NCBI RefSeq assembly: GCF_037078405.1
Contig: NZ_JAYMGZ010000003.1
Location: 62,001-126,000 of the forward strand
DNA from: Haloarcula sp. DT43
Lineage (GTDB): Archaea > Halobacteriota > Halobacteria > Halobacteriales > Haloarculaceae
Length of the DNA stretch: 64,000 nucleotides
Direction: 5' to 3'
Part shown: positions 1-64,000 of the stretch, piece by piece
Position numbering within the stretch: the first letter of the stretch is position 1
Layout: each line of letters begins with the position of its first letter
Position numbers and translations under genes: made by a program
Notes under the pieces: model-generated
Database searches by the model: none
Told to the model about the DNA's origin: nothing
The model's input: only the letters and a program-made list of their open reading frames with translations

Positions 1-1
1 G

Positions 2-85
2 TACCCGGTCACGGACCCCCGGTGTCTGCTCCTCGACGACCTGCTGGAGCCGTATCGACAGCGTGCGGCCGACGACGACGAGTAG
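2..85 (+). CDS. C-terminal end of an unidentified protein (partial)
   Basis: The window opens inside a gene read in frame 2. Only the last 27 codons are visible; they encode an acidic tail that ends RQRAADDDE before TAG. Codon choice (mostly G or C in third position) and the acidic end fit a haloarchaeal gene. Too little is present to assign a family. Confidence 0.55.
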   Translation, partial: YPVTDPRCLLLDDLLEPYRQRAADDDE

Positions 86-155
86 CCCGGCTGCTGTGAC
101 CGTTTTTGCGCCGACCACAACGCCGTGTGTCGAAGGAAACCAGCCGCTGGGCCGG

Positions 156-1229
156 TCAGTCGTCGTCGGCGCGGGCCTCCGGCGCGTCCGCCGACCGCGG
201 CCCGGCGGCGTGACCCTCGTGTAACAGTGCCGTCGTGAACAGGTCCTCGGAGACAGCGGGCACCTCGTCGTCCGAAACCGCGCCCTCCGACGCAATCTCG
301 TCGGCCGAGCGGGGGAACTTCCGGAGGTCCTTGTGGATTGCGATGCCCGCGTCCGCGCCCTCTCCCATGGCGACCGGAATCTGGTTGTGGCCGGGGGTGA
401 GGTCACCCACGGCGTAGACGCCGGACTGGCTGGTCTCGCCGTGGTCGTCGACGGCGACCGTCCCGTCGTCGTTCCGCTCGAGGCCGAGTTCGTCGGCCAG
501 TTCCGCGTGGTAGTCCGAGCCGAGCATCGGGAACCCGCCCTTGTACTCCCGGACGCTCCCGTCCTCGAACTCGTAGGCCGACAGCCACCCGTCGTCGTCG
601 GTCCGCTTGCCCGACAGCTCCGTGTCGACGATGTCGACCGGGTGGTTCTCCAGCATCGTCTGGGTCTCGTCGCTCCACTCCGGCGTCTCGCCGCGGGTCA
701 GGATGTCCACGTCGTCGGTGTAGTTCAGCATAATCATCGCGACGTGGGCCGCGGCCTCGCCGGTCCCCATGACGAAGACCGGTTCGCCGACGAACATGAA
801 GGCGTCACAGTGGAGACACCAGTGCAGGCCCTTACCGGTCCGTGGTAGCGGCGGGTCCGGGCGCTCGTCGGCGAACCCGGTCGCCAGGACGACCTGCTTG
901 ACAGCTAGCTCGCCGTCACCGGTCGTCACGGTGAACCCGTCCGCGTCTTCGAGCGGGGTCACGGACTCGACGAAGCCCCGCTCGTAGGTCCCGCCGTAGT
1001 CCTGGACCTGCTCGCGGGCCGTCTCCAGGAACTCGTTACCGGACACGTCCTCCGTGACGCCGATGACGTTGTGCGTGTCGGTCATCATCGCGGCGCGGCC
1101 GCCGCCGCGGTTGACCACGATGGTGTCCATCCCGAGTCGAGTGGTGTACAGCGCGCTCGTCAGCCCGGCAGGGCCGCCGCCGACGACGGCCACGTCGTAA
1201 TCGAACCGCTCGTCAGTGTACATTACCAC
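156..1229 (-). CDS. NAD(P)/FAD-dependent oxidoreductase, thioredoxin reductase-like
   Basis: Two-dinucleotide-binding-domain flavoprotein of 357 residues. An N-terminal FAD-binding glycine motif (VVGGGPAGL, about residues 15-23), a CLHC pair at the place of the thioredoxin reductase redox CxxC, a second nucleotide site (GTGEAAAHVA) and the C-terminal FAD motif (GVYAVGDLTPG) are all visible. True thioredoxin reductases usually carry CATC or CAVC, so the partner may not be a classical thioredoxin. The frame opens with GTG at 1229; an ATG two codons later (1223) is an equally good start. The last 45 residues are a low-complexity acidic extension. Expected role: cytoplasmic NAD(P)H-dependent disulfide or flavin redox reactions. 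Confidence 0.85.
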   Translation of the reverse strand: MVMYTDERFDYDVAVVGGGPAGLTSALYTTRLGMDTIVVNRGGGRAAMMTDTHNVIGVTEDVSGNEFLETAREQVQDYGGTYERGFVESVTPLEDADGFTVTTGDGELAVKQVVLATGFADERPDPPLPRTGKGLHWCLHCDAFMFVGEPVFVMGTGEAAAHVAMIMLNYTDDVDILTRGETPEWSDETQTMLENHPVDIVDTELSGKRTDDDGWLSAYEFEDGSVREYKGGFPMLGSDYHAELADELGLERNDDGTVAVDDHGETSQSGVYAVGDLTPGHNQIPVAMGEGADAGIAIHKDLRKFPRSADEIASEGAVSDDEVPAVSEDLFTTALLHEGHAAGPRSADAPEARADDD

Positions 1230-1310
1230 TCTGTACGTGGTCGAGGAATAAAAACGGCAGAATAACGGCCACCGCTGTGTCCAGCGTCGCGTCGGACGCC
1301 CGTTCGCTAC

Positions 1311-1979
1311 TCACCCCGGGCCGAGGGCCGCGATATCGGCTCCAACCGTCGCCTGCGCGTCCGCCGGGTTCGGGTCGCTGTCGGCCAGGTGTGTCCAGTC
1401 GTGAGCGGGCAGATTCGATAGGAAGGAAGTAATCGCCGTGCTGTAGGGGGTCGCTCGCACGGTGTTCTCCTTGTGCCCCCAGATGTGGTCGATGACGGTC
1501 ATCGAGTCGATGCGGACCTCGACCGACGCGGGGTCACACCGCGTGGTCAGCGCCTGCAGGCCGAGGTGGAGCGCGGCGTACTCGGCGACGTTGTTGTTCG
1601 TCCGGGAGCCGACTGGCCGCCCGAGCCGGGCAATCGCCGTCTCGTCGGCCTGAATCACGGCACCGGCTCCCGCCGGGCCGTTGCTGTGGGCGCTACCGTC
1701 CACGTAGAGGACGACCTGTGACGCCCCGGACGTACCGGGAGTCCGCTGTGACTGTGGCGGGCCGGCTTCGAGAAGCCCGTCGACCGCCGCCCGTATCTCG
1801 TCGGCGGTCGTCTCGGGGTCGAACAGCCCGCCGTACCCGGGCACGGCGGCGTCTATCGCGTCGATTGCCGGCGTGAGTTCGTACCGGTACAGCGCCAGCA
1901 GTTCGTCGACCCGCGCCGCAAGCGGCGAGAGCGTCTCCGACGGCAGGCGCTCGTCCCCCGGTCGGTCATGAGGGTCCAT
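1311..1979 (-). CDS. rnhA: Ribonuclease HI family protein
   Basis: A C-terminal RNase H fold of about 130 residues follows an N-terminal helical extension of about 90. The four acidic catalytic residues can be placed: Asp in VDGSA, Glu in VAEYAAL, Asp in RIDSMTV and a late Asp in the DSDPNPADA stretch. The enzyme should cleave the RNA strand of RNA/DNA hybrids during replication and repair. I start at ATG 1979 (MDPHD). The frame extends to a GTG at 2015, but that stretch lies in the short intergenic region shared with the divergent lipoprotein gene and is poor in typical codons. It stands alone, not in an obvious operon. Confidence 0.82.
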   Translation of the reverse strand: MDPHDRPGDERLPSETLSPLAARVDELLALYRYELTPAIDAIDAAVPGYGGLFDPETTADEIRAAVDGLLEAGPPQSQRTPGTSGASQVVLYVDGSAHSNGPAGAGAVIQADETAIARLGRPVGSRTNNNVAEYAALHLGLQALTTRCDPASVEVRIDSMTVIDHIWGHKENTVRATPYSTAITSFLSNLPAHDWTHLADSDPNPADAQATVGADIAALGPG

Positions 1980-2116
1980 CGATGGCGGACAATAGCCGCG
2001 CGTGAGTAATGACACTTCCCACTGCCCGGACCCGGGATGTGACTGGCTGTCGCCTGGGCCGCCATTGGCCGATTGGGGCCGCAGTTAACAGCACGGGAAC
2101 CGTAGCCGCGAGTACG

Positions 2117-3319
2117 ATGGACAGACGAACGTTTCTCGCGGCGAGCGGGCTGGCGGTCGCCGGCACACTCACGGGCTGTAGCGCTCCCGAGGAAGACCAG
2201 CCAGCGGGCGGCTCGGCGGCAACAGACGCTGTGACCGACGGTTCCGGCACAGGATTGGCCGTCGAGACCGTCGCGGAGGGGCTCGAATCTCCCTGGAGCG
2301 TCACGCCGCTGCCGGCGGCCGGCCGACTGCTGGTGACGGAGCGCGTCGGCCGCGTGGTCCTGGTCGACCCGTCCGACGGGACCGTCACGCGCGTCAGCGG
2401 CGCACCGTCGGTGTACGCCAGGGGTCAGGGCGGGATGCTCGACGCGGCGCTTCACCCCGACTTCCCGGACCCGGCGTGGGTGTACCTGACGTACTCGAAG
2501 GAAAACGACAGCGGCGAGTCGGCCACGCACCTGGGCCGTGGCCGCCTGGACGCCGACGGCGCACAGTTCACGGCGTTCGAGCAGTTGCACGTCGCGGAGC
2601 CGTTCGTCGACTCCGACGGCCACTTCGGGTCCCGCGTCGTGTTCGGCCCTGACGGGCTGGTGTACGTGACTGTCGGCGACAGGCAGTTCAAGGACTTCGG
2701 GCCGGACCACGTGGCCCAGGACCGGACGAACGAACTCGGGACCACGCTTCGACTGACGCCCTCAGGCGGGATTCCCGACTCGAACCCGTTCACGGACGAC
2801 CCCGACGCGGTGGATTCGATATTCAGCTACGGACACCGCAACGCGCAGGGAATGACCGTTCATCCCGACACCGGCGCTATCTGGCAGGCCGAGTTCGGCG
2901 AGCAGGACGGCGACGAAATCAACGTCGTCGAGCGGGGCGGCAACTACGGCTGGCCGGTCGCCGATGAGGGCTGTACATACGGCAGCGGCGAGCCTATCGG
3001 CGTCAGCCACGCGGAGCGCGACGACGTGGTCGCGCCGGTCTACTCGTGGGACTGCGGGTCCGGGGGGTTCCCGCCCAGCGGCACGACCTTCTACACCGGC
3101 GACGCCTTCACGGAGTGGACCGGCGACCTGCTCGTCGGCGGACTGGCCTCGCAGTACCTCGCCCGGTTCACCGTCGACGGGCGCACGGTCAAGGAAGCGC
3201 AGCCGCTCCTCGCCGACAGGGGATGGCGAATCCGCGACGTCGCGGTCGAACCCAGTGGGCACGTGCTCGTCGCCGTCGACTCGCCAAACGCACCCATCGT
3301 TCGCCTCCGCCCGGCCTGA
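2117..3319 (+). CDS. PQQ-dependent sugar (aldose) dehydrogenase-like lipoprotein
   Basis: Glucose/sorbosone dehydrogenase-type six-bladed propeller of 400 residues. The N-terminus carries a twin-arginine signal (MDRRTFLAASG) followed by a lipobox (LTGC), so the mature protein should be lipid-anchored outside the membrane. The opening EGLESPWSVTPLP, the QGGMLDAALHP motif near residue 105 and the YSYGHRNAQGM and GEQDGDEINVVERGGNYGWP segments are hallmarks of this family. ATG 2117 is chosen because it begins the signal peptide exactly; the frame extends upstream without sense. It probably oxidises aldoses or related alcohols at the cell surface; cofactor and substrate cannot be read from sequence. 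Confidence 0.85.
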   Translation: MDRRTFLAASGLAVAGTLTGCSAPEEDQPAGGSAATDAVTDGSGTGLAVETVAEGLESPWSVTPLPAAGRLLVTERVGRVVLVDPSDGTVTRVSGAPSVYARGQGGMLDAALHPDFPDPAWVYLTYSKENDSGESATHLGRGRLDADGAQFTAFEQLHVAEPFVDSDGHFGSRVVFGPDGLVYVTVGDRQFKDFGPDHVAQDRTNELGTTLRLTPSGGIPDSNPFTDDPDAVDSIFSYGHRNAQGMTVHPDTGAIWQAEFGEQDGDEINVVERGGNYGWPVADEGCTYGSGEPIGVSHAERDDVVAPVYSWDCGSGGFPPSGTTFYTGDAFTEWTGDLLVGGLASQYLARFTVDGRTVKEAQPLLADRGWRIRDVAVEPSGHVLVAVDSPNAPIVRLRPA

Positions 3320-3411
3320 ACCGGGGTGGTTGCGGCGCCACCCGGAGCGGGTGCCGTTCGAGCAGGGCACCCCTATCGCGTCGCTTTTCATCGCGAACAC
3401 TTACCCCGGAT

Positions 3412-3585
3412 GTGAACCAGACTGCGACTCTACACGCCGCGTTCGGGGTACTGGTCGTCGCGGGCTTTCTCGTCTCCGGGCAGCTTTTGAGCTACGGTCT
3501 GTACGGGCTGGGAGCCGCCTGTTTCGTCGCTGGGATACTGCTCGCTCGGCGGGACGACGGGCCGGACGCCGCCGAGAGCGCCTGA
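3412..3585 (+). CDS. Small two-helix membrane protein
   Basis: Fifty-seven residues from a GTG start. Two hydrophobic stretches (about residues 7-25 and 30-46) are joined by a short loop and followed by a basic-then-acidic tail (ARRDDGPDAAESA). Such short membrane proteins are common in haloarchaea and have no known function. The gene sits about 90 nt after the sugar dehydrogenase gene on the same strand. Confidence 0.6.
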   Translation: MNQTATLHAAFGVLVVAGFLVSGQLLSYGLYGLGAACFVAGILLARRDDGPDAAESA

Positions 3586-3731
3586 AGATACGATTGTAGC
3601 CGGCCACGGTCGGCTGGGAGATGCAAGCGGCGTCGGTACCGACTGGCGCAAGTTCGAGAAGCGCCCCGTAGCCGACTGCTCTCCGCGATGAGAACAGTAC
3701 AGGAAGCGCAGAAGCGGAACTGAGGTCCGAC

Positions 3732-4838
3732 TCAGTCGTCGGCCGGCGTCTCGGCCTCTTCGGTGGGGCCGAGCGGCTCCTTGGGCTTTATCGGGTCGCC
3801 GGATTCGAGCCCCTGCTCGGCGAGGGCCATGCTCCCCATGACCTCGATGATGAGGCGGTTGGCCAGCCCGCTGGTGACGCCGCCGTTGTAGGAACTGCTG
3901 TCGCTGGTGTCGTAGGCCGGTGAGACCTCGACCACGTCGAAGCCGAAGTCCTCGGGGTCGAGCGCCTTCACGACCTCGCGGACCATGTAGATGGCCTCCC
4001 GCGGGATGAGGCCGCCGGGTTCTGGTTCGCCGGTGCCGGGGGCGTAGGCCGGCTCCATCACGTCCACGTCGAAGGAGACCCACACGGCGTCGGTGCCGTC
4101 GGTGGCGCGCTGGACCGCGTCAGCGACGATGTCGTCGAGGTCCATCCCGCCGACTTCCATCGAGGTGTACCACTTCATGCCGGCTTCGCGCATCTCCTCG
4201 TAGGTGTCCGGGCCGGGCCAGAAGCCACGCGGACCGATGAGGGTGTAGTTCTCGCCGGCCATCAGGTCGTCGTCGAAGACGCGCTTGACCCACGCGCCGT
4301 GGTCGTACTTGAAGCCGGTCAGCCCTTCGTCGCCCGTGTCGGCGTGGCAGTCGAAGTGGATGAGGCCGATGTCGTCGTAGTCGTTCGCCTCGGCCCAGCC
4401 CTTGATGTCGGGGTAGGAGATGGAGTGGTCGCCGCCGATGACGATGGGGGTGGCCTGCTCGCTGATTTCGTAGACGGCGTCCTCGATGTTCAGCTGGCTC
4501 TGGCGGGTGTCACCGGGGGAGACGGCCGCGTCGCCGGTGTCGGCGACGCTGAACGTGTCGAAGGGGTCGACGCCGGTCTCGATGTTGAAGTGCTCGTAGG
4601 GGGGCGAGGGCACTGTCGAGGCGGCCCGAACGGCGCGCGGGCCGTACCGGGTGCCCGGACGGATGGTCGTCGCCGTGTCCAGAGGCGCACCCAGGATGCC
4701 GATGTCGACGTCCTCCTCGTCGAGGGCATCGCGCTCGACCTCGGGGAGCTTGAGGAACGTCGGGATGCCGCTGAAGATGGGTTCGTTCGCTTCCTTGTGC
4801 TTGTCGCCGTAGATGTCGTCGCCGTTTCGGTCGGTCAT
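3732..4838 (-). CDS. Ureohydrolase family enzyme (annotatable as agmatinase; long, guanidine-hydrolase-like clade)
   Basis: Arginase/agmatinase-fold metallohydrolase of 368 residues. All metal-ligand motifs are present: GGDHS (about residue 138), DCHAD (about 163) and FDVDV (about 258), with the family signature APGTGEPEPGG after it. Archaeal agmatinases are usually 270-320 residues. This protein has an extended N-terminus (SGIPTFLKLP) and a C-terminal VVEVSPAYDTSD block that, from memory, resemble the cyanobacterial guanidine hydrolase GdmH group more than classical SpeB. The ATG at 4838 is used; upstream codons run into the promoter region. A TATA-like element (GATAAACG on the minus strand near 4884) lies about 45 nt upstream. 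Substrate could be agmatine, another guanidino compound or guanidine itself. Confidence 0.8.
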   Translation of the reverse strand: MTDRNGDDIYGDKHKEANEPIFSGIPTFLKLPEVERDALDEEDVDIGILGAPLDTATTIRPGTRYGPRAVRAASTVPSPPYEHFNIETGVDPFDTFSVADTGDAAVSPGDTRQSQLNIEDAVYEISEQATPIVIGGDHSISYPDIKGWAEANDYDDIGLIHFDCHADTGDEGLTGFKYDHGAWVKRVFDDDLMAGENYTLIGPRGFWPGPDTYEEMREAGMKWYTSMEVGGMDLDDIVADAVQRATDGTDAVWVSFDVDVMEPAYAPGTGEPEPGGLIPREAIYMVREVVKALDPEDFGFDVVEVSPAYDTSDSSSYNGGVTSGLANRLIIEVMGSMALAEQGLESGDPIKPKEPLGPTEEAETPADD

Positions 4839-5020
4839 GATGTGGTAGTTTTCCGGATTCGAACTGGTCGAACCCGGCGCGTTTATCGACAGAAGTAGAT
4901 GATTGCGAACTACGGAAAAGCGTTCCTTCGGATGTGTAAAACCCACTCCTATGACCACGAGTGGACATGTACCGTTCGAGTTTCCTTAAGGGATTTAAGG
5001 AATGTGTCGCCGCGCGACAG

Positions 5021-6037
5021 TTACTCCCCGGTGACAAGCGACGGGTCGTTCCGGAAGGCCAAGTGGGTCGCCACAGAGAGGCTGTCGCGGGCGTGTCTGG
5101 CGCTTCGCTCCAGCAGGACGACGGCGCGCTGGAGCGCGAGCAGCGGTTCGGGTCGCTCGGCTTCGAGATGGCTGTTCAGGTCGTCGATGCGGTCGTCGAC
5201 GAGGTCGAACGCCGCGCGGGCGTCCTCGGTCGCGTCGTAGTCGGGCGTCGTCACCGCCGACCGGGTCGCGCTGGCCGCGTCGTCGAGCGCGTCCCCGAGT
5301 TCAGTGAGCTTCGTGGCGGTCGTCGGGTCGGGCGTCGCCGAATCGGTCGCCAGGCCCGCGATTTCGATGGCCGTGTCGGCCATCAGCACCACGTCCTGTG
5401 CGACGGAGCGGTAGCCGATGAGGGGAAAGCCCGTCTCCAGGCCGACGGCCTGGTTCAGCCGCGGGTTCCGGTAGATGGTAAACACCAGGCGAAGGAACAG
5501 GTAAAAGAGCTTCTCGACCTGTTCCTGGCGGCTCTCGACGGTCTCGACGAGAGTCGTGTCGCCCTCGATGAGCGCGGAAATCGCGTCCCCGCGTATCACC
5601 GCCTCGGTGCGGCTGAGCCGGCCGAGCAGCGTCGGGAGGTCGAAGTCCTCCGGGGCGACCGAACACCGCACCGTCACCGTCGTTTCCGCCTGTTCGACGA
5701 TGCCGAGTCCCATCAGTCGGCGCTCGGCGTCCATCACGGCGTTGCGGTGTTCCAGCCCCAGCGGCGCCGTCGCCTCCACCCGGATGAGCTGTCGGCCCAG
5801 CACGTACTGCGTGATGATGGCCCGCTCTAAGGCGTCGGGGGTTAGCGCGTCGGCGTCGATGGTCGCCTCAACGTCCTCGATGGTGGGCTGTTCGGGAACG
5901 ACGAGCAGCGACCCGCCGTTCTCGTCGCGCTGGACGATGACCTCGTCACCCTTCGAGATGTCGTGCTGGCGCGCCCAGTCGACGGGCACCGTCACCGCCA
6001 GCGTGGAGGAACCCAGCTGCTGGACCTTCCGCTTCAT
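5021..6037 (-). CDS. AbrB-PhoU phosphate-uptake-type regulator
   Basis: An N-terminal swapped-hairpin AbrB/SpoVT DNA-binding domain (MKRKVQQLGSSTLAVTVP, residues 1-50) is followed by two helical PhoU-like repeats (about 90-335). This architecture is typical of archaeal PhoU-domain regulators, often tied to transport of phosphate or other solutes. The frame opens with a GTG at 6058, but ATG 6037 starts the AbrB domain cleanly and is preferred. It sits between the ureohydrolase gene (same strand) and a divergent sodium/solute symporter, so it may control one of them rather than phosphate uptake; no phosphate ABC genes are nearby. Confidence 0.82.
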   Translation of the reverse strand: MKRKVQQLGSSTLAVTVPVDWARQHDISKGDEVIVQRDENGGSLLVVPEQPTIEDVEATIDADALTPDALERAIITQYVLGRQLIRVEATAPLGLEHRNAVMDAERRLMGLGIVEQAETTVTVRCSVAPEDFDLPTLLGRLSRTEAVIRGDAISALIEGDTTLVETVESRQEQVEKLFYLFLRLVFTIYRNPRLNQAVGLETGFPLIGYRSVAQDVVLMADTAIEIAGLATDSATPDPTTATKLTELGDALDDAASATRSAVTTPDYDATEDARAAFDLVDDRIDDLNSHLEAERPEPLLALQRAVVLLERSARHARDSLSVATHLAFRNDPSLVTGE

Positions 6038-6455
6038 TCGAATCGGGTCGGGCGTCACGTCCTACCACTCCAGTGGATTTGCGATGCGTCCATCGAACAC
6101 TCTACGTACTGTCCGAATAGCACACATTTTCCACTTCCGGTTGAAACAAATTCTCCGAACGCGCGTGTCTCTGGACGATACGCAACCGGACATCCGGCCA
6201 AATATTAAAACAGTACTAGGACTCTTATCCCGTAGATACTGTACATGTGTCCATCTACCTGTGCCTACAGTCCATGGGCGTTGCGGGACAACTCTACTGT
6301 GTAAACAATACTGTCATAACCGCTTTATGTAGTGCCCAAAACGAAACTCACGTGACTGATTACCGTCCGACCCAAAACAACATCGGGCCTAAAACTGTGG
6401 AAGCGAGCGGCGAATACGGATTTAGTTGTGCAATCGTCAACAGTGGTGGTGCGCC
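6038..6455. other. Divergent intergenic region between the AbrB-PhoU and symporter genes
   Basis: About 420 nt, clearly more AT-rich than its surroundings. It includes a TATA-like stretch near 6198-6212 (AATATTAAAACAG) and several short AT tracts. No convincing gene was seen; the open frames crossing it have poor codon use. It probably carries the promoters of both flanking genes. Confidence 0.5.
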
Positions 6456-8018
6456 GTGAGCGTCATCCTCTACGGGCTCGCGGCCACCATCGTGACGATG
6501 ATGACCATCGGGTTCTACGTAGCCAAGAAGGTCAACGGGGACAGCATCAACTACATCGTCGCCGGTCGGGGGCTCATCCTCCCGCTGGCCGCGGCGACGC
6601 TGATGGCGCAGTCGCTGGACTCGAACGCGACGCTCGGGAACACCGACCTCGCGGCCGGCTTCGGCTTCTGGGCCGGCGCGGCCCTGCCCGTCGGCCTGGC
6701 GACCTGCCTGTTCCTCACCGGCCTGTTCTTCGCCAAGCCGATGAACCGACTCAACCTCACGACGCTGCCGGACTTCTACCGCCGGAAGTACGGTCGCACC
6801 GCCGAAATCGTCGCGAGCCTCATCATGTCCGTCGCCTACGCGTTCCTGCTCGCGGGGAACCTCGTCGCCGGCGGGTACCTCTTCCAGATTTTCGTCGGCA
6901 CGAGCTTCCAGCTGGGGGTGTTCATCATCGCCGGGCTCGTGCTCGCGTACACCGTGGCCGGCGGGCTGTTCTCGGTCGCTTACACCGACGTGATACAGGC
7001 GGGCGTGGCCTTCGTCGGCTCTATCGCGCTCATCGTCTACGTCACGACCAACTACGGCATCACGATTCCCGCCGGCATGGGGCCGACGAACCTCGGGCAA
7101 CTCACCGACCCGAGCCAGGGGGCGTACATCAACCTCGCGACCATCGTCGCCCTGGGTCTCGGTGACATCGTCGCCATCGACTTCATGGAGCGGGTGTTCG
7201 CGGCCGACAGCCCCGAAACCGCACAGAAGGCCTGTTTCATCGGGGCCGCCGGCACGCTCGTCATCGGCGTTCCGTTCTCCGTCGTCGCGCTGTCGGCGAA
7301 CCCGATTCTCTCCTCGCTCGGCGTCGAGGCCGGGAACCAGGCCGTGCTGTACACGCTCCTCCAGAACGCCGTGCCGCCGTGGCTGGCCGCGCTCGTCCTC
7401 GCCGGCATCGTCGCCGCCTCGTTCTCGACGAGCGACGGTGCGATACTGGGCACGTCGGCGGTCATCGCCCGTAACATCGGGAACATCCGCGTCGACGAAG
7501 AGAGCGCCGCCAGCCCGGCGACGGCCACGGACGGCGGCGTCGACGAGGGCTTTTTCGGCTCGGAGAGCGACAAACTACTCACCGTCACGCGCCTGATGTC
7601 GGTCCCGATTACGCTGCTGGGCGTGTTCCTGGCGATACGGGTGTCCGCGACCGGGATGTTGCTCGTGCTTGCCTTCGACATCATGCTCGCCGGCGCGTTC
7701 GTCCCGCTGGTGATGGGGCTGTACTGGTCCGACATCGCCACTACGCCGGCGGCGCTGGGCTCGATGCTGGCCGGCTCCGGGACCCGGCTCGTGCTGTTCG
7801 TCCTGGTCCCGACGACCTACGCCTACGAGAACACGCTCCTGTACATCCCCAACGACATCTTCACGTCGGCCTTCGACGGCCTGCCGACGTTCATCGCCGC
7901 CGCGGTGGGGCTCGTGGCGTTCCTCGTCATCGCCTACGTCACCAAGGACGACTACCCGATATACAGCGTCGAGAAGCAGAACAACCCCAACATCGTGGCC
8001 GGCGGCGAGGAAGACTGA
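6456..8018 (+). CDS. Sodium/solute symporter (SSS family)
   Basis: Integral membrane protein of 520 residues with about 13 hydrophobic segments. The N-terminal pattern (YIVAGRGLILPLAAATLMAQSLD), the DFYRRKYGR loop and the serine-rich ASFSTSDGAILGTSAV segment, which in the family contributes to the sodium site, identify the SSS (TC 2.A.21) fold. GTG 6456 is chosen because hydrophobic sequence begins right there; the TTG 30 nt upstream would add an unlikely Trp/Cys-rich tag. Substrate unknown. Proximity to the ureohydrolase suggests, but does not show, import of a nitrogenous compound. Confidence 0.87.
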   Translation: MSVILYGLAATIVTMMTIGFYVAKKVNGDSINYIVAGRGLILPLAAATLMAQSLDSNATLGNTDLAAGFGFWAGAALPVGLATCLFLTGLFFAKPMNRLNLTTLPDFYRRKYGRTAEIVASLIMSVAYAFLLAGNLVAGGYLFQIFVGTSFQLGVFIIAGLVLAYTVAGGLFSVAYTDVIQAGVAFVGSIALIVYVTTNYGITIPAGMGPTNLGQLTDPSQGAYINLATIVALGLGDIVAIDFMERVFAADSPETAQKACFIGAAGTLVIGVPFSVVALSANPILSSLGVEAGNQAVLYTLLQNAVPPWLAALVLAGIVAASFSTSDGAILGTSAVIARNIGNIRVDEESAASPATATDGGVDEGFFGSESDKLLTVTRLMSVPITLLGVFLAIRVSATGMLLVLAFDIMLAGAFVPLVMGLYWSDIATTPAALGSMLAGSGTRLVLFVLVPTTYAYENTLLYIPNDIFTSAFDGLPTFIAAAVGLVAFLVIAYVTKDDYPIYSVEKQNNPNIVAGGEED

Positions 8019-8079
8019 CCGGCCGAAGATTGACGGTTCCGTTCTCAGCCGGCTGGACAGTGTGACCGGGGGCGTGGCC

Positions 8080-8556
8080 TCAGACCAGCCGTGGCAGTCT
8101 GGTCGCTTCTTCGGCGGACTCGCACGCCGTCACGGGGACCTCTTGCCAGTTGAACATCCCCAGGCGGAACAGGCGGTAACTGTATGGCTCCCCGTGGGGG
8201 GCAAACACGACGAGCGCGAAGCGGTCGCGGATGTTTCGCCGGTCGGTGCCCGTCAGTCCCGAGGGCGTCGACGCCGACGTGTGTGAGTGATAGAACACCC
8301 GCGGCTCCGGCGGAACGGCGTCGGCGGCCGTAGCGACGAACCGGCGGCGCGGCCGCGGCGAGACGTTGTCGAGCGGGACGTGGTCGGTCGCGTACAACCG
8401 GTCGTCCCGTCGCGCACACGCGAGGTACCCGCCGGCCTCGTGAGGGTGACTCGCCGCGATGTGTGCCGCCATCGCGTCCCGAACGTCGTCGGGCACTGTG
8501 AGCGCTCGGGTCCGGTGACTGAGACGCACAGTATTCCGCGTAAGTGGTGGAACCAT
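8080..8556 (-). CDS. JAMM/MPN+ metalloprotease (possible desampylase)
   Basis: A 158-residue single-domain protein with the JAMM zinc signature: Glu40 in HPHEAGGY, His90 and His92 in YHSHT, and Asp105 in TGTD. The usual Ser-x-x-Asp end of the motif is Thr-x-x-Asp here, and the loop before it is slightly long. Archaeal JAMM proteins cleave ubiquitin-like SAMP modifiers from proteins or process related isopeptide bonds. The neighbour, read in the same direction 80 nt upstream, is a thermosome-like chaperonin, which would fit a protein quality-control theme, but the two are probably separate units. Confidence 0.7.
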   Translation of the reverse strand: MVPPLTRNTVRLSHRTRALTVPDDVRDAMAAHIAASHPHEAGGYLACARRDDRLYATDHVPLDNVSPRPRRRFVATAADAVPPEPRVFYHSHTSASTPSGLTGTDRRNIRDRFALVVFAPHGEPYSYRLFRLGMFNWQEVPVTACESAEEATRLPRLV

Positions 8557-8637
8557 AGAGGTGTTTCGGCTGGCAGTGGGGCCGGCTATCCCGCCTTACC
8601 GGCCGTAACACCACCCCAGTCGGAGAGTGGGCCGGGC

Positions 8638-10242
8638 TCAGTGTCCCACAGCCCACGGGTAGCCGCCGGTCGCAGCGTGGCCGTGGTCGGCCTCCCCGGC
8701 ACGGTCGTCGGTGTCCGTCCGGACCACGTCGTCGACCCGAAGTAGCTGTGTGGCGACGGCGACCGCTCGCCGCAGCGCGCTCTCGAACACCGAGGCCGGT
8801 TCCAGGATACCCGCCGCAACCATATCGTGGGGGCGGCCGTCGGGTCCGACGCCGACCGTCGCCGTCCCGCTGTCGTGGCGCTGTTTCAGCGTCGTCAGCG
8901 TCTCCAGCGGGTCCGCCCCGGCGTTCGCGGCCAGTGTGCATGGCACCGCTTCGAGCGCAGTCCCGAACCCGTCGAAGACGAGCTGTGTCCGGTCCGGGAC
9001 CCCGCGGGCAACGTCGGCGACGTCCATCGCCAGCGCGGTCGGGACCGCACCACCGCCCGGCACGAACGCGCCGTCCTCGAGCGCGAGGCGGGTAACGTCG
9101 ATGCAGTCGGCGACGATGCGGCGGACCTCCTCTGCGACGTGTGGCGTGCCGCCGCGGAGGACCAGCGAGACCCGCCGCTCCTCGGGACAGCCCCGCAACA
9201 CGAGCGTCCGTGTGGTCCCGACGGTGCGCTGGCTGACTGCCTCGACGGTGCCTGTCTCCTCCGGAGTGAGTTCGTCGACGGCCGTGACCGGCGTAGCCCC
9301 GGTCGCCCGGGCGATGACGTCGAACTCGTCACGCCGGGTCCGCTCGACGGGGAGCACGCCGCGCTGTGCGAGCGCGGTTCGCACGGACTCGTCGATGGAT
9401 TTCTGGCAGAACAGCACGGCCGCGCCCGACTGCACGACCCCCTCGACGAGGTCCGCTCTGCGCTCCCGTTCGTAGTCCTGGAACGCGCGCCGCTGTGTGG
9501 CGTCCCGGAACGCCACCGACTCGACGCTGTCCGGCTCCCCGATGCCGATTTCGCCGTCGACCATCGCAATGGCCGGCTCGTCGTGGGTGTCGGCGCGCGG
9601 ATTCAGCGCTTCGAGAGCGGTCGAGGAACTGTCGAGATCGACAACGACGCCGTCGAGACGCGCCGACTCGCGGAGTTCGCCGCCGGGGTAGGACCGGAGC
9701 GTGAGCTTCGACGTGTCGAACCCGACGGCCCGCAACGCCCCGAGCGTCAGGTCGGCGAACCGGTCGGTCGACGCGTCGTCCCACCGCCCCGTGACGGCGG
9801 TCTTCGCAATCTGTCCGAGGCGGTCGTCGTTGCCATCGAGGGCACGTTCGTACCGCTCGACCCGGTCGAGGGCGGCTTCGGCGGCCCCGACGTATCCATC
9901 GACGATTGTCGTCGGGTGCAGCCCGTCCGCGCGGAGAGACGCGGCCGCGTCGAGGAGTGCACCGACGAGCACGACGGCCGTCGTCACCCCGTCACCGACA
10001 GCCTCGTCCTGCGCGGCCGCGGTCCGTTCGACCAGCCGGCCGACCGGGTGGTCGATGTCCATCCACTCGACGATTTTCGACCCGTCGTTCGTGACGACGA
10101 CGGTCCCACTCTCGCCGATGACCATCTTGTCCATGCCGTTCGGCCCTAGCGTCGTCCGGACGGCGTCGGCGAGTGCGCCGGCGGCGTCCCCGGTGCCCCC
10201 CTGCTCCTCGTTGCCCTCGTCGTCTGTGTCATCTCCCAGCAT
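8638..10242 (-). CDS. Divergent thermosome (group II chaperonin) subunit
   Basis: TCP-1/Cpn60-type chaperonin of 534 residues. The N-terminal equatorial motif LGPNGMDKM with TNDGSKIVEWMDIDHP, the nucleotide motif GDGVTTAVVL (normally GDGTTT) and the C-terminal GILEP...LLRVDDVV block are retained, so ATP binding is likely. The N-terminus is short and lacks the usual NI.AA helix that holds the ring together, and the apical region is more divergent than in main thermosome subunits. Haloarchaea typically have two or three paralogues; this looks like the minor, fast-evolving one. Start ATG 10242 follows the formamidase stop by about 35 nt on the same strand. Confidence 0.83.
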   Translation of the reverse strand: MLGDDTDDEGNEEQGGTGDAAGALADAVRTTLGPNGMDKMVIGESGTVVVTNDGSKIVEWMDIDHPVGRLVERTAAAQDEAVGDGVTTAVVLVGALLDAAASLRADGLHPTTIVDGYVGAAEAALDRVERYERALDGNDDRLGQIAKTAVTGRWDDASTDRFADLTLGALRAVGFDTSKLTLRSYPGGELRESARLDGVVVDLDSSSTALEALNPRADTHDEPAIAMVDGEIGIGEPDSVESVAFRDATQRRAFQDYERERRADLVEGVVQSGAAVLFCQKSIDESVRTALAQRGVLPVERTRRDEFDVIARATGATPVTAVDELTPEETGTVEAVSQRTVGTTRTLVLRGCPEERRVSLVLRGGTPHVAEEVRRIVADCIDVTRLALEDGAFVPGGGAVPTALAMDVADVARGVPDRTQLVFDGFGTALEAVPCTLAANAGADPLETLTTLKQRHDSGTATVGVGPDGRPHDMVAAGILEPASVFESALRRAVAVATQLLRVDDVVRTDTDDRAGEADHGHAATGGYPWAVGH

Positions 10243-10276
10243 CAGCGTCTATCGTCGGGCTTCCCAGCGGTGCTCA

Positions 10277-11548
10277 TCACAGCGGGTCGTCCGTGATGGG
10301 GATTTCGCCGCGGTCCGTGCTGTTGTGCTCGATGCCCGTCGGCGAGGCGTCGAACTCGAACGCGCCGGTCGGGAGCGCGAGCGTCGAGCAGGCGTTTGGC
10401 ACGTCTACGACGCCGCTCTGGCGGCCCTCGACCGGGACGGTGCCGAGGATGTGCAGCGCCTGCTGGCCGGTGTAGCCGAACTGCTTGAGGTAGTCGATAG
10501 CCTGGAGGCAGGCCCGCCGGTACGCGGTGTGGGAGTCGATGTACTTCTGCTCGCCGTCTTCCGTGACGGAGTAGCCAAGGAAGGTGACGTAGTCCTCGAA
10601 GTTCGGCCCGCGGTGGCCCGGTTCGAAGATGGGGTGGTCGACGCCGAACTTCTCCATCCCGTCTTTCACGAGGTCGAACTCCAGGTCGACGTAGGCGGCC
10701 ATCTCGATTGCGCCACAGAAGGATATCTCGCCGTCGCCCTGCGAGGCGTGGAAGTCGCCGATGCCGAACTTCGCGCCCTCGACGTACACCGGGAAGTACA
10801 CCGTCGAGCCGATAGAGAGGTCCTTGATGTCGTGGTTCCCGCCGTGTTCCCGGGGCGGGACGGTCCGGGCCGCGACTTCCGCGGCTTCCTCGGCCTCCTC
10901 GGGGTCCATCTCGCCCATCAGCGCGCCGTCGGGCGTCGGTGGGTTCGCCACAGCGGGCTCTGCCTCACCGGTCGGGTGGTTCGGTATCGACTCGGGGTCC
11001 TCGGCGTGTTTGTCGATGAGTTCCTGCTCGCGCTCGTTCCACGCTTCCAGCAGTTCCTCGCTCGGGGCACACCCCGCGAGACCAGGGTGAATCTTCCCCT
11101 CGTACTCGACGTCGGGGATGTGGCGCGACGAGACAGTGTAGCCGTCGATATCCCAGATGGACTTGGCCGCCTTGGGGAAGTGGTCGGTCAGGAAGCCGCC
11201 GCCGTTCTGCTGGGAGAACGTGCCCGTGAAACCGAACTCCGAGCGGTCGTTGAGCGGCCCCATGTCGTGGAACTCGACTTTCAGCAGGTCGCCCGGCTCG
11301 GCACCGTTTACGTGGACGGGACCCGCGAGGTAGTGGACCTGCGAGAGGTCCACGTCGCGGACCTCGTTGGCGTCGTCGCTGTCGGTTATCTGGCCGCCAG
11401 TCCAGTCTAAGGCCTCCAGTCGCATGCTCTCGCCGGGGTCCGCTTCGACGACCGCCGGGATGTCCGGGTGCCACCGATTGAACGGGTTCGCACCCGGCTG
11501 GTCGTCCGGCGCATTGTCGACGTCGACCTCGAACTTTGTCTCGGGCAT
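10277..11548 (-). CDS. fmdA: Formamidase/acetamidase
   Basis: FmdA/AmdA family amidase of 423 residues that hydrolyses formamide or short amides to ammonia and the carboxylate in the cytoplasm. The start MPETKFEVDV, the GDLLKVEFHDMGP segment, PGLAGCAPS, GDFHASQGDGEISFCGAIEM and the C-terminal VDVPNACSTLALP are all characteristic. The open frame begins at ATG 11560, but a TATA box (CTTATATGTAG on the minus strand, 11571-11581) sits about 27 nt from ATG 11548, matching a leaderless transcript and the conserved family N-terminus. A 40-residue acidic insertion (around residues 175-215) is a haloarchaeal feature. Confidence 0.88.
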   Translation of the reverse strand: MPETKFEVDVDNAPDDQPGANPFNRWHPDIPAVVEADPGESMRLEALDWTGGQITDSDDANEVRDVDLSQVHYLAGPVHVNGAEPGDLLKVEFHDMGPLNDRSEFGFTGTFSQQNGGGFLTDHFPKAAKSIWDIDGYTVSSRHIPDVEYEGKIHPGLAGCAPSEELLEAWNEREQELIDKHAEDPESIPNHPTGEAEPAVANPPTPDGALMGEMDPEEAEEAAEVAARTVPPREHGGNHDIKDLSIGSTVYFPVYVEGAKFGIGDFHASQGDGEISFCGAIEMAAYVDLEFDLVKDGMEKFGVDHPIFEPGHRGPNFEDYVTFLGYSVTEDGEQKYIDSHTAYRRACLQAIDYLKQFGYTGQQALHILGTVPVEGRQSGVVDVPNACSTLALPTGAFEFDASPTGIEHNSTDRGEIPITDDPL

Positions 11549-11570
11549 TACGGCCGCCATATCGGATAGG

Positions 11571-11581
11571 CTACATATAAG
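11571..11581 (-). promoter_or_regulatory. TATA box of formamidase gene
   Basis: Read on the minus strand the element is CTTATATGTAG. Its centre lies about 27 nt upstream of ATG 11548, the distance expected between an archaeal TATA box and a transcription start, so translation would be leaderless from that ATG. Confidence 0.55.
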
Positions 11582-11819
11582 TGTTCGGCAGAATAGGGTT
11601 TAGGTGTTTTAGTTTTCGTAGAGAATAGACCACATGTGTGCTGCTACTCGTTCTTTATGTTCGCACCTACAAGTAATATCGTAGATATCTATACAGTTGC
11701 TAGGTGCCATGTTTGCGTTTTGCTTAGAGTGGTCTCGACCGTGACAGGACGTGCTGGACGGCGCCCGCCACAGCATCTCGTCCTCACCGGTCGGTGGTCA
11801 GCCGAGCGACGGCATCCCG

Positions 11820-12011
11820 TCAGTCCGGGTCTCGACGCCGTCGGAGTTCGTTGACGAGCGTCGGAAGGACGATGCCGACGCCGAACAGCGCCCCCATCTC
11901 CAGCAGGTCGTTCGCCGTGAACAGTCGGACGGCGTACCACGCCGTGAGGCCGACGAACATGAACGCGAGCGTCACCTTCGTCTCGGAGGTCAGTAGCGGG
12001 TCACGCGCCAT
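11820..12011 (-). CDS. Small two-helix membrane protein
   Basis: Sixty-three residues starting MARDPLLTSETKVTLAFMF. Two hydrophobic helices (about 13-32 and 37-52) are followed by a strongly basic tail (NELRRRRDPD), which by the positive-inside rule places both ends in the cytoplasm. Codon use is normal for the genome. Family and role not recognised; similar short proteins occur widely in haloarchaea. Confidence 0.65.
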   Translation of the reverse strand: MARDPLLTSETKVTLAFMFVGLTAWYAVRLFTANDLLEMGALFGVGIVLPTLVNELRRRRDPD

Positions 12012-12138
12012 ACGTCGAACCAGCGCACAATAGCCTAAAGTCGGTACGGTCGCACAGACGACCAGAGCGGACTACCGGACCCATCGAGTTCGACCGGGTA
12101 GACGCTCGCGTGGCTCACCGGTACAACAGATATGAATG

Positions 12139-12260
12139 GTGTGGCGGCGAACCGGGTTTCCCAGAGGCTCGCGCACTCCAGTACTCGCCGGAACGCTGGT
12201 GGGCTTATCTTCCGTGTTCGGGATGGGTACGGGAGGCAACCCCACCGCTGTGGCCGCCTA
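12139..12260 (-). rRNA. rrf: 5S ribosomal RNA (isolated gene)
   Basis: The minus strand reads as a complete 5S rRNA of about 122 nt. The terminal helix is GGCGGCC at the 5' end pairing with sequence near GCCGCC at the 3' end. Between them are the universally conserved core CCCGTACCCATCCCGAACACGG and the haloarchaeal GAAGATAAGCCCACC and TACTGGAGTGCGCGAGCC segments. No 16S, 23S or tRNA lies in the window: a small protein gene precedes it and a membrane protein gene follows. The ends are placed by helix pairing and may be off by one or two bases. Confidence 0.93.
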
Positions 12261-12280
12261 TACGTCCTCTCGTGTAGCCA

Positions 12281-12291
12281 CACGTATAAGG
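12281..12291 (-). promoter_or_regulatory. TATA box of the isolated 5S rRNA gene
   Basis: Minus-strand CCTTATACGTG is centred about 26 nt before the mature 5S 5' end, so the gene seems to be transcribed from its own promoter in the 35-nt gap after the upstream small gene. Confidence 0.5.
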
Positions 12292-12295
12292 GTAG

Positions 12296-12499
12296 CTACT
12301 CAGCGCTCCGGGCCGCGAGAAAGTGTGCGTATTCCGATATTCCGACGGCTTCGGCACCGCCGAGCAGGGCAAACACCGCGGTGGGGAGCGTGACGTACGC
12401 GAGGGTCTTCACCGCCAGCACGGGGCCGACGAGCGAGGCGGTATCAGCAGGGGTAAGCGCCGGGCCGCGTGGGTCGCCACACTCGTTCTGGTGCGCCAC
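12296..12499 (-). CDS. Small hydrophobic protein
   Basis: Sixty-seven residues from a GTG start (VAHQNECGDPRG). It has one long hydrophobic segment (LVGPVLAVKTLAYVTLPTAVFALLGG, about residues 24-48) and a short amphipathic end. The open frame continues upstream without good codon use. It reads towards the 5S rRNA gene and ends 36 nt before it. Not recognised as a family; probably a membrane-associated peptide. Confidence 0.5.
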   Translation of the reverse strand: MAHQNECGDPRGPALTPADTASLVGPVLAVKTLAYVTLPTAVFALLGGAEAVGISEYAHFLAARSAE

Positions 12500-12570
12500 C
12501 TCACGGAAGCCCCGTGGGTGACGCGTGTATAGCCGGATTTTATTTCCGCCCCCGCGAACAGTTCGACAGA

Positions 12571-13122
12571 ATGGCATCCTACGACGCGTTCGACCCGTCC
12601 GTCGAGGTGAACGGTCGAACTGTCCTCACGATAGTCGAGGAAGCGATGGGGAAGTTCTCGGACGAGTACCGGGAGCGGGCGCTGGCGGCGCTGGCGGCGG
12701 AGGGCATCACCGACCCCGCGCCCGACGAGTGGTACCCACAGCAGGCCTGGCTGAACGCGTTCGAGACGATTGCCGAGGACCTGCAACCGCACGTCCTCGA
12801 CCGTCTCGGCGAGCAGATTCCGCGGGTGGCCGACTGGCCGAACGACTTCGACAGCGTTCCCGAGGGCCTGCAGTCGATAGACGAGGCCTACCAGCGGAAC
12901 CACCGCGGCGGGGATATCGGCCACTACCGGTTCGAGTCCGCGGGCGAGCGAGCCGGCGACGTGGTCTGCGAGAACCCGTACCCGTGCCCGTTCGACCGCG
13001 GCCTCGTCCGCGGCGTCGCCCAGCAATACGCGCCGGTCGACGGGTTCGTGTTCGTCGAGGAGACGGGCGAGACGTGTCGCCGGAACGGGGACGACACCTG
13101 CACGTACACGGTGTACTGGTAG
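12571..13122 (+). CDS. V4R-like cysteine-motif protein
   Basis: A 183-residue soluble protein. The C-terminal half contains CENPYPCPFDRGLVRGV and the closing CRRNGDDTCTYTVYW, a pattern like the 4-vinyl-reductase (V4R) small-molecule or metal-binding domain, where conserved cysteines end the fold. The N-terminal half (residues 1-95) is helical. ATG 12571 starts right after the promoter-like region. It is convergent with the GbsR-type regulator, whose stop lies 13 nt away. Ligand and role unknown; a sensor or carrier function is an inference. Confidence 0.55.
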   Translation: MASYDAFDPSVEVNGRTVLTIVEEAMGKFSDEYRERALAALAAEGITDPAPDEWYPQQAWLNAFETIAEDLQPHVLDRLGEQIPRVADWPNDFDSVPEGLQSIDEAYQRNHRGGDIGHYRFESAGERAGDVVCENPYPCPFDRGLVRGVAQQYAPVDGFVFVEETGETCRRNGDDTCTYTVYW

Positions 13123-13135
13123 TCGCCCGCGACGG

Positions 13136-13639
13136 CTACCCCTCGTACGCTTCGAGCGCCTCGCGGAGTTCCGCGGCCGAGTACTCCGAGGTGAGTTGCA
13201 CGATTTCCGCCAGGTCCTCGTAGGTCTCCCGGAGGTCCCGGACGAGCGCCCCCTCGCGGGCGTCCCCCGGCAGTTGCTTCTCCGCCCGGCGAATCGTCCG
13301 GAGCGTCGTCTGGACTTCCCGCAGGAGGTACTGCTGGAACACGTCCTGCAGGATGAACCAGACCTCCCGCTCGGCCTCGAACCGGACGCGTCTGCCGCCC
13401 CCGTCCGACGACCGCCGGTGGACGAGACCGATGCGCGACAGCGTCCGCGTGACGTTGCTGACCGTCGACTTCGCGTAGCCGGTCTCGTCGACGAGTTCCG
13501 GGATGGAAAGCGGGGCATCGGCGAAGTACAGGACGCCGTAGATGCGCCCGGCGCTCCGGCTGAGGCCGTACACCTCGGCCGATTGCTCCATCGACTCGAT
13601 GACTCGTTCGCGTGCGACCGCGCTGTCCTCGTCACTCAT
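13136..13639 (-). CDS. GbsR/MarR-type winged-helix regulator
   Basis: A 167-residue protein with a winged helix at about 25-85 (GRIYGVLYFADAPLSIPELVDETGYAKSTVSNVTRTL) and a long C-terminal dimerisation helix rich in charged residues. The layout matches GbsR, the MarR-like repressor of glycine betaine synthesis in Bacillus, and its many haloarchaeal relatives. Divergently transcribed from a second helix-turn-helix gene at 13767; the shared region contains inverted repeats, so mutual or self control is likely. Targets unknown. Confidence 0.78.
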   Translation of the reverse strand: MSDEDSAVARERVIESMEQSAEVYGLSRSAGRIYGVLYFADAPLSIPELVDETGYAKSTVSNVTRTLSRIGLVHRRSSDGGGRRVRFEAEREVWFILQDVFQQYLLREVQTTLRTIRRAEKQLPGDAREGALVRDLRETYEDLAEIVQLTSEYSAAELREALEAYEG

Positions 13640-13725
13640 GTGTCAGAACTGGCCGCCCTGTTTGCCGCGTGCCCGACGCCATATCACCGCATATGTGATT
13701 CGTAAGTATTAAATTGTTTGATTGG

Positions 13726-13749
13726 TTTGTTCGGATTGAGCCGAACAAA
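13726..13749. promoter_or_regulatory. Perfect inverted repeat between divergent regulators
   Basis: TTTGTTCGG, six bases, CCGAACAAA: nine-base perfect arms. The element lies just downstream of a TATA-like AGTATTAAATTG (13705-13716) and upstream of ATG 13767, where a transcription start is expected. A second, shorter dyad (ATCAC-7-GTGAT, 13683-13699) lies on the other side of the TATA box. Best read as operators for one or both flanking regulators. Confidence 0.5.
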
Positions 13750-13766
13750 AGGAACTCAGACTAGCC

Positions 13767-14120
13767 ATGGCAAGCGCCTTCCCCCACCACCCGCCGGTCG
13801 AGTACGCACCCCGAGAGCAGACGAGCGTCGTCGTCGACGGCACCGAACCGACCGACGTGTTGCAAATTCTCTCGTCCGAGACAGCACAGGAGATACTTGG
13901 GGCGCTCAGAGACGAACCGCGCACCGCGTCGGACATCGCCGACGCCGTCGACCGGTCGCTCCAGAGCGTCTCCTATCACCTCGACCGCCTCCGCAGGGCG
14001 AACCTCATCGAAGCCGTCGAGACGTGGTACTCGGAGAAGGGGACGGAGATGACGGTGTACGCACTCGCTGCGGAACGACTCGTCGTGCAGTTCGGTGACA
14101 CCGGCGACCGGTCCGTCTGA
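13767..14120 (+). CDS. ArsR-like winged-helix regulator
   Basis: A 117-residue protein with an HTH domain at about 30-85: ILSSETAQEILGALRDEPRTASDIADAVDRSLQ followed by SVSYHLDRLRRANLIEAV. The C-terminal WYSEKGTEMTVYALA wing is typical of the haloarchaeal HTH_20/ArsR-type family. It lacks the cysteine metal site of classical ArsR. The divergent layout with the GbsR-like gene and the dyad directly before its start suggest autoregulation. Confidence 0.75.
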   Translation: MASAFPHHPPVEYAPREQTSVVVDGTEPTDVLQILSSETAQEILGALRDEPRTASDIADAVDRSLQSVSYHLDRLRRANLIEAVETWYSEKGTEMTVYALAAERLVVQFGDTGDRSV

Positions 14121-14272
14121 GCCGGACGCCGGGTCGGAATCCGTAGGTTTGCTCCGGGGAAAGCTGACTACGATACCGCGGTTCAGTCGGGCAGCGAGAC
14201 GGTGTGCCGACACCCGAGAGAGATGCAGGGTAACGTACAACAGTAAAGTGTCTGTCTCGCCGACGTACCAGT

Positions 14273-14746
14273 ATGGCCGACCAGGATATCGACGACGTAG
14301 ACAGGGCGATTCTGTACGCGTTACAGGAGGACGCTCGAAACATGTCCTCCGGGGACATCGCGGAGCGGACCGACACGTCGGACAGCACCGTTCGCAAGCG
14401 CATCAACCGCCTCGAATCCAGCGGGATAATCAAAGGCTACAGCGCGGACGTCGACTACCAGGAGGCGGGCTACCCGCTCCGGATGCTCCTGTACTGCACC
14501 GCGTCGATTCCCGAACGGGGCGAGCTGATCCCCGAGATTCTGGAGATAGACGGCGTCGTATCGGTACAGGAACTGGTCACCGGCGAACAGAACCTCCTGG
14601 TGACGGCCGTCGGCGAGTCCGATAGCGACATCACGCCGGTCGCGCAGGCGCTCCTGGACATGGACCTGACGGTGGCCGACGAGGTGCTCGTCCGGAGCCA
14701 CGAGACGACGCCCTTCGGCAAGTTCGATTCCAGGAACGGCGACTGA
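14273..14746 (+). CDS. Lrp/AsnC family transcriptional regulator
   Basis: A 157-residue protein starting with the family pattern DIDDVDRAILYALQEDARNMSSGDIAERTDTSDSTVRKRINRLESSGIIKGY (HTH, residues 5-58). A C-terminal ligand-binding/dimerisation RAM-like domain follows at about 65-150 (VQELVTGEQNLLVTAVG). Such proteins act as octameric or dimeric regulators sensing amino acids or other metabolites. It is the last regulator before the dabBA operon on the same strand; the 350-nt gap and separate TATA box argue that it is a distinct unit that may control dabBA. Confidence 0.85.
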   Translation: MADQDIDDVDRAILYALQEDARNMSSGDIAERTDTSDSTVRKRINRLESSGIIKGYSADVDYQEAGYPLRMLLYCTASIPERGELIPEILEIDGVVSVQELVTGEQNLLVTAVGESDSDITPVAQALLDMDLTVADEVLVRSHETTPFGKFDSRNGD

Positions 14747-14759
14747 CGACGGGTCGCGC

Positions 14760-14957
14760 TCAGAGACAGCCGCGGAGTCCCCTCCTTTCTGGTCCGTCGA
14801 ACGATTCGGGAATTTCTGTCCGTGTCGCCAGGAACGCAGCCCCAATTATCGCGTAGCCGTATGTCTGAGCGAAAACTCGCTCCACCACGTATCGGCCGCC
14901 AGAGTCCCTGAAGGTCCAGGTAGGGCGTGTCTCCCGGTCGGCCACCTCGAAAACCAT
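14760..14957 (-). CDS. Possible small protein, uncertain
   Basis: A 65-codon frame from an ATG preceded by an AT-rich promoter-like stretch (GAATTATAGAAC on the minus strand). The middle (VVERVFAQTYGYAIIGAAFLA) could form one hydrophobic helix. Third-position GC is lower than in neighbouring genes and no family is recognised, so this may be a decaying gene or a chance frame. Confidence 0.3.
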   Translation of the reverse strand: MVFEVADRETRPTWTFRDSGGRYVVERVFAQTYGYAIIGAAFLATRTEIPESFDGPERRGLRGCL

Positions 14958-15006
14958 AATGTTCTATAATTCACCTCTTTAGGAACAATCTGGTAGTATA
15001 GAAGGA

Positions 15007-15014
15007 TTTAATAA
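15007..15014 (+). promoter_or_regulatory. Putative TATA box of the dabBA operon
   Basis: TTTAATAA lies in the AT-rich stretch between the Lrp gene and dabB. Transcription would begin near 15036, giving a leader of roughly 45-65 nt before ATG 15080 or 15101 and ruling against the earliest in-frame start at 15020. Confidence 0.4.
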
Positions 15015-15100
15015 CCAGTATGTTCGCAATAGGGGTGAAGACAACCAGACCCGGTCAACCGCGTTCCGAGGTTGCCGTGATGGGTCACGAACGAACAACG

Positions 15101-16588
15101 ATGTCAGGACGCAACTCTACGACGACGGTCGGATCACTCCCGGACACGGCGGCAGACTCGCCGCTCGTGCCCGTCGCACTCACGTGGCTCGTGTGGTCGA
15201 TGCTGGCTGCGAGCATCGCCGTACTCGCCGTCCGAGTCCGAACCGGGTTCACATGGGAGGTTCCCGGCGTGGTCGCCGTCGACGGGCTGACCGTGCTGAT
15301 GTGGGTGGTCGTCACGTTCTTCAGCGGCATCGTCCACAGCTACTCGCGCCGCTACATGGCGGGCAGTCGCGTCAAAACGCCCTTTTTCGCCACCGTGTTC
15401 GGCTTCACGGTGGTCGTGATGGGGCTCGTCGCGGCTGACCACCTCGCCCTGTTCGCGGCGCTGTGGCTGGCGATGGGACTGCTGATGGCGAAACTCATCG
15501 GTATCGTCGGGGGCTGGGACCAGGCGCAGGCGGCCGCGTCGGTCGCCCGCAGGTACTTCCTCGCCAGCAGCGGGCTCCTCGGTCTCGCACTGGCGGCGCT
15601 GTGGTGGGCGACCGGGGCGACGACGGTCTCCGGGGTCGCCGCGGCGGCCGACACGCTCGGCGGCCCGGTGTGGCTGGCCGCCGCCGGCGCACTCGTGCTC
15701 GCGGCGATGATTCAGTCCGCCCTGATTCCGTTCCACGGCTGGCTGCTCTCTTCGATGACCGCCCCGACGCCCGCGTCGGCGCTGATGCACGCCGGGTTCG
15801 TCAACGCGGGCGGCATCCTGCTGACCCGCTTCGCGCCGGTCGTCACCGTCGACCCCGCGCTCATGCTGGCAATCGTCGCCGTCGGCGGTGCCAGCGCCAT
15901 CGGCGGAAAACTCCTGAAGTCCGTCCAGACGGACGTCAAGGGCCAACTCGGCTGTTCGACGGTCGGCCAGATGGGATTCATGATAATGCAGGCCGGCCTC
16001 GGCTTCTTCGGAGCCGCCATCACCCACCTCATCCTGCACGGCTTCTACAAGGCCTACCAGTTCCTCAGTTCGGGAAGCGAAGTCGAACACACGAGCCCGG
16101 GCGACGGGACGCCGCACACGGTGGGACCGGTGGCGAGCGTCGCCGGGGCCGCCGTGACGCTGCTGACCGGTCTCGCCGGCGGCGCGCTGTTCGCAGTACT
16201 GACCGGAAAGGGGACGACGGCCGACAGCGGCCTGCTGTTGACCCTGTTCGTGGTGTTCACGACGCTCCACGCGGCCCGCAGCGCCGTCCAGCACACCTCG
16301 CTCTCCGCGACGGCCCGCTACGGAGCCGTCCCGCTGGTCTTCTTCCCCGCCATCGGAATCTACGCCGTGGTCTACTCGGCCGTCTCGGCGCTCGTGCCGG
16401 TGAGCGCGGTGACGACCGACCTGACCCTGCTCCACGGCCTCGTCGCCGTGGCGTTCGTCGCCATCTACACCGGCATCGAGACGGGGGTTCACGAGCGCAG
16501 CCAGCGCCTCTACGTGGCGCTGTTGAACGCCGGCCAGCCGGCGGCCGACACCGTGCTTACCGCGACGGAGGATTACAATGAGTACTGA
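15101..16588 (+). CDS. dabB: DabB, proton-conducting membrane subunit of inorganic-carbon transporter
   Basis: NuoL/MrpA-like membrane protein of 495 residues with about 13 hydrophobic helices. The antiporter-family core IPFHGWLLSSMTAPTPASALMHAGFVNAGG is intact, as is the STVGQMGFMIMQ helix with its downstream HLILHGFYKAYQFLSSGS. Pairing with a DUF2309 gene identifies it as DabB, which conducts cations to drive one-way CO2 hydration by DabA at the membrane. No other complex I genes are present. ATG 15101 is preferred (an ATG at 15080 is possible). Its last 11 bases overlap the start of dabA, implying translational coupling. Confidence 0.88.
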   Translation: MSGRNSTTTVGSLPDTAADSPLVPVALTWLVWSMLAASIAVLAVRVRTGFTWEVPGVVAVDGLTVLMWVVVTFFSGIVHSYSRRYMAGSRVKTPFFATVFGFTVVVMGLVAADHLALFAALWLAMGLLMAKLIGIVGGWDQAQAAASVARRYFLASSGLLGLALAALWWATGATTVSGVAAAADTLGGPVWLAAAGALVLAAMIQSALIPFHGWLLSSMTAPTPASALMHAGFVNAGGILLTRFAPVVTVDPALMLAIVAVGGASAIGGKLLKSVQTDVKGQLGCSTVGQMGFMIMQAGLGFFGAAITHLILHGFYKAYQFLSSGSEVEHTSPGDGTPHTVGPVASVAGAAVTLLTGLAGGALFAVLTGKGTTADSGLLLTLFVVFTTLHAARSAVQHTSLSATARYGAVPLVFFPAIGIYAVVYSAVSALVPVSAVTTDLTLLHGLVAVAFVAIYTGIETGVHERSQRLYVALLNAGQPAADTVLTATEDYNEY

Positions 16589-18980
16589 CGCCACCATCCG
16601 CGACAGCATCGACACCGCAGCGACGACCGTCGGCTCGCTCTGGCCGATTCACTCGTTCGTGACGGCGAACCCCCTGGCTGGGTTCGAGGACCGGCCGTTC
16701 GACGAGGCGGTAGCGGACGCCGCCGACCTGCTGGGTGGCCGTGGCTACCCCAGCGCCGAGACGTTCCGCACGGCGCTCCAGCGTGACCAGATTGACCCGG
16801 GGATACTCGAAACGGAACTCGCCGACCTCGGCTACGACGAGGACCCCGAGGTACTGCTCGAGCACATGGCCAACGCGAGCGACGCCACGGGTGACGCCGC
16901 CGACGGTCCGACGGACCGCGTCGACCAGGTGCTGGCGAAGTGGCTGTCGGCGTTCCTCGACGAGGGGAGCGCACACTGGTCGATGCCGAACCGCAAAGCG
17001 GGGTTCTACACGGCCTTCCGCGGGGTGGCTGAACACGACAGCGAAATCCCGGCGACGGCCGTCGACGCCCTGGCGCAGACGCCGACCGGCACTATCGAAG
17101 CCGTGCTCGCGCCGTACCCGGAGCACCAGTGGGAGACCATCTTCGAGGAGCAACTGGCCGCCCTGCCTGGCTGGACGGGGCTCATTAAACAGCGCGACGA
17201 CGACGAGGGCGCGTGGCAGTCGACCTATCCGATTTCGCTGGCGGGGTACCTCGCGGCGCGGCTGGCGCTGCTCGACGCCGTCGACGCCGACATCTCCCCC
17301 TCGGACAACAGCGTCGAGCCGGACCCGACCGCCGAACTCGCCGGAGCGTTCCTGCGTGCGTGGGAGGCGACCTACCGCGGGGCCCTGGTCGAAACCGTCG
17401 CCGCCGAGAGCCAGTCGCTGGCCGACAGCGACACCGGCGGCCGCCCGGACGCACAGTTGGTGTTCTGTATCGACACCCGCTCGGAGGTCATCCGCCGCCA
17501 CATCGAGGCGACGGGCGACTACGAGACCCACGGATACGCCGGCTTCTTCGGCATCCCGATAGAGTACCAGGGCTACGACGACGAGGTGTCGGTCGACGCC
17601 TGCCCGCCGATTCTGGACCCGCAGCACCGCATCACCGACGTGCCGACCGACGACGACACGCAGGCGAGCCACGACCGCTGGTCGGGCCTCCGCGAGGCCG
17701 CCGACGAAGTCATCGAGACGCTCGAAGCCAACGCCGCCACGGCCTACGGCTACGTCGAGACTGCCGGGAGCGGGTACAGCCTCGCGCTCGCGGCCCGCAC
17801 GCTCGTCCCCGGGCGCGTCCACGACCTGTTCGACACGGTCGAGGAGTCGGTGCCGGACGACCACGAGTTCTGTGACCCACTCGTCCACTACCAGCACAGC
17901 TACGCCGGCGACCTGCCGGTGGGGCTGACGACAGAGGAGAAAGTCGAGTACGCCGCCACCGCGTTCGACATGATGGGCTGGGAGGAGTTCAGCCGCCTCG
18001 TCGTCTTCACCGGACACGCGAGCGAGACGGCCAACAACCCCTACGACGCGAGCCTGGACTGTGGGGCCTGTGCGGGCAACCCCGGCGGCCCGAACGCCCG
18101 CGTGCTGGCCGAAATCTGCAACGACGAGGCAGTCAGGGCCGCGCTCCGCGACCAGGGCTTCGACATCCCCGAGGACACGGTCTTCCTCGCCGGCGAACAC
18201 AACACGACGACTGCCGAGGTGGAACTGTACGACAGCGACGTGCCCGAGAGCCACGCCGACGACCTCGCCCAGTTGCGCGGCGACCTCGCCGCCGCCCGCG
18301 AGGACGCGGCCGCCGAGCGCGCCGAATCGATGGGTGCCGACGGTTCGTCGGGCGTCAGCGAGACGGAGCGCCGCGCCGCCGACTGGGCCGAGACCCGCCC
18401 CGAGTGGGGGCTGGCCGGCAACGCTGGCTTCGTCGTCGGCCCGCGCGAGCTGACGAGCGACGTGGACCTCGACGGCCGCGCGTTCCTCCACTCATACGAC
18501 TGGTCGACTGACCCTGACGGCGAGGCCCTGGAGTCGATACTCACCGGGCCGATGGTCGTCACGCAGTGGATAAACACCCAGTACTACTTCTCGACGGTCG
18601 ACAACGCCGTCTACGGCAGCGGGTCCAAGGTGACCCACAACCCCGTCGGCAACGTCGGCGTCTACCAGGGCAACGGCGGCGACCTGATGGCCGGCCTGCC
18701 GCTCCAGTCGCTGATGGCCGCCGACGACGACCCGTACCACCAGCCGCTCCGCCTCTCGACGGTCATCCACGCCCCGGTCGACCGCGTCACCGACGTGCTC
18801 GCCGACCACGGTGAGCTTGCGGAACTGCTCGACAACGACTGGCTCTCGCTGACCGTCGTCGACCCCACGCAGGACCACCGCGCGTTCCAGTACGAGCGCG
18901 ACCTGGAGTGGACGCCCGTGTCCGAGCGCGCCGTGGCCGACGCGATGGAACCGACCGCCTCCGCGGTCGCCGACGACTGA
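16578..18980 (+). CDS. dabA: DabA, DUF2309 carbonic-anhydrase-like subunit of inorganic-carbon transporter
   Basis: An 800-residue DUF2309 protein, peripheral to the membrane, that with DabB converts CO2 to bicarbonate and traps it inside the cell. The zinc-site residues known from proteobacterial DabA align by motif: Cys297 and Asp299 in FCIDTRSE, His480 in TGHASETANNPY and Cys495 in SLDCGACAGNPGG. All four are kept, so the enzyme should be active. The N-terminal LWPIHSFVTANPLAGFED and C-terminal GNGGDLMAGLPLQSL blocks are also family signatures. The length is near the usual 800-1000. Last gene of a two-gene operon. Confidence 0.92.
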   Translation: MSTDATIRDSIDTAATTVGSLWPIHSFVTANPLAGFEDRPFDEAVADAADLLGGRGYPSAETFRTALQRDQIDPGILETELADLGYDEDPEVLLEHMANASDATGDAADGPTDRVDQVLAKWLSAFLDEGSAHWSMPNRKAGFYTAFRGVAEHDSEIPATAVDALAQTPTGTIEAVLAPYPEHQWETIFEEQLAALPGWTGLIKQRDDDEGAWQSTYPISLAGYLAARLALLDAVDADISPSDNSVEPDPTAELAGAFLRAWEATYRGALVETVAAESQSLADSDTGGRPDAQLVFCIDTRSEVIRRHIEATGDYETHGYAGFFGIPIEYQGYDDEVSVDACPPILDPQHRITDVPTDDDTQASHDRWSGLREAADEVIETLEANAATAYGYVETAGSGYSLALAARTLVPGRVHDLFDTVEESVPDDHEFCDPLVHYQHSYAGDLPVGLTTEEKVEYAATAFDMMGWEEFSRLVVFTGHASETANNPYDASLDCGACAGNPGGPNARVLAEICNDEAVRAALRDQGFDIPEDTVFLAGEHNTTTAEVELYDSDVPESHADDLAQLRGDLAAAREDAAAERAESMGADGSSGVSETERRAADWAETRPEWGLAGNAGFVVGPRELTSDVDLDGRAFLHSYDWSTDPDGEALESILTGPMVVTQWINTQYYFSTVDNAVYGSGSKVTHNPVGNVGVYQGNGGDLMAGLPLQSLMAADDDPYHQPLRLSTVIHAPVDRVTDVLADHGELAELLDNDWLSLTVVDPTQDHRAFQYERDLEWTPVSERAVADAMEPTASAVADD

Positions 18981-19123
18981 GCCGACTACGAGGAGGCGGT
19001 CCCCGAACCGTCGGCAGCAGTCATCGCCCGCGAACGCATCCGTTCTTGGTTGTATAGCCACTATCCGAAGTTGTATTGTGTAATTCCACACACCGATTAT
19101 CCTATTTCCAGCAAATTTAGAGG

Positions 19124-19138
19124 GTTTTTCTCATTTTT
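19124..19138 (+). terminator. T-rich terminator after dabA
   Basis: Two T runs (GGTTTTTCTCATTTTT) follow dabA by about 140 nt inside an AT-rich region without genes. Runs of T on the sense strand are the usual archaeal termination signal; no strong hairpin precedes it. Confidence 0.35.
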
Positions 19139-19251
19139 CGAGTTGTAGACCCAGATATACTTCCAATACCCAGTATATATACCTGTATTTGTACTACCTG
19201 GCTGCCGATTTTCGCGGCCACCGACGCATCTGTCCGTTCGAGGCGGAACAG

Positions 19252-20280
19252 TCACCGCGGTGAGAGGCCGACGCCGTCGGCGAGCAGTTCGTGGGAGCGG
19301 AGCCCGTCGGCGTGGTCGCCGACGGCGTGTTGTATCATCACCTCGTCGGCCCCGACGCGGTCGGCGAGCTGTTCGAGAAGGCCGTCGAGCGTGTCCGGGC
19401 TGCCGGAAATCGCTCGGGGCCACTCGCCGGCGTCGAGCGTGGCCGGCGTCGGTTCGGGCACGCCCCCGAGCTCGTCGATAGCCTCCTCGACCGACGGCGT
19501 CGTACCGATGACTCCCCGCTCCATCCGTTTGAACGACGCTTCGGCCACGGCCCGGAGCCGCGCCGCTTCGCGGTCGGTCTCGCCACAGACCGCGTTCACC
19601 GCGACCATCCCGTGTGGCTCGTCGACGCCACCGGCCAGCGACGACGGGTCGAAGCGGTTCCGGTATTCCTCGAAGGCGCGGGTGGCCAGTTCGGGCCGGA
19701 TGAACGCCGCAAAACAGTAGGGCAGGCCGAGTTCGCCAGCGATGGCAGCGCTGGACGGACTCGACCCGAGAACCCACGGGGCGGGCGGGTCCCCGCCAGA
19801 GAGTGGGATTTCCAGGTCGCTGTAGGCGTGGCCGTCGGGATAGCCGTCGTAGAGGTGCGAGACGACGGCCTCGATTTTCTCCGCGTGGTCCTCGTCGGGG
19901 TCGCGGACGCGGCGGGCCGTCCCGAGCGCGCGGTCGACGGCCGGCGAGCCGTTGGCCCGCCCCAGTCCGGCGTCGATACGCCCCGGCGCGAGCGCATCGA
20001 GGGAGCCGAACACCTCGGCGACTTTGAACGGGCTGTAGTGGTTGAGCAGTACCGCCCCCGAACCGAGCCGAATCGAGTCGGTCTCGGCGGCGAGGTGGCC
20101 GAGCAGTACCTCGGGGGTCGTCCCCGCGAGAGTCTCCCCCATCCCGTGGTGTTCCGCGACCCAGAACCGGGAGTAGCCGAGCCGTTCGGCCTGCTGTGCG
20201 GCCTCGACGGTGTTCGCGTACGCCTCGGTCGCGGTGCCGGTATCGGGAACCGGAGAGAGGTCGACGATAGAGAGGTCCAT
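19252..20280 (-). CDS. LLM-class flavin-dependent oxidoreductase (luciferase-like)
   Basis: Bacterial-luciferase-fold TIM-barrel protein of 342 residues. The start MDLSIVDLSPVPDTGT, the RFWVAEHHGM motif (about 43-52), IRLGSGAVLLNHYSPFKVAE and GRIDAGLGRANG belong to the MsnO8/LuxA-like alkanal monooxygenase group, which use reduced flavin supplied by a partner reductase. Substrate unknown; quinone- or sulfur-compound oxidation is typical. A longer frame exists to ATG 20358, where a promoter-like AT tract could give a leaderless start, but the conserved N-terminus begins at 20280. Confidence 0.82.
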   Translation of the reverse strand: MDLSIVDLSPVPDTGTATEAYANTVEAAQQAERLGYSRFWVAEHHGMGETLAGTTPEVLLGHLAAETDSIRLGSGAVLLNHYSPFKVAEVFGSLDALAPGRIDAGLGRANGSPAVDRALGTARRVRDPDEDHAEKIEAVVSHLYDGYPDGHAYSDLEIPLSGGDPPAPWVLGSSPSSAAIAGELGLPYCFAAFIRPELATRAFEEYRNRFDPSSLAGGVDEPHGMVAVNAVCGETDREAARLRAVAEASFKRMERGVIGTTPSVEEAIDELGGVPEPTPATLDAGEWPRAISGSPDTLDGLLEQLADRVGADEVMIQHAVGDHADGLRSHELLADGVGLSPR

Positions 20281-20665
20281 GTCCGCCCACAACGGCAGGG
20301 GGACATAACCGTTCGGCTGCCGGCAGTGCGTGGTATTCACATCCGCGCGACGCCACATGCCCTCACTCTGTCGCCAAGAGCAGTATGTTCAAAAATCTGT
20401 ACGACAATATAACTATCGTATTTATTAAACGTTGGCACGTTCTCAGTATTCTCGTCGAAATGGCCGTCGTTCGAATCGTGAGCGCTAAGCGGGCTGGAAA
20501 GCCTTTACCACGCTACGCTGTCGTACCAACCGACCGCACGTATTTCGGGAACCACGTCCAGTATCGTGATGCTGTCGGCGATAGTTCGAGAACTGGCAAT
20601 ATAGTTGAATAGACAGAGCTCTGTCTTATGTGTCCTTCGCGGCGTGTCGCCCCGAGCGGCGTCGG
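20281..20665. other. AT-rich intergenic region
   Basis: Promoter-like AT tracts are seen near 20385-20400 and 20425-20437 (GTATTTATTAAACG). A 75-codon plus-strand frame crosses it with poor codon use and no recognisable product. Nothing else was identified. Confidence 0.4.
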
Positions 20666-21697
20666 TCACGCATCCAGCGATATCATGCCCTTGACCACGG
20701 TCGGTTCCATCGCCCGGCGGAACGCGTCGTCGATGTCTTCGAGTCCGGACTCGAAGTCGATGATGCCCTCGACGTCGACCTCGCCGTCCGCAAGCAGGTC
20801 CACGGCCGCGCCGTAGGTGTTCTTGTACCGGAACGAGCCGTGTACGTCGATTTCGTTGTCGATGAGTTCCAGCACGTCGAGAGGGACCTCCGCCTCGCTG
20901 GCGAGGCCGACGAGTACGACCGTTCCGCCTCGACGGACCACGTCGAGCGTCGACTGTATCGACGGCTCCGCACCGGAGGCCTCGACGACGACGTCGGCAC
21001 CGGTTCCGCCCGTGTGCTCGGCGACCGCGGCTTCGAGGTCCGTCTCGGTCACGTCGACGGTCAGGTCCGCACCGCGTTCGTCGGCGAACGCGAGCTTTTC
21101 GGCCACCACGTCGGTCAGGATGACGTCCGTCGCGCCGGCGGCCTGCGCGGCCTCCATCGCCATCAGCCCGATTGGACCGGCACCGGTTATCAGCACCGTA
21201 TCGCCGGTTCCGACGTCTCCGCGGCGACAGGCGTGAATCCCGACGGAGAGCGGCTCACACAGCGCCCCTTCGGCGGTTGAGACGGACTCGGGAAGCTCGT
21301 AGGCGAAGTCTGCGGGCCAGGAGACGTACTCGGTGAATGCCCCGTCGTGTGGCGGCGTCGCCATGAACCGCACGTCCTCGCAGAGATGGTAGTCGCCGCG
21401 CTTACAGTGGGGACAGCGCCGGCAGGGGACGCCGGGTTCGAGTGCGACCCGGTCGCCCGGTTCGAGGTCGGTGACGTTCTCGCCGACCTCGACGACTTCG
21501 CCGGCGCTCTCGTGTCCGAGGACGAGCGGCTCCTCGACGACGTAGTCGCCGATGCGACCGTGTTCGTAGTAGTGCACGTCGGAGCCACAGATGCCCACGT
21601 CCCGCACGGCGACGAGCACGTCGTCGGGGCCGGGCGACGGTCTGGGGCGGTCCTCCAGTTCGAACTCGGTCGGCTCTACCAAGACAGCTGTTCGCAT
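20666..21697 (-). CDS. Zinc-dependent sorbitol/xylitol-type dehydrogenase
   Basis: Medium-chain dehydrogenase of 343 residues. The catalytic zinc site is seen as Cys in GICGSDVHYYEHG (about 37) with His-Glu in LGHESAGEV. The structural zinc cysteines are in CRRCPHCKRGDYHLC (about 93-107). The Rossmann motif is ITGAGPIGLMA (about 170). GSDVHYYEHGRIG is typical of polyol and sugar dehydrogenases such as sorbitol or xylitol dehydrogenase. It lies directly downstream of the sugar-acid dehydratase and has its own TATA box in the 46-nt gap. Expected to oxidise a polyol or a hydroxyl of a sugar acid with NAD(P)+ in the deoxysugar pathway; the exact step is not clear. Confidence 0.85.
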   Translation of the reverse strand: MRTAVLVEPTEFELEDRPRPSPGPDDVLVAVRDVGICGSDVHYYEHGRIGDYVVEEPLVLGHESAGEVVEVGENVTDLEPGDRVALEPGVPCRRCPHCKRGDYHLCEDVRFMATPPHDGAFTEYVSWPADFAYELPESVSTAEGALCEPLSVGIHACRRGDVGTGDTVLITGAGPIGLMAMEAAQAAGATDVILTDVVAEKLAFADERGADLTVDVTETDLEAAVAEHTGGTGADVVVEASGAEPSIQSTLDVVRRGGTVVLVGLASEAEVPLDVLELIDNEIDVHGSFRYKNTYGAAVDLLADGEVDVEGIIDFESGLEDIDDAFRRAMEPTVVKGMISLDA

Positions 21698-21718
21698 ACC
21701 TGGTGGCAGGTGGCAGAG

Positions 21719-21730
21719 CTATAAAAATAC
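21719..21730 (-). promoter_or_regulatory. TATA box before the dehydrogenase gene
   Basis: Minus-strand GTATTTTTATAG, centred about 27 nt upstream of ATG 21697, so the gene can be transcribed as a leaderless message apart from any read-through from the dehydratase gene. Confidence 0.5.
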
Positions 21731-21743
21731 ACAGGGTGGGCAG

Positions 21744-22895
21744 TCACCACTCCGCGATGCTGCCGTCCTCGTGGTGCCAGACCGGATTGTACCAGTTGAC
21801 CTGCGTCTGGGCCTGCTCGCGGATGCAGGCCTCGTCGACATCGATGCCGAGCCCGGGGCCGGTCGGCCGCCTGACGTAGCCGTCTTCGAACTGGAACGTC
21901 CCGGGGTCTTCCAGGGCTTTGAGTCGCTGGCTCGCCGCCGGGTCGTGCAGGTCCAGGTCCTGTTCGTGCATCACGACGTTCTGGGTACAGAACGCGACCT
22001 GCAGACTCGCAGCAAAGGCGATGGGGCCGAGCGGGCAGTGCGGGACGACGGCGACGTCGAACGCTTCGGCCATCGACGCGACCTTGCGCATCTCGCTGAT
22101 GCCGCCGACGTGTGTCACGTCGGGCTGGATTATCGACACCCCGTCGTCGACGAGGAGGCGCTTGAAATCGTACCGGGAGTAGAACCGCTCGCCCGTGGCT
22201 ATCGGCACGGTCGTCCGCTCGGCGACCTGGGCAAACGAGTCGTCCTGTTCGGGGAGCAGCGGCTGGTCGATGAACATCAGGTCGAACTGTTCGAGGCGCT
22301 CGACGAGGTCGGCGGCCATCGGTTTCGAGACGCGGCCGTGGAAGTCGACGCCGACGAAGGCGTCGTCGCCGACGGCGTCGCGGATGGCCGCCACGCGCTC
22401 GACCGCGTGGTCGACTGCCTCCGGCGTCTCTATCGGCCGGAACTCCCTGGCGAAGTTGAACTTGAACGCCTTGTAGCCGCGCTCCCGGTCCTCCTTCGCG
22501 GCGGCCGCCACGTCTTCGGGGTCGTCGCCGCCGAGCCACTGGTAGACGAGCAGTTTGTCGCGGACGTGCCCGCCGAGTAGCTCGTGGACCGGCGCGCCGT
22601 AGTGTTTCCCCTTGATGTCCCACAGCGCGTGGTCGATGCCGGCGAGCGCGCTCATGAGAATCGGGCCGCCCCGGAAGTACCCGCTCTGGTAGAGCTTCCG
22701 CCAGTGGTACTCGGTCCGGAGCGGGTCGGCACCGAGGAGATACGCCTCGACGAGCTCCGTGACCGCGGCCCGAACGGTCTCTAACCGGCCCTGGACGATT
22801 GGCTCGCCCCAGCCGACGACTCCCTCGTCGGTTTCCAACTTCAGGAGCAACCACCGCGGCGGCACGGCGAACAGTTCGAAGTCGGTGATTTGCAT
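21744..22895 (-). CDS. Enolase-superfamily sugar-acid dehydratase (galactonate dehydratase-like)
   Basis: Mandelate racemase/muconate lactonising enzyme-fold dehydratase of 383 residues. Metal ligands fall in GVDFHGR (Asp with the Asp-x-His signature of the galactonate dehydratase group), IDQPLLPEQ and TGERFYSR. The catalytic His is in VVPHCPLGPIA. An N-terminal capping domain (1-125) and C-terminal tail (HEDGSIAEW) are complete. It should remove water from an aldonate to give a 2-keto-3-deoxy acid using Mg2+. In this locus the substrate may be L-rhamnonate or a related acid, but the sequence looks closest to D-galactonate dehydratase. Divergent from an SDR gene. Confidence 0.85.
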   Translation of the reverse strand: MQITDFELFAVPPRWLLLKLETDEGVVGWGEPIVQGRLETVRAAVTELVEAYLLGADPLRTEYHWRKLYQSGYFRGGPILMSALAGIDHALWDIKGKHYGAPVHELLGGHVRDKLLVYQWLGGDDPEDVAAAAKEDRERGYKAFKFNFAREFRPIETPEAVDHAVERVAAIRDAVGDDAFVGVDFHGRVSKPMAADLVERLEQFDLMFIDQPLLPEQDDSFAQVAERTTVPIATGERFYSRYDFKRLLVDDGVSIIQPDVTHVGGISEMRKVASMAEAFDVAVVPHCPLGPIAFAASLQVAFCTQNVVMHEQDLDLHDPAASQRLKALEDPGTFQFEDGYVRRPTGPGLGIDVDEACIREQAQTQVNWYNPVWHHEDGSIAEW

Positions 22896-23014
22896 GGGTG
22901 AGATATCTTCGAGGAACTACTTGTAATGACTGGCTGCCGATACTGACCCGCAGGAACCGTGCCAGCGATAGGCGTACATTTATGCTGGAGGCTACCGCAG
23001 TGGGAGACGTACGC

Positions 23015-23788
23015 ATGAGTGTACTGGACAGTTTCTCCCTCGACGGAGAGACGGCTATCGTCACCGGTGCGGCGCAAGGTCTCGGCAAGCAGATGGCGAC
23101 CGGTCTCACGGAGATGGGGGCCGACGTGGCTATCGCGGACGTGAACATCGACAAGGCCGAACAGACGGCGTCGGAACTCGACGGCGAGACGGAGGTCATC
23201 GCGACGGAAGTGGACGTGACCGACGAGGCCTCGGTCGAGGCGATGGTCGCGGACGTGACCGACCGCCTGGGACCGATTGACGTGCTGGTCAACAACGCCG
23301 GCATCGTCGAGAACTCCCCCGCGGAGGAGACGGACATCGAGTCCTGGCGGCGTGTCGTGTCGGTCAACCTCGACGGCGTCTTCCTCTGTGCCAAGCACGT
23401 CGGCCAGCGGATGCTCGAACGCGGCGAGGGACGCATCGTCAACATCTCCTCGATGTCGGGCTTCGACGTGAACGTCCCGCAGAAACAGGCCAGCTACAAC
23501 ACGACGAAGGCCGGCGTCCGGATGCTGACCCAGTCGCTTGCCGTCGAGTGGGGCGGCCGGGGCGTCCGCGTCAACGCCATCGCGCCCGGCTACATGCGCA
23601 CCGAACTCGTCGACGAGGTGCTCGCGGAGAACCCGGAGATGGAGGAGACGTGGCTGGAGAACACACCGATGGACAGGCTCGGTCGGCCAGAGGAACTGAA
23701 AGAACTCGTCGTCTACCTCGCGTCGGACGCGTCCTCGTACATGACGGGGTCAACCGTCGTGATGGACGGCGGCTACACCTCGCGGTGA
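23015..23788 (+). CDS. Short-chain dehydrogenase/reductase
   Basis: Classical SDR of 257 residues. Cofactor motif TGAAQGLGKQMA (about 17-28), NNAG motif near 92, and the catalytic Ser-Tyr-Lys set in ISSMSGFDVNVPQKQASYNTTKAG. An acidic residue follows the second strand (IADVN), favouring NAD+. In the sugar locus it could oxidise L-rhamnose to the lactone, or a 2-keto-3-deoxy acid, as SDRs do in the Haloferax oxidative rhamnose pathway; this is inference. ATG 23015 is used; a TATA-like ACATTTATGC lies 30-35 nt upstream. It is divergent from the dehydratase and convergent with the kinase. Confidence 0.83.
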   Translation: MSVLDSFSLDGETAIVTGAAQGLGKQMATGLTEMGADVAIADVNIDKAEQTASELDGETEVIATEVDVTDEASVEAMVADVTDRLGPIDVLVNNAGIVENSPAEETDIESWRRVVSVNLDGVFLCAKHVGQRMLERGEGRIVNISSMSGFDVNVPQKQASYNTTKAGVRMLTQSLAVEWGGRGVRVNAIAPGYMRTELVDEVLAENPEMEETWLENTPMDRLGRPEELKELVVYLASDASSYMTGSTVVMDGGYTSR

Positions 23789-23792
23789 GGAC

Positions 23793-25268
23793 TCAGGCCT
23801 CGGACGACGGGGCGTCGGTCAGTGCAGCCAGTCGTTCTTTCGCGCGGTTCCACTCGTCGCCAGCCCGCGGCTCGTAGGTCGTCTTCTCGAACGCCGACTC
23901 GACCAGCCGCCGGCCGGTCTCGATGTCAGGCACGGTTCCGGCGGCGACGGCCTGCGTGAGGACGTTGCCGACGGCCGTCGCCTCCACCGGCCCGGTCGAC
24001 ACCGGGCGGTCGGTGGCGTCGGCCAGGAGCTGACAGAACAGTTCGTTCCGGACGCCGCCGCCGCCGAGGACGATGCGCGAGGGCGGGTCCTCGACGACCG
24101 CCGCGAGCGCGTCGAGTTCCAGCGCCGTCTTCGCCGCCAGGCTGTCGAGGAGACAGCGGACGATACCCCCCTGTCCCGTCGGGACGGGCTGGTCCGTCCG
24201 GCGGCAGTACGCCCGAATCTGGTCGGGCATCGGCTCGTCGATGCCGAAGGCGTCGGCGTCCGTATCGACGAGTGCGGCCCGTGGCGGGGCCTGCTCGGCG
24301 GCCGACAGCAGGTCGGCGTACTCGACCGGCTGCCCGGTCTCGCGCCACGCTTCGCGGCACTCTTCGAGCATGAAGAAGCCGTTGATGTTCTTCAGGAGCC
24401 TGACGGTCCCGTCGACGCCGAGTTCGTTCGAGACGGCCTCGTCGAAGGCGGCGTCCGTCCGCACTGGGTCGTCGCGCTCGACGCCGAGGACGAACCACGA
24501 CCCGGTGTTGAGGAACGCGGCGTCCTCGACGAGCGGGAGGCCGGCGACGGCCGCCGCCGTGTCGTGGCTGGCCGGCGTCACGATGTCCGGCGTCGAGGCC
24601 AGCCCCGGGACGACGGTCTCGTCGACAGCGCCGAGGGACTGGCCGGCCTCCGACAGCGGCGGGAGCACGTCAGTCGGCACCGATAGCTCGTCGAGCAGGT
24701 CGGTGGCCCACGTTCGGTCCTCGGGGTCGACCATCTGCGTGGTCGAGGCTATCGTCACCTCGCCGGCGGGCTGGCCCCCAATCTGTGCCGAGAGGAGCTG
24801 TGGCATCATCAACAGCCCGTCACTCGCTTCGAGGAGGTCGGGCTCGCGCTCGGCGAGGGTGTGCAGCTGCCACAGCGTGTTCGGCGTGTTCCAGTTCGTG
24901 ATGCCGGTGGCGTCGAACAGCCGCCGCTTGCCGACCGCGTCGAACACCTGCTCGCGCGTGGCCGTCGACTCCGGGTCGCGGTACGAGACCGGGTCCCGGA
25001 GCAGTTCGCCGTCGGCCAGGAGCCCGAAGTCGAGCCCCCAGGTGTCGATACCGACCGTGTCGAGGCCGTCGGCGTGGTCGTCGGCCGCGCGGATGCCGTC
25101 CCCGATATTATCGACCAGCGCGTCCACGTCCCAGACGTAGCGGCCGTCGCGCTCGACGGGGCGGTTGTCGAAGCGGTGGACCTCCCGGACGGCGAACGAC
25201 GACTCGCTCACCTCGCCGAGAAACACCGTCCCGCCGCTCGCGCCGATGTCGATAGCGACGTGGTTCAT
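23793..25268 (-). CDS. rhaB: Rhamnulokinase-like FGGY carbohydrate kinase
   Basis: FGGY-family sugar kinase of 491 residues. The opening VAIDIGASGGTVFLG is the phosphate-1 motif in the form found in rhamnulokinases. VGIDTWGLDFGLL, the catalytic-region SHDTAAAVAGLP and the C-terminal adenosine motif RIVLGGGGVRNELFCQLLAD with ATAVGN complete the fold. It phosphorylates a keto-6-deoxyhexose, most likely L-rhamnulose, to the 1-phosphate. Last gene of a six-gene minus-strand operon; its start follows the aldolase stop by 7 nt. A broken rhamnose mutarotase gene at 37.1 kb supports the substrate. L-fuculose cannot be excluded. Confidence 0.85.
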   Translation of the reverse strand: MNHVAIDIGASGGTVFLGEVSESSFAVREVHRFDNRPVERDGRYVWDVDALVDNIGDGIRAADDHADGLDTVGIDTWGLDFGLLADGELLRDPVSYRDPESTATREQVFDAVGKRRLFDATGITNWNTPNTLWQLHTLAEREPDLLEASDGLLMMPQLLSAQIGGQPAGEVTIASTTQMVDPEDRTWATDLLDELSVPTDVLPPLSEAGQSLGAVDETVVPGLASTPDIVTPASHDTAAAVAGLPLVEDAAFLNTGSWFVLGVERDDPVRTDAAFDEAVSNELGVDGTVRLLKNINGFFMLEECREAWRETGQPVEYADLLSAAEQAPPRAALVDTDADAFGIDEPMPDQIRAYCRRTDQPVPTGQGGIVRCLLDSLAAKTALELDALAAVVEDPPSRIVLGGGGVRNELFCQLLADATDRPVSTGPVEATAVGNVLTQAVAAGTVPDIETGRRLVESAFEKTTYEPRAGDEWNRAKERLAALTDAPSSEA

Positions 25269-25275
25269 AAGACGG

Positions 25276-25929
25276 TCACTGCCCGTAGCTGTCGAGCTTG
25301 TCGGCCAGCCGGTCTATCTCCTCGTCGGGGAGGATTTCCGGCTCGCCGATGGCCCGGGCCTGGTGGTGGATGCGGGCGCAGTACTCGACCATCAGCGCGA
25401 CCGTGTAGGCGTCGTCCAGCGTCTCGTCGGCGGTCAACACGCCGTGGTTGCGCAACAGCGTGGCGTTGAACGACTCGCCCAGCGCGTCGACGGCCGCTTC
25501 GCCGAGTTCCTCCGTCGCGTGTGTCCGGTACTCGGCGACGGGCACCTCCGTCCCGGTAAAGGAGAGGAGATAGTGCGAGGCCGGTATCGGCTCGCCCAGC
25601 GAGGCGAAGGTCGTCGCGTACGGCGAGTGGGTGTGGACGACGCCGCCGACCGCCGGTCGCTCGCGGTAGACGGCCAGATGCATCGGCAGTTCCGTCGACG
25701 GCTCGATGTCGCCCTCGACGACAGTCCCGTCGGTCCGTACGACCGGAACGTCCGCGGGTTCGATGTCCTCGTAGGGAACTCCAGACGGGCTGATGGCGAT
25801 GTGGGTCTCGTCGAGCCGGGCGCTGAGGTTCCCCCCCGTGCCGGTCGTCAGGTCGTCGTCGAGCAGGCTTCGGCCGTACTCGCAGATAGCGTTACGCGTC
25901 TCGTAGTGTGGAATATCTTGGGCTGTCAT
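25276..25929 (-). CDS. Class II aldolase (rhamnulose/fuculose-1-phosphate aldolase)
   Basis: Zn-dependent aldolase/adducin-family protein of 217 residues. The phosphate-binding GTGGNLSAR (30-38), catalytic Glu80 in STELPMH and zinc ligands His99 and His101 in HTHSPYA with His162 in LRNHGV are all present. It cleaves a 6-deoxyketose 1-phosphate to dihydroxyacetone phosphate and L-lactaldehyde. FucA and RhaD belong to the same superfamily; the length matches FucA (215), while bacterial RhaD is longer (about 275), so the stereochemical preference is open. The kinase partner next door favours rhamnulose 1-phosphate. Confidence 0.83.
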   Translation of the reverse strand: MTAQDIPHYETRNAICEYGRSLLDDDLTTGTGGNLSARLDETHIAISPSGVPYEDIEPADVPVVRTDGTVVEGDIEPSTELPMHLAVYRERPAVGGVVHTHSPYATTFASLGEPIPASHYLLSFTGTEVPVAEYRTHATEELGEAAVDALGESFNATLLRNHGVLTADETLDDAYTVALMVEYCARIHHQARAIGEPEILPDEEIDRLADKLDSYGQ

Positions 25930-25970
25930 GTGTCGTGTAGTGCAAACGGATGTGTGACGGCGGGTGGTCG

Positions 25971-27131
25971 TTACTCGGCGGGCTTCATCTGCTCTTCGAG
26001 TGCCATCTCGGCGTCGTCGCCGAGCTGGCGCTGGTGAATCGTCTCGCCGCTGGCGGCGTCGAACAGGTGGACGTCCTCGTCGGGAATCTCGACGTAGACG
26101 TGCTGGCCCTCGCTGATGGGGCGCTGGCCGTCCGTCTCGACGATGAACGTCTGTTCGTGGCTCTGTGCCCGCGCCTGGAGGTAGACGTAGGAGATGCTCC
26201 CCATCGGCTCGACGACGTCAACGACGGCCTCGAACTCGTGGCCCGAGTTCGCCCGGTCGTGCAGGGTCATGTCCTCGGGCCGGATGCCGAGGACGAGTTC
26301 GTTGCGGTTCCCGACCGCGGACTGCATCCCCTCGGTCAGGTCGAAGTCGAAGCCGTCCGCGCGGAGCGTGCCGCCCTCGACGGTCCCGTCGAAGAAGTTC
26401 ATCGACGGCGACCCGAGGAAGCCGGCGACGAACTGGTTGGCCGGCCGGTAGAAACACTCCAGAGGCGTCCCGACCTGCTGGAGTTCGCCGTAGTTGAGCA
26501 CGACCAGCCGGTCGCCCATGGTCATCGCCTCGGTCTGGTCGTGCGTGACGTACAGCGTCGTCACGTCCAGGTCGTTCTGGAGCCGGTTGATTTCGGTCCG
26601 CATCTCCGCCCGGAGCTTCGCGTCCAGGTTCGACAGCGGCTCGTCCATCAGGAAGACGTTCGGGTCTCGGACGATAGCCCGGCCCAGCGCCACGCGCTGT
26701 TGCTGGCCGCCGGAGAGTTCCCCCGGCTTGTCGTCGAGCAGCATGTCGATGTCCATCATCTCGGCGGCCGAGGTGACGGCCTCCTCTATCTCGTCAGCAG
26801 ACATGTCGGTGGACATCTTCAGCCCGAAGGACATGTTCTCCTCGACGGTCATGTTGGGGTACAGCGCGTAGTTCTGGAACACCATGGCGATGTCCCGTGC
26901 GCGCGGTCCCAGTTGATTGACGAGTTCGTCGCCGATGTGGATGTCACCCTCCGTCTGGGTCTCTAGTCCCGCAACGATGCGCATGAGCGTCGACTTCCCG
27001 CTCCCCGAGGGCCCGACGAAGACGATGAACTCGCCGTCGCGGATGTCCAGGGAGACGTCGTCGACCGCAACTATCGATTCCTCTTCGTCTCCGAACCGTT
27101 TCGTAACGTCGTCGATTGTGATACGAGCCAT
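25971..27131 (-). CDS. Sugar ABC transporter ATP-binding protein
   Basis: MalK/UgpC/MsmX-type ATPase of 386 residues. Walker A GPSGSGKST (about 37-45), Q-loop FQNYALYPNM, signature LSGGQQQRVALGRA, Walker B VFLMDEPLSNLD and the switch His in VTHDQTEA are complete. A C-terminal TOBE/OB domain (about 240-386) is typical of carbohydrate importers and often a site of regulation. It powers the two permeases encoded just upstream in the same operon. Confidence 0.92.
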   Translation of the reverse strand: MARITIDDVTKRFGDEEESIVAVDDVSLDIRDGEFIVFVGPSGSGKSTLMRIVAGLETQTEGDIHIGDELVNQLGPRARDIAMVFQNYALYPNMTVEENMSFGLKMSTDMSADEIEEAVTSAAEMMDIDMLLDDKPGELSGGQQQRVALGRAIVRDPNVFLMDEPLSNLDAKLRAEMRTEINRLQNDLDVTTLYVTHDQTEAMTMGDRLVVLNYGELQQVGTPLECFYRPANQFVAGFLGSPSMNFFDGTVEGGTLRADGFDFDLTEGMQSAVGNRNELVLGIRPEDMTLHDRANSGHEFEAVVDVVEPMGSISYVYLQARAQSHEQTFIVETDGQRPISEGQHVYVEIPDEDVHLFDAASGETIHQRQLGDDAEMALEEQMKPAE

Positions 27132-27217
27132 TTAGCGTGCCTCCGTCTCGCGGCTGTGTATCCCCGCCGCAGGGGTGTGGTTTGCGAGCGATACCGGTGC
27201 CGGGTGCGTCGGCGCGG

Positions 27218-28096
27218 TCATTCTTTGATCACCACGCCGAAGCTGAGCCCGGCCGCGAGGTACTTGTTGACCGCGACGAGGAAGATGACCACCGGAACAA
27301 TCATCGCCGTCGAGGCGGCCGCCAGCATCCCCCACTCGATGGACCGGGAGCCGATGAACGAGTAGACGAACAGCGTCACCGGCACGGCCTCGAAGCTCGT
27401 CAGCACGAGCCCGAACAGCAGCTCTATCCACGCGAAGATGAAGCTGATGATGGCGACCGAGAAGATGCCGGGTTTCGCCGCCGGCAGGACGACCTTCCTG
27501 AAGCCCTGGAACTGGGTCGCGCCGTCGACCCGGGCAGCCTCCTCCAGGGTCTCGGGGATGCCGTCGAAGAACGCCTTCATCACCCAGACCACCAGCGAGA
27601 GGTTGATGCTGACGTACATCAGCACCATCCCGATTCGCGTGTCGAACAGATTGAGCTCCCGGAATATGATGAAGAAGGGGAGCACGACGGCGATGGGCGG
27701 GAGCATTCGCGAGGAGAGTATCCACACGAGCACGTCCCGCTCCATCGGGATGTCGTACCGCGAGAGCACGTACGCCGCGGGAACGCCGATGAGCAGGACG
27801 AGGACGACCGACGCCGACACCATGACGAGGCTGTTGGCGAAGGCCGCGACGAACCCGGAGTCCTGAATCAGCTGGATGTAGTTGTACACGGTCGGCAGGA
27901 ATATCCAGTCCGGCGGCAGCGAGTTCGCCGTTCCCGGCGGCTTCAACGACATCGAGGCGAGCCAGTACAGCGGGAACAGCACGATGAACGACCACGTCAG
28001 CAAGATGGTGTGTCGAACGACCGTGACCAGCGTCTCGCGCGTGTCCTTGTCGAGTCGCTGTGACGCGGTGGGGGAGTCACCGTCAGTCGTCGCCAT
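27218..28096 (-). CDS. Sugar ABC transporter permease, MalG type
   Basis: Membrane protein of 292 residues with six predicted helices and the EAA coupling loop EEAARVDGATQFQGFRKVVLPAAKPG (about 195-220), the MalG-type hallmark. An ATG at 28105 exists, but ATG 28096 overlaps the stop of the upstream permease by one base, the usual coupled arrangement. The 86-nt gap before the ATPase gene holds no other gene. Confidence 0.9.
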   Translation of the reverse strand: MATTDGDSPTASQRLDKDTRETLVTVVRHTILLTWSFIVLFPLYWLASMSLKPPGTANSLPPDWIFLPTVYNYIQLIQDSGFVAAFANSLVMVSASVVLVLLIGVPAAYVLSRYDIPMERDVLVWILSSRMLPPIAVVLPFFIIFRELNLFDTRIGMVLMYVSINLSLVVWVMKAFFDGIPETLEEAARVDGATQFQGFRKVVLPAAKPGIFSVAIISFIFAWIELLFGLVLTSFEAVPVTLFVYSFIGSRSIEWGMLAAASTAMIVPVVIFLVAVNKYLAAGLSFGVVIKE

Positions 28097-29028
28097 CAGT
28101 CCCACACCCCCTCGAAGCCGACCTTCGCGATGATGATGTTACACAGCGCGACGACGAGGACGAGGTAGACGATAGCTATCGCCGCGGCCACGGGTATCTG
28201 GTTGTTGATGAACATCTGTTCGTAGATGTTGATGCTCACGAGCTGGGTCGCCGTCCCCGGGCCACCGCCAGTGAGCCCGTACACCACGCCGAATGTACGG
28301 AACAGGTCGATAAGCCGGATGAGCGTCGCGACGAAGACGACCGGCTTCATGTAGGGGATGATGACGTGGACGTAGCGTCGCCACATCGGCGCGCCGTCGA
28401 CCCGCGAGGCCTCGATGAGCGTCTTCGGCACCGACGAGAGGCCGGCGTAGAAGATGATGAACATGAACGGCGTCCAGTTCCACGCGTCGAGCAGTATCAC
28501 CGTCAGCAGCGGGATTTCCGAGAGGAAGTTCGGCGCTGCGAACGGCGTGCCGGTGTTTATCACGTACGGGATGATGCCGATTTCGCTGTTCAGCATGATG
28601 CGGCCGATGGTCGCGAGGGACACGGGCGCGACGGCCATCGGGACGATGAACAGCACCCGGTAGAACGACTTCACGCGGCCGGAGCCGACGCCGGCGACGA
28701 GCGCGGCCAGGACGAACCCGAGGACCGTTTCCAGCAGCAGCGCGCTCGTGACGACGGTAATCGTGACGACGAACGAGTGAATCGCGCCGCCACGGGTAAA
28801 CGCCGTCTCGAAGTTGCTCAGGCCGACGAACTCGGCCGAGAACACGTCCAGCGTCGGCTCCGCGACCAGGCTGAGATACAGGTCGTAGGCCCCGGGGAAG
28901 AAGGTGATCATCACCATCACCGCAACCATCGGTGCCATGAACCAGTACGGGAGGTAGTCGTTCCAGAGGTCCCGTAGCCTGGCGACGGTCGATTGGGGTG
29001 TCGTTTCCGTTTGCGTTGGTGTACTCAT
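28096..29028 (-). CDS. Sugar ABC transporter permease, MalF type
   Basis: Membrane protein of 310 residues with six helices. The EAA loop is visible as IEASRVDGAPMWRRYVHVIIPYMKP (about 215-240), and RTFGVVYGLTGGGPG near 260 is typical for MalF/UgpA partners. The N-terminus (residues 1-25) is a cytoplasmic Thr/Gln-rich tail. Second gene of the sugar uptake operon, 36 nt after the binding-protein gene. Confidence 0.9.
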   Translation of the reverse strand: MSTPTQTETTPQSTVARLRDLWNDYLPYWFMAPMVAVMVMITFFPGAYDLYLSLVAEPTLDVFSAEFVGLSNFETAFTRGGAIHSFVVTITVVTSALLLETVLGFVLAALVAGVGSGRVKSFYRVLFIVPMAVAPVSLATIGRIMLNSEIGIIPYVINTGTPFAAPNFLSEIPLLTVILLDAWNWTPFMFIIFYAGLSSVPKTLIEASRVDGAPMWRRYVHVIIPYMKPVVFVATLIRLIDLFRTFGVVYGLTGGGPGTATQLVSINIYEQMFINNQIPVAAAIAIVYLVLVVALCNIIIAKVGFEGVWD

Positions 29029-29064
29029 TTGTGGGATGTGTTGTGGCGCAGGCGTGGCCTGAAC

Positions 29065-30498
29065 TTAATTGCTGTAGATGTCTTCCGCGATGGACGCGGC
29101 CTGCGTCATCGCCTCCTCGGCGGTCTTCTGGCCGGCGATGGCCCGTTGCAGTTCCTCGGAGTAGCGCTGGCCCCACTGCGGGTACTTCCGGTCGAAGGGG
29201 TCCGGCGCGGCTTCCTGCAGGGATTCGAGCGTGACCTGCGCGAAGTTCTCGCCCACGCGCGAGCGGAACTCGTCGTTCTCCCAGACGGACTGCCGGACGG
29301 AGAAGGCGGCGTCGCCCTCGACGTGCATCCAGGTGTTGGTCGGCTGCGAGGACGCCCACACCATGAACAGGAACGCCTGTTCGGAGTTCTGTGCGTTCTT
29401 GGACGTGGATATCTGCCAGTTGAACGCGTTGGGCGAGAACTGGCCGTCGGCCGGGCTGGGCACCTTGGCGATGCCGATGTCGTCGGCGACCGACGAGTCG
29501 GGGCCGGTCAGGCCGGGCCAGAACAGGTTCGCGTCGGCGACGATGTGGCCGGCGCGGCCCTCCTGCATCGTCGAGAGGACGTCCGACCAGGTCTGTGTCG
29601 ACGCGCCCTCCGGGCCGTAGTCCTGGAGCAGGCTCACGTACCACTCCGCCGCGTTGATGACGCCGTCGGTGTCGAGTCCGGAGTCAGTCGGGAACTCGGA
29701 CCACAGCGAGGACCCGAACTCACGCAGGAACGTGTTCAGGATGTAGATGTTCATCCCGTAGCCCTTGTCGCCACGGCCGACGGTGCCGACGACGTCCGAC
29801 TCGTTCTCGTGGATGGTCTGGGCGTTCTGGCGGAACTCTTCGAGCGTCTCCGCGACCTCCAGGTCGTGTTTCTCGTAGAGGTCCTTGCGGTAGAACTGCG
29901 TCTGGACCTCGACGGTGATGGGCATCCCGGTCCAGGTGTCACTGTAGCCGCCGCCGTGGGCCTGCCACCGCGACGCCTCGAAGAGGTCGTCGGTGTCGTA
30001 CCAGTCCTCGTCGAAGAGGCTGTCGTCCTCGAAGAACGGGTCGAGGGGCTGAATCCAGCCCTCCTCGCGGAACTGGTTGACGACCTGGTCCATGTAGAAG
30101 ACGTCGAACTGCCCGGCACCGGTGCTGACGTCTGTCTGGCGCTTTGTCCGGAACTGCTGTTCGGGCAGGACGTTCCAGACCACGTCGATGCCAGTCAGTT
30201 CTTCGAAAACAGGGACCGCGGGCTTGATGGCCGAGACCCAAGGGTGCTGGACGGCCCCGATGTTTATCGAGGAGCCCTCGAACTGTCGCCAGTCGATGTC
30301 GGCGTCCTCGTACTCGCTGAGCGGAATCGCGAGTTCGCCGTCGCTGCCGTCGGTGCTGGTGCCGCCGTCGCTGCCGTCGCTCGAACCGTCGCTCCCGCTG
30401 CCGCCCGAGCTATTGCCCCCGCGGGTACAGCCAGCGAGACCGCCGAGTAGTCCGACACCTGTCGCTTTCAGGAACGTCCGCCTGTTGGAGTTGGTCAT
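29065..30498 (-). CDS. Sugar ABC transporter substrate-binding lipoprotein
   Basis: Type 1 extracellular solute-binding protein of 477 residues. The start NSNRRTFLKATGVGLLGGLAGC is a twin-arginine signal with lipobox, so the folded protein is exported by Tat and lipid-anchored. A Ser/Gly/Asp-rich linker (about 25-50) separates it from the binding domain. AVPVFEELTGIDV and GRAGHIVADANLF are typical of the carbohydrate-binding cluster. ATG 30498 begins the signal exactly and lies 40 nt after a TATA box. First gene of the operon; a deoxyhexose ligand is inferred from the kinase and aldolase downstream. Confidence 0.9.
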   Translation of the reverse strand: MTNSNRRTFLKATGVGLLGGLAGCTRGGNSSGGSGSDGSSDGSDGGTSTDGSDGELAIPLSEYEDADIDWRQFEGSSINIGAVQHPWVSAIKPAVPVFEELTGIDVVWNVLPEQQFRTKRQTDVSTGAGQFDVFYMDQVVNQFREEGWIQPLDPFFEDDSLFDEDWYDTDDLFEASRWQAHGGGYSDTWTGMPITVEVQTQFYRKDLYEKHDLEVAETLEEFRQNAQTIHENESDVVGTVGRGDKGYGMNIYILNTFLREFGSSLWSEFPTDSGLDTDGVINAAEWYVSLLQDYGPEGASTQTWSDVLSTMQEGRAGHIVADANLFWPGLTGPDSSVADDIGIAKVPSPADGQFSPNAFNWQISTSKNAQNSEQAFLFMVWASSQPTNTWMHVEGDAAFSVRQSVWENDEFRSRVGENFAQVTLESLQEAAPDPFDRKYPQWGQRYSEELQRAIAGQKTAEEAMTQAASIAEDIYSN

Positions 30499-30823
30499 GC
30501 GAGTTTGCCTCGTCACTACCGACTTACCGATGCATAATAAAGGTAATCATCTGTAAGGTAGAATACCAACTTCGCTGCCAGAGCACCGGGCCGACCACGT
30601 GGGCCCGCGCTCGGTACGCTCCCGACTGCGGGAGTCCGTGGCAAGATTTTAATACGCGGTCCGAAAACATCGAGGGTACGGACCGACGCCGAGCCCGCCG
30701 TGTCCGGCCAGTCTGGCGGCGACGGCGGGCTCCGGCCCGACCACTCATGACCCGACCCACACCAACGCACGACCGGAGTACCGTTGCAGCGACGACCGCG
30801 GCCCGACCGCCGGAGGGGAACTG
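30499..30823. promoter_or_regulatory. Divergent promoter region between the sugar operon and the dehydrogenase-aldolase pair
   Basis: On the minus strand CTTTATTATGC (about 30531-30541) is a TATA box for the binding-protein gene. On the plus strand TTTTAATAC (30647-30655) is a TATA box for the dehydrogenase, leaving a leader of about 145 nt. A perfect dyad CTCCCG-4-CGGGAG (30619-30634) lies just upstream of the latter and may be an operator. No gene seen. Confidence 0.5.
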
Positions 30824-31858
30824 ATGCGCGCGAGCACACTGACCGACGTCGGCGAAATCACCGTCGAGGAGCGCGACCGGCCGGAGCCGGACGACGACGA
30901 GGTCCTCGTCCAGGTCGGTGCCTGCAGCGTCTGTATGACCGACTACCATATGTACCACGGCACCTTCGCCGCCGAGACGCCGCTGGTCCTGGGCCACGAG
31001 GGTGCCGGGACCGTCGCGGAGGTCGGTGCCGACGTCGACCAGTTCGCGGTCGGCGACCGCGTCGCAATCAACCCCACGGTGCCCTGTAACGCCTGTTCGT
31101 ACTGCAAGAAGGGGGCGACGCACCTCTGTGAGAACAACACGAGCATCGGCGGTGCCGGCGACACCATCCTCGACGGTGCCTTCGCCGAGTACGTCCGCGT
31201 GCCGGCCATCAACGTCGAAGACATCGGCGAGATGTCGTTCGAGCGGGCCGCCCTCGCCGAACCACTCGCCTGCTGTGTCCACGGCGTCGAAGAGGCCGAT
31301 ATCACGCCCGGCGACAGCGTCGGCATCATCGGTGCCGGCCCCATCGGCCTCCTCCTGCTCCAGGCGTTCCGCAACGCCGGCGCCGCGCCCATCGTCGTCT
31401 CCGAACTCGACGACGAGCGGCGCGAGCTGGCCGCCGACCTCGGCGCGGACGCCGTCGTCGACCCCGAGGAAGCGGACCCGGAGGAGGCAATTCCCGAGGC
31501 AGCCGGCGGGCCGGTCGACGTCGGTGCCGAGGCCATCGGACTGGTCCCGACAATCAAGCAGGCCAACGCCGTGACCGCCCCCGGCGGGTCGACGCTCATC
31601 TTCGGCGTCCCCGACCAGGAGGCGACGATGGAAATCAGTCCGTTCGACGTCTTCTTCGACGAGGTGGACTACCGCGGGTCCTTCTCGCTGACGACCGAGG
31701 ACTTCGAGCGGGCGATAACGCTGCTCCGGCACGGCCGCATCGACGCCGAGACGCTCATCACCGAGCGCATCGGGCTCGACGACCTCCCGACGGCGTTCGA
31801 GCGGATGGGCAACGCCGAAGGGCTGAAGAAGGTGGTCATCCCGGGGGATGGCGAGTGA
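30824..31858 (+). CDS. Zinc-dependent alcohol/sugar dehydrogenase
   Basis: Medium-chain dehydrogenase of 344 residues. The catalytic zinc Cys is in CSVCMTDYHMYHG (about 38) with GHEGAGTV. The structural zinc cysteines are in CNACSYCKKGATHLC (about 87-101), and the NAD(P) motif is IIGAGPIGLLL (about 168). ATG 30824 has a good Shine-Dalgarno stretch (GGAGGGG) eight bases upstream, unusual here and consistent with a leadered message. The end overlaps the next gene by GTGA. Expected to act in the sugar pathway, perhaps on L-lactaldehyde or a keto-deoxy acid; not determined. Confidence 0.86.
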   Translation: MRASTLTDVGEITVEERDRPEPDDDEVLVQVGACSVCMTDYHMYHGTFAAETPLVLGHEGAGTVAEVGADVDQFAVGDRVAINPTVPCNACSYCKKGATHLCENNTSIGGAGDTILDGAFAEYVRVPAINVEDIGEMSFERAALAEPLACCVHGVEEADITPGDSVGIIGAGPIGLLLLQAFRNAGAAPIVVSELDDERRELAADLGADAVVDPEEADPEEAIPEAAGGPVDVGAEAIGLVPTIKQANAVTAPGGSTLIFGVPDQEATMEISPFDVFFDEVDYRGSFSLTTEDFERAITLLRHGRIDAETLITERIGLDDLPTAFERMGNAEGLKKVVIPGDGE

Positions 31859-32658
31859 GCGCGTCCGACCTGCTCGATACCGAGTCCGGGAACGCGGTCG
31901 TGGTCGCGCTCGACCACGGTATCGGAATGGGCGCAATCGACGGGTTCGAGGACCCACAGGCCACGCTCGATGCAGTGCTCGCGGGCGAGCCGGACGGCGT
32001 GCTCGTCGGACCGTACTTCGCCGAGCGGTTCGCCGACACCCTCGCCGCGTCGTCGACGGACGTCCTCGTGACCGCCGACTTCGTCTCCCCGTCGAGTCGC
32101 CCCGGCGAGGACGTCGGTCCGTGGGTCCAGCGGCGCGCCTTCGACACCGACCGGCTGCTGGCATGTGACCCCGTCGGCGTCAAGTCGGTGCTCGCCTTCG
32201 GTCGGCAGGACAGCCAGTCCTTCGAGCGAAACGTCGACTACATCACGGACATCACCGAGTCCCTGCGGGGGACGGGCGTCCCCCACATCGTCGAGACGGT
32301 CATGTGGGGGAACCAGGTCCCCGACCGGTTCGAAACGGACGCCGAGTACGTCGCCAACGCCTGCCGTATCGGGTGGGAACTCGGCGCGGATATACTCAAA
32401 GCACCGTACACCGGCGACCGCGACTCGTTCGAACCCATCGTCGAGAACGCGCCGGTCCCGGTCATGATACTCGGCGGCCCGTCCGGCGGCTCCGTTCGGG
32501 CGATGCTTGACGACGTCGCCGGCGCGATGGCGGCCGGGGCCCGTGGTCTCGTGATGGGACGGAGCGTCTGGCAGACGGAGGACCCGGCCGCCGTCGTGGC
32601 CGCGCTCCGCCGAATCGTCCACGACCGCGAGACGCCGGAAGCCGCCTGGACGGCCTGA
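31855..32658 (+). CDS. DhnA-type (DeoC/LacD family) class I aldolase
   Basis: TIM-barrel aldolase of 267 residues, related to archaeal class I fructose-bisphosphate aldolase. The Schiff-base lysine is most likely Lys182 in ADILKAPYTGD, and phosphate-binding glycines are in MILGGPSGG. VVVALDHGIGMG at the N-terminus is a family signature. It begins with GTG inside the stop of the dehydrogenase gene, so the two are translationally coupled. The substrate may be a ketose 1-phosphate or a 2-keto-3-deoxy acid. Its presence beside a second aldolase in the region hints at two parallel sugar routes. Confidence 0.8.
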   Translation: MSASDLLDTESGNAVVVALDHGIGMGAIDGFEDPQATLDAVLAGEPDGVLVGPYFAERFADTLAASSTDVLVTADFVSPSSRPGEDVGPWVQRRAFDTDRLLACDPVGVKSVLAFGRQDSQSFERNVDYITDITESLRGTGVPHIVETVMWGNQVPDRFETDAEYVANACRIGWELGADILKAPYTGDRDSFEPIVENAPVPVMILGGPSGGSVRAMLDDVAGAMAAGARGLVMGRSVWQTEDPAAVVAALRRIVHDRETPEAAWTA

Positions 32659-32707
32659 ACGGTTTCACTTCTCCGTATTTTCGACTCGTCTCTGGAGTGT
32701 ACAAAGT

Positions 32708-32726
32708 CGTTCTGTAGAGTAGAACG
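32708..32726. promoter_or_regulatory. Inverted repeat upstream of the IclR gene
   Basis: CGTTCT-7-AGAACG, directly followed by a TATA-like GTTTAATTT. The arms would cover the BRE position of that promoter. Candidate operator for the IclR regulator encoded downstream. Confidence 0.45.
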
Positions 32727-32817
32727 GTTTAATTTCGCCGTTCGAGCGGCGTAGTAACCCAGTCTAAATCAAAAAATAATGTATAATTCGGCGCACTGAC
32801 CCGTCCCGAACCGCCGG

Positions 32818-32838
32818 TTGTTCTGCTCTAGTGAACAA
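32818..32838. promoter_or_regulatory. Second inverted repeat upstream of the IclR gene
   Basis: TTGTTC-9-GAACAA, 30 nt before ATG 32869 and just downstream of an AT-rich promoter (AATAATGTATAATT, 32775-32788). It shares the GTTC/GAAC core with the dyad at 32708, suggesting one regulator binds both. Confidence 0.45.
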
Positions 32839-32868
32839 GCTTTTCACGCCACCGGGTGTAGCGCCGGT

Positions 32869-33636
32869 ATGGCTGACGAACCACGGTATGCGGTCGAAGC
32901 GACCCAGACCTCTGTGGCTATCCTCGAGGCGCTCGTCGACGCGGCCGGTCCGGTCGGCGTCACGGCGCTGTCGGACACGGTCGGCGTTTCGAAGAGCGTG
33001 GCACACAACCATCTCTCGACGCTGCGCGCGGCCGGATACGTGGTCAAGCGTGGAGAGAAGTACGAGCCGTCCCTTCGCCCGCTTGCCCTCGGTGAGCGAA
33101 CGCGCGAGGGACTCAGTTTCTATCAGGCGGCCAAAGAGCAACTGGACAACCTCGCGGCGGCGACCGGGGAGACGGCGACGCTGCTGGTCCTCGAAGAAAC
33201 GGCCGGCGTCCCGGTGTCGATAGCGGAACCAGAGGACGGCTGGTCAGTCCCGTTCCGCACGGGCGAGCGGCTGCCGCTCCACGTCAACGCCCCGGGGAAG
33301 GCACTGCTGGCATCGCTCCCGAGCGACCGCGTCGACGCGATTCTCAGCGAAACCGACCTGGTCGCGCCGACCAGCGCGACCATCGTCGACCCGGACGAAC
33401 TCACCGCGGAGCTGCGTCGGGTCCGCGACGACGGTATCGCGTTCTGTAGAGGAGAACAGTACGAAGGCATCATCGGGGTCGCCGCGCCGCTCTCGGAAGT
33501 CGGCGGCGACCGCGTCGCTGCGCTGGGCGTCTGTGGCCCCGTCGAGCGCTTGAACGGGCGCTACCTCAGGGAGGACATCACCGGGCAGGTGCTCAGCACG
33601 ACGAAGTCCATCCAGGTCGACCTCACGTCGAACTGA
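32869..33636 (+). CDS. IclR family regulator of the sugar locus
   Basis: A 255-residue protein with an N-terminal winged helix (about 10-70, AVEATQTSVAILEALVDAAG and VSKSVAHNHLSTLRAAGYVVK) and a C-terminal effector domain (about 80-250). The effector domain is marked by PLHVNAPGKALLASLP and the RGEQYEGIIGVAAPL segment. Haloarchaeal relatives control pentose and rhamnose genes by sensing pathway intermediates. Placed between the transport/aldolase genes and the lactate genes, it is the natural regulator of the region. ATG 32869 starts the domain; the frame extends upstream through the putative operator. Confidence 0.88.
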   Translation: MADEPRYAVEATQTSVAILEALVDAAGPVGVTALSDTVGVSKSVAHNHLSTLRAAGYVVKRGEKYEPSLRPLALGERTREGLSFYQAAKEQLDNLAAATGETATLLVLEETAGVPVSIAEPEDGWSVPFRTGERLPLHVNAPGKALLASLPSDRVDAILSETDLVAPTSATIVDPDELTAELRRVRDDGIAFCRGEQYEGIIGVAAPLSEVGGDRVAALGVCGPVERLNGRYLREDITGQVLSTTKSIQVDLTSN

Positions 33637-34270
33637 CCGCTTCTGGAATAACGGACGTACTACTGTTAGCCAATCGTCACTGGACCGTCACAATGGAGCG
33701 GGAACGACTGCGTTCTCGACCCGGGTTCGCCGCCGGGAGCGGCTCGTGTCTCCGGCCATATCGACTGAGCACGTCGGCACCAAGGACGGACGGCCAGGTG
33801 TCGTCGTTCGGGTCGGTAGACGGCGACTGTTCTTTCCAGCAGAACGGACCGAGCGGTAAGGGTACACAGTTGGGCCGGGACAGCGACAACAAGCGCGCCT
33901 ACCAGCACTCGGATATGGAACTCTATCCGAAAGGTTCCAGATACTCGTAAAAACGCCGAAGTATCGGCTATCTGTGAGTGAATACTCCCAGTATGAAGAC
34001 AAATATCGTCGTGAATTCTGCGTCGGTATGTCTCGTCATATTGTGGTCAGATACAAGACGTCTCTACATCGAGATGAGGGTGTAGTACAACTAGATTGGA
34101 CTATTGTCGACTCAGAGAGGTCCATCGGGACGTATGTTCTCTCACCAACCTACAGCAGTCCTACCCCGCAGTAACGGCAGATGGGGTCGTGAGTCTCGCC
34201 CGAACATGGTGCTTCGTGTTCGTTTAAGACAAAAAATAAATGATGGTGTGGGTTTTCGGTTAGAACACAG
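33637..34270. other. Intergenic region upstream of the lactate-utilisation genes
   Basis: About 630 nt. The first half is GC-rich with no credible frame; the second half (33950-34260) is AT-rich. A TATA-like AAAAAATAAATGA (about 34230-34242) lies 30-40 nt before the LUD gene and is the likely promoter. No RNA gene or repeat recognised. Confidence 0.45.
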
Positions 34271-34792
34271 ATGGAAAGCAAGCGCGCGTCGTTCGAGGGC
34301 GCTCTCAAGGCGTTGGGTGTGACCGTCACCGCCACGACCGAGTCCGAACTCGAAGCGGCTGTGACGGAGGCGATTACCGAGCCCGCGGTCGGGGTCGCTC
34401 TCGACGATTCGGTCGGCAGCGAGGCGGTGTCGCTCGCGGAGACGCCGGTCACAGTGGACCCGACACCGGTCGAACTCCGCGAGGCGACCACCGGCGTCAC
34501 CAGCGCTCAACTCGGCGTCGGCGACTACGGCTCGCTCGTCCTGACGATGACAGAACAGGCCAGCGAACTCGTGAGCCTCTTCGTCGAACGTCACGTCGCC
34601 ATCCTCCACGAGGCCGACATCCAACCGGACATGGACACCGCAATCGCCGAGCTGGATGAGCGGTTCAACGAAACCGGCGAGAGCGCCATTCTCGCGACCG
34701 GACCCAGCGCGACGGCCGACATGGGCGCGCTCGTCAAGGGTGCACACGGACCCAAGGACGTCCACGTCATCCTCGTCGAGGAGGCCGAGTGA
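34271..34792 (+). CDS. lutC: LUD-domain protein, LutC-like
   Basis: A 173-residue LUD-domain protein matching LutC, the small subunit of the iron-sulfur L-lactate dehydrogenase complex. SAQLGVGDYGSLVL, the HVAILHEADI strand and the end GPSATADMGALVKGAHGPKDVHVILV (GPS-T-DIE-like signature) are conserved. It acts with the Fe-S protein encoded 2 nt downstream to oxidise L-lactate to pyruvate at the membrane. In this locus the lactate would come from L-lactaldehyde released by the aldolase. Confidence 0.84.
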   Translation: MESKRASFEGALKALGVTVTATTESELEAAVTEAITEPAVGVALDDSVGSEAVSLAETPVTVDPTPVELREATTGVTSAQLGVGDYGSLVLTMTEQASELVSLFVERHVAILHEADIQPDMDTAIAELDERFNETGESAILATGPSATADMGALVKGAHGPKDVHVILVEEAE

Positions 34793-34794
34793 CC

Positions 34795-36975
34795 ATGTCA
34801 AAAGCCGACGAACTCCGCGAACTGATGCGCACCGAGGGCGCCGCAATCGCCCAAAACACACAGGGCTTCAACGACGGCCGCTACGACTCCGTCGCCGACC
34901 TGGAAGACTACGAAGACCTGAAATCCCAAGCCCGCGCCATCAAAGAAGACGCCATCGCGGACCTCCCCGAACTCCTCGACCAACTGACCGAAACCGTCGA
35001 AGCCAACGGTGGGACGGTCTACATCGCCGACGACGCCGCCGACGCCAACGACTACATCCGCAACGTCGTCGCCGACCGCGACGCCGACCGCGTCGTCAAA
35101 AGCAAGTCCATGACCAGCGAGGAAATCGAGGTCAACGACGCGCTCGAAGCCGACGGCGTCGACGTCGTCGAAACCGACCTCGGCGAGTGGGTCCTCCAGG
35201 TCGCCGACGAAGCCCCCTCCCACATCGTCGCCCCCGCCATTCACAAATCCCGCGAGAGCATCGCAGAGCTGTTCAACGAGCGCTTCGACCCCGAGGAACC
35301 CCTCGAAACCGCCGAGGAACTGACCCACTTTGCCCGCGAAAAGCTCGGTGAGCAGATAATCGACGCCCAGGTCGGCATCACCGGCGCGAACTTCGTCACC
35401 GCTGACACCGGGACGATGGCCCTGGTGACCAGCGAGGGCAACGCCCGCAAGACCGTCGCCGCCACCGACACCCACGTCGCCGTCGCCGGTGTCGAGAAAA
35501 TCATCCCCACCGTCGAAGACCTCCACCCGTTCGTCGAACTCATCGGCCGCTCGGGCACGGGCCAGGACATCACCTCCTACGTCTCACTGCTAACTCCGCC
35601 CGTCGACACCCCGGTCGTCGACTTCACCGACGACGAGACACCGCTCTCCGAGTTCGACAACGACCGCGAGTTCCACCTCGTGCTCATCGACAACGGCCGC
35701 CTCGACATGCGCGAAGACGACGACCTCCGCGAGACGTTGTACTGCATCCGTTGCTCGGCCTGCTCGAACTCCTGTGCCAACTTCCAGAGCGTCGGCGGCC
35801 ACGCCTTCGGCGGCGAAACCTATTCCGGCGGCATCGCCACCGGCTGGGAAGCCGGCATCGAAGGCCTCGACACCGCCGCCGAGTTCAACGACCTCTGTAC
35901 CGGCTGCACCCGCTGTGTGAACGCCTGCCCGGTCGGCATCGACATCCCCTGGATAAACACCGTCGTCCGCGACCGCATCAACCGTGACAAAGACACCCCC
36001 GGCGACTGGCTCGTCGACGGCCTTACGCCCGACCAAGAAGACGGCGGCGCGCCCCTCCAGAAACGCTTCTTCGGCAACTTCGAGACGATAGCGAAACTCG
36101 GCAGCGCCACCGCCCCGGTGTCGAACTGGCTCGCCGACACGAGCGTCTCGCGCCAGGCCATGGAACGCGTGCTGGGTATCGACCCACGACGCGACCTCCC
36201 GACCTTCGAGCGCGAGACGCTCGTCGAGTGGTTCGAAACGCGGGAATCACAGGTCGAAGACCCCGACCGCCGGGCGGTGCTGTACCCCGACCTCTACACG
36301 AACCACGTCCAGGTCGACCGTGGCAAAGCCGCCGTGAAGGTGCTCGAAGCGCTGGGAGTCGACGTGGTCGTGCCGCCGACGGCGTCTAGCGGCCGCGCGC
36401 CCCTGTCACAGGGAATGGTTGCGACGGCGACCGACCACGCCGAACGGGTCGTCGACGCCCTCGCCCCACATATCGACGACGGGCGAGACGTGGTCGTCGT
36501 CGAACCCAGCGACCACGCGATGTTCACGCGCGAGTACGAACGACTCCTCAACGACCGAGCGTTTACCGACCTCGCTGAGAACAGCTACGAGGTGTTCGAG
36601 TACGTCTACGGCCTGCTCGACAACGGGGCCGACGTGGGCGCTCTCTCGACCGTCGAGGGTGGCGAAATCGCCTACCACAGCCACTGCCAGCAACGAACGC
36701 TCGGCCTAGAAGCCCACACAGTCGCCGTCCTGGAAGACTGTGGCTACGACGTGACCACGTCCGACGTGGAGTGTTGCGGCATGGCCGGGAGTTTCGGCTA
36801 CAAGTCCGACTACTACGAACTCAGCATGGACGTCGGCGACCGACTCCGGACGCAACTGCGCGAGGACGGCGTCGAGGAGCGACCCGTCGTCGCCAGCGGC
36901 ACCTCCTGTCTCGAACAGATCGACGCGCTCCTCGAACGCCAGCCGCGCCACCCCATCGAACTGCTGGCCGAATAG
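34795..36975 (+). CDS. Fused LUD / 4Fe-4S / CCG-domain lactate oxidation protein (LutB-LutA-like)
   Basis: A 726-residue soluble protein. An N-terminal LUD domain (about 70-300) is followed by two 4Fe-4S motifs, CIRCSACSNSC (about 316) and CTGCTRCVNACPVG (about 367), as in LutB. A C-terminal part of about 240 residues resembles the cysteine-rich CCG domains of LutA/GlpC. The second CCG motif is present (VECCGMAGSFGY, with SHCQQRT before it and SGTSCLEQ after it). The first appears to have lost its cysteines (LYPDLYTNHVQVDRGKAA). A separate lutA is absent, so this protein probably combines both roles. ATG 34795 is used; a GTG two codons earlier overlaps lutC. Confidence 0.85.
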   Translation: MSKADELRELMRTEGAAIAQNTQGFNDGRYDSVADLEDYEDLKSQARAIKEDAIADLPELLDQLTETVEANGGTVYIADDAADANDYIRNVVADRDADRVVKSKSMTSEEIEVNDALEADGVDVVETDLGEWVLQVADEAPSHIVAPAIHKSRESIAELFNERFDPEEPLETAEELTHFAREKLGEQIIDAQVGITGANFVTADTGTMALVTSEGNARKTVAATDTHVAVAGVEKIIPTVEDLHPFVELIGRSGTGQDITSYVSLLTPPVDTPVVDFTDDETPLSEFDNDREFHLVLIDNGRLDMREDDDLRETLYCIRCSACSNSCANFQSVGGHAFGGETYSGGIATGWEAGIEGLDTAAEFNDLCTGCTRCVNACPVGIDIPWINTVVRDRINRDKDTPGDWLVDGLTPDQEDGGAPLQKRFFGNFETIAKLGSATAPVSNWLADTSVSRQAMERVLGIDPRRDLPTFERETLVEWFETRESQVEDPDRRAVLYPDLYTNHVQVDRGKAAVKVLEALGVDVVVPPTASSGRAPLSQGMVATATDHAERVVDALAPHIDDGRDVVVVEPSDHAMFTREYERLLNDRAFTDLAENSYEVFEYVYGLLDNGADVGALSTVEGGEIAYHSHCQQRTLGLEAHTVAVLEDCGYDVTTSDVECCGMAGSFGYKSDYYELSMDVGDRLRTQLREDGVEERPVVASGTSCLEQIDALLERQPRHPIELLAE

Positions 36976-37118
36976 AACCGGACCACCCTCGCGGGAGGTC
37001 CAATCGGACGTGCCACGGGAAGGATTTGTCGGGAAGTCACATCCGCCGGCTCGCCGGTCGGACTCCCAAACCGTATCGAAAAAGCACTAAGCCGAGCGCC
37101 GGTGAACTGGGTCGGTGT

Positions 37119-37420
37119 ATGGCGCGAATAGCGTTCCACCTCCGTATCGAGGACGGCAGCGCGAGGCGTACCGAGAAGAGCACGAGAACGTACCCGAGGC
37201 GCTGGAGGCGGCCTACCTCGACTCCGGCGCAGGTATCGAGACGTACAGCGTCTTCGAGAAAGACGGCCACGTCTTCGGATTTCTCGACGTAGAGAACCCA
37301 GAAGTCGTCAAAGAGGTCATGGCCGAGAGCGACGCGCAAGCGGACTGGGACGAGGTGATGGCCCCTATCCTCGTCGACACGGACGACCAGTGGATGGACG
37401 AAGTGTATCGGATGGTGTGA
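37119..37420 (+). pseudogene. rhaM: L-rhamnose mutarotase, frameshifted
   Basis: RhaM interconverts the alpha and beta anomers of L-rhamnose. The start MARIAFHLRIEDG is read in one frame from ATG 37119. The rest (REAYREEHENVPEALEAAYLDSGAGIETYSVF through DEVYRMV) is read in another, to the stop at 37420. Inserting a single C next to position 37157 would restore a continuous 101-residue protein (IEDGQREAYREEH) of normal family length (about 104). The remainder is well preserved, so the lesion is recent or a sequencing error. The gene is 143 nt after the lactate genes and is the best substrate clue for the region. Confidence 0.8.
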
Positions 37421-38328
37421 CCCAGGCTGTCAGGTAGCCGGCGTCGACCGCAATCCACTCCCCGGTCATTTTCGTTTTCGAGAAAGGGAACCTCGCCCCC
37501 ACCAGGAATCCGATAATACCGGAGAGGGACCATCCACCGACTGGGTGTGACTACAGACAGAAGAATCCCTGGTAACACACTAAATACGGGCTGAGCGACG
37601 ATAGAGACAGTCAGGAACCGAGTGATACCATCAGCTCGTAATCTAATTCAGATAGACAGCCATACCGCCATTCGAGAGCATCCGATATTGGCGGAAAGCT
37701 TACCACAGTAACTCAAAATCGGGTCCGGATGTCGAGACAGGGCCTAATGGCCAGTGCTATCGTAGCGCATGTAACGAACCACTGTCTCGGCGCAAGAGGT
37801 GATTCACGGGCAGCAAGTAACCAAACGATGGGAACAGTCCGCACACGAGGTGGTACGTCACTCCATAGAACTCCTCCGCAGTAACCGTGGTCTGGAAAAT
37901 ACTATCATAGTAGCAGACGACTGTCTCCGGTAGTAGCGGATAGGGTTCTCGCTACTACCGTATGGAATCTAGATTGTACGTGGCGTCTCGTCAACAAAAA
38001 TATAACAGATGTACTCGTGTTATCCATCGCGTTTTACCAGGGCTAGCTCAGAGAATACCTGTCGGTTCGCGTTCTGAGGGTATCAAACAGCTATATAGAC
38101 TCATTATTTGCTTGATATGATTGTTTTTCGGCTCGCAGGACCTAATTTTTGATTGGGATTGTAAATATACACTTTTTACATGTTTTCCACGCGTTTTATA
38201 TTTATATAACGAAGTAATACGACTATATTGGACCAGTGGCGCGTCGAGACGTGATGGAGTGGCTGTCAGAGTGTCTCCAGCATCAGGCCGCCCGTCGGGA
38301 AAGACTTAGGTATCTTTATTGTGTACTT
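37421..38328. other. Long AT-rich noncoding region
   Basis: About 900 nt with no credible reading frame, among the most AT-rich stretches of the window. It separates the sugar locus from the sulfur module. It contains a strong dyad at 37928-37960 and an AT-rich promoter-like block at 38145-38215 (including TTTTATATTTATATAACG). It could be the residue of a lost gene or element, but no transposase or terminal repeat pair was recognised. Confidence 0.5.
37928..37960. repeat. Perfect 11-base inverted repeat
   Basis: CGGTAGTAGCG and CGCTACTACCG separated by 11 bases. No gene overlaps it. As RNA it would form a stable hairpin; as DNA it could be an operator or the end of a degraded element. A partial copy of one arm (ATAGTAGCAG) lies about 20 bases before it. 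Confidence 0.6.
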
Positions 38329-38547
38329 GTGGATATAAAGCACAATATTGGAGTGACAGACAGGCGGACTCGGATTATCGTGGGACTCGCAGTGGGGGTC
38401 ATCGGTATGGCCACACTCGGCGGGCTCTTGGAGTTGGGGATGGTGGTTGGCACGATTCTGGCTGCAGCGGCCCTCATCCTCGTCGGGACTGGACTCGTTC
38501 GAGTGTGTCCCCTGTACCGTCTGCTGGGCATCGACACATCCCGATAG
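38329..38547 (+). CDS. DUF2892 (YgaP-like) inner-membrane protein
   Basis: Seventy-two residues from GTG 38329. The family start (HNIGVTDRRTRIIVGLAVG) leads into two transmembrane helices and ends GLVRVCPLYRLLGIDTS, the CPLY motif being diagnostic for DUF2892. Such proteins are often linked to rhodanese and sulfur-transfer genes, and TusA and sulfide oxidoreductase genes follow here. The upstream part of the open frame is not conserved. Confidence 0.75.
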   Translation: MDIKHNIGVTDRRTRIIVGLAVGVIGMATLGGLLELGMVVGTILAAAALILVGTGLVRVCPLYRLLGIDTSR

Positions 38548-38549
38548 CG

Positions 38550-39143
38550 ATGGAGCGGTTCCAGAACACCGGCCAGCCCGACTGGGACTGGTGGAGCAAG
38601 CTCTGGCCGACGCCCGGTGCGACACTTCGGAGCCTCGGCATCGGGGCTGACGAATCGGTCGCCGAAGTGGGATGCGGAAGCGGGTACTTCGCGTTGCCGG
38701 CCGCCCGTATCGTCGAGCCCGGATCGGTGTACGCGCTGGACCTCGACGAGGAACTACTCGCCGAACTGGAGCACCTCGCAGACCAGCAGGACATCGAGAA
38801 CGTCGTCCCGGTTCACGGCGACGCGCGTAACCTGACCGCAGTCCTCCCGGAACGTGTCGACACACTGGTCGTAGCAAACACGTTCCACGGAATCGACGAC
38901 CAGGCGGGGTTCGTCCGGAACGCCTTCCAAGTAATCGAACCCGGCGGGGAGCTGGCAATCATCAACTGGCACGAGCGGCCGCGCGAAACGACGACCGTGG
39001 AGGCAGAGCCCCGTGGGCCCCCGACGGGACGTCGAATGACGCCCGGAGACACCCAAGAGACCGTGCGTTCGGCGTCGGAGTTCGTGTTCCGTCGGCATGT
39101 TGATCTCCCACCGTATCACTACGGGCTCGTGTTCGAGCGGTAA
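38550..39143 (+). CDS. Class I SAM-dependent methyltransferase
   Basis: A 197-residue UbiE-like methyltransferase. The SAM-binding glycine motif AEVGCGSGYFALPAA (about 39-53), acidic strand end YALDLDEEL and post-motif NTFHGI are present. The start 2 nt after the DUF2892 stop marks an operon. The small size and context suggest methylation of a small molecule, perhaps a thiol, sulfide or metalloid; the substrate cannot be read from sequence. Confidence 0.78.
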   Translation: MERFQNTGQPDWDWWSKLWPTPGATLRSLGIGADESVAEVGCGSGYFALPAARIVEPGSVYALDLDEELLAELEHLADQQDIENVVPVHGDARNLTAVLPERVDTLVVANTFHGIDDQAGFVRNAFQVIEPGGELAIINWHERPRETTTVEAEPRGPPTGRRMTPGDTQETVRSASEFVFRRHVDLPPYHYGLVFER

Positions 39144-39270
39144 GCCTCCCGCGTTCCTGAGAGTCTCCAGCTCCCGCTCATTGACCGTCCTGTATGGGGG
39201 TTTTCACAATCTTGGAATATTCACACAATACTAATACAGTCGAGCACCAACTACCGACTGTGAGATATCT

Positions 39271-39507
39271 ATGACCGACATCGAACCTGACGAGACCGTC
39301 GATGCCAGAGGCGCGGCCTGTCCTGGTCCATTGATGGACCTCATCGGAAAGGTCCGGAGTGCCGAATCCGGCGACGTGGTCCGGCTCCTGAGCGACAACG
39401 ACCAGTCACTCACGGACGTCCCCGAATGGACTGACGAAGCCGGCAACGAGCTGATAGCTGTCGAGGAGCGCGATGACTACAATGCGTTCTACGTGGAGAA
39501 AGCATGA
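39271..39507 (+). CDS. TusA-like sulfur carrier
   Basis: Seventy-eight residues of the TusA/SirA/YedF family. The active cysteine lies in ARGAACPGPLMDL (Cys17, CPGP motif), where a persulfide is carried. Its end overlaps the sulfide:quinone oxidoreductase gene by 4 nt, a typical pairing for transfer of sulfane sulfur from the oxidoreductase. A TATA-like ATACTAATAC (39227-39236) lies about 35-40 nt upstream, so this may begin a transcription unit. Confidence 0.87.
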   Translation: MTDIEPDETVDARGAACPGPLMDLIGKVRSAESGDVVRLLSDNDQSLTDVPEWTDEAGNELIAVEERDDYNAFYVEKA

Positions 39508-40649
39508 CCGAGCACGTCGTCATCCTCGGCGGCGGGACCGGTGGAACTGTCCTCGCGAACGACCTCGCGGACCGGCTTGAACCGGAGCTCGACACCGGTG
39601 ACGTCCGCGTCACGCTAGTAAACGACGACCCCGAGCACGTCTATAAACCGGTCTGGCTGTACGTCCCGTTCGGCCAACGCGAACCGGACGATGGGCGGCG
39701 TCCGCTCGACGAGCTGGTCGCCGACGCAGTCGACCTGCAACTCGACCGCGTGTCCGACATCGACACCGAGGCCCAGCGGCTCCAGTTCGACGGGAGTGCC
39801 GGCTCGGTCGGCTACGACTACCTCGTAGTGGCGACCGGGTCGACGCTGCAGCCCGACCGGATTCCCGGTCTCCGGGAGGGCGGACACGACTACTACAGCG
39901 AGTCGGGGGCAACCGAACTGCGCGATGAACTGCTGGCGTTCACGGAGGGCGACCTGGTGTTGAGCGTCATCGGGACGCCGCACATGTGTCCGGCGGCGCC
40001 ACTCGAGTTCGTGATGATGGCCGACGACTGGTTCCGCGAGCGCGGTCTCCGCGAGGAGGTCGATATCACGTACACGTACCCGATTCAGCGCGTCCACGGG
40101 AACCCCCACATCGCCGAGTGGGCGCGCCCCATCATGGAAGAACGCGATATCGAGGTGGAGACGTTCTTCAACGCCGAGTCGGTCGACCCCGAGGCGGAGA
40201 CCATCACGTCGATGGAGGGGACCGAACTCGACTACGACCTCCTCGTGACGATTCCACCCCACGCCGGCACCGACCTGGTCGAGGCGGCTGGCCTCGGCGA
40301 CGACGGCTGGGTCGACGTCGACAAGCACACGCTCGAAGCCGAGGCCGCCGAGAACGTCTACGCGCTCGGCGACGCCGCCGCCACCGGCGTCCCCAACGCG
40401 GGCAGCGTCGCTCACTACCAGGCCGGCGTCGTCGGGCAGCGCCTCGCCAGCGAGATTCGGGGCCGTCCGGCGACGGCAACCTACGACGGGAAGACGCTGT
40501 GCTTCATCGAGACGGGGATGGACGCGGCGTCGTTCGTCGAGTTCGACTACGAGTCGCCCCCGTCGCCCGCGCCGCCGTCGGAGAAGCTCCACTGGTCGAA
40601 GCTGGCGTACAACGAGTCCTACTGGCTCACTGCGCGAGGTCTGCTCTGA
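39504..40649 (+). CDS. Sulfide:quinone oxidoreductase-like flavoprotein
   Basis: FAD-dependent pyridine-nucleotide-disulfide family protein of 381 residues. FAD motif ILGGGTGGTVLANDLA (about 6-21), central TPHMCPAAPLEFVMMA with a cysteine near 161, NVYALGDAAATGVPNAGSVAHYQAG for the second FAD contact, and LCFIETGMDAASF with another cysteine near 333. These two match the redox pair of SQR enzymes that oxidise sulfide at the membrane and pass electrons to quinone. The third, N-terminal cysteine of type I SQR is not obvious. The C-terminus is short and could lie on the membrane face. Operon with TusA and DUF1641. Confidence 0.83.
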   Translation: MTEHVVILGGGTGGTVLANDLADRLEPELDTGDVRVTLVNDDPEHVYKPVWLYVPFGQREPDDGRRPLDELVADAVDLQLDRVSDIDTEAQRLQFDGSAGSVGYDYLVVATGSTLQPDRIPGLREGGHDYYSESGATELRDELLAFTEGDLVLSVIGTPHMCPAAPLEFVMMADDWFRERGLREEVDITYTYPIQRVHGNPHIAEWARPIMEERDIEVETFFNAESVDPEAETITSMEGTELDYDLLVTIPPHAGTDLVEAAGLGDDGWVDVDKHTLEAEAAENVYALGDAAATGVPNAGSVAHYQAGVVGQRLASEIRGRPATATYDGKTLCFIETGMDAASFVEFDYESPPSPAPPSEKLHWSKLAYNESYWLTARGLL

Positions 40650-40651
40650 CC

Positions 40652-41278
40652 ATGTCCGAGGAACGGGTATCCGAACGGACCGAGCTCGAATCGGCAATCG
40701 AACAGAACCCCGAAGCTGTTGCCGATTTCGTGGACCGCCTCGACGCCGTCAACGAGCTACTGGCCGTGCTCTCGCTGGGCGAGAGCGCGCTCGACGACGA
40801 GATGGTCCGGGAGCTATCGGCGACGGGGGCGACGCTGGCAGAGTCCGCCGACGGGCTTGCGACCGACGAGACCGTGGCGCTGGCCGAGCGAATCGGCGAG
40901 AACGGCGACGACCTGCGTGCGGCACTCGACACGCTGCTGGCGCTCCAGCGGAGCGGCACGCTCGACGAACTGGCCGAACTCGCCGAGGTCGGGTCGCTGG
41001 CGTCCGCGGCGCTCAACGACGAGATGGTCACGTCGCTGGCCGGCACCGGAGCCGGAGTCGGCGAACTCGCACAGACGGCGTCGGACGACGACACTCGTGC
41101 TGGCATCGAAACCCTGCTAGAGGGCCTCGGTGACGCGGAGCGGAAATCGCCAGAGCAGGTCGGGGCTGTCGGCCTGCTTCGCGGGCTGCGTGACCCGGAT
41201 GTCCAGTACGGGCTGGGCTATCTGCTGGCGCTTGCAGGCGCGGTCGGTCGGGAACGGACCGACGGTCGGTCCCAGTAA
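40652..41278 (+). CDS. DUF1641 protein
   Basis: A 208-residue acidic protein, almost entirely helical, with an internal duplication (ALDDEMVRELSATGATLAESADG and ALNDEMVTSLAGTGAGVGELAQT). The end GLLRGLRDPDVQYGLGYLLALAGAVGR is the DUF1641 signature. Genes of this family accompany sulfide:quinone oxidoreductases in many archaea and bacteria, and a structural or membrane-docking role for the enzyme is likely but unproven. ATG is 2 nt after the upstream stop. Confidence 0.8.
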   Translation: MSEERVSERTELESAIEQNPEAVADFVDRLDAVNELLAVLSLGESALDDEMVRELSATGATLAESADGLATDETVALAERIGENGDDLRAALDTLLALQRSGTLDELAELAEVGSLASAALNDEMVTSLAGTGAGVGELAQTASDDDTRAGIETLLEGLGDAERKSPEQVGAVGLLRGLRDPDVQYGLGYLLALAGAVGRERTDGRSQ

Positions 41279-41401
41279 CGGCCAACCGCTGGCCCGTCTC
41301 CCGTGGCGATATGTCTCCCACCAGTCGAATTTCTCACAGTCACAATATAGTCTTGTTCAATATGCACAAGTCTATTAAACCCTCAGCGCGTAGAGTGTAC
41401 A

Positions 41402-41740
41402 ATGGCAATCGAGATACCGGAGACAGGGAGTGTGATTTCGCTTGGCGACGATGATATCGAATCGGTCGTCGGGGACACCGGCCTCACCCTCGTAGAGTTC
41501 TTTACGGAGTGGTGTGGCACGTGCCAGCGAATGAAGCCGACGCTCGAAACGCTCGCAGTAGACACGGATGCGACAGTCGTGACGGTCGACATCGAATCGC
41601 ACCTCGAAACCGCGATCAAGTTCGGTGCCCAGAGCACGCCCACGTTCGTTCTGTTCGCTGACGGCCAGCCGGTGAAACAGCTCCGGGGCGGCCAAACCGA
41701 GCAGTCACTCCGCGAACTGATAGCTACGTACAGTGACTAA
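41402..41740 (+). CDS. Thioredoxin
   Basis: A 112-residue thioredoxin fold with the redox motif WCGTCQRM (Cys near 39 and 42; classical thioredoxin has WCGPC) and the cis-proline segment QSTPTFVLFADG. A TATA-like TCTATTAAAC (41369-41378) lies about 27 nt before ATG 41402, indicating a leaderless transcript of its own. Lying after the sulfide module, it may reduce persulfides or maintain the carrier, but general disulfide reduction is equally possible. Confidence 0.88.
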   Translation: MAIEIPETGSVISLGDDDIESVVGDTGLTLVEFFTEWCGTCQRMKPTLETLAVDTDATVVTVDIESHLETAIKFGAQSTPTFVLFADGQPVKQLRGGQTEQSLRELIATYSD

Positions 41741-41881
41741 CGCCCGGATGACGAGCGGTTCCACCCACCAGACTTCGCGCTGACACGCCGGACGCCACAG
41801 TGGGCGCGTGTACTGTTGTGGCGCAGACAAGTACGATGTTCTTGCCGAGCGGGGCAGTCCCCGGCTCGCGGCCGTTTGAGG

Positions 41882-42022
41882 CTAGTCCTGTCTCCCGTAG
41901 AGAATCTGGAGTGCTTCGCGCAGGTGGTAGAGAACCTCGTCGTCCTCCGCGTGCTCGTAGGCTTCCCGGAGGTGTCGCTCGATGGGCTGGTCGGCCTTCG
42001 CCTGGCCACGTTCCGAGTGCAT
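41882..42022 (-). CDS. Short conserved-looking acidic helical protein (46 aa)
   Basis: A compact frame starting MHSERGQAKADQPIERHL and ending YHLREALQILYGRQD, with strong third-position GC and haloarchaeal composition. It is predicted to form two amphipathic helices. A TATA-like GTGAATAAATAT reads into its ATG at 42022. The sequence feels like a small protein family repeatedly seen in haloarchaea, but I cannot name it. The opposite strand also has an open frame, which has poorer composition. Confidence 0.65.
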   Translation of the reverse strand: MHSERGQAKADQPIERHLREAYEHAEDDEVLYHLREALQILYGRQD

Positions 42023-42577
42023 ATTTATTCACACGTCTAACATTTAATGAAGCTATTGATTCCTGCACATTACGTGTGAAAACGGCGTTCCGAGTGGGTG
42101 GCCGAAACGAGTCGCCGGCGTGTGTGGCGACGTGTCGTCCTCAGCAAGAAGATGCCAGGTAGTTAGAAAACCAGATAGCACGTGATATGGCGGGACGTGC
42201 CGCGACGACGGACGGACGGAACGTGCCACCATCCCGTCGAGTCGTGACTGAATACCGTACGTGCGGAAGACCAGCGACTCACGGGGCCACAAATCAGTGG
42301 CAAAAGCTAACAAAGAGAGACAAAGACGACTCACAGTGTTCCGTTTACGCCTCAGTGGAGGGGAAATGGATTCAAATATTAGGTATACGGTGTGTTTTTC
42401 GTGATGAGCGAACCCGGATTTGGCCCAAAAGCGTATATCTGAAGGAAATACGGGGCGTCCCTGGTATATTCCGGGACCATCCCCGTCCGGCGTCACCGGA
42501 CTCGGACCGGTCAGTGGCGGCGGCCGTCGTCGGTCGTCCGCTATCGTCACGAGCGCCGAGTGGCCGGGCCCCTGGAA
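42023..42577. other. Intergenic region, no gene recognised
   Basis: About 550 nt of mixed composition between the small acidic gene and the 3' end of the Tm-1-like gene. Frames crossing it are rich in Arg and Ser with atypical codon use. An AT-rich part lies at about 42360-42430. No RNA or repeat recognised. Confidence 0.4.
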
Positions 42578-43795
42578 TCAGTTGCGTGTGGTATCGCGCA
42601 TGTACGCGTCGAGTTGCTCCGCAAGCAGCCGTGCGAACGCCTCGTCGTTGATGTCGGCCTCGGACTCGATGAGTTCGACCGACTCGTCGACGTTGGCACG
42701 GAGCGCGTCGAACAGCGCCGCGTCGGCCTCGGGGTCGTCGAACGCCGCACCGTCTTCGTCGAGCATCGAGACGCTGCCCAGCGGAAGCGCGAGCGCCGTC
42801 GGCCCGGTCGCGTCGTTGAGCTTCGCCGCGATAATCCGCCCGAGTTCGGCGTTCTCCTCGGGCGTCGTCCGCATCAGCGTCACCTGGGGGTTGTGAACGT
42901 GGAATGTCCGGCCCTCGAACTCGTCCGGCACGGAATCGCGCGGGCCGAAGTTGACCATGTCGAGCGCGCCGGGGGCGACGACCTGCGGGACCCCCATCTC
43001 GGCTGCGGCGTCGAGTCGGTCAGGACCGGCAGAGAGGACTCCGCCGACGAGTTCGTCCGCCCACTCCGTCGTCGTCACGTCGAGGACGCCGTCGATGACG
43101 CCCTCGCGAATCAGGTTCTCCATCGCTCGGCCGCCGGTCCCGGTCGCGTGGAAGACGATGGTCTCGTACCCACGGTCCTCCAGCACCTCCCGTGCCGCCT
43201 GGACGCACGGGGTGGTGACGCCGAACATCGTGAGGCCGATTGTCGGCTTGTCCGACAGCTCCACGCCGGGGTCGTTGGCGACCATGCCCACCATCGCCAG
43301 CGCCGCGTTGGCGATGACCGTCCGCGAGAGCTGGTTCAGCCCCTCGATGTCGGCGACGGAGTACAGCATCGCGATGTCGGTGGCCCCGACGTAGGGCTCG
43401 GTGTCGCCCGAGGCCATCGTCGAGACCATGAGTTTCGGGACGCCCACGGGCAGGGCACGCATCGCGCTCGTGGCGATAGACGTGTTCCCCGACCCGCCGA
43501 GGCCGAGGATACCATCGAGGGTGCCCGCCTCGTGGAGCCGCGACGCGATGGCCGCCGCGCCGTCGCCCATGACCTCCATCGCCACGCCACGGTCCCCGTC
43601 CTCGCGGAGCGAGTCGAGCGACGACCCCCCGGCCTCCGCGACCTCCGCCGCGGTGGTGTCCGGATCGATTTCCGGGTCGCCCATCACGCCCACGTCCATC
43701 ACGTGGACGTCGACGCCCTGGGCCTCCATGACGTCGCGTGCGAAGCCGATTTCCTCGCCTTTCGTATCGAGCGTGCCGACGATGACGACGCTCAT
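42578..43795 (-). CDS. Tm-1-like ATP-binding domain protein (UPF0261)
   Basis: A 405-residue UPF0261 protein, homologous to the N-terminal domain of the tomato antiviral protein Tm-1. VVIVGTLDTKGEEIGFARDVMEAQG opens the first alpha/beta half. DGILGLGGSGNTSIATSAMRALPVGVPKLMVSTMASGD is the nucleotide-site signature. VPQVVAPGALDMVNFGPR lies in the second half. ATG 43795 matches the family start. It follows the TIM-barrel gene by 28 nt; the two domains are fused in Tm-1. Biochemical role unknown; an ATP-dependent step or hydrolysis of a small acid is conceivable. Confidence 0.85.
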   Translation of the reverse strand: MSVVIVGTLDTKGEEIGFARDVMEAQGVDVHVMDVGVMGDPEIDPDTTAAEVAEAGGSSLDSLREDGDRGVAMEVMGDGAAAIASRLHEAGTLDGILGLGGSGNTSIATSAMRALPVGVPKLMVSTMASGDTEPYVGATDIAMLYSVADIEGLNQLSRTVIANAALAMVGMVANDPGVELSDKPTIGLTMFGVTTPCVQAAREVLEDRGYETIVFHATGTGGRAMENLIREGVIDGVLDVTTTEWADELVGGVLSAGPDRLDAAAEMGVPQVVAPGALDMVNFGPRDSVPDEFEGRTFHVHNPQVTLMRTTPEENAELGRIIAAKLNDATGPTALALPLGSVSMLDEDGAAFDDPEADAALFDALRANVDESVELIESEADINDEAFARLLAEQLDAYMRDTTRN

Positions 43796-43823
43796 CGCGG
43801 CCACCCCGCTCGTGTCGGTCGGC

Positions 43824-44660
43824 TCATGAGACGGTGATGTCCTTGAACTCGCGTGCCTGCTTCTCGATTGCGTCCTCGGTGGCGAGGCGCTCGATGCTGG
43901 ACGCGCCGAAGAAGCCGACGACGCCCTCGGTGTTGTCGAGGACGTACTGGGCGTCCTCGGGCCAGGCGATGGGGCCGCCGTGGCAGATGACCATCACGTC
44001 GTCGTCGACGCTCTTGGCGGCGTCATGGTGGGCCTGCACGCGCTCGGCGGCCTCGTCCAGGCTCAGGGCGGTCTCCGCCCCGATGTCGCCCGAGGTGGTC
44101 AGGCCCATGTGCGAGACGACGACGTCGGCACCCGCCTCGGTCATCTCGCGGGCCTGGGCCTCGTTGAAGACGTACGGACAGGTGAGCATCCCCTGGTCGC
44201 TGGCCTCCCGAATCATCTCGACCTCCTTGTCGTAGCCCATCCCGGTCTCTTCGAGGTTCTTCCGGAAGGAACTGTCCTCGTCGATGAGGCCGACCGTGGG
44301 GAAGTTCTGGACGCCCGAGAATCCGCGACGCCGGAGGTCCTCGATAAAGACGTCCATCTCGCGGAACGGGTCGGTGCCGTTGACGCCCGCCAGGACCGGT
44401 GTGTCCTCGACGACCGGCAGGACCTCCTGGCCCATCTCCAGGACGATTTCGTTGGCGTCGCCGTACGAGAGCAAGCCCGCCAGCGACCCGCGGCCGTTCA
44501 TCCGGTACCGCCCCGAGTTGTAGATGATGAGCAGGTCGACGCCGCCGCGTTCCGCGAACTTCGCCGAGATTCCCGTCCCCGCTCCCGCCCCGATGACCGG
44601 TTCGTCGTTCTGTACAGTCGACTCTAACCGCTCTAGAGACTCGGTTCGTGCGAACTCCAT
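43824..44660 (-). CDS. PEP-hydrolase-like TIM-barrel protein (Tm-1 C-domain family)
   Basis: A 278-residue TIM barrel of the family annotated as phosphoenolpyruvate hydrolase-like. GAGAGTGISAKFAERGGVDLLIIYNSGRYRM is its N-terminal signature. PVLAGVNGTDPF, GFSGVQNFPTVGLIDG-like (VGLIDEDSSF) and VICHGGPIAWPED are also characteristic. It is the companion of the Tm-1-like gene and precedes it in an operon. Start ATG 44660 fits the family; the frame extends five codons upstream. Probably a cytoplasmic C-C or C-O bond lyase or hydrolase acting on a product of the imported compound. Confidence 0.84.
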   Translation of the reverse strand: MEFARTESLERLESTVQNDEPVIGAGAGTGISAKFAERGGVDLLIIYNSGRYRMNGRGSLAGLLSYGDANEIVLEMGQEVLPVVEDTPVLAGVNGTDPFREMDVFIEDLRRRGFSGVQNFPTVGLIDEDSSFRKNLEETGMGYDKEVEMIREASDQGMLTCPYVFNEAQAREMTEAGADVVVSHMGLTTSGDIGAETALSLDEAAERVQAHHDAAKSVDDDVMVICHGGPIAWPEDAQYVLDNTEGVVGFFGASSIERLATEDAIEKQAREFKDITVS

Positions 44661-44827
44661 GGTACGTTGAAACAAACGACAGAAGCCCTAATCAAGATTG
44701 GGGTTCGGACCCGGACCGCCGGTGCGAGTCGCCCGCTCAGCCCCGCCTTTCGGTCCCGGACTCCAGTCCCGCGTTCCGGTCCCGACCGTCCACCCAACCA
44801 CAATATTTAATATATCTTGCTGTTCGG

Positions 44828-44844
44828 TACCATACGCTATGGTA
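44828..44844. promoter_or_regulatory. Perfect dyad over the cupin start codon
   Basis: TACCATA-CGC-TATGGTA with seven-base arms; the ATG of the cupin gene (44839) lies inside the right arm. A TATA-like ATATTTAATATA is about 25 nt upstream. Position at the transcription/translation start suggests a repressor site between the divergent cupin and TIM-barrel genes. Confidence 0.5.
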
Positions 44845-45249
44845 GCAGACCAGCGATTCGTCCAGCCAGACGACGTCGAGACGATACAGCTAGACTGGGG
44901 GACCCTGAAGTGGATGAACGCCCCCGACGTCACCGGCTCCGAAGGGTTCAGCGCCGGCATCGTACTCCTCGAACCGGGGAAGGGACACGAGCGACACACA
45001 CATCCGGATAGCGAGGAGATACTCTACTTCCTCAGCGGCGAGGGCGAACAGACCGTCGCCGACGAGGAGCGGACCGTCAGCGCGGGCGAGATGGTCTACA
45101 TCCCGGCGGGCGTCGAACACAGCACGATGAACACGTCGTGGGAGCCGCTCCGGTTCATCGCCGCCTACTGTCCCCCCGGCCCGGAAGCCGAGATACGGGA
45201 CCTCGACGAGGCGACGGTGTACCCACCCGGTGAGGTCCCCGAGGCGTAG
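44839..45249 (+). CDS. Cupin-domain protein
   Basis: Single-domain cupin of 136 residues. The metal-binding pattern is complete: GHERHTHPDSEEILYFLSGEG (motif 1, with two His and one Glu) and VYIPAGVEHSTMNTS (motif 2, with one His). Such small cupins are isomerases, dioxygenases or ligand-binding proteins. It is divergent from the Tm-1/TIM pair and probably belongs to the same pathway. A TATA box centred near 44806 suggests a nearly leaderless start at 44839. Confidence 0.82.
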   Translation: MVADQRFVQPDDVETIQLDWGTLKWMNAPDVTGSEGFSAGIVLLEPGKGHERHTHPDSEEILYFLSGEGEQTVADEERTVSAGEMVYIPAGVEHSTMNTSWEPLRFIAAYCPPGPEAEIRDLDEATVYPPGEVPEA

Positions 45250-45257
45250 ACCGGGCG

Positions 45258-46514
45258 CTACTCGAGGGCGTACACTGTCGCGTCGGTCCCGCCGAAGTAC
45301 AGCCGCCCGTCGAGGAGCGCCGGACTGGAGCCGACGCCCCGGGCCCCGACCTCGAAGAACCACTCCTCCTCGCCGCCGGTCGTCAGCGCGTGCACCCCCA
45401 CGTCGTCGCCGTCGGTCTGCCTGTGACTCCCGACGTAGAGGCGCTCCCCCGTCACGGCCGGGCTGCTGCCGACCTCCAGGGCCGGCGTTTCGAAGGCCCA
45501 CTCCTCGGTCCCGTCCGTGCGGTCGAACCGGAATATCTTCGCGTAGTTCGTCGTGGGGTCGTCGAGCGTGTTGTACGGCGTGTGGCCGACGTACACCGCG
45601 CCTTCGTCGACCGCGACGGACCCCGAGATGTACCGCCCGGCCGTGTCCGCGAGCCACTCCTGGTCCCCCGTCGCCGCGTCGACGGCGTGGACGTTCCCGT
45701 TCCAGTCGGTGATGTACACTGTCCCGTACGCGACGGCCGGGCTCGACCATATCATGTCCCGGGTCTCGTAGGTCCACGTCACGTCGCCCGTCATCGGGTC
45801 CAGTGCGTAGAGGACGCCGTCCGACGCGCCGATGTACACGGACTCGTCGGTGATGGCCGGGCTGCTCACGACCTCGGTGCCGACCTCGTGGCGCCACTCC
45901 GTCTCCCCCGTCGCCGCGTCGAGCGAGTATATCCAGCCGTTCTCTGGAACGTCGTTCTCGTCGGCGTACCACGCACACGCGAGATTGTGGCAGCCGACGC
46001 CGACGACGACCGAACCGTCCCACACCGTCGGACTCCCCCGAATCAGGCCGCCGAACGCCCGGGACCACCGCTCCTGCCCGCCGGCCGCGTCGACGGCGTA
46101 GAGGTGCTTGTCGTAGGACCCGACGTAGACGGTCCCGTCGCTGTAGGCCGGCGTCGCCTCGATGCGGTGCTGTGTCGGGAAGGCCCACTGCTCGGTCCCC
46201 GTCGCGGCGTCGAGCGCGTACAGCGAGTTGTCCGCACTGCCGATGTAGACGGTCCCGTCCGCCACGACCGGGCTCCCCCAGAACGGGCCGTCGGCCTCGT
46301 GGGTCCAGCGGACCGACGGACTCGCCCCGAGCGACGAGGCGCCGCCGGTGTAACCGGTGTTGTACCGGCCGCCCCGGAACGTCGGCCACGACGTTCTCGG
46401 TTCGGTGACCGGGTGCTCGGCGGGGACGGTACCCGGGCTCTGACATCCGGCGGCGACGGTGACTGCGGCTGTCGAGAGCGAGGCCAGGAACTGCCGTCGG
46501 TTGCTGTTCGCCAT
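45258..46514 (-). CDS. PQQ-like beta-propeller lipoprotein
   Basis: A 418-residue secreted propeller. Twin-arginine-like start NSNRRQFLASLSTAAVTVAAGC with lipobox, then eight or so repeats of the YAVDAATG...W type (BamB/PQQ-enzyme repeats), for example GTVYIGSADNSLYALDAATGTEQW. No catalytic-site residues of PQQ dehydrogenases are evident, so a scaffold or binding role is likelier. A TATA-like CATTATTTTC lies about 27 nt upstream of ATG 46514. It sits at the downstream end of the transporter genes but has its own promoter. Confidence 0.85.
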   Translation of the reverse strand: MANSNRRQFLASLSTAAVTVAAGCQSPGTVPAEHPVTEPRTSWPTFRGGRYNTGYTGGASSLGASPSVRWTHEADGPFWGSPVVADGTVYIGSADNSLYALDAATGTEQWAFPTQHRIEATPAYSDGTVYVGSYDKHLYAVDAAGGQERWSRAFGGLIRGSPTVWDGSVVVGVGCHNLACAWYADENDVPENGWIYSLDAATGETEWRHEVGTEVVSSPAITDESVYIGASDGVLYALDPMTGDVTWTYETRDMIWSSPAVAYGTVYITDWNGNVHAVDAATGDQEWLADTAGRYISGSVAVDEGAVYVGHTPYNTLDDPTTNYAKIFRFDRTDGTEEWAFETPALEVGSSPAVTGERLYVGSHRQTDGDDVGVHALTTGGEEEWFFEVGARGVGSSPALLDGRLYFGGTDATVYALE

Positions 46515-46578
46515 CTATCCGAAGTATAGACGCTGAGAAAATAATGCTGTCGGCTGTCCCCGTCCGCGGGCCCCGAAG

Positions 46579-47322
46579 TCAGACGACGAGGTACTCGTCG
46601 AGGTCCTCGTTTTCGAGCTGGTCGACCGTCCCCTCGTAGACGATGTCGCCCTGGTCGAGGACGTAGCCGCGGTCGGCGACACGGAGCGCCTCGCGGACGT
46701 TCTGCTCGATGAGCAGCACCGTCAGGCCCCGCTCGGCGATTTCGTCGATGGAGTCGCCGACCGTCCGGACTATCTGTGGGGCCAGCCCCTCGGTCGGCTC
46801 GTCCAGGAGCAGTAGCTCCAGGTCCGGCAACCGGAGCGTGCGGGCAATCGACAGCATCTGCTGTTCGCCACCCGAGAGCGTGCCGGCCTCCTGCTCCCGG
46901 CGCTCCTCTAGTCGGGGGAACAGGTCGTAGAGTTCCCCGAGCGTCATCGTGCTGTCGTCGCCACCGAGTCCGCGGCGGCGGATGGTGTTCCACCAGCCAC
47001 GCGTAATCTTGGACATCTGGAGGTTCTCCTCGACGGTGAGTTCGGTGAACAGGCGACGGCCCTCGGGGACGACGCCGATGCCGCCCATCGCAACGTCGTC
47101 GGCGGGCCAGTCCGTGATGTCCGTCCCGTCGAAGCGGACGGTGCCCGAGCGGACCGCCGGCGGTTCGGTCCCGGCGATGCTCCGGACGGTCGTCGTCTTG
47201 CCGGCACCGTTCCGTCCGAGCAGCGTGACGATTTCGCCCCGTTCGATGCTGAACGAGACGCCTCGCAGGATGTGGCTCGGGCCGTAGTAGGCGTGAACGT
47301 CGTCGAGGCGCAGCAGGCTCAC
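46579..47322 (-). CDS. livF: Branched-chain-type ABC transporter ATPase (LivF-like)
   Basis: ATPase of 247 residues. Walker A LGRNGAGKTT, signature LSGGEQQMLSIARTLR, Walker B LLLLDEPTEGLAP and switch LIEQNVREAL, the exact LivF pattern. Last gene of the transporter operon; its start overlaps the livG stop by 4 nt. Confidence 0.92.
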   Translation of the reverse strand: MSLLRLDDVHAYYGPSHILRGVSFSIERGEIVTLLGRNGAGKTTTVRSIAGTEPPAVRSGTVRFDGTDITDWPADDVAMGGIGVVPEGRRLFTELTVEENLQMSKITRGWWNTIRRRGLGGDDSTMTLGELYDLFPRLEERREQEAGTLSGGEQQMLSIARTLRLPDLELLLLDEPTEGLAPQIVRTVGDSIDEIAERGLTVLLIEQNVREALRVADRGYVLDQGDIVYEGTVDQLENEDLDEYLVV

Positions 47323-48083
47323 GCCTCCTCACCCCCGCCGAGGTAGGCCTCGCGGACGGCCGGGTGCTCCCTGATTTCCTCCGGCGTCCCGCGGGCGATG
47401 AGCGACCCCTGGTGGAGCGTGAAGATGCGGTCGGAGACGTCGAAGACGATGTCCATGTCGTGTTCGACGAGGAATATCGTCATCCCCCACTCCGTCAGGA
47501 GGTCGCCGACGAGGTCCACCGTCATCTCGGTCTCCGCCGGGGACATCCCGGCCGTCGGCTCGTCCATGAACAGCAGGTCGGGGTCGGTCGCGAGCCCGAT
47601 AGCGACTTCGAGCCGTCGCTTGTCGCCGTACGGGAGCGACTGGGCGTCCATGCCGGCCTTCGAATCGAGCCCGATGGTCTCCAATATGTCGTCGGTCTGT
47701 GCCTGCACTTCCTCGAAGGAGTCCCGGCGACGCAGGAAGTTTATCCGGAACGAGCCGTGTTCCGCCGCGAACGACGCGACCTGGATGTTCTCACGGACCG
47801 TGAGCTCCGGCAGAATCGACGCGGTCTGGAACGACCGGCCGACCCCGAGCTGTGCGATTTCGAAGGGTTCCATCCCGACGAGGTCGGTCCCGGCGTAGTA
47901 GACGTCCCCTCGCGTCGGCGACAGCTGCCCCGTTATCGTGTTGATGAGCGTCGACTTCCCAGCGCCGTTGGGGCCGATGAGCGACACCAGTTCGCCCTCC
48001 TCGACGGACATCGTCACGTCGTCGAGCGCCGTGAGGCCGCCGAACTCCTTGGTCAGCCCTTTGGTTTCGAGCAGCGCCATCAC
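47319..48083 (-). CDS. livG: Branched-chain-type ABC transporter ATPase (LivG-like)
   Basis: ATPase of 254 residues. Walker A GPNGAGKSTLINTITG, signature SLPYGDKRRLEVAIGLA (the divergent LivG form), Walker B LLFMDEPTAGMSPAE and switch FLVEHDMDIVFDVSD. Pairs with LivF. Start overlaps livM; ATG 48083 or the adjacent ATG 48080. Confidence 0.92.
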   Translation of the reverse strand: MMALLETKGLTKEFGGLTALDDVTMSVEEGELVSLIGPNGAGKSTLINTITGQLSPTRGDVYYAGTDLVGMEPFEIAQLGVGRSFQTASILPELTVRENIQVASFAAEHGSFRINFLRRRDSFEEVQAQTDDILETIGLDSKAGMDAQSLPYGDKRRLEVAIGLATDPDLLFMDEPTAGMSPAETEMTVDLVGDLLTEWGMTIFLVEHDMDIVFDVSDRIFTLHQGSLIARGTPEEIREHPAVREAYLGGGEEA

Positions 48084-49219
48084 CGCTCACCCCCGGGGAC
48101 CAGGTCGGAGAGTCGCCGTCGCGTCTTCGCCACCAGTTCCTTCGGGTCCCGGAGCGCCCGGACGAAGTCGGTGAGCATCCCCCAGATGCCGTCGGGATAG
48201 ACCCACACGACCGCGGTAAAGGACAGCGCCAGCAGGAGCAGCCAGTAGTTCCCGAGCGTGGGGAACCCGTTGACGATGCCCTTGAAGTAGAAGAAGACGA
48301 ACGTCCCGATGACGGGTCCGGCGAGCGTTCCCAGCCCGCCCAGGACCGTCATCACGACGATGTCGCCGCTGACCGACCAGTAGAGGCGCTCGACGCCGGC
48401 GAACTGGGTGTTGACGGCCATCAGGCCCCCGGCGAGGCCCACGATGGCCGCCGAGAGGAGGAACGCCGCGAACTTGTAGCGCCAGACGTCGAGGCCGACG
48501 AACGCCGTCCGCGTCTCGTTTTCCCGGATAGACTTGAATATCAGCCCGTAGGGCGACTTGCGGATGCGCGTGATGAGCGCGACGACGGCGACGAAGAAGA
48601 CCCCGATGAAGATGTAGAGGTTGTTCACCACGAGCATCCCGAGGAGGCCGCCGTACTCGTGCTCCAGGTCGACGATGCCCAAGAGCGGCATGCGTGGGAT
48701 GTCGAGCCCGTTGATGCCCTGGGTTATTTCGACCAGCGGCTCCCGGGAGAGGAAGTAGAGGAACTGGGCGATAGCGAGCGCGACGATGGAGAAGTACACG
48801 GTGTGGAGACGCAGCAGTATCAGCGCCGCCACCACGCCGAGCGCGACCGCGGCGAGAACCCCCACGAGCACGACCAAGAGCGGCTCGTTGTAGACGTGAA
48901 TCGCGAACAGGGCCGCGGCGTAGCTCGCCGTGCCGAAGAACATCGCGTGGCCGAAGGAGAGGAGCCCGGTCTGGCCGAGGAGGAGGTTGAAGCCGAGAGC
49001 GAAGATGGACCAGATGAGGATGGTCATCGCCAGGCCGTGATAGCCCCTGAAGATGTCCGAGACGACAGGTGCGCGACCGAACGCGTAAGAAAACAGGAGG
49101 ACGAACAGGACCGACGAGAGGACGACGAACCGCTCGGTGTGTTTGATGCGGTTCCACGTCTCCCAGCTGAGCAGCGTCGAGTCGCCGGCGACGCTGTTGC
49201 GAATCGTGTCGATACTCAT
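48080..49219 (-). CDS. livM: Branched-chain-type ABC transporter permease (LivM-like)
   Basis: Membrane protein of 379 residues, about ten helices. The core LGFNLLLGQTGLLSFGHAMFFGTASYAAAL and GKTR-like loop followed by AFLLSAAIVGLAGGLMAVNTQF are LivM signatures. The long C-terminal tail (DPKELVAKTRRRLSDLVPGGER) is cytoplasmic. Overlaps livH and livG by 4 nt. Confidence 0.91.
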   Translation of the reverse strand: MSIDTIRNSVAGDSTLLSWETWNRIKHTERFVVLSSVLFVLLFSYAFGRAPVVSDIFRGYHGLAMTILIWSIFALGFNLLLGQTGLLSFGHAMFFGTASYAAALFAIHVYNEPLLVVLVGVLAAVALGVVAALILLRLHTVYFSIVALAIAQFLYFLSREPLVEITQGINGLDIPRMPLLGIVDLEHEYGGLLGMLVVNNLYIFIGVFFVAVVALITRIRKSPYGLIFKSIRENETRTAFVGLDVWRYKFAAFLLSAAIVGLAGGLMAVNTQFAGVERLYWSVSGDIVVMTVLGGLGTLAGPVIGTFVFFYFKGIVNGFPTLGNYWLLLLALSFTAVVWVYPDGIWGMLTDFVRALRDPKELVAKTRRRLSDLVPGGER

Positions 49220-50157
49220 TGGCCGACCTCCGTCGACGGGTAGATACCGTTCGGCCTGAGCGACAGGACGACGATGGCGAGCAGGTAGATGCTAGCGCGG
49301 GTCATGCTCGGGACGAGTTCGGTGGCCGTCGCGAAGAAGAGGCCGGCCAGGAGCGCGCCGACCACGGTCCCCCTGAGGCTGCCGACGCCGCCCATGATGA
49401 CGATGACCAGCGACGGGATGATTATCTCCATGCCGATGCCGGAGGTGACGTTGAACAGCGACCCCCCGAGGACGCCGGCCAGACCCGCGTACGCGGACCC
49501 GACGGCGAATATCAGCAGGAACGGCCGGCCGACCCGGATGCCGAGCATCTGGGCCATCTCCGAGTCCTCGGTCCCGGCACGCACGGCCAGGCCGTACTCG
49601 GTATACTTGAAGAACGCGAAGATAGCCAGGATGAACAGGACCGTGAGCGCGACGACGAGCACGCGTATCGTCGACGCCGCGCTCATGCCGGGTGGCGTGC
49701 CGATGGCGGGAAGGGATATCGCGCCGGTGAGCCACTCGGGACGGGGGTAGATGGTCCCCGTCCGACCGAAGATGATGGCGACGAACTCCTGGGCCGCGAT
49801 GAGGATGCCGAAGGTCACCAGCAGCTGGTCGAGCAGGTCGCGCTCGTAGAACGGCTTGGCGATGAACCGCTCCATGACGATACCGAGGACGAAGACGATG
49901 ACCGGGGTCAGTAGCAGCGCCGGGATGAATCCCCAGCCGAGTCCGACCTGGCCCGCATCGCTCAACAGTCCGCCGTACTGGTTGGTCGACGCGATGAGCA
50001 GACCGATGTACGCACCGGCGAGGTACAGCACGCCGTGAGCCATGTTCACGTATTTGAGCGACCCGAACACGATAGAGAGCCCGACCGCGACGAGCAGGTA
50101 CAGGGACGCGACGCTCAAGGCGATGAACAGGAAGCCGACGATGCCGTCGATACTCAT
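49216..50157 (-). CDS. livH: Branched-chain-type ABC transporter permease (LivH-like)
   Basis: Membrane protein of 313 residues, about eight helices. SIVFGSLKYVNMAHGVLYLAGAYIG is the LivH N-terminal signature and SAYAGLAGVLGGSLFNVTSGIGMEI the conserved C-terminal coupling helix. The frame has an ATG three codons upstream at 50166; 50157 is preferred for the shorter family N-terminus. It is 209 nt after the binding-protein gene. Confidence 0.9.
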   Translation of the reverse strand: MSIDGIVGFLFIALSVASLYLLVAVGLSIVFGSLKYVNMAHGVLYLAGAYIGLLIASTNQYGGLLSDAGQVGLGWGFIPALLLTPVIVFVLGIVMERFIAKPFYERDLLDQLLVTFGILIAAQEFVAIIFGRTGTIYPRPEWLTGAISLPAIGTPPGMSAASTIRVLVVALTVLFILAIFAFFKYTEYGLAVRAGTEDSEMAQMLGIRVGRPFLLIFAVGSAYAGLAGVLGGSLFNVTSGIGMEIIIPSLVIVIMGGVGSLRGTVVGALLAGLFFATATELVPSMTRASIYLLAIVVLSLRPNGIYPSTEVGQ

Positions 50158-50366
50158 GTTTGCCACTCCGGTACAAGTGTGCGTGTTCGTCTCATGTGTG
50201 CGGTTAGTATTGCAACCATCAGGTATGTTAACGTTGTGCTTTGATGAACGACGGGGGCGGAACCACGTCGGGTCGGAGCGCCGTCGGTTGCCGGCGAGCC
50301 ACCGCAGTCGGGGCTGGACGGCGGCCCGGCGTCCGGTCGTCGGCGCGGTCCGTCGCTGGCCGTTCG

Positions 50367-51788
50367 TTACTCGTCGCCGTAGGGGTTGTCGCCCATCGCG
50401 CAGTTCGACGCCGGGAACGAGCTACACTCGTAGACGAGCGGGTCGGTCGTCTCGACGATTTCCGTCCGGATGCCGAGTTCCTCGGCGCGGTCGTCGCTGA
50501 CGCCCTGGACGAGGTACCACGGCCGCTCGACCTGGTGGTCGCAGACCCGGAACGCCGAATCGCCCCACGCGAGGCTCCAATCGAACTCTTCGAGCGTTCT
50601 GACGACGGTGGGCGGGTGGAACGTGCCGGCCTCCTCGACCGCGGCCGCGTAGACCATCATCGACTCGTAGGTGTGCATCGAACTCTGGTTGGGCGTCTCG
50701 TCGTACTCCTGTCGGTACGACTCGACGAACACCTGGCTGGGCTCGTTGTCCGCGTTGGGATTCCACGGCTCCATCCCGAGGACGCCCTCCGCGTCCGCGC
50801 CGAGCGGGTCGAGCGTGAACGCGCTGACGTGTGGAATGATGACGTCGACGTCGTCGGTCAGGCCGGCGTCGCGCAACTGTGCGAGGCCGCTGGCGGCGAA
50901 GTTGCCGAAGCTGGAGAAGTACAGCGTGTCGGCCCCGGAGTCTTCGAGGGCCTGTATCTGGGAGCTGTGGTCGGTCTCGCCCTCCGCGATGGCGGCGCCG
51001 CCGGCGTCCTCCCACGGCCCCTGTTCGGTGAGGTACTTGCGGGCGGCGTCGCGGTTCGACTGCCCGTAGGAGTAGTCCATGTAGATGTGGAACAGCGACC
51101 GGTCCTCGCCGAGCACGGACGGGGCGGCCTCGCCCATCGCCATCCCGATTATCTCCGCGTGGAACGTCGGGTGGAAGTAGTACCGCGAGCAGTTCTCGCC
51201 GGAGATGCCCGCCGAAGTGGAGTTGCCCCCCATGAACGGCACTTTCTCGCGCTGGGCGACGTTCTGCATCGCCATCGTCACCGTACTGGACATGCCGCCC
51301 GTCCAGAACTGGATGTTGTCCCGCTGAATCATCCGGTCGATGTTGTCCTGTGCCGTGTCAGCACTTCCCGCGGTGTCGGCCTTCGTCGGTTCGACCTGGT
51401 AGCCCATGATGCCGCCGCCGTTCAGCCGGTCCCAGTAGTCGACGAGGCCCCCGCCGTCGTTGAGGTGTGTGACCGCCAGGTCGAACCCCTTCTCCTGGTC
51501 CTGCCCGTCGGGACCTAGCGCCCCGGAAGTCGGCCCATTGAACCCGATGGAGACCGTATCGCCCTCGGGCGGGAAGTTCCCGATAGCGGCGTACTGTGTC
51601 CCGCCGTCGCCGCCGCTGCTGTCCCCGTTCCCGGTGCTGCCACCACCGCCACCGCCGTCGCTGCCCCCGTCACCACCCGAACAGCCGGCGAGGCCGGCGG
51701 CGATGCCAGCGGTGCCGATTGCTTTCAGATAGCTTCGCCTGGACCCGTCCACCGCGTCTTCGTCTCTGGTCATAGTTGAAACGTCCAT
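50367..51788 (-). CDS. Branched-chain-type ABC transporter substrate-binding lipoprotein
   Basis: LivJ/amide-binding type periplasmic-fold protein of 473 residues. Twin-arginine signal RRSYLKAIGTAGIAAGLAGC with lipobox, then a Gly/Ser/Asp linker (about 38-65). SIGFNGPTSGALGPDGQDQEKGFDLAVTHLN begins the first lobe and DTLYFSSFG...LAQLRDAGL forms a second. Such proteins bind amino acids, amides, urea or aromatic acids. A TATA box TTTAAATAG (about 51808-51816) gives a near-leaderless start at ATG 51788; ATG 51773 is the alternative. First gene of the transporter operon. Confidence 0.88.
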   Translation of the reverse strand: MDVSTMTRDEDAVDGSRRSYLKAIGTAGIAAGLAGCSGGDGGSDGGGGGGSTGNGDSSGGDGGTQYAAIGNFPPEGDTVSIGFNGPTSGALGPDGQDQEKGFDLAVTHLNDGGGLVDYWDRLNGGGIMGYQVEPTKADTAGSADTAQDNIDRMIQRDNIQFWTGGMSSTVTMAMQNVAQREKVPFMGGNSTSAGISGENCSRYYFHPTFHAEIIGMAMGEAAPSVLGEDRSLFHIYMDYSYGQSNRDAARKYLTEQGPWEDAGGAAIAEGETDHSSQIQALEDSGADTLYFSSFGNFAASGLAQLRDAGLTDDVDVIIPHVSAFTLDPLGADAEGVLGMEPWNPNADNEPSQVFVESYRQEYDETPNQSSMHTYESMMVYAAAVEEAGTFHPPTVVRTLEEFDWSLAWGDSAFRVCDHQVERPWYLVQGVSDDRAEELGIRTEIVETTDPLVYECSSFPASNCAMGDNPYGDE

Positions 51789-52176
51789 GATAGAATGGTA
51801 TAACAATCTATTTAAAACTTCTGCTATATTAATGATGTTAGATACGTTCCGAACGCGAAGCACTGCGTGCCGCGGCTGAGTTGCATGAGAGTTATCCACA
51901 AACAATCATTTTGTTTTCGCGTCTGTCCCGCGGAAGCGTCGCCCCGACCGCGACCCGAGCGTTCGGCGAAGGTGTTCGCATAATGTGAATGTGGTCGGTT
52001 CGGGCCGATGGGTTCCGCGTCGGATGCCTGGCGCTGTGACCGCACGGTTCCAGGCGAGGCCGACCTTCGTCGACTGGGACGGACAGGGGCGTCGGAGCGA
52101 GGCCGGTTCGCCGAGACTAACACGCGTACAGACGTTATTTTCACCGGTGAAGGGCAGTGATATCCTGGTCAGCCGG
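51789..52176. other. Intergenic region upstream of the binding-protein gene
   Basis: About 390 nt. It contains the TATA box of the binding-protein gene and one copy of the 15-base near-palindrome (51975-51989). A T-run (TTATTTT, 52135-52141) and GGTGAAGGGC follow. No gene recognised. Confidence 0.5.
51975..51989. promoter_or_regulatory. Operator copy 1 (TTCGCATAATGTGAA)
   Basis: Near-palindromic 15-mer about 190 nt upstream of the ABC binding-protein start. One of three copies in this 1.1-kb stretch, the others before the IclR gene; probable binding site for that regulator. Confidence 0.6.
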
Positions 52177-52944
52177 CTACGACCGGAGCCGGGATTCCAG
52201 TGTGTCTACGGCCCCGAGTAGTTGCTCGCCCAGTTCGTTGTCGATGCGAGTCCTGTCTATCCGGTATTTCGGCCCGCCCACGCTCAGGCCGCCGAGGACC
52301 GTCCCGTCGTCGCGGTGGACGGCCGCCCCGACGGCGACGAGCCCGGGCGCGAACTCCTCGTCGACGACGCCGTACCCGCGCTCGGCGGTCGCCGCCAGTT
52401 CGTCGAACAGCCGCTCCCGGTCCGTGATTGTGGCCTCGGACTCCCGTGGCAGCCCCCACTTGTCGAGTACCCGCTCGACGCGGGGCCGGTCGAGTTCCGA
52501 CAGGATGGCCTTGCCGGCGGCGGTGTTGTGGAGGTAGTACTCCGACCGGTAGTCGGCCTCCTCCTCCGCGGTCGCCGTGTTGCCAGACGTCCCGTGGAAC
52601 ATCAACAGCCGGCCGTGCTCGAAGATGGTGAAGTTGGCCTCCTCACCGGTCGTCTCCGCCAGGTCTTCGAGAACGGAACTGACGCGGTCGCGGTTGGGGT
52701 ACCGCGCTCGGACTCTGTCCCCCAGCAGCGCCACCCTGAAGCTCACCCGGTAGACCCCATCTGTCTTCACCAGATACCGGCTGTCACGGAGCGTGTCGAG
52801 GTGGCTGAGAATCGAACTCTTCGGACTGTCGACCAGCCCGTCGAGTTCCGCCAGCGTGAGCCCGTCGTGTTCCAGGACCAGCGTGAGAATCCGCAGCGAC
52901 GTCCGGGTCGTCTTGAGGGTTCGGCGTTCGGTATTCTCTATCAT
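52177..52944 (-). CDS. IclR family regulator of the transporter cluster
   Basis: A 255-residue protein with winged helix (about 12-70, SLRILTLVLEHDGLTLAELDGLVDSPKSSILSHLDTLRD) and effector domain (about 80-250, marked by YLHNTAAGKAILSELDRP and GYGVVDEEFAPGLVAVGAAV). ATG 52944 starts the domain; the frame continues upstream through the operator-like sequences. Two copies of the 15-base near-palindrome lie in its own promoter and one before the ABC binding-protein gene, supporting control of both. Confidence 0.88.
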   Translation of the reverse strand: MIENTERRTLKTTRTSLRILTLVLEHDGLTLAELDGLVDSPKSSILSHLDTLRDSRYLVKTDGVYRVSFRVALLGDRVRARYPNRDRVSSVLEDLAETTGEEANFTIFEHGRLLMFHGTSGNTATAEEEADYRSEYYLHNTAAGKAILSELDRPRVERVLDKWGLPRESEATITDRERLFDELAATAERGYGVVDEEFAPGLVAVGAAVHRDDGTVLGGLSVGGPKYRIDRTRIDNELGEQLLGAVDTLESRLRS

Positions 52945-52976
52945 ACGACAGTGGTGCCACGCCGGTCGCATAACTG

Positions 52977-52991
52977 TTTTCATAATGCGAA
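52977..52991. promoter_or_regulatory. Operator copy 2 (degenerate)
   Basis: TTTTCATAATGCGAA matches the inverse of copy 3 at 13 of 15 positions. It lies 33 nt before the IclR start, over the expected promoter. Confidence 0.5.
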
Positions 52992-53015
52992 CGCCACCGC
53001 TCCGAGCGCAGTTTA

Positions 53016-53030
53016 TTCGCATTATGTGAA
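53016..53030. promoter_or_regulatory. Operator copy 3 (TTCGCATTATGTGAA)
   Basis: Differs from copy 1 by one central base. Centre-to-centre distance to copy 2 is 39 bases, nearly four helical turns, suggesting cooperative binding on one DNA face. Confidence 0.6.
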
Positions 53031-53251
53031 TTTCGGGTGCAAGTACTGCCAGTAATCAGCCGTCGAGCGGGGACGACCCTGGGCCGCGACTCGCCGGAAT
53101 GGTAACTTCAGTGACTGTTGTGTCCGGTCCGGTCGGACGCGTGCGTCAGCCGGACACGGGCGAGTGACTGTCCGACGGGAGAGCGTCGGATACGGGAGGC
53201 AGACCACACGAAGGTTTTTATCCGGCGTCCGTGTGAGTTGTCCACAGGAAC

Positions 53252-54145
53252 ATGGGTAGTCCACGAGACAGACCGTCGGCGTCGCTTGACGAGGCGCAGT
53301 GGCCGGAACTGGTGTCGAGCGTGCAGCGGCTGACCGGCATCGGCGTGTGGTCCCACGACGTGGCGACCGATGAGACGTGGTGGAGCCGACAGGCCAAGGA
53401 AGTCCACGGTATCGACCCGGACCGTCAGCTCTCGTTTGCCGACCTCGTGGCCCAGTACACTGACAGCGACGAGGCGGAAGTGCTCCGCCGATTCGCCGAG
53501 GCGACGTCCGAGACAGAACCGTTCACCGTCGACGTGGCACTCACCGGCGCGGGCACGACCGAGCGGTCGATAAAGATGCACTGTGAACCGCGTCGAACGG
53601 CGGCGGGTGACCTGTGGTTGTACGGGACCGTCGAGGACATCACCGACGTGAAGCGGCGCGAACAGCGCATCGAGGTGCTCCGGAAGACGAGCCAGGAACT
53701 CCGGGCCGTGAGTTCCCGGCAGGACGTGGCGGAAATCATCGCCGACGCCGCGAAGAACATCCTCGGGCTGGTCAACACGACGGTTCGGCTGGTCGACACC
53801 GACGCCGAACTGCTGCGAACCGTCGTCGCCACCGAGGAGTGCGTCGAGCGTGCCGGGGACCGACCGGATTACTCGGTGGACGAGGAGACCCCAGCCGCCC
53901 GGACGTTCCGGACGGGCGAACCGGAGCTTCACGCGGACCACGACCTGACCGCGGACGACCACAACCGCGGCGACCTGCAGTCGGGCCTGTACGTCCCTAT
54001 CGGCGAGCACGGCGTCCTCAGCGCCGGCGACGTCGTCGTCGACGCGTTCGCGGAACACGACCTCGAAGCCGCCGGCCTGCTGGGCCAGCTCGGAGCGGAG
54101 GCCATCACGCGCATCGGCTGGGTCAAGCGGTCGCGGGCGGTGTGA
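53252..54145 (+). CDS. PAS-GAF sensor protein without output domain
   Basis: A 297-residue soluble protein. A PAS domain (about 25-135, with GVWSHDVATDETWWSRQAKEVHGID and the end GTVEDITDVKRREQRIE) is followed by a GAF domain (about 140-295, ILGLVNTTVRLVDTDA and GLYVPIGEHGVLSAGDV). Relatives continue into a histidine kinase or a bacterioopsin-activator HTH; this protein stops after GAF. No downstream frame restores one, since the next gene is antisense. It may act by protein contact or be a truncated remnant. ATG 53252 fits a TTTTTATCC box 30-40 nt upstream. Confidence 0.78.
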   Translation: MGSPRDRPSASLDEAQWPELVSSVQRLTGIGVWSHDVATDETWWSRQAKEVHGIDPDRQLSFADLVAQYTDSDEAEVLRRFAEATSETEPFTVDVALTGAGTTERSIKMHCEPRRTAAGDLWLYGTVEDITDVKRREQRIEVLRKTSQELRAVSSRQDVAEIIADAAKNILGLVNTTVRLVDTDAELLRTVVATEECVERAGDRPDYSVDEETPAARTFRTGEPELHADHDLTADDHNRGDLQSGLYVPIGEHGVLSAGDVVVDAFAEHDLEAAGLLGQLGAEAITRIGWVKRSRAV

Positions 54146-54428
54146 GGCGGCGGAGCGCGCGTCGGACCACGGGCGTAGAATATCGAGGTACTTGCTCGCC
54201 AGAGAGGTATCTAAAAAGAATTTTTGAGTGTAGATAGGAGGATTTAGATGTGGATAGTACATCCTGAAACCATATTTCGGATTTTGATTCGCGTCCACCG
54301 ATTGCGCTCAGTTCTAGGACCGGTTCCGGTCCTATCTCGACTCGGTCTGGCGGGACCGCAGTGGCGAATGCACCGTCCAGCACCCGCGTCGGGACCCGAC
54401 GGTCGGAAACTCCGTCGGAGCCGCCGGC

Positions 54429-55673
54429 TCACAGCAGGAACTCGAACACCGGATAGGACGCGGCGACCGACAGCGACGGCGTCAGGACCCAGAGGACGAC
54501 GATTCGCTTGGCCGCCCGCGGGTCGAAGAGGCTCCGCTCGTCCAAGTCCGCCGGCCCCTCCGCGCCGATGTCCGGCACGTCCGGCACCTCGTTGGGCCTG
54601 TCCATCGGCTCCCGCTCCCGGGCGATGTCCCCGATTGTCGGGCTCGCTGGGGCCTCTTCGACGCGGGAGGTGACCAGCGCGCCCGTCGAGACCTCAACAT
54701 CGGGCCGCTCGGGCGCGGGCGTCGCCAGTTCCACCAGCGTGGCCGCCCGGCTCGCCCGCCCCCAGCCGAGCCCGATAATCGTCGACGTCGTGCTCACGGC
54801 CAGGCTCGCGGGTATCCCGAAATACGAGAGCACCGTGATGACCGTCCCCCCGACGACGGAGACAATCAGCGACGCGAGAATCGGGAGTTCCGTGATGTCG
54901 TCCCCGACCGTCTCCAGGGTCCGCCGGGCGATGGTGAAACTGCCGACCCCGAAGGCGAACACCGCGAGCAGGACGCCCTGGTCGACGGTGAGCGACCCGC
55001 CCTCGCCGACGAGCGGGGCCACGGCGTTCGCCGCGTTCGACGCCCCAGCGGAGAACGCCATGTAACACGCGATGACGATGACCGACAGCGAGCCGGCGAT
55101 GTCCCGCGGGGAGGCGTTGGAATTGAACCGGGGCCGGGGAACCGTCCCCGACCGGTCGAGCTGGACGAGATGGAGGTCGAACTTCGTGAACGCGACGTAG
55201 CGGTCGAGGTACGGGTAGATGTAGCGGCCGACCACGCCCCCGATGGTCAGGCTCAAAAGCGGCGCGACTATCCACGCCGAGACGATAGTGAACATGAGCG
55301 CCTCGTTGAGCGTGCCCGACGCCAGCCCGAGCCCGACGATAGCGCCGACGGCCGTCATCGATGTCGAGGCCGGCACGCCGTAGAGGTTCGAAATCAGTAG
55401 CGACGCGCCGGTGAAAAACAGGACGGCGACGCTCGCCAGGGGCGTGAACTGGGCCGCGGGCACGATGTTGCTGCTCATCGTCGCGATGACGTTCCGGCCG
55501 ACGGTCCACGCGCCGAGGAAGGCGAAGCCGACGAACAGGATTCCCGCCGTCGTCTTCCGGACGAGGCGGGACCCGACCGCCGGGCCGAACGCCACGCCCG
55601 TCGACGACCCACCGATGTTGAACCCGACGAACACGGCGACGACGACACCAGCGAGGAGGAGTAGTGACACCAT
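54429..55673 (-). CDS. PiT-family inorganic phosphate transporter
   Basis: Membrane protein of 414 residues with two copies of the PiT signature: FNIGGSSTGVAFGPAVGSRLV near residue 18 and SAGASNAANAVAPLVGEGG near 215. Eleven or so helices are split by a cytoplasmic region. The usual GANDxANxxG is modified to GFNIGGSS in the first repeat. The last 100 residues include a soluble acidic loop (DRPNEVPDVPDIGAEGPADLDE) before a final helix. It imports phosphate with a cation. No regulator adjoins it. Confidence 0.88.
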   Translation of the reverse strand: MVSLLLLAGVVVAVFVGFNIGGSSTGVAFGPAVGSRLVRKTTAGILFVGFAFLGAWTVGRNVIATMSSNIVPAAQFTPLASVAVLFFTGASLLISNLYGVPASTSMTAVGAIVGLGLASGTLNEALMFTIVSAWIVAPLLSLTIGGVVGRYIYPYLDRYVAFTKFDLHLVQLDRSGTVPRPRFNSNASPRDIAGSLSVIVIACYMAFSAGASNAANAVAPLVGEGGSLTVDQGVLLAVFAFGVGSFTIARRTLETVGDDITELPILASLIVSVVGGTVITVLSYFGIPASLAVSTTSTIIGLGWGRASRAATLVELATPAPERPDVEVSTGALVTSRVEEAPASPTIGDIAREREPMDRPNEVPDVPDIGAEGPADLDERSLFDPRAAKRIVVLWVLTPSLSVAASYPVFEFLL

Positions 55674-55835
55674 CGTGCTGTTCCCAGGTCACAATGGCCC
55701 GACTGTCGTATATAATTCCCAGCATATCTATCCGGGCCGACAGGTGCGAGGCCGTGCCCGTCTCGGTAGCGGCGAACCGTAGAAGTGACAGGCGCTAGGC
55801 TAGACGGCCGCTCGACGGTCGAGCAGAGCGTGTAC

Positions 55836-56729
55836 CTACGCCCGCTCGACGTCGAAGCCCTCGTACGAGAGTTCGGCGAGGTAGAGGCGGCCGTCGTAGC
55901 GCACTATCCAGATGCCACGGTACTCGTTTTTCTCGACGGCCTCGTGGCGGTGGAACCGCTCTAGCACCGACCGGAACCCCTCGTCGGAGTCGCTGTCGGC
56001 GTAGTAGGTGTCGTTGATGGCTTCGGTGACGACCGACCGCTCGGCGTCCGAGAGGTCCGAGAGGGCGAACGCGTACTCGGAGCGGAGGTGTCCGGCGTAG
56101 GCGTCGGTGCTGCTGGCGACGACGGTCGCGGTATACCGGCGGGTCAACACGGTGGTCGGCTCGGTGTCTTTGACCGTGACGGGGTAGGTTTCCCCCTCGT
56201 AGCGGACCGCCTCGGTGTCGTTGTCGAGCAGGACGGACTCCTCGCGTTCGGACGCGTTGTAGGTCGCGTCGAAGTGATAATCGGAGCCCGGCCGGGTCGT
56301 GACCGGAACGGGGGGCAACACCGTGTCCAACATCGCCCGGTCGCGGGCCGAGAGGTCCCCGTAGGCGACGGTCGCACTGTCCTGGGCGGTCCCGTTGTAG
56401 TCGATACCGAGCCTGTATGCGGTCCCGGGCTGGCGGTCGACCACCGACCACGAGACGTTGTAGTATCGCCCCTCGGACCGGAACGGCAGCCCGGCTTCGA
56501 CGGGCGGCTCCTGGCTCCGGGCCGTCGCCGAGCCGTTTTCGATGGCCGCGCGAACGACCGCTCCGGTGTCGCCCGGGCCCTCGTCTCGGTCGGGCACCGG
56601 CCGGCTCGCCTCTTCGGCGACTGTGTCGTCGGTGGCCGATTCAAGCGCCAGTGACCCCGCGGCCGAACACCCGGCCAGCAGGGCGAGCACGAGCAGACCC
56701 CCGGCCGCGAGGGCGCGTCGTCGGTTCAT
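55836..56729 (-). CDS. Secreted lipoprotein of unknown function
   Basis: A 297-residue protein with signal MNRRRALAAGGLLVLALLAGC: basic start, hydrophobic core, lipobox Cys21. The mature part is rich in Tyr, Asp and Thr and looks like beta-sandwich sequence (YYNVSWSVVDRQPGTAYRLGIDYNG). It has several N-glycosylation sequons (for example NGSA, NVSW, NGTA, NASE). No family recognised. Neighbours are unrelated. Confidence 0.75.
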   Translation of the reverse strand: MNRRRALAAGGLLVLALLAGCSAAGSLALESATDDTVAEEASRPVPDRDEGPGDTGAVVRAAIENGSATARSQEPPVEAGLPFRSEGRYYNVSWSVVDRQPGTAYRLGIDYNGTAQDSATVAYGDLSARDRAMLDTVLPPVPVTTRPGSDYHFDATYNASEREESVLLDNDTEAVRYEGETYPVTVKDTEPTTVLTRRYTATVVASSTDAYAGHLRSEYAFALSDLSDAERSVVTEAINDTYYADSDSDEGFRSVLERFHRHEAVEKNEYRGIWIVRYDGRLYLAELSYEGFDVERA

Positions 56730-56878
56730 ACCGGTCGGTGAACGGGGACCACGAAGTGGCTTCCGTAGAGTAAAGAGCGGATTTGACCGTCACCGAGCCA
56801 CAAACGGCGGTGCCGACCGGCGGGGCGGCCCTCGACGGGACAAAGCACTGAAATGGTGCTCCCCCGAACTGGCAGGTG

Positions 56879-57193
56879 ATGGAGCGACCAGGGAAAACAC
56901 AGCTCCTGAAACTGGGGGGCCTCACGGTCGCACTGGTACTGGTACTCGCCGGCCTCCCGTTTCTCAGCCGGAACGGGTACATCAGCGGGTCGACGGCCCT
57001 CGCGGTCTTCGGTGGGCTGACAGTCGTTGCAGGGGTCTGGAAGGTCCGCTCGCCGGAGAAACACGACACCGTCCTGGGAAACGAGGAGGCCCACGCCGAG
57101 TCGACGGTCCGGTGGCGGCGGTTCGACGAACGCCTCGGCGGGGTCGCCATGGTCGGTGTCGGGCTCGTGTTCATCTTTCTCGGGCTCACGTGA
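56879..57193 (+). CDS. Three-helix membrane protein
   Basis: A 104-residue protein. Helices at about 10-27, 36-53 and 84-103 are joined by charged loops; the RSPEKHDTVLGNEEAHAE loop and WRRFDERLGG should be cytoplasmic. A GTG lies one codon upstream (56876); ATG 56879 is preferred. No family recognised. Confidence 0.65.
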   Translation: MERPGKTQLLKLGGLTVALVLVLAGLPFLSRNGYISGSTALAVFGGLTVVAGVWKVRSPEKHDTVLGNEEAHAESTVRWRRFDERLGGVAMVGVGLVFIFLGLT

Positions 57194-57464
57194 GTTCCCA
57201 CCGACTGTGGCCCCGTACTGGCGACAGAGCGCCGGCAGAGTGACAGTCGTCCACCACTTCGGCGCGTGACTGACCGCGACGCCGCAAGGTGACTGCGTGT
57301 CGTCGACCGTCCGCAAGGCAGTCCAGTAAGTCGCTACGGTGGCGGCGGCCAAATTCGTCGTGACGCCACAGATACTGAACCGTGTAGCGGAGGACCCGCC
57401 AGCCCCGAACGGAACAGTCTCGTCCGTCGACAGTTTATTGCCGGCGGCTTCCAAACTCGGGCGT

Positions 57465-57719
57465 ATGTCGCCCTCCAGTGAACTCACCGAGCGAGAAGTC
57501 CGGTCGATTGTCCGGGAGGAAATCGCTGGGACGGCCCGCTCGCTGTTGGGAACGGTCGTCTGGACGGTCCTCTCCCTCTTCGCGGTCCTGGTCGGTCTCC
57601 AGTTGGTCCAACTGGCGCTGTACACGGCGTCGGTCGCCGTGGCAATCGGGTTCGCACTCGTCGGGACAGTCGTGCTCGGTGCGAGCCTCTACCTGCTCTA
57701 TCTCCTGCACTGGGGCTAG
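57465..57719 (+). CDS. Small membrane protein with N-terminal charged helix
   Basis: An 84-residue protein. A charged amphipathic start (MSPSSELTEREVRSIVREEIAGTARS) precedes two hydrophobic helices (about 28-50 and 55-80). An AT-containing GACAGTTTATTGCC 35 nt upstream can serve as promoter. The long upstream frame has no family support. Function unknown. Confidence 0.65.
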   Translation: MSPSSELTEREVRSIVREEIAGTARSLLGTVVWTVLSLFAVLVGLQLVQLALYTASVAVAIGFALVGTVVLGASLYLLYLLHWG

Positions 57720-57998
57720 AGTCGTGCGGGAGAGCCGGTCGCGTCCGTCGGGGAGGCCGAATCCAGGTACTGCAGCAGGAGACGCACAGGTATTTATGCG
57801 CGACGACAAGAACGGGAGCGTGTATGCTGCCCTCCGAAACTGCCGCCCAGCCACGTCCACGGGGAAACGTACAGCCGACCGGTCCGCCGTGTTCGCTACG
57901 TCGCCGGGCTCCGGGTGAGTGGGTCGTGCCGCGATTTACCGCGCGGTCCGGAAACGGGAGGCAACCGCCGGCAGTCGAACGGCCGACGGGAGGACGGG

Positions 57999-58493
57999 AT
58001 GGCTGACGATTCGGGCGTCAGCATCAGCGGTCCGGACAGCCCGGGGAAGGCAGTGCTGTACGTCCTCGTCGGCCTCGCTATCGCCGGGTACGGCGGGTTC
58101 GATTACGTCCAGCAGACGGAAGCGGTCCGGAATTCGGTCGAGGTGGACGCGACAATCGTGGAGCGGGGCATCGAGACCGACAGCGGAACGTCGTCGAACC
58201 CGGGCGTAGAGTACGAACCGACCGTCGCGTTCGAGTACACGTACGACGGGACCGACTACACCGGGACGAAGCTGTACCCGGCAGACATAGCGCGGAGCTA
58301 CGACTCGCGGTCGGAAGCCGAATCGGTACTCGAACCCTACGAGCGGGGAACGCGGACGACCGCGTACGTGTCGCCGGACGACCCGAGCGACGCGTTTCTG
58401 AAGAACGAGACGTCGAGCGCGCCGATAGTGGCGGTCGGGCTCGGCGCGCTGTTCGCCCTGCTGGGGACGGCGTCCGCTGTGAGACAGTTTTGA
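57999..58493 (+). CDS. DUF3592-like membrane protein
   Basis: A 164-residue protein with helices at about 16-35 and 140-160 enclosing an extracytoplasmic beta-rich domain. The domain has VEVDATIVERGIE, YEPTVAFEYTYDGTDYTGTKLYPA and VLEPYERGTRTTAYVSPDDPSDAFL, the pattern of DUF3592 (conversion of a distance string in YxPxVxYxY form). ATG 57999 begins just before the first helix. Role unknown; such proteins are common in haloarchaea. Confidence 0.72.
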   Translation: MADDSGVSISGPDSPGKAVLYVLVGLAIAGYGGFDYVQQTEAVRNSVEVDATIVERGIETDSGTSSNPGVEYEPTVAFEYTYDGTDYTGTKLYPADIARSYDSRSEAESVLEPYERGTRTTAYVSPDDPSDAFLKNETSSAPIVAVGLGALFALLGTASAVRQF

Positions 58494-58590
58494 AGCGACC
58501 GGACGCGGTCGCTGTTTGCCCGAGTCGCCCCGGCGTTCGTACTGCGGCTTCGGGGACGGTCCCCGCCGTCGACGGTTCGCTGGCGGCGCG

Positions 58591-59214
58591 TCACCCCTCG
58601 TCGGCGTCGGTCCCGACCCACAGGTCGGAGCCGACGGCGAGGGCCATGGCGCTCGCCGGGACGACCAGCGCCAGTCGGCCGCCGACCGGGAGCGCGACGC
58701 CGGCCAGCGAGACCGCGATGAGCCCAGCGGCGAGCAGCGGCGGGCCGGCGAGGGCGGCACCGAGCCGGCGGTTCCCCGACTGGAGGTAGCCGAGGCCCCA
58801 GCCGAGGAGGCCGGCGGCCGCGAGCAGCGACGCGAGGGCCCAGACGAGGATACCGGTGAGTTCGCTCCCGAGGTCGTTCGGGCCGGCCGTGGTGACGAGC
58901 AGGGTGCCGAGCACGCAGACCCCCGTCCCGAAGAGGGCGGCGAGTGCGAACGCGCCCTGCAGGCGCGACATCGCGTCGCTGTCACGCCTGAACAGCGCGC
59001 CCAGACCGAGCGTCACGAACACGTTCGCGGTGACGACGAGCGCGGGGATGAGCGTCCGCTGGGCCCAGATTGCGCTGAACCGCGGCGGTGAGAACACGTA
59101 CGAATCCCCGGGTCGCGGCGCGGGCCAGAACTGGAGCGGGACCACGGCGACGAGCAAACACGCGACACTCAGACCGAGCAGCAGGCCCGCAATCCGATAG
59201 AGACGACGGTTCAT
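58591..59214 (-). CDS. Multi-helix membrane protein
   Basis: A 207-residue protein with about six hydrophobic helices and a short extracytoplasmic loop after the first (WPAPRPGDSYVFSPPRF). Its start overlaps the end of the propeller lipoprotein gene by 4 nt, so the two are co-translated and may act together at the membrane. No family recognised. Confidence 0.7.
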   Translation of the reverse strand: MNRRLYRIAGLLLGLSVACLLVAVVPLQFWPAPRPGDSYVFSPPRFSAIWAQRTLIPALVVTANVFVTLGLGALFRRDSDAMSRLQGAFALAALFGTGVCVLGTLLVTTAGPNDLGSELTGILVWALASLLAAAGLLGWGLGYLQSGNRRLGAALAGPPLLAAGLIAVSLAGVALPVGGRLALVVPASAMALAVGSDLWVGTDADEG

Positions 59215-60443
59215 GCGGGTCGCTCACCCCCGAGGGCGACCACTGTCCCGGCCGGCGAGACGCTCACGAGGCCGCCGTCGAGCACCGCCAGCGAGACGGC
59301 CCGGTAGTCGACCGGGTACTGCCAGGTCGCCTCGCCGAAGCGCCTGGTGAAGGCGGTGAGGCCGACCTCGCGCTGGGACGTGACGACGGCGTCGCCGGCC
59401 GCGGCGGTCACCGCCCCGCCGATGTCGATTTCGGAGCACCACCGGGGCTCGGGGGGCCCGTCGTCGGTGCGGTCGAACGCGAACGTGGCGCTGGACGACT
59501 CGCCGGGCCGCTCGATAGCGTAGACGCTGTCGGAGGTGACAACCGCCGACTCCATGGCCCGCCCGCGGTCGATGCGCCACTGCTCGGTCCCGTCCGGAAG
59601 CGAGCGACCGAGCAGGTCGCCGTACGTGGTGGTCAGATAAGCCGTCCCGTCGGCGACGACCGGGTAGCCGGTAGCCCGGTCGTCGCGCCGCCAGCGCTCC
59701 TCGCCGGTCGCGGCGGCCAGCGCCACCGTCTTCTCGCCGGTGACGACGACGGTGCCGTCGGCCACGGCCAGCCGCGTCCCGTCGACGGGTGCCGTCCACT
59801 CCCGCGCCCCGCTCGCGGTATCGAACCGAACCACGCCGTCGGTCGTGGGAACGAACAGAGCGTCGTCAGTCACCGCCGGAACACCCGCACCGACTGGGTC
59901 GGTATGTCGCCAGACGACGCTCCCGTCGGCGATGTCGAGTCCGAGGACGCCGTCGGCGGTCCCGAGAAAGACCCGGCCGTCGGCGACGACCGGCGGCGCG
60001 AGCCCCTCTCCGATGCCGACGGCCGACGGGACCGTCGCCGGCGTGAGCGCGCGCGTCCACTGCCGGGTCCCGTCGCGGAGCGACAGCGCGACGACGCCGG
60101 CCGACGACGTCGCCACGACGGTCTCGTCGGCGACGACCACCGGACTGGCCGCGGCGGTATCGTCGCCCGTAGACGAGGTCGGAAGGCTCGTTCGCCACTG
60201 GACCGACGGCGTCGCCGAGTCCGTCCGAACCGGGGCAGCGCCCGTGTTCGCCGGGTCGAACCGCGGCGACGGCCACGAACCGCCGGGGACGGTCTCGAAC
60301 CCCGAACCCGCGTCGGCCGAGTCAACCGTGTGAGGCGGGTCCGGGAGCGCGTCGTCGGGACACGACGACGAACAGCCTGCGATGCTAGCGACAGTGCCGG
60401 TGGCGACCGCTCCGAGGAACGCTCGCCGCGACGTGGAGGGCAT
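59211..60443 (-). CDS. PQQ-like beta-propeller lipoprotein (second copy type)
   Basis: A 410-residue Tat-exported lipoprotein: STSRRAFLGAVATGTVASIAGC then a seven- or eight-bladed propeller of LDIADGSVVW and VALAAATGEERW type repeats. The architecture matches the lipoprotein at 45258-46514, but the two are not close copies. No PQQ or metal site visible. First gene of a two-gene operon with a membrane protein, suggesting a surface-membrane pair. Confidence 0.84.
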   Translation of the reverse strand: MPSTSRRAFLGAVATGTVASIAGCSSSCPDDALPDPPHTVDSADAGSGFETVPGGSWPSPRFDPANTGAAPVRTDSATPSVQWRTSLPTSSTGDDTAAASPVVVADETVVATSSAGVVALSLRDGTRQWTRALTPATVPSAVGIGEGLAPPVVADGRVFLGTADGVLGLDIADGSVVWRHTDPVGAGVPAVTDDALFVPTTDGVVRFDTASGAREWTAPVDGTRLAVADGTVVVTGEKTVALAAATGEERWRRDDRATGYPVVADGTAYLTTTYGDLLGRSLPDGTEQWRIDRGRAMESAVVTSDSVYAIERPGESSSATFAFDRTDDGPPEPRWCSEIDIGGAVTAAAGDAVVTSQREVGLTAFTRRFGEATWQYPVDYRAVSLAVLDGGLVSVSPAGTVVALGGERPA

Positions 60444-61280
60444 CGGCCGCCGGTTCTGCTAGCTCGATAAAAAATATTGGCACGTGGTCCCGCGGGCGGA
60501 GAACAGCCATCGGGAGGCCCAGTGGCGGCGCCCCGGTAGCCGGTTCGCGGTTCCGTCGCCCGCAGAGCGGCGGCGAGAGGGCCCTGGCGACACGTGTTGG
60601 GCGTTGTTCCGGAGAGCGGGGTCGGGATGGCGACGGGCACGTAGTGTGCCACCCGTCACCCGCCACAGTCAGAGGCACGAGCGGGCTCTGGACCCGAGGC
60701 ATGGGGTAAAGCGGTCGGGCGCGCCGTGACGCGTCGCCCGGAGTGGGGACCAGAACCCGTTTAGACGTAATGCAGTCCTGCAGGTTATCTCTTATGGCGG
60801 TGCGTCACACGGTGACGAGTCTGTGCTACACGACCCCAGGACCAGGCCGCTCGCGATCTCTGGAAAATGGTGGGCAGCCGGGGGGAGTGGCGTGCAACAC
60901 CATCGGGAGTCGTCATCCACGACGACAGGTCCTGGACCCGTACCAATCGACGAACTCGGTCGGATTCAGGGGGAACCGAGCGGGGACCAGAACCTACCAA
61001 CTGGTACGTAGCTGGTACAAAAAATCGTTGTGATGTTTTACCCCATTTCACTGGCTCTGCGACTGTTGAGCGACCGTTTTCCGACCCAGAAACCGCGGTG
61101 ACCCCCCACAGACAGGCGTCGGGCTCGGTGATTAGACACAACGATACCGCCAGACACCCCACAGCGAGTGCCGCGACCGCGGGGCTGCCCAGCACCGAGT
61201 CGGGAGCCGCCCGCCCGAACGCGGCCCGCGCCCCGAGTCACGACACAAGAGTTATTGAGACGGCCGCGACTCGGGCAGAC
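60444..61280. other. Long intergenic region
   Basis: About 840 nt without a convincing gene. A plus-strand frame runs through its second half into the next lipoprotein gene but lacks family features. GGGGACCAGAACC occurs twice (60745-60757 and 60982-60994), and several GGTCC/GGACC dyads lie between. An AT-rich stretch (61018-61043) with AAAAAATCG is present. No RNA gene recognised. Confidence 0.45.
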
Positions 61281-61808
61281 ATGCGACGTTCTCGGCGGGC
61301 CTTCGTGACCACTCTGGTGGCTGTCGGAAGCGGCTGTCTCGGTTCGTCCCGGGCCCCGACGCCGACGACGGAGCCCGATGCCGACGGCGACGGCGTTCCC
61401 GATGCCGTCGACGACTACCCCACCGACGCCCGGCGCGCGTTTCGCTCGTTTCGGATGGCCGGGACAGAGACCCTCCAGCCCGGCCAGTTCTCGGCGGTCG
61501 CGCTCATGAACTCGCCGCGGGCGAGGGGCGACGTCCTCCACTACGACGTCACCGTCGAGGGGAGCGCCGGGGTTGACTGTCTCGTGTTCGACAGGGCGGC
61601 GTACGACGCCTACCAGGACGGGGACCGCGACGTGGCTATCGTCCCCGAGTACAGCCGGACGGGCGTCACGGAAGCCACCCTCACGCGGACGCTCGACGAG
61701 GGCGAGTACGTGTTCTCGCTGGACTACACCGACCTGCTGACCGAGCCCGGCGACGCGAGCGCCACCGTGCGCCGGTCGCTCTCGCTCAGCGAACCGGCGA
61801 GCGAGTGA
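61281..61808 (+). CDS. Secreted lipoprotein with a calcium-loop-like motif
   Basis: A 175-residue protein. Signal MRRSRRAFVTTLVAVGSGC has twin arginines and a Cys for lipidation. The mature start DADGDGVPDAVDDYPTDA is a thrombospondin-3/dockerin-like Ca-binding loop, common in haloarchaeal surface proteins. A beta-sandwich-like domain follows (YDVTVEGSAGVDCLVFD through SLDYTDL). ATG 61281 starts the signal; upstream codons belong to a long nonconserved frame. Function unknown. Confidence 0.75.
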   Translation: MRRSRRAFVTTLVAVGSGCLGSSRAPTPTTEPDADGDGVPDAVDDYPTDARRAFRSFRMAGTETLQPGQFSAVALMNSPRARGDVLHYDVTVEGSAGVDCLVFDRAAYDAYQDGDRDVAIVPEYSRTGVTEATLTRTLDEGEYVFSLDYTDLLTEPGDASATVRRSLSLSEPASE

Positions 61809-61870
61809 CGGGACCGGGCGTGGCTGCCGGAGTCCCCGCCGGCCTGCACGGCCGTCCGGAGCGTATCGAA

Positions 61871-62950
61871 TCACTCCCGGTTCAGTTCGACGCGGAACAC
61901 CGTCCCTTCCGGGTCGTTGTCCGCCACCCAGATGCGCCCGCCGAACTCCTCAACGAGCGTCTCGGCGAGATACAGCCCGATGCCGGTCCCGTTGCTCTTG
62001 TTCCCCTGTTTCCCCTTGCCGAACAGCTGTTCCTTCCGCTCGTCCGGGATGCCGGGGCCGTTGTCCGCGACGGCCACGCGGGCCACGTCGTCGGTGGTCT
62101 CGACCGAGACGGTTACCTGCGGCACGTCCTTGTCACAGTGCTGGACGGCGTTGTTGAGGAGGTTCCGGAAGACGGACGACAGCATGCCGTTGGCTTCCAC
62201 TGCAATGTCCGGGAGGGTCGAGGGGTAGTCGAACTCCGCGTCCGGGTAGGCCGATTCGGCTTTCCGGCACTCGATAGAGAGGAGGTCGTCGAGGCGGACG
62301 GTCGTCAGCCGCATCGGCTCGCTTCCCCCGACGAGCTGCATGTACTCCCTGGTGTTCGCAGTCATCTCCTCCATGTGCTCGACGGTGTCGAGCGCGTTGT
62401 CCAGGTAGGTGTTCTCGCCGTCGGCCACCATCTGTGCCGTGTCCAGCCACCCGGTGAGGACCTGCAAGTCGTTCTTCAGGTCGTGTCTGAGAATCCGGTT
62501 CAAGACCTCCAGTTGCTCGGAGGTCCGTCGGAGTTCGGCCTCTCGGTCCTGGCGTTCCAGCGCGTAGCGGACCGATTTGATGAGCCGGTCGCGGTCCAGG
62601 GACGCCTTGTTGAGGTAGTCCTGTGCCCCCTGCTGGAGGAGGTCCACCGCGGCCTGCTCGTCCTGGAGCCCCGTCAGGACGATGACGGGCAGGTTCCCGA
62701 CCACCCCCTCGATGCGTTCGAACGTCTCGATGCCGCTGCTCTCCGGCAGACCGAGGTCGAGCAACAGGAGGTCGAGGCCGTCCCGTTCGAGCCTGTCCAG
62801 GCCGTCCGTGAGCGTCGTCTCGTGGTGTACGTCGACGGAGCCCGGAATGAAGACGGTGGTCGTCTCCCGGAGGTGGCGCTCGATGAGCGTGGCGTCGTTG
62901 GGGTTGTCTTCGATGAGGAGGACCGATAGAACGTCGTCTGACGTGCTCAT
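61871..62950 (-). CDS. Hybrid receiver-histidine kinase
   Basis: A 359-residue cytoplasmic protein. Receiver domain (about 8-130) with phospho-acceptor Asp in LLLDLGLPE and switch VLTGL. HisKA helix follows with the phospho-His in ILRHDLKNDL (about 157). HATPase has N-box FRNLLNNAVQH and G boxes VADNGPGIPDE and GTGIGLYLAETL. The order receiver then kinase is typical of haloarchaeal hybrid sensors with no membrane part, driven by another kinase. It follows the response regulator gene by 4 nt. Confidence 0.9.
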   Translation of the reverse strand: MSTSDDVLSVLLIEDNPNDATLIERHLRETTTVFIPGSVDVHHETTLTDGLDRLERDGLDLLLLDLGLPESSGIETFERIEGVVGNLPVIVLTGLQDEQAAVDLLQQGAQDYLNKASLDRDRLIKSVRYALERQDREAELRRTSEQLEVLNRILRHDLKNDLQVLTGWLDTAQMVADGENTYLDNALDTVEHMEEMTANTREYMQLVGGSEPMRLTTVRLDDLLSIECRKAESAYPDAEFDYPSTLPDIAVEANGMLSSVFRNLLNNAVQHCDKDVPQVTVSVETTDDVARVAVADNGPGIPDERKEQLFGKGKQGNKSNGTGIGLYLAETLVEEFGGRIWVADNDPEGTVFRVELNRE

Positions 62951-62954
62951 GTAC

Positions 62955-63431
62955 TCATTCGGTCGGTGGGAGTTTCACAATCGAGAACCAGAAGTTCTCG
63001 ATTTCGCGGACGATGTCCTGAAAGGCCTGGTAGCCGACCGGCTTGGTCAGGTAGGCGTTCGCGGAGTGTTCGTACGATTCGACGATGTCCCGCTCGGCCT
63101 CCGAACTGGTCAACACGACGACCGGGAGCTTCTTCAACACCGGGTCCTGCTCCATGTCCTCCAGTACCTCCACGCCGCCCTTGCGGGGCATCTCCAAGTC
63201 GAGGAGGACGATGTCCGGGCGGGGCGCGTCGGCGTACTCGTCCTCCTGCCGGAGGAACTGTATCGCCTCCACGCCGTCCTGGACGACGTGGAGGTTGTTG
63301 AGCATCTTCCCCTCCTCGAACGCCTTCCTGGTGAGTTCGATATCGTTCGGGTTGTCCTCGGCGAGGAGTACCTCGACTGGCTCCCGGTCTTGGGATAGAG
63401 ACCTCTCAGATGGTGACTCGTCGGGCGTCAT
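62955..63431 (-). CDS. Single-domain response regulator (Rcp1-like)
   Basis: A 158-residue receiver-only protein. Acidic pocket EDNPND, phospho-Asp in IVLLDLEMPRKGG, switch Thr in VVLTSSEAE and Lys in YLTKPVGYQ. The KKLPVVVLTSS and LNNLHVVQDGVEAIQFLR pattern is that of cyanobacterial Rcp1, partner of phytochrome kinases. It lies between two kinases and would relay phosphate from one to the other. ATG 63431 is used; a TTG upstream is unlikely. Confidence 0.9.
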   Translation of the reverse strand: MTPDESPSERSLSQDREPVEVLLAEDNPNDIELTRKAFEEGKMLNNLHVVQDGVEAIQFLRQEDEYADAPRPDIVLLDLEMPRKGGVEVLEDMEQDPVLKKLPVVVLTSSEAERDIVESYEHSANAYLTKPVGYQAFQDIVREIENFWFSIVKLPPTE

Positions 63432-63442
63432 CAATAACAACT

Positions 63443-64000
63443 CTACTCAGGTATGGTGAAGATGAAAGTTGAACCTTTCCCTTCTTCGGATTCGACGCGG
63501 ATGTCGCCGTCGTGGCGGTCGACGATGCGCTCGACGACGGCCAGCCCGATACCGCGGGCTTCGCTTTCGGTCTGGTAGTTCCGGCCGCTCTTGAATATCT
63601 TGAATATCTCGTCCTCGATGTAGGGGTCGATACCGTCGCCGTCGTCCGCGACGGTGAACCGACAGCCCTCGGCCGTCTCGGTCCCGGAGACGGTGACCTC
63701 GACGGGGTCGTCGCCCGAGTGCTGGAGCGCGTTCTTGATGAGGTTCTGGAACACCTGCCAGAGCTGGTCCCGGTCGGCGGTGACCGTCGGCAGCGACTCC
63801 ACCGTGATGGTTCCGCCGTTCTCCTCGGCGAGCACCTGCAGGTCCGTGACTACTTCGTCGACGACCGCGGCGGTGTCGACCTCCGACATCTCGTCCCCGC
63901 GGGTGGTGACCCGGGAGTAGTCCAGGAGCCCGTTGACCATCGAACTCATCCGCTCGGCCCCGGTCACGACCGTATCGAGGTACTTCCGCCCCATCTCGTC
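63443..64000 (-). CDS. Sensor histidine kinase, C-terminal part (window edge)
   Basis: The last 185 codons of a histidine kinase whose start lies beyond the window. The end of the HisKA helix (ERMSSMVNGLLDYSRVTTRG) is followed by HATPase with N-box FQNLIKNALQHS, VADDGDGIDPYIEDEIFKIF and GIGLAVVERIVDRHDGDIRVESEEGKGSTFIFTIPE. The style matches haloarchaeal PAS-type phytochrome-like kinases. It is upstream of the response regulator (11 nt) in one operon. Confidence 0.9.
   Translation of the reverse strand, partial: DEMGRKYLDTVVTGAERMSSMVNGLLDYSRVTTRGDEMSEVDTAAVVDEVVTDLQVLAEENGGTITVESLPTVTADRDQLWQVFQNLIKNALQHSGDDPVEVTVSGTETAEGCRFTVADDGDGIDPYIEDEIFKIFKSGRNYQTESEARGIGLAVVERIVDRHDGDIRVESEEGKGSTFIFTIPE

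Follow-up and report, generated by a model that had tools for sequence, protein, structure and literature searches.

A DAB operon in a heterotrophic haloarchaeon, with a candidate dedicated Lrp-type regulator and a conserved upstream element

What would a DAB inorganic-carbon operon do in a heterotrophic haloarchaeon, and what would control it? These questions are raised by a 64-kb stretch of Haloarcula DNA (hereafter the window), in which dabB and dabA lie beside a gene for an Lrp/AsnC-type regulator (Table 1). The ORF coordinates bear out the 11-nt overlap of dabB and dabA reported in the initial annotation, nucleotides 16578-16588 being shared. dabB most likely starts at 15101 and not at 15020, because 136 of the 139 DabB rows in an alignment keep the Met at residue 28 of the open reading frame, and the annotated dabB of Haloarcula hispanica (pHH400) is equal in length at 495 aa. 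Comparisons were made with 61 loci hand-picked across genera and with 80 named loci, which are the nearest relatives by identity; dabB adjoins dabA in all 61 and in all 80. The identification as DAB was upheld by the protein families and the order of the genes, and by the zinc ligands, the Asp-Arg dyad, the finger Glu and the residues of the proton path. The host operon is an ordinary DAB operon, correctly recognised, in a heterotrophic haloarchaeon.

Table 1. Features of the dab locus, in coordinates of the window
Feature	Position	Strand	Description
lrp	14273..14746	+	Lrp/AsnC-type regulator gene, separate from the dabBA promoter; HTH_AsnC and HTH_24 matches
Putative composite operator/promoter of dabBA	14953..15026	+	Position-weight matrix match of 76.6 bits
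Element A	14959..14970	+	ATGTTCTATAAT; 0 or 1 mismatch in 68/114 nonredundant upstream regions
Element B	14983..14992	+	GAACnnnnTG; exact in 103/114 regions vs 3/114 shuffled
TATA-like box	15005..15013	+	GATTTAATA; conserved in class consensus; putative TATA function
Element C	15020..15025	+	TGTTC half-site just downstream of TATA-like box
dabB	15101..16588	+	495 aa; PF00361 membrane subunit; open ORF from 15020
dabA	16578..18980	+	800 aa; PF10070 beta-CA-like zinc subunit with membrane finger

DabA matched PF10070 at 882 bits in a profile search, and its best sequence match in the PDB was DabA2 of Halothiobacillus (9rd0_A, E 1.7e-107). Residues named for DAB2 in PMC13144422 were transferred to the host DabA and DabB via sequence alignments. 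The four residues that had been assigned to the zinc site, C297, D299, H480 and C495, are all present and align with DabA2 C351, D353, H524 and C539. The zinc ligands of DabA2 are described as C351, H524 and C539, and D353 as the catalytic residue of an Asp-Arg dyad (PMC13144422); D299 is thus the equivalent of the catalytic Asp and not a ligand. The dyad here is D299-R301, and the finger Glu is Glu394 (DabA2 Glu444). Zinc ligands, dyad, finger Glu and Leu658 have equivalents in the host DabA that are identical to those of DabA2, and none of them varies among the 141 haloarchaeal DabA rows. At the position of the water-relay Asp590 of DabA2 the host has Ala546, while Asp is found there in 139 of the 141 rows. 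An AlphaFold2 model of DabA, with a mean pLDDT of 56 and values below 50 around the zinc residues, was too poor for judging the geometry of the site.

DabB matched PF00361 at 120 bits, and its best PDB sequence match was DabB2 (9rd0_B, E 4.4e-34). Seven proton-path residues of DabB2 (S256, H260, K310, S316, H339, H343 and K347) have identical equivalents in the host protein. In the 139 haloarchaeal DabB rows counted, two of the 141 loci (L150 and L154) having been left out, the equivalents of K310, S316, H339, H343 and K347 are present in every row and those of S256 and H260 in 138. Of the DabB2 ion-pair residues, R182 is replaced by L in the host, D185 by S and K235 by Q. The position of Lys235 is Gln in 137 of the 139 rows, and the six most frequent residues listed for position 185 in these rows do not include Asp. 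Going by these alignments, haloarchaeal DabB keeps the proton path of DAB2 but is without its ion pair. When three plasmid-borne bacterial DabB sequences were inspected by eye in an alignment, each had an acid at the 185 position, and the 235 position was Arg, Ala and Arg. The ion pair of Lys235 and Asp185, with Arg182, is a feature of DAB2 and does not define DAB complexes, its alanine variants still complementing (PMC13144422). At the omitted L150, a locus from a Haloquadratum MAG, the dabB match was in two pieces, residues 27-161 and 340-522, and the operator was intact; because the match is split, this dabB may be interrupted or misassembled.

The likeness to DAB2 (DabA2/DabB2) of Halothiobacillus neapolitanus thus takes in the two subunits, the zinc ligands, the dyad, the finger Glu and the seven DabB residues. 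Besides the replaced ion-pair and relay residues, the differences are the host, here a heterotrophic haloarchaeon whose genome gave no match to the RuBisCO model PF00016, and the Lrp-type regulator. CO2 as the substrate, the ion coupling and the product are taken from characterised homologues. By this analogy, the dabBA product would be a DAB-type vectorial CO2-hydrating complex. Protons would pass inward through DabB, along a NuoL-like path completed by Glu394 of the DabA finger, and their flux would gate CO2 hydration at the buried zinc site of DabA (C297, H480, C495 and the D299-R301 dyad), so that bicarbonate would accumulate in the cytosol and become available to PEP carboxylase and other carboxylases. 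Transcription would be set by a single-target Lrp at GAAC/GTTC half-sites flanking the TATA-like box of dabB, and in several haloarchaeal lineages the complex would have replaced beta-carbonic anhydrase (beta-CA). Taken as a whole, this explanation, in which a CO2-hydrating complex under a dedicated Lrp switch provides a heterotroph with bicarbonate and replaces beta-CA, is one that we consider likely.

An MpsAB-like Na+/bicarbonate symporter, importing bicarbonate together with sodium and hydrating no CO2, would be a different answer to the same question. Symport would be energetically cheap in sodium-rich brine, it has been proposed as the activity of MpsAB in Staphylococcus aureus (PMC6689103), and a DabB without the ion-pair residues of DabB2 may handle ions differently. 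We nevertheless regard a symporter as unlikely, since the zinc and dyad residues of DAB2 hydration are invariant in all 141 DabA rows, the DAB2 proton-path residues are conserved in DabB, and a Na+ transport test of DAB2 is reported as negative (PMC13144422).

The initial annotation had seen no carbon-fixation gene and had proposed anaplerosis as one use of the bicarbonate, naming the genes for RuBisCO, PEP carboxylase and carbonic anhydrases as informative. The RuBisCO search was made with PF00016; it gave no match in the host genome, and matches in 5 of 14 control genomes, including that of Haloferax volcanii. PEP carboxylase was found with PF00311 (E 9e-272). Two PF00484 beta-CA genes, both retaining C-x-D-x-R and H-x-x-C, are located on another contig than dab. 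The presence of PEP carboxylase and two beta-CA genes, together with the absence of a PF00016 match, fits bicarbonate supply for anaplerosis, and the non-autotrophic reading is thus in keeping with the genome. By analogy with characterised homologues, the host dabBA most likely supplies bicarbonate in a heterotroph. As the host has two beta-CA genes, DAB is not the sole possible bicarbonate source there.

The relation between DAB and beta-CA was followed through 391 genomes of the class Halobacteria, each at least 90% complete. DabA was found in 238 genomes, belonging to 53 of 84 genera. Beta-CA (PF00484) was found in 354 and missing from 37, which are called CA-less with respect to PF00484. 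Both genes were present in 204 genomes, DabA alone in 34, beta-CA alone in 150 and neither in 3 (Fisher p 2.4e-5). Because genomes are not independent, a permutation within genera was also carried out, covering the seven genera that were identified as having CA-less members and as including genomes both with and without DabA; 22 of their 23 CA-less genomes were DabA-positive (p 0.0035). The pattern is one-sided: absence of beta-CA is almost confined to DabA-positive genomes. That 34 of the 37 genomes without beta-CA have DabA supports substitution of DAB for beta-CA, and the presence of beta-CA in 204 of the 238 DabA-positive genomes indicates that DAB is usually not essential for bicarbonate. 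The survey also names beta-CA-less species whose growth at ambient CO2 is predicted to depend on DAB.

MpsAB of S. aureus is likewise a DAB homologue in a heterotroph. It is described as supplying bicarbonate and as interchangeable with carbonic anhydrase, and in Firmicutes the two are reported rarely to coexist (PMC6689103, PMC8552792). For haloarchaea, in contrast, mutual exclusion of the Firmicutes kind was rejected on the count of genomes carrying both genes, and such frequent coexistence runs counter to the view derived from Firmicutes.

The initial annotation had also suggested pH balance as a possible role. DabB is a member of the proton-conducting antiporter-like superfamily, and the complex might act mainly in pH or ion homeostasis, as a pathway for protons or sodium resembling Mrp, carbon supply then being a lesser function. 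We think this very improbable, given that the loss of beta-CA tracks the presence of DabA and that the partner of DabB is always a DabA with an intact zinc site (61/61 and 80/80 loci).

With trimmed queries, some CA ORFs lying antisense over lrp, a beta-CA gene was detected within 6 kb of dabA in 11 of the 80 named loci and in 27 of the 61 hand-picked loci, the latter fraction being biased upward because a CA beside dabA was already known in some of them. A secreted partner CA was considered and rejected: most of the 23 beta-CA ORFs near dabA have a short N-terminus before the active site, with no obvious signal peptide by eye. C-D-R-H-C is retained in 20 of these 23 ORFs. The exceptions are at L058, L095 and L096, where a beta-CA-like gene lies about 2.35 kb upstream of dabA, on the same strand and directly upstream of dabB. 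In these three genes the catalytic Asp-Arg dyad is lost and the zinc ligands are retained; their products are possibly inactive, or a repurposed subunit.

The preferred explanation, a CO2-hydrating complex under its own switch, makes a regulator of the neighbouring Lrp. The protein has an AsnC-type winged HTH (PF13404, E 1e-11), and the C-terminal AsnC Pfam family was absent among the profile matches of the ORF. In a low-confidence model (mean pLDDT 56) the order of elements fits a C-terminal beta-alpha-beta-beta-alpha-beta (RAM) arrangement, and the best PDB matches of this model in Foldseek include E. coli AsnC and Lrp, at a TM of about 0.5. All 61 hand-picked loci have an lrp ortholog on the dabBA strand, upstream of the pair, with a median identity of 84%; so do 76 of the 80 named loci, where the median is 85%. 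The four misses are two loci with short upstream DNA and two Haloquadratum MAG loci (L142 and L150), in which the operator is present and no lrp was found within about 6 kb. In 14 of the 61 loci lrp is separated from dabB by a divergent cluster, the tested member of which is an amidohydrolase (PF01979) gene; lrp and dabBA are therefore separate transcription units in these 14.

When the 391 genomes were searched with Lrp, the best E-values split into two classes, 1e-60 or below and 1e-48 or above. The strong class comprises 235 genomes: 234 of the 238 with DabA and 1 of the 153 without. Among DabA-positive genomes outside this class, G205 and G272 have dabA remnants only, G205 having an lrp remnant as well, and G195 and G021 have dabB or dabA near a contig start. 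The one DabA-negative genome with an Lrp ortholog (G129) has no beta-CA, and the neighbours of its lrp are genes for a NarK-like MFS protein and a Usp protein (L185:5485-8087). The proposal that the adjacent Lrp gene is a candidate regulator of dabBA is thus much strengthened, by conservation of the locus, by co-occurrence with DabA and by the conserved element upstream of dabB. Judged by these comparisons, Lrp is a dedicated partner of dabBA.

Eight-letter words were common to up to 61 of 114 nonredundant dabB-upstream regions, as against a maximum of 13 in shuffles. A 74-bp position-weight matrix scored above 15 bits in 108 of the 114 regions, the same regions on which it had been trained, and the best shuffled score was -37. 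Element C, as TCTGTTC with 0 or 1 mismatch, occurred in 99 of the 114 regions and in 21 of the 114 shuffled ones, and in some relatives element B is extended to the complete inverted repeat CGAAC-N5-GTTCG. The match upstream of the host dabB was the sole one above -5 bits in the window. Matches above 20 bits were obtained in 132 of 140 other loci; of the eight without one, L154 and L157 have little upstream DNA and the remaining six show core elements by eye.

The core, GAACnnnnTG ... TnTAATA ... CTGTTC, was found with at most four mismatches in 111 of the 114 regions, the best shuffle having six. A search of the 391 genomes with this pattern, which is less dependent on the training of the matrix though some of the genomes searched had supplied loci from which it was derived, detected the core at no more than two mismatches in 197 genomes, all 197 of them DabA-positive, and the reversed-pattern control in 1; 41 of the 238 DabA-positive genomes are without the core at two mismatches. 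Three genomes (G049, G226 and G381) have two operator sites and two DabA matches each, and in 27 compared cases the distance from the start of the site to the DabA match downstream is 1580-1653 bp. With up to three mismatches the host genome yielded one site for the core pattern and two for the reversed control, so that in the host genome the pattern search alone is not specific. We conclude from the sequence comparisons that the 74-bp element is a putative operator/promoter of dabBA, at which Lrp would bind, and that Lrp probably acts on little besides dabBA.

The element might instead be an unusually conserved core promoter and nothing more, the neighbouring Lrp acting elsewhere. It does include the TATA-like box, binding of Lrp to it is our deduction, and it occurs without a neighbouring lrp at the two Haloquadratum loci and without any lrp match in G021, where the contig extends for only 1126 bp ahead of the dabB match. 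Against this stand the conservation of about 70 bp with symmetric GAAC/GTTC half-sites, the near-perfect confinement of Lrp and element to DabA-positive genomes, and the best operator-like match in the DabA-negative G129, which scores 20 bits and lies upstream of the MFS-Usp-lrp genes. A core promoter alone therefore seems to us an improbable account, and operator function remains the preferred reading. Binding of Lrp to the operator site, its ligand and the sign of its action are points that we infer; as to sign, we slightly favour a repressor whose action is lifted when inorganic carbon is low, the reason being the position of element C, downstream of the TATA-like box but ahead of the expected start of transcription.

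The initial annotation spoke of DAB as characterised in autotrophic bacteria, and the novelty this implied is lowered, since DAB in heterotrophs and in Halobacteria is in print (PMC8305020, PMC10880623, PMC5700660, PMC6689103). The dabAB genes HVO_2410/HVO_2411 of Haloferax volcanii are the same system and were already predicted to encode a CO2 transporter, in a passage that mentions neither Lrp nor operator (PMC8305020). Halobacteria have been named as heterotrophic DAC carriers (PMC10880623), and in archaea the gene pair was noted from haloarchaea alone, LysR or PII neighbours being described for other clades (PMC5700660). The operon accordingly adds one more case of a heterotroph with DAB. 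By title and abstract, no description of an Lrp regulator or a conserved operator of haloarchaeal dab was found in the open-access literature; the class-wide dedicated Lrp-operator module is an apparently undescribed new element. With it, what had loosely been called a candidate regulator becomes a specific switch that is open to testing and is conserved in many genera, and haloarchaeal genetics gains a defined candidate inorganic-carbon-responsive promoter.

A LysR gene was found beside dabBA on plasmids of Phaeobacter, Pantoea and Nitrobacter. These LysR-associated bacterial dab/ybcC operons likewise have a transcription factor gene beside dabBA, whereas haloarchaea use an Lrp-type one. More tentatively, the haloarchaeal genes may form a self-contained inorganic-carbon module, in which DAB, held in one conformational state by loss of the ion pair, would work as a one-way carbonic anhydrase, a private one-operon Lrp would sense bicarbonate or a carboxylation metabolite directly, and the whole would be inherited or lost as a unit and would repeatedly have allowed beta-CA to be discarded. 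We rate this extended proposal as possible but doubtful; if true, the module would be the archaeal counterpart of bacterial LysR-type CO2-responsive switches.

Two further calls were made elsewhere in the window. A tRNA-Ile call by ARAGORN at 10021-10107 (+) falls inside the thermosome gene (8638-10242, -) and is probably a false positive. An ORF with a methyltransferase domain at 38319-39143 (+) gave a PADLOC mad2 match (E 7e-23) that covers a quarter of the profile; its product is most likely a generic methyltransferase.
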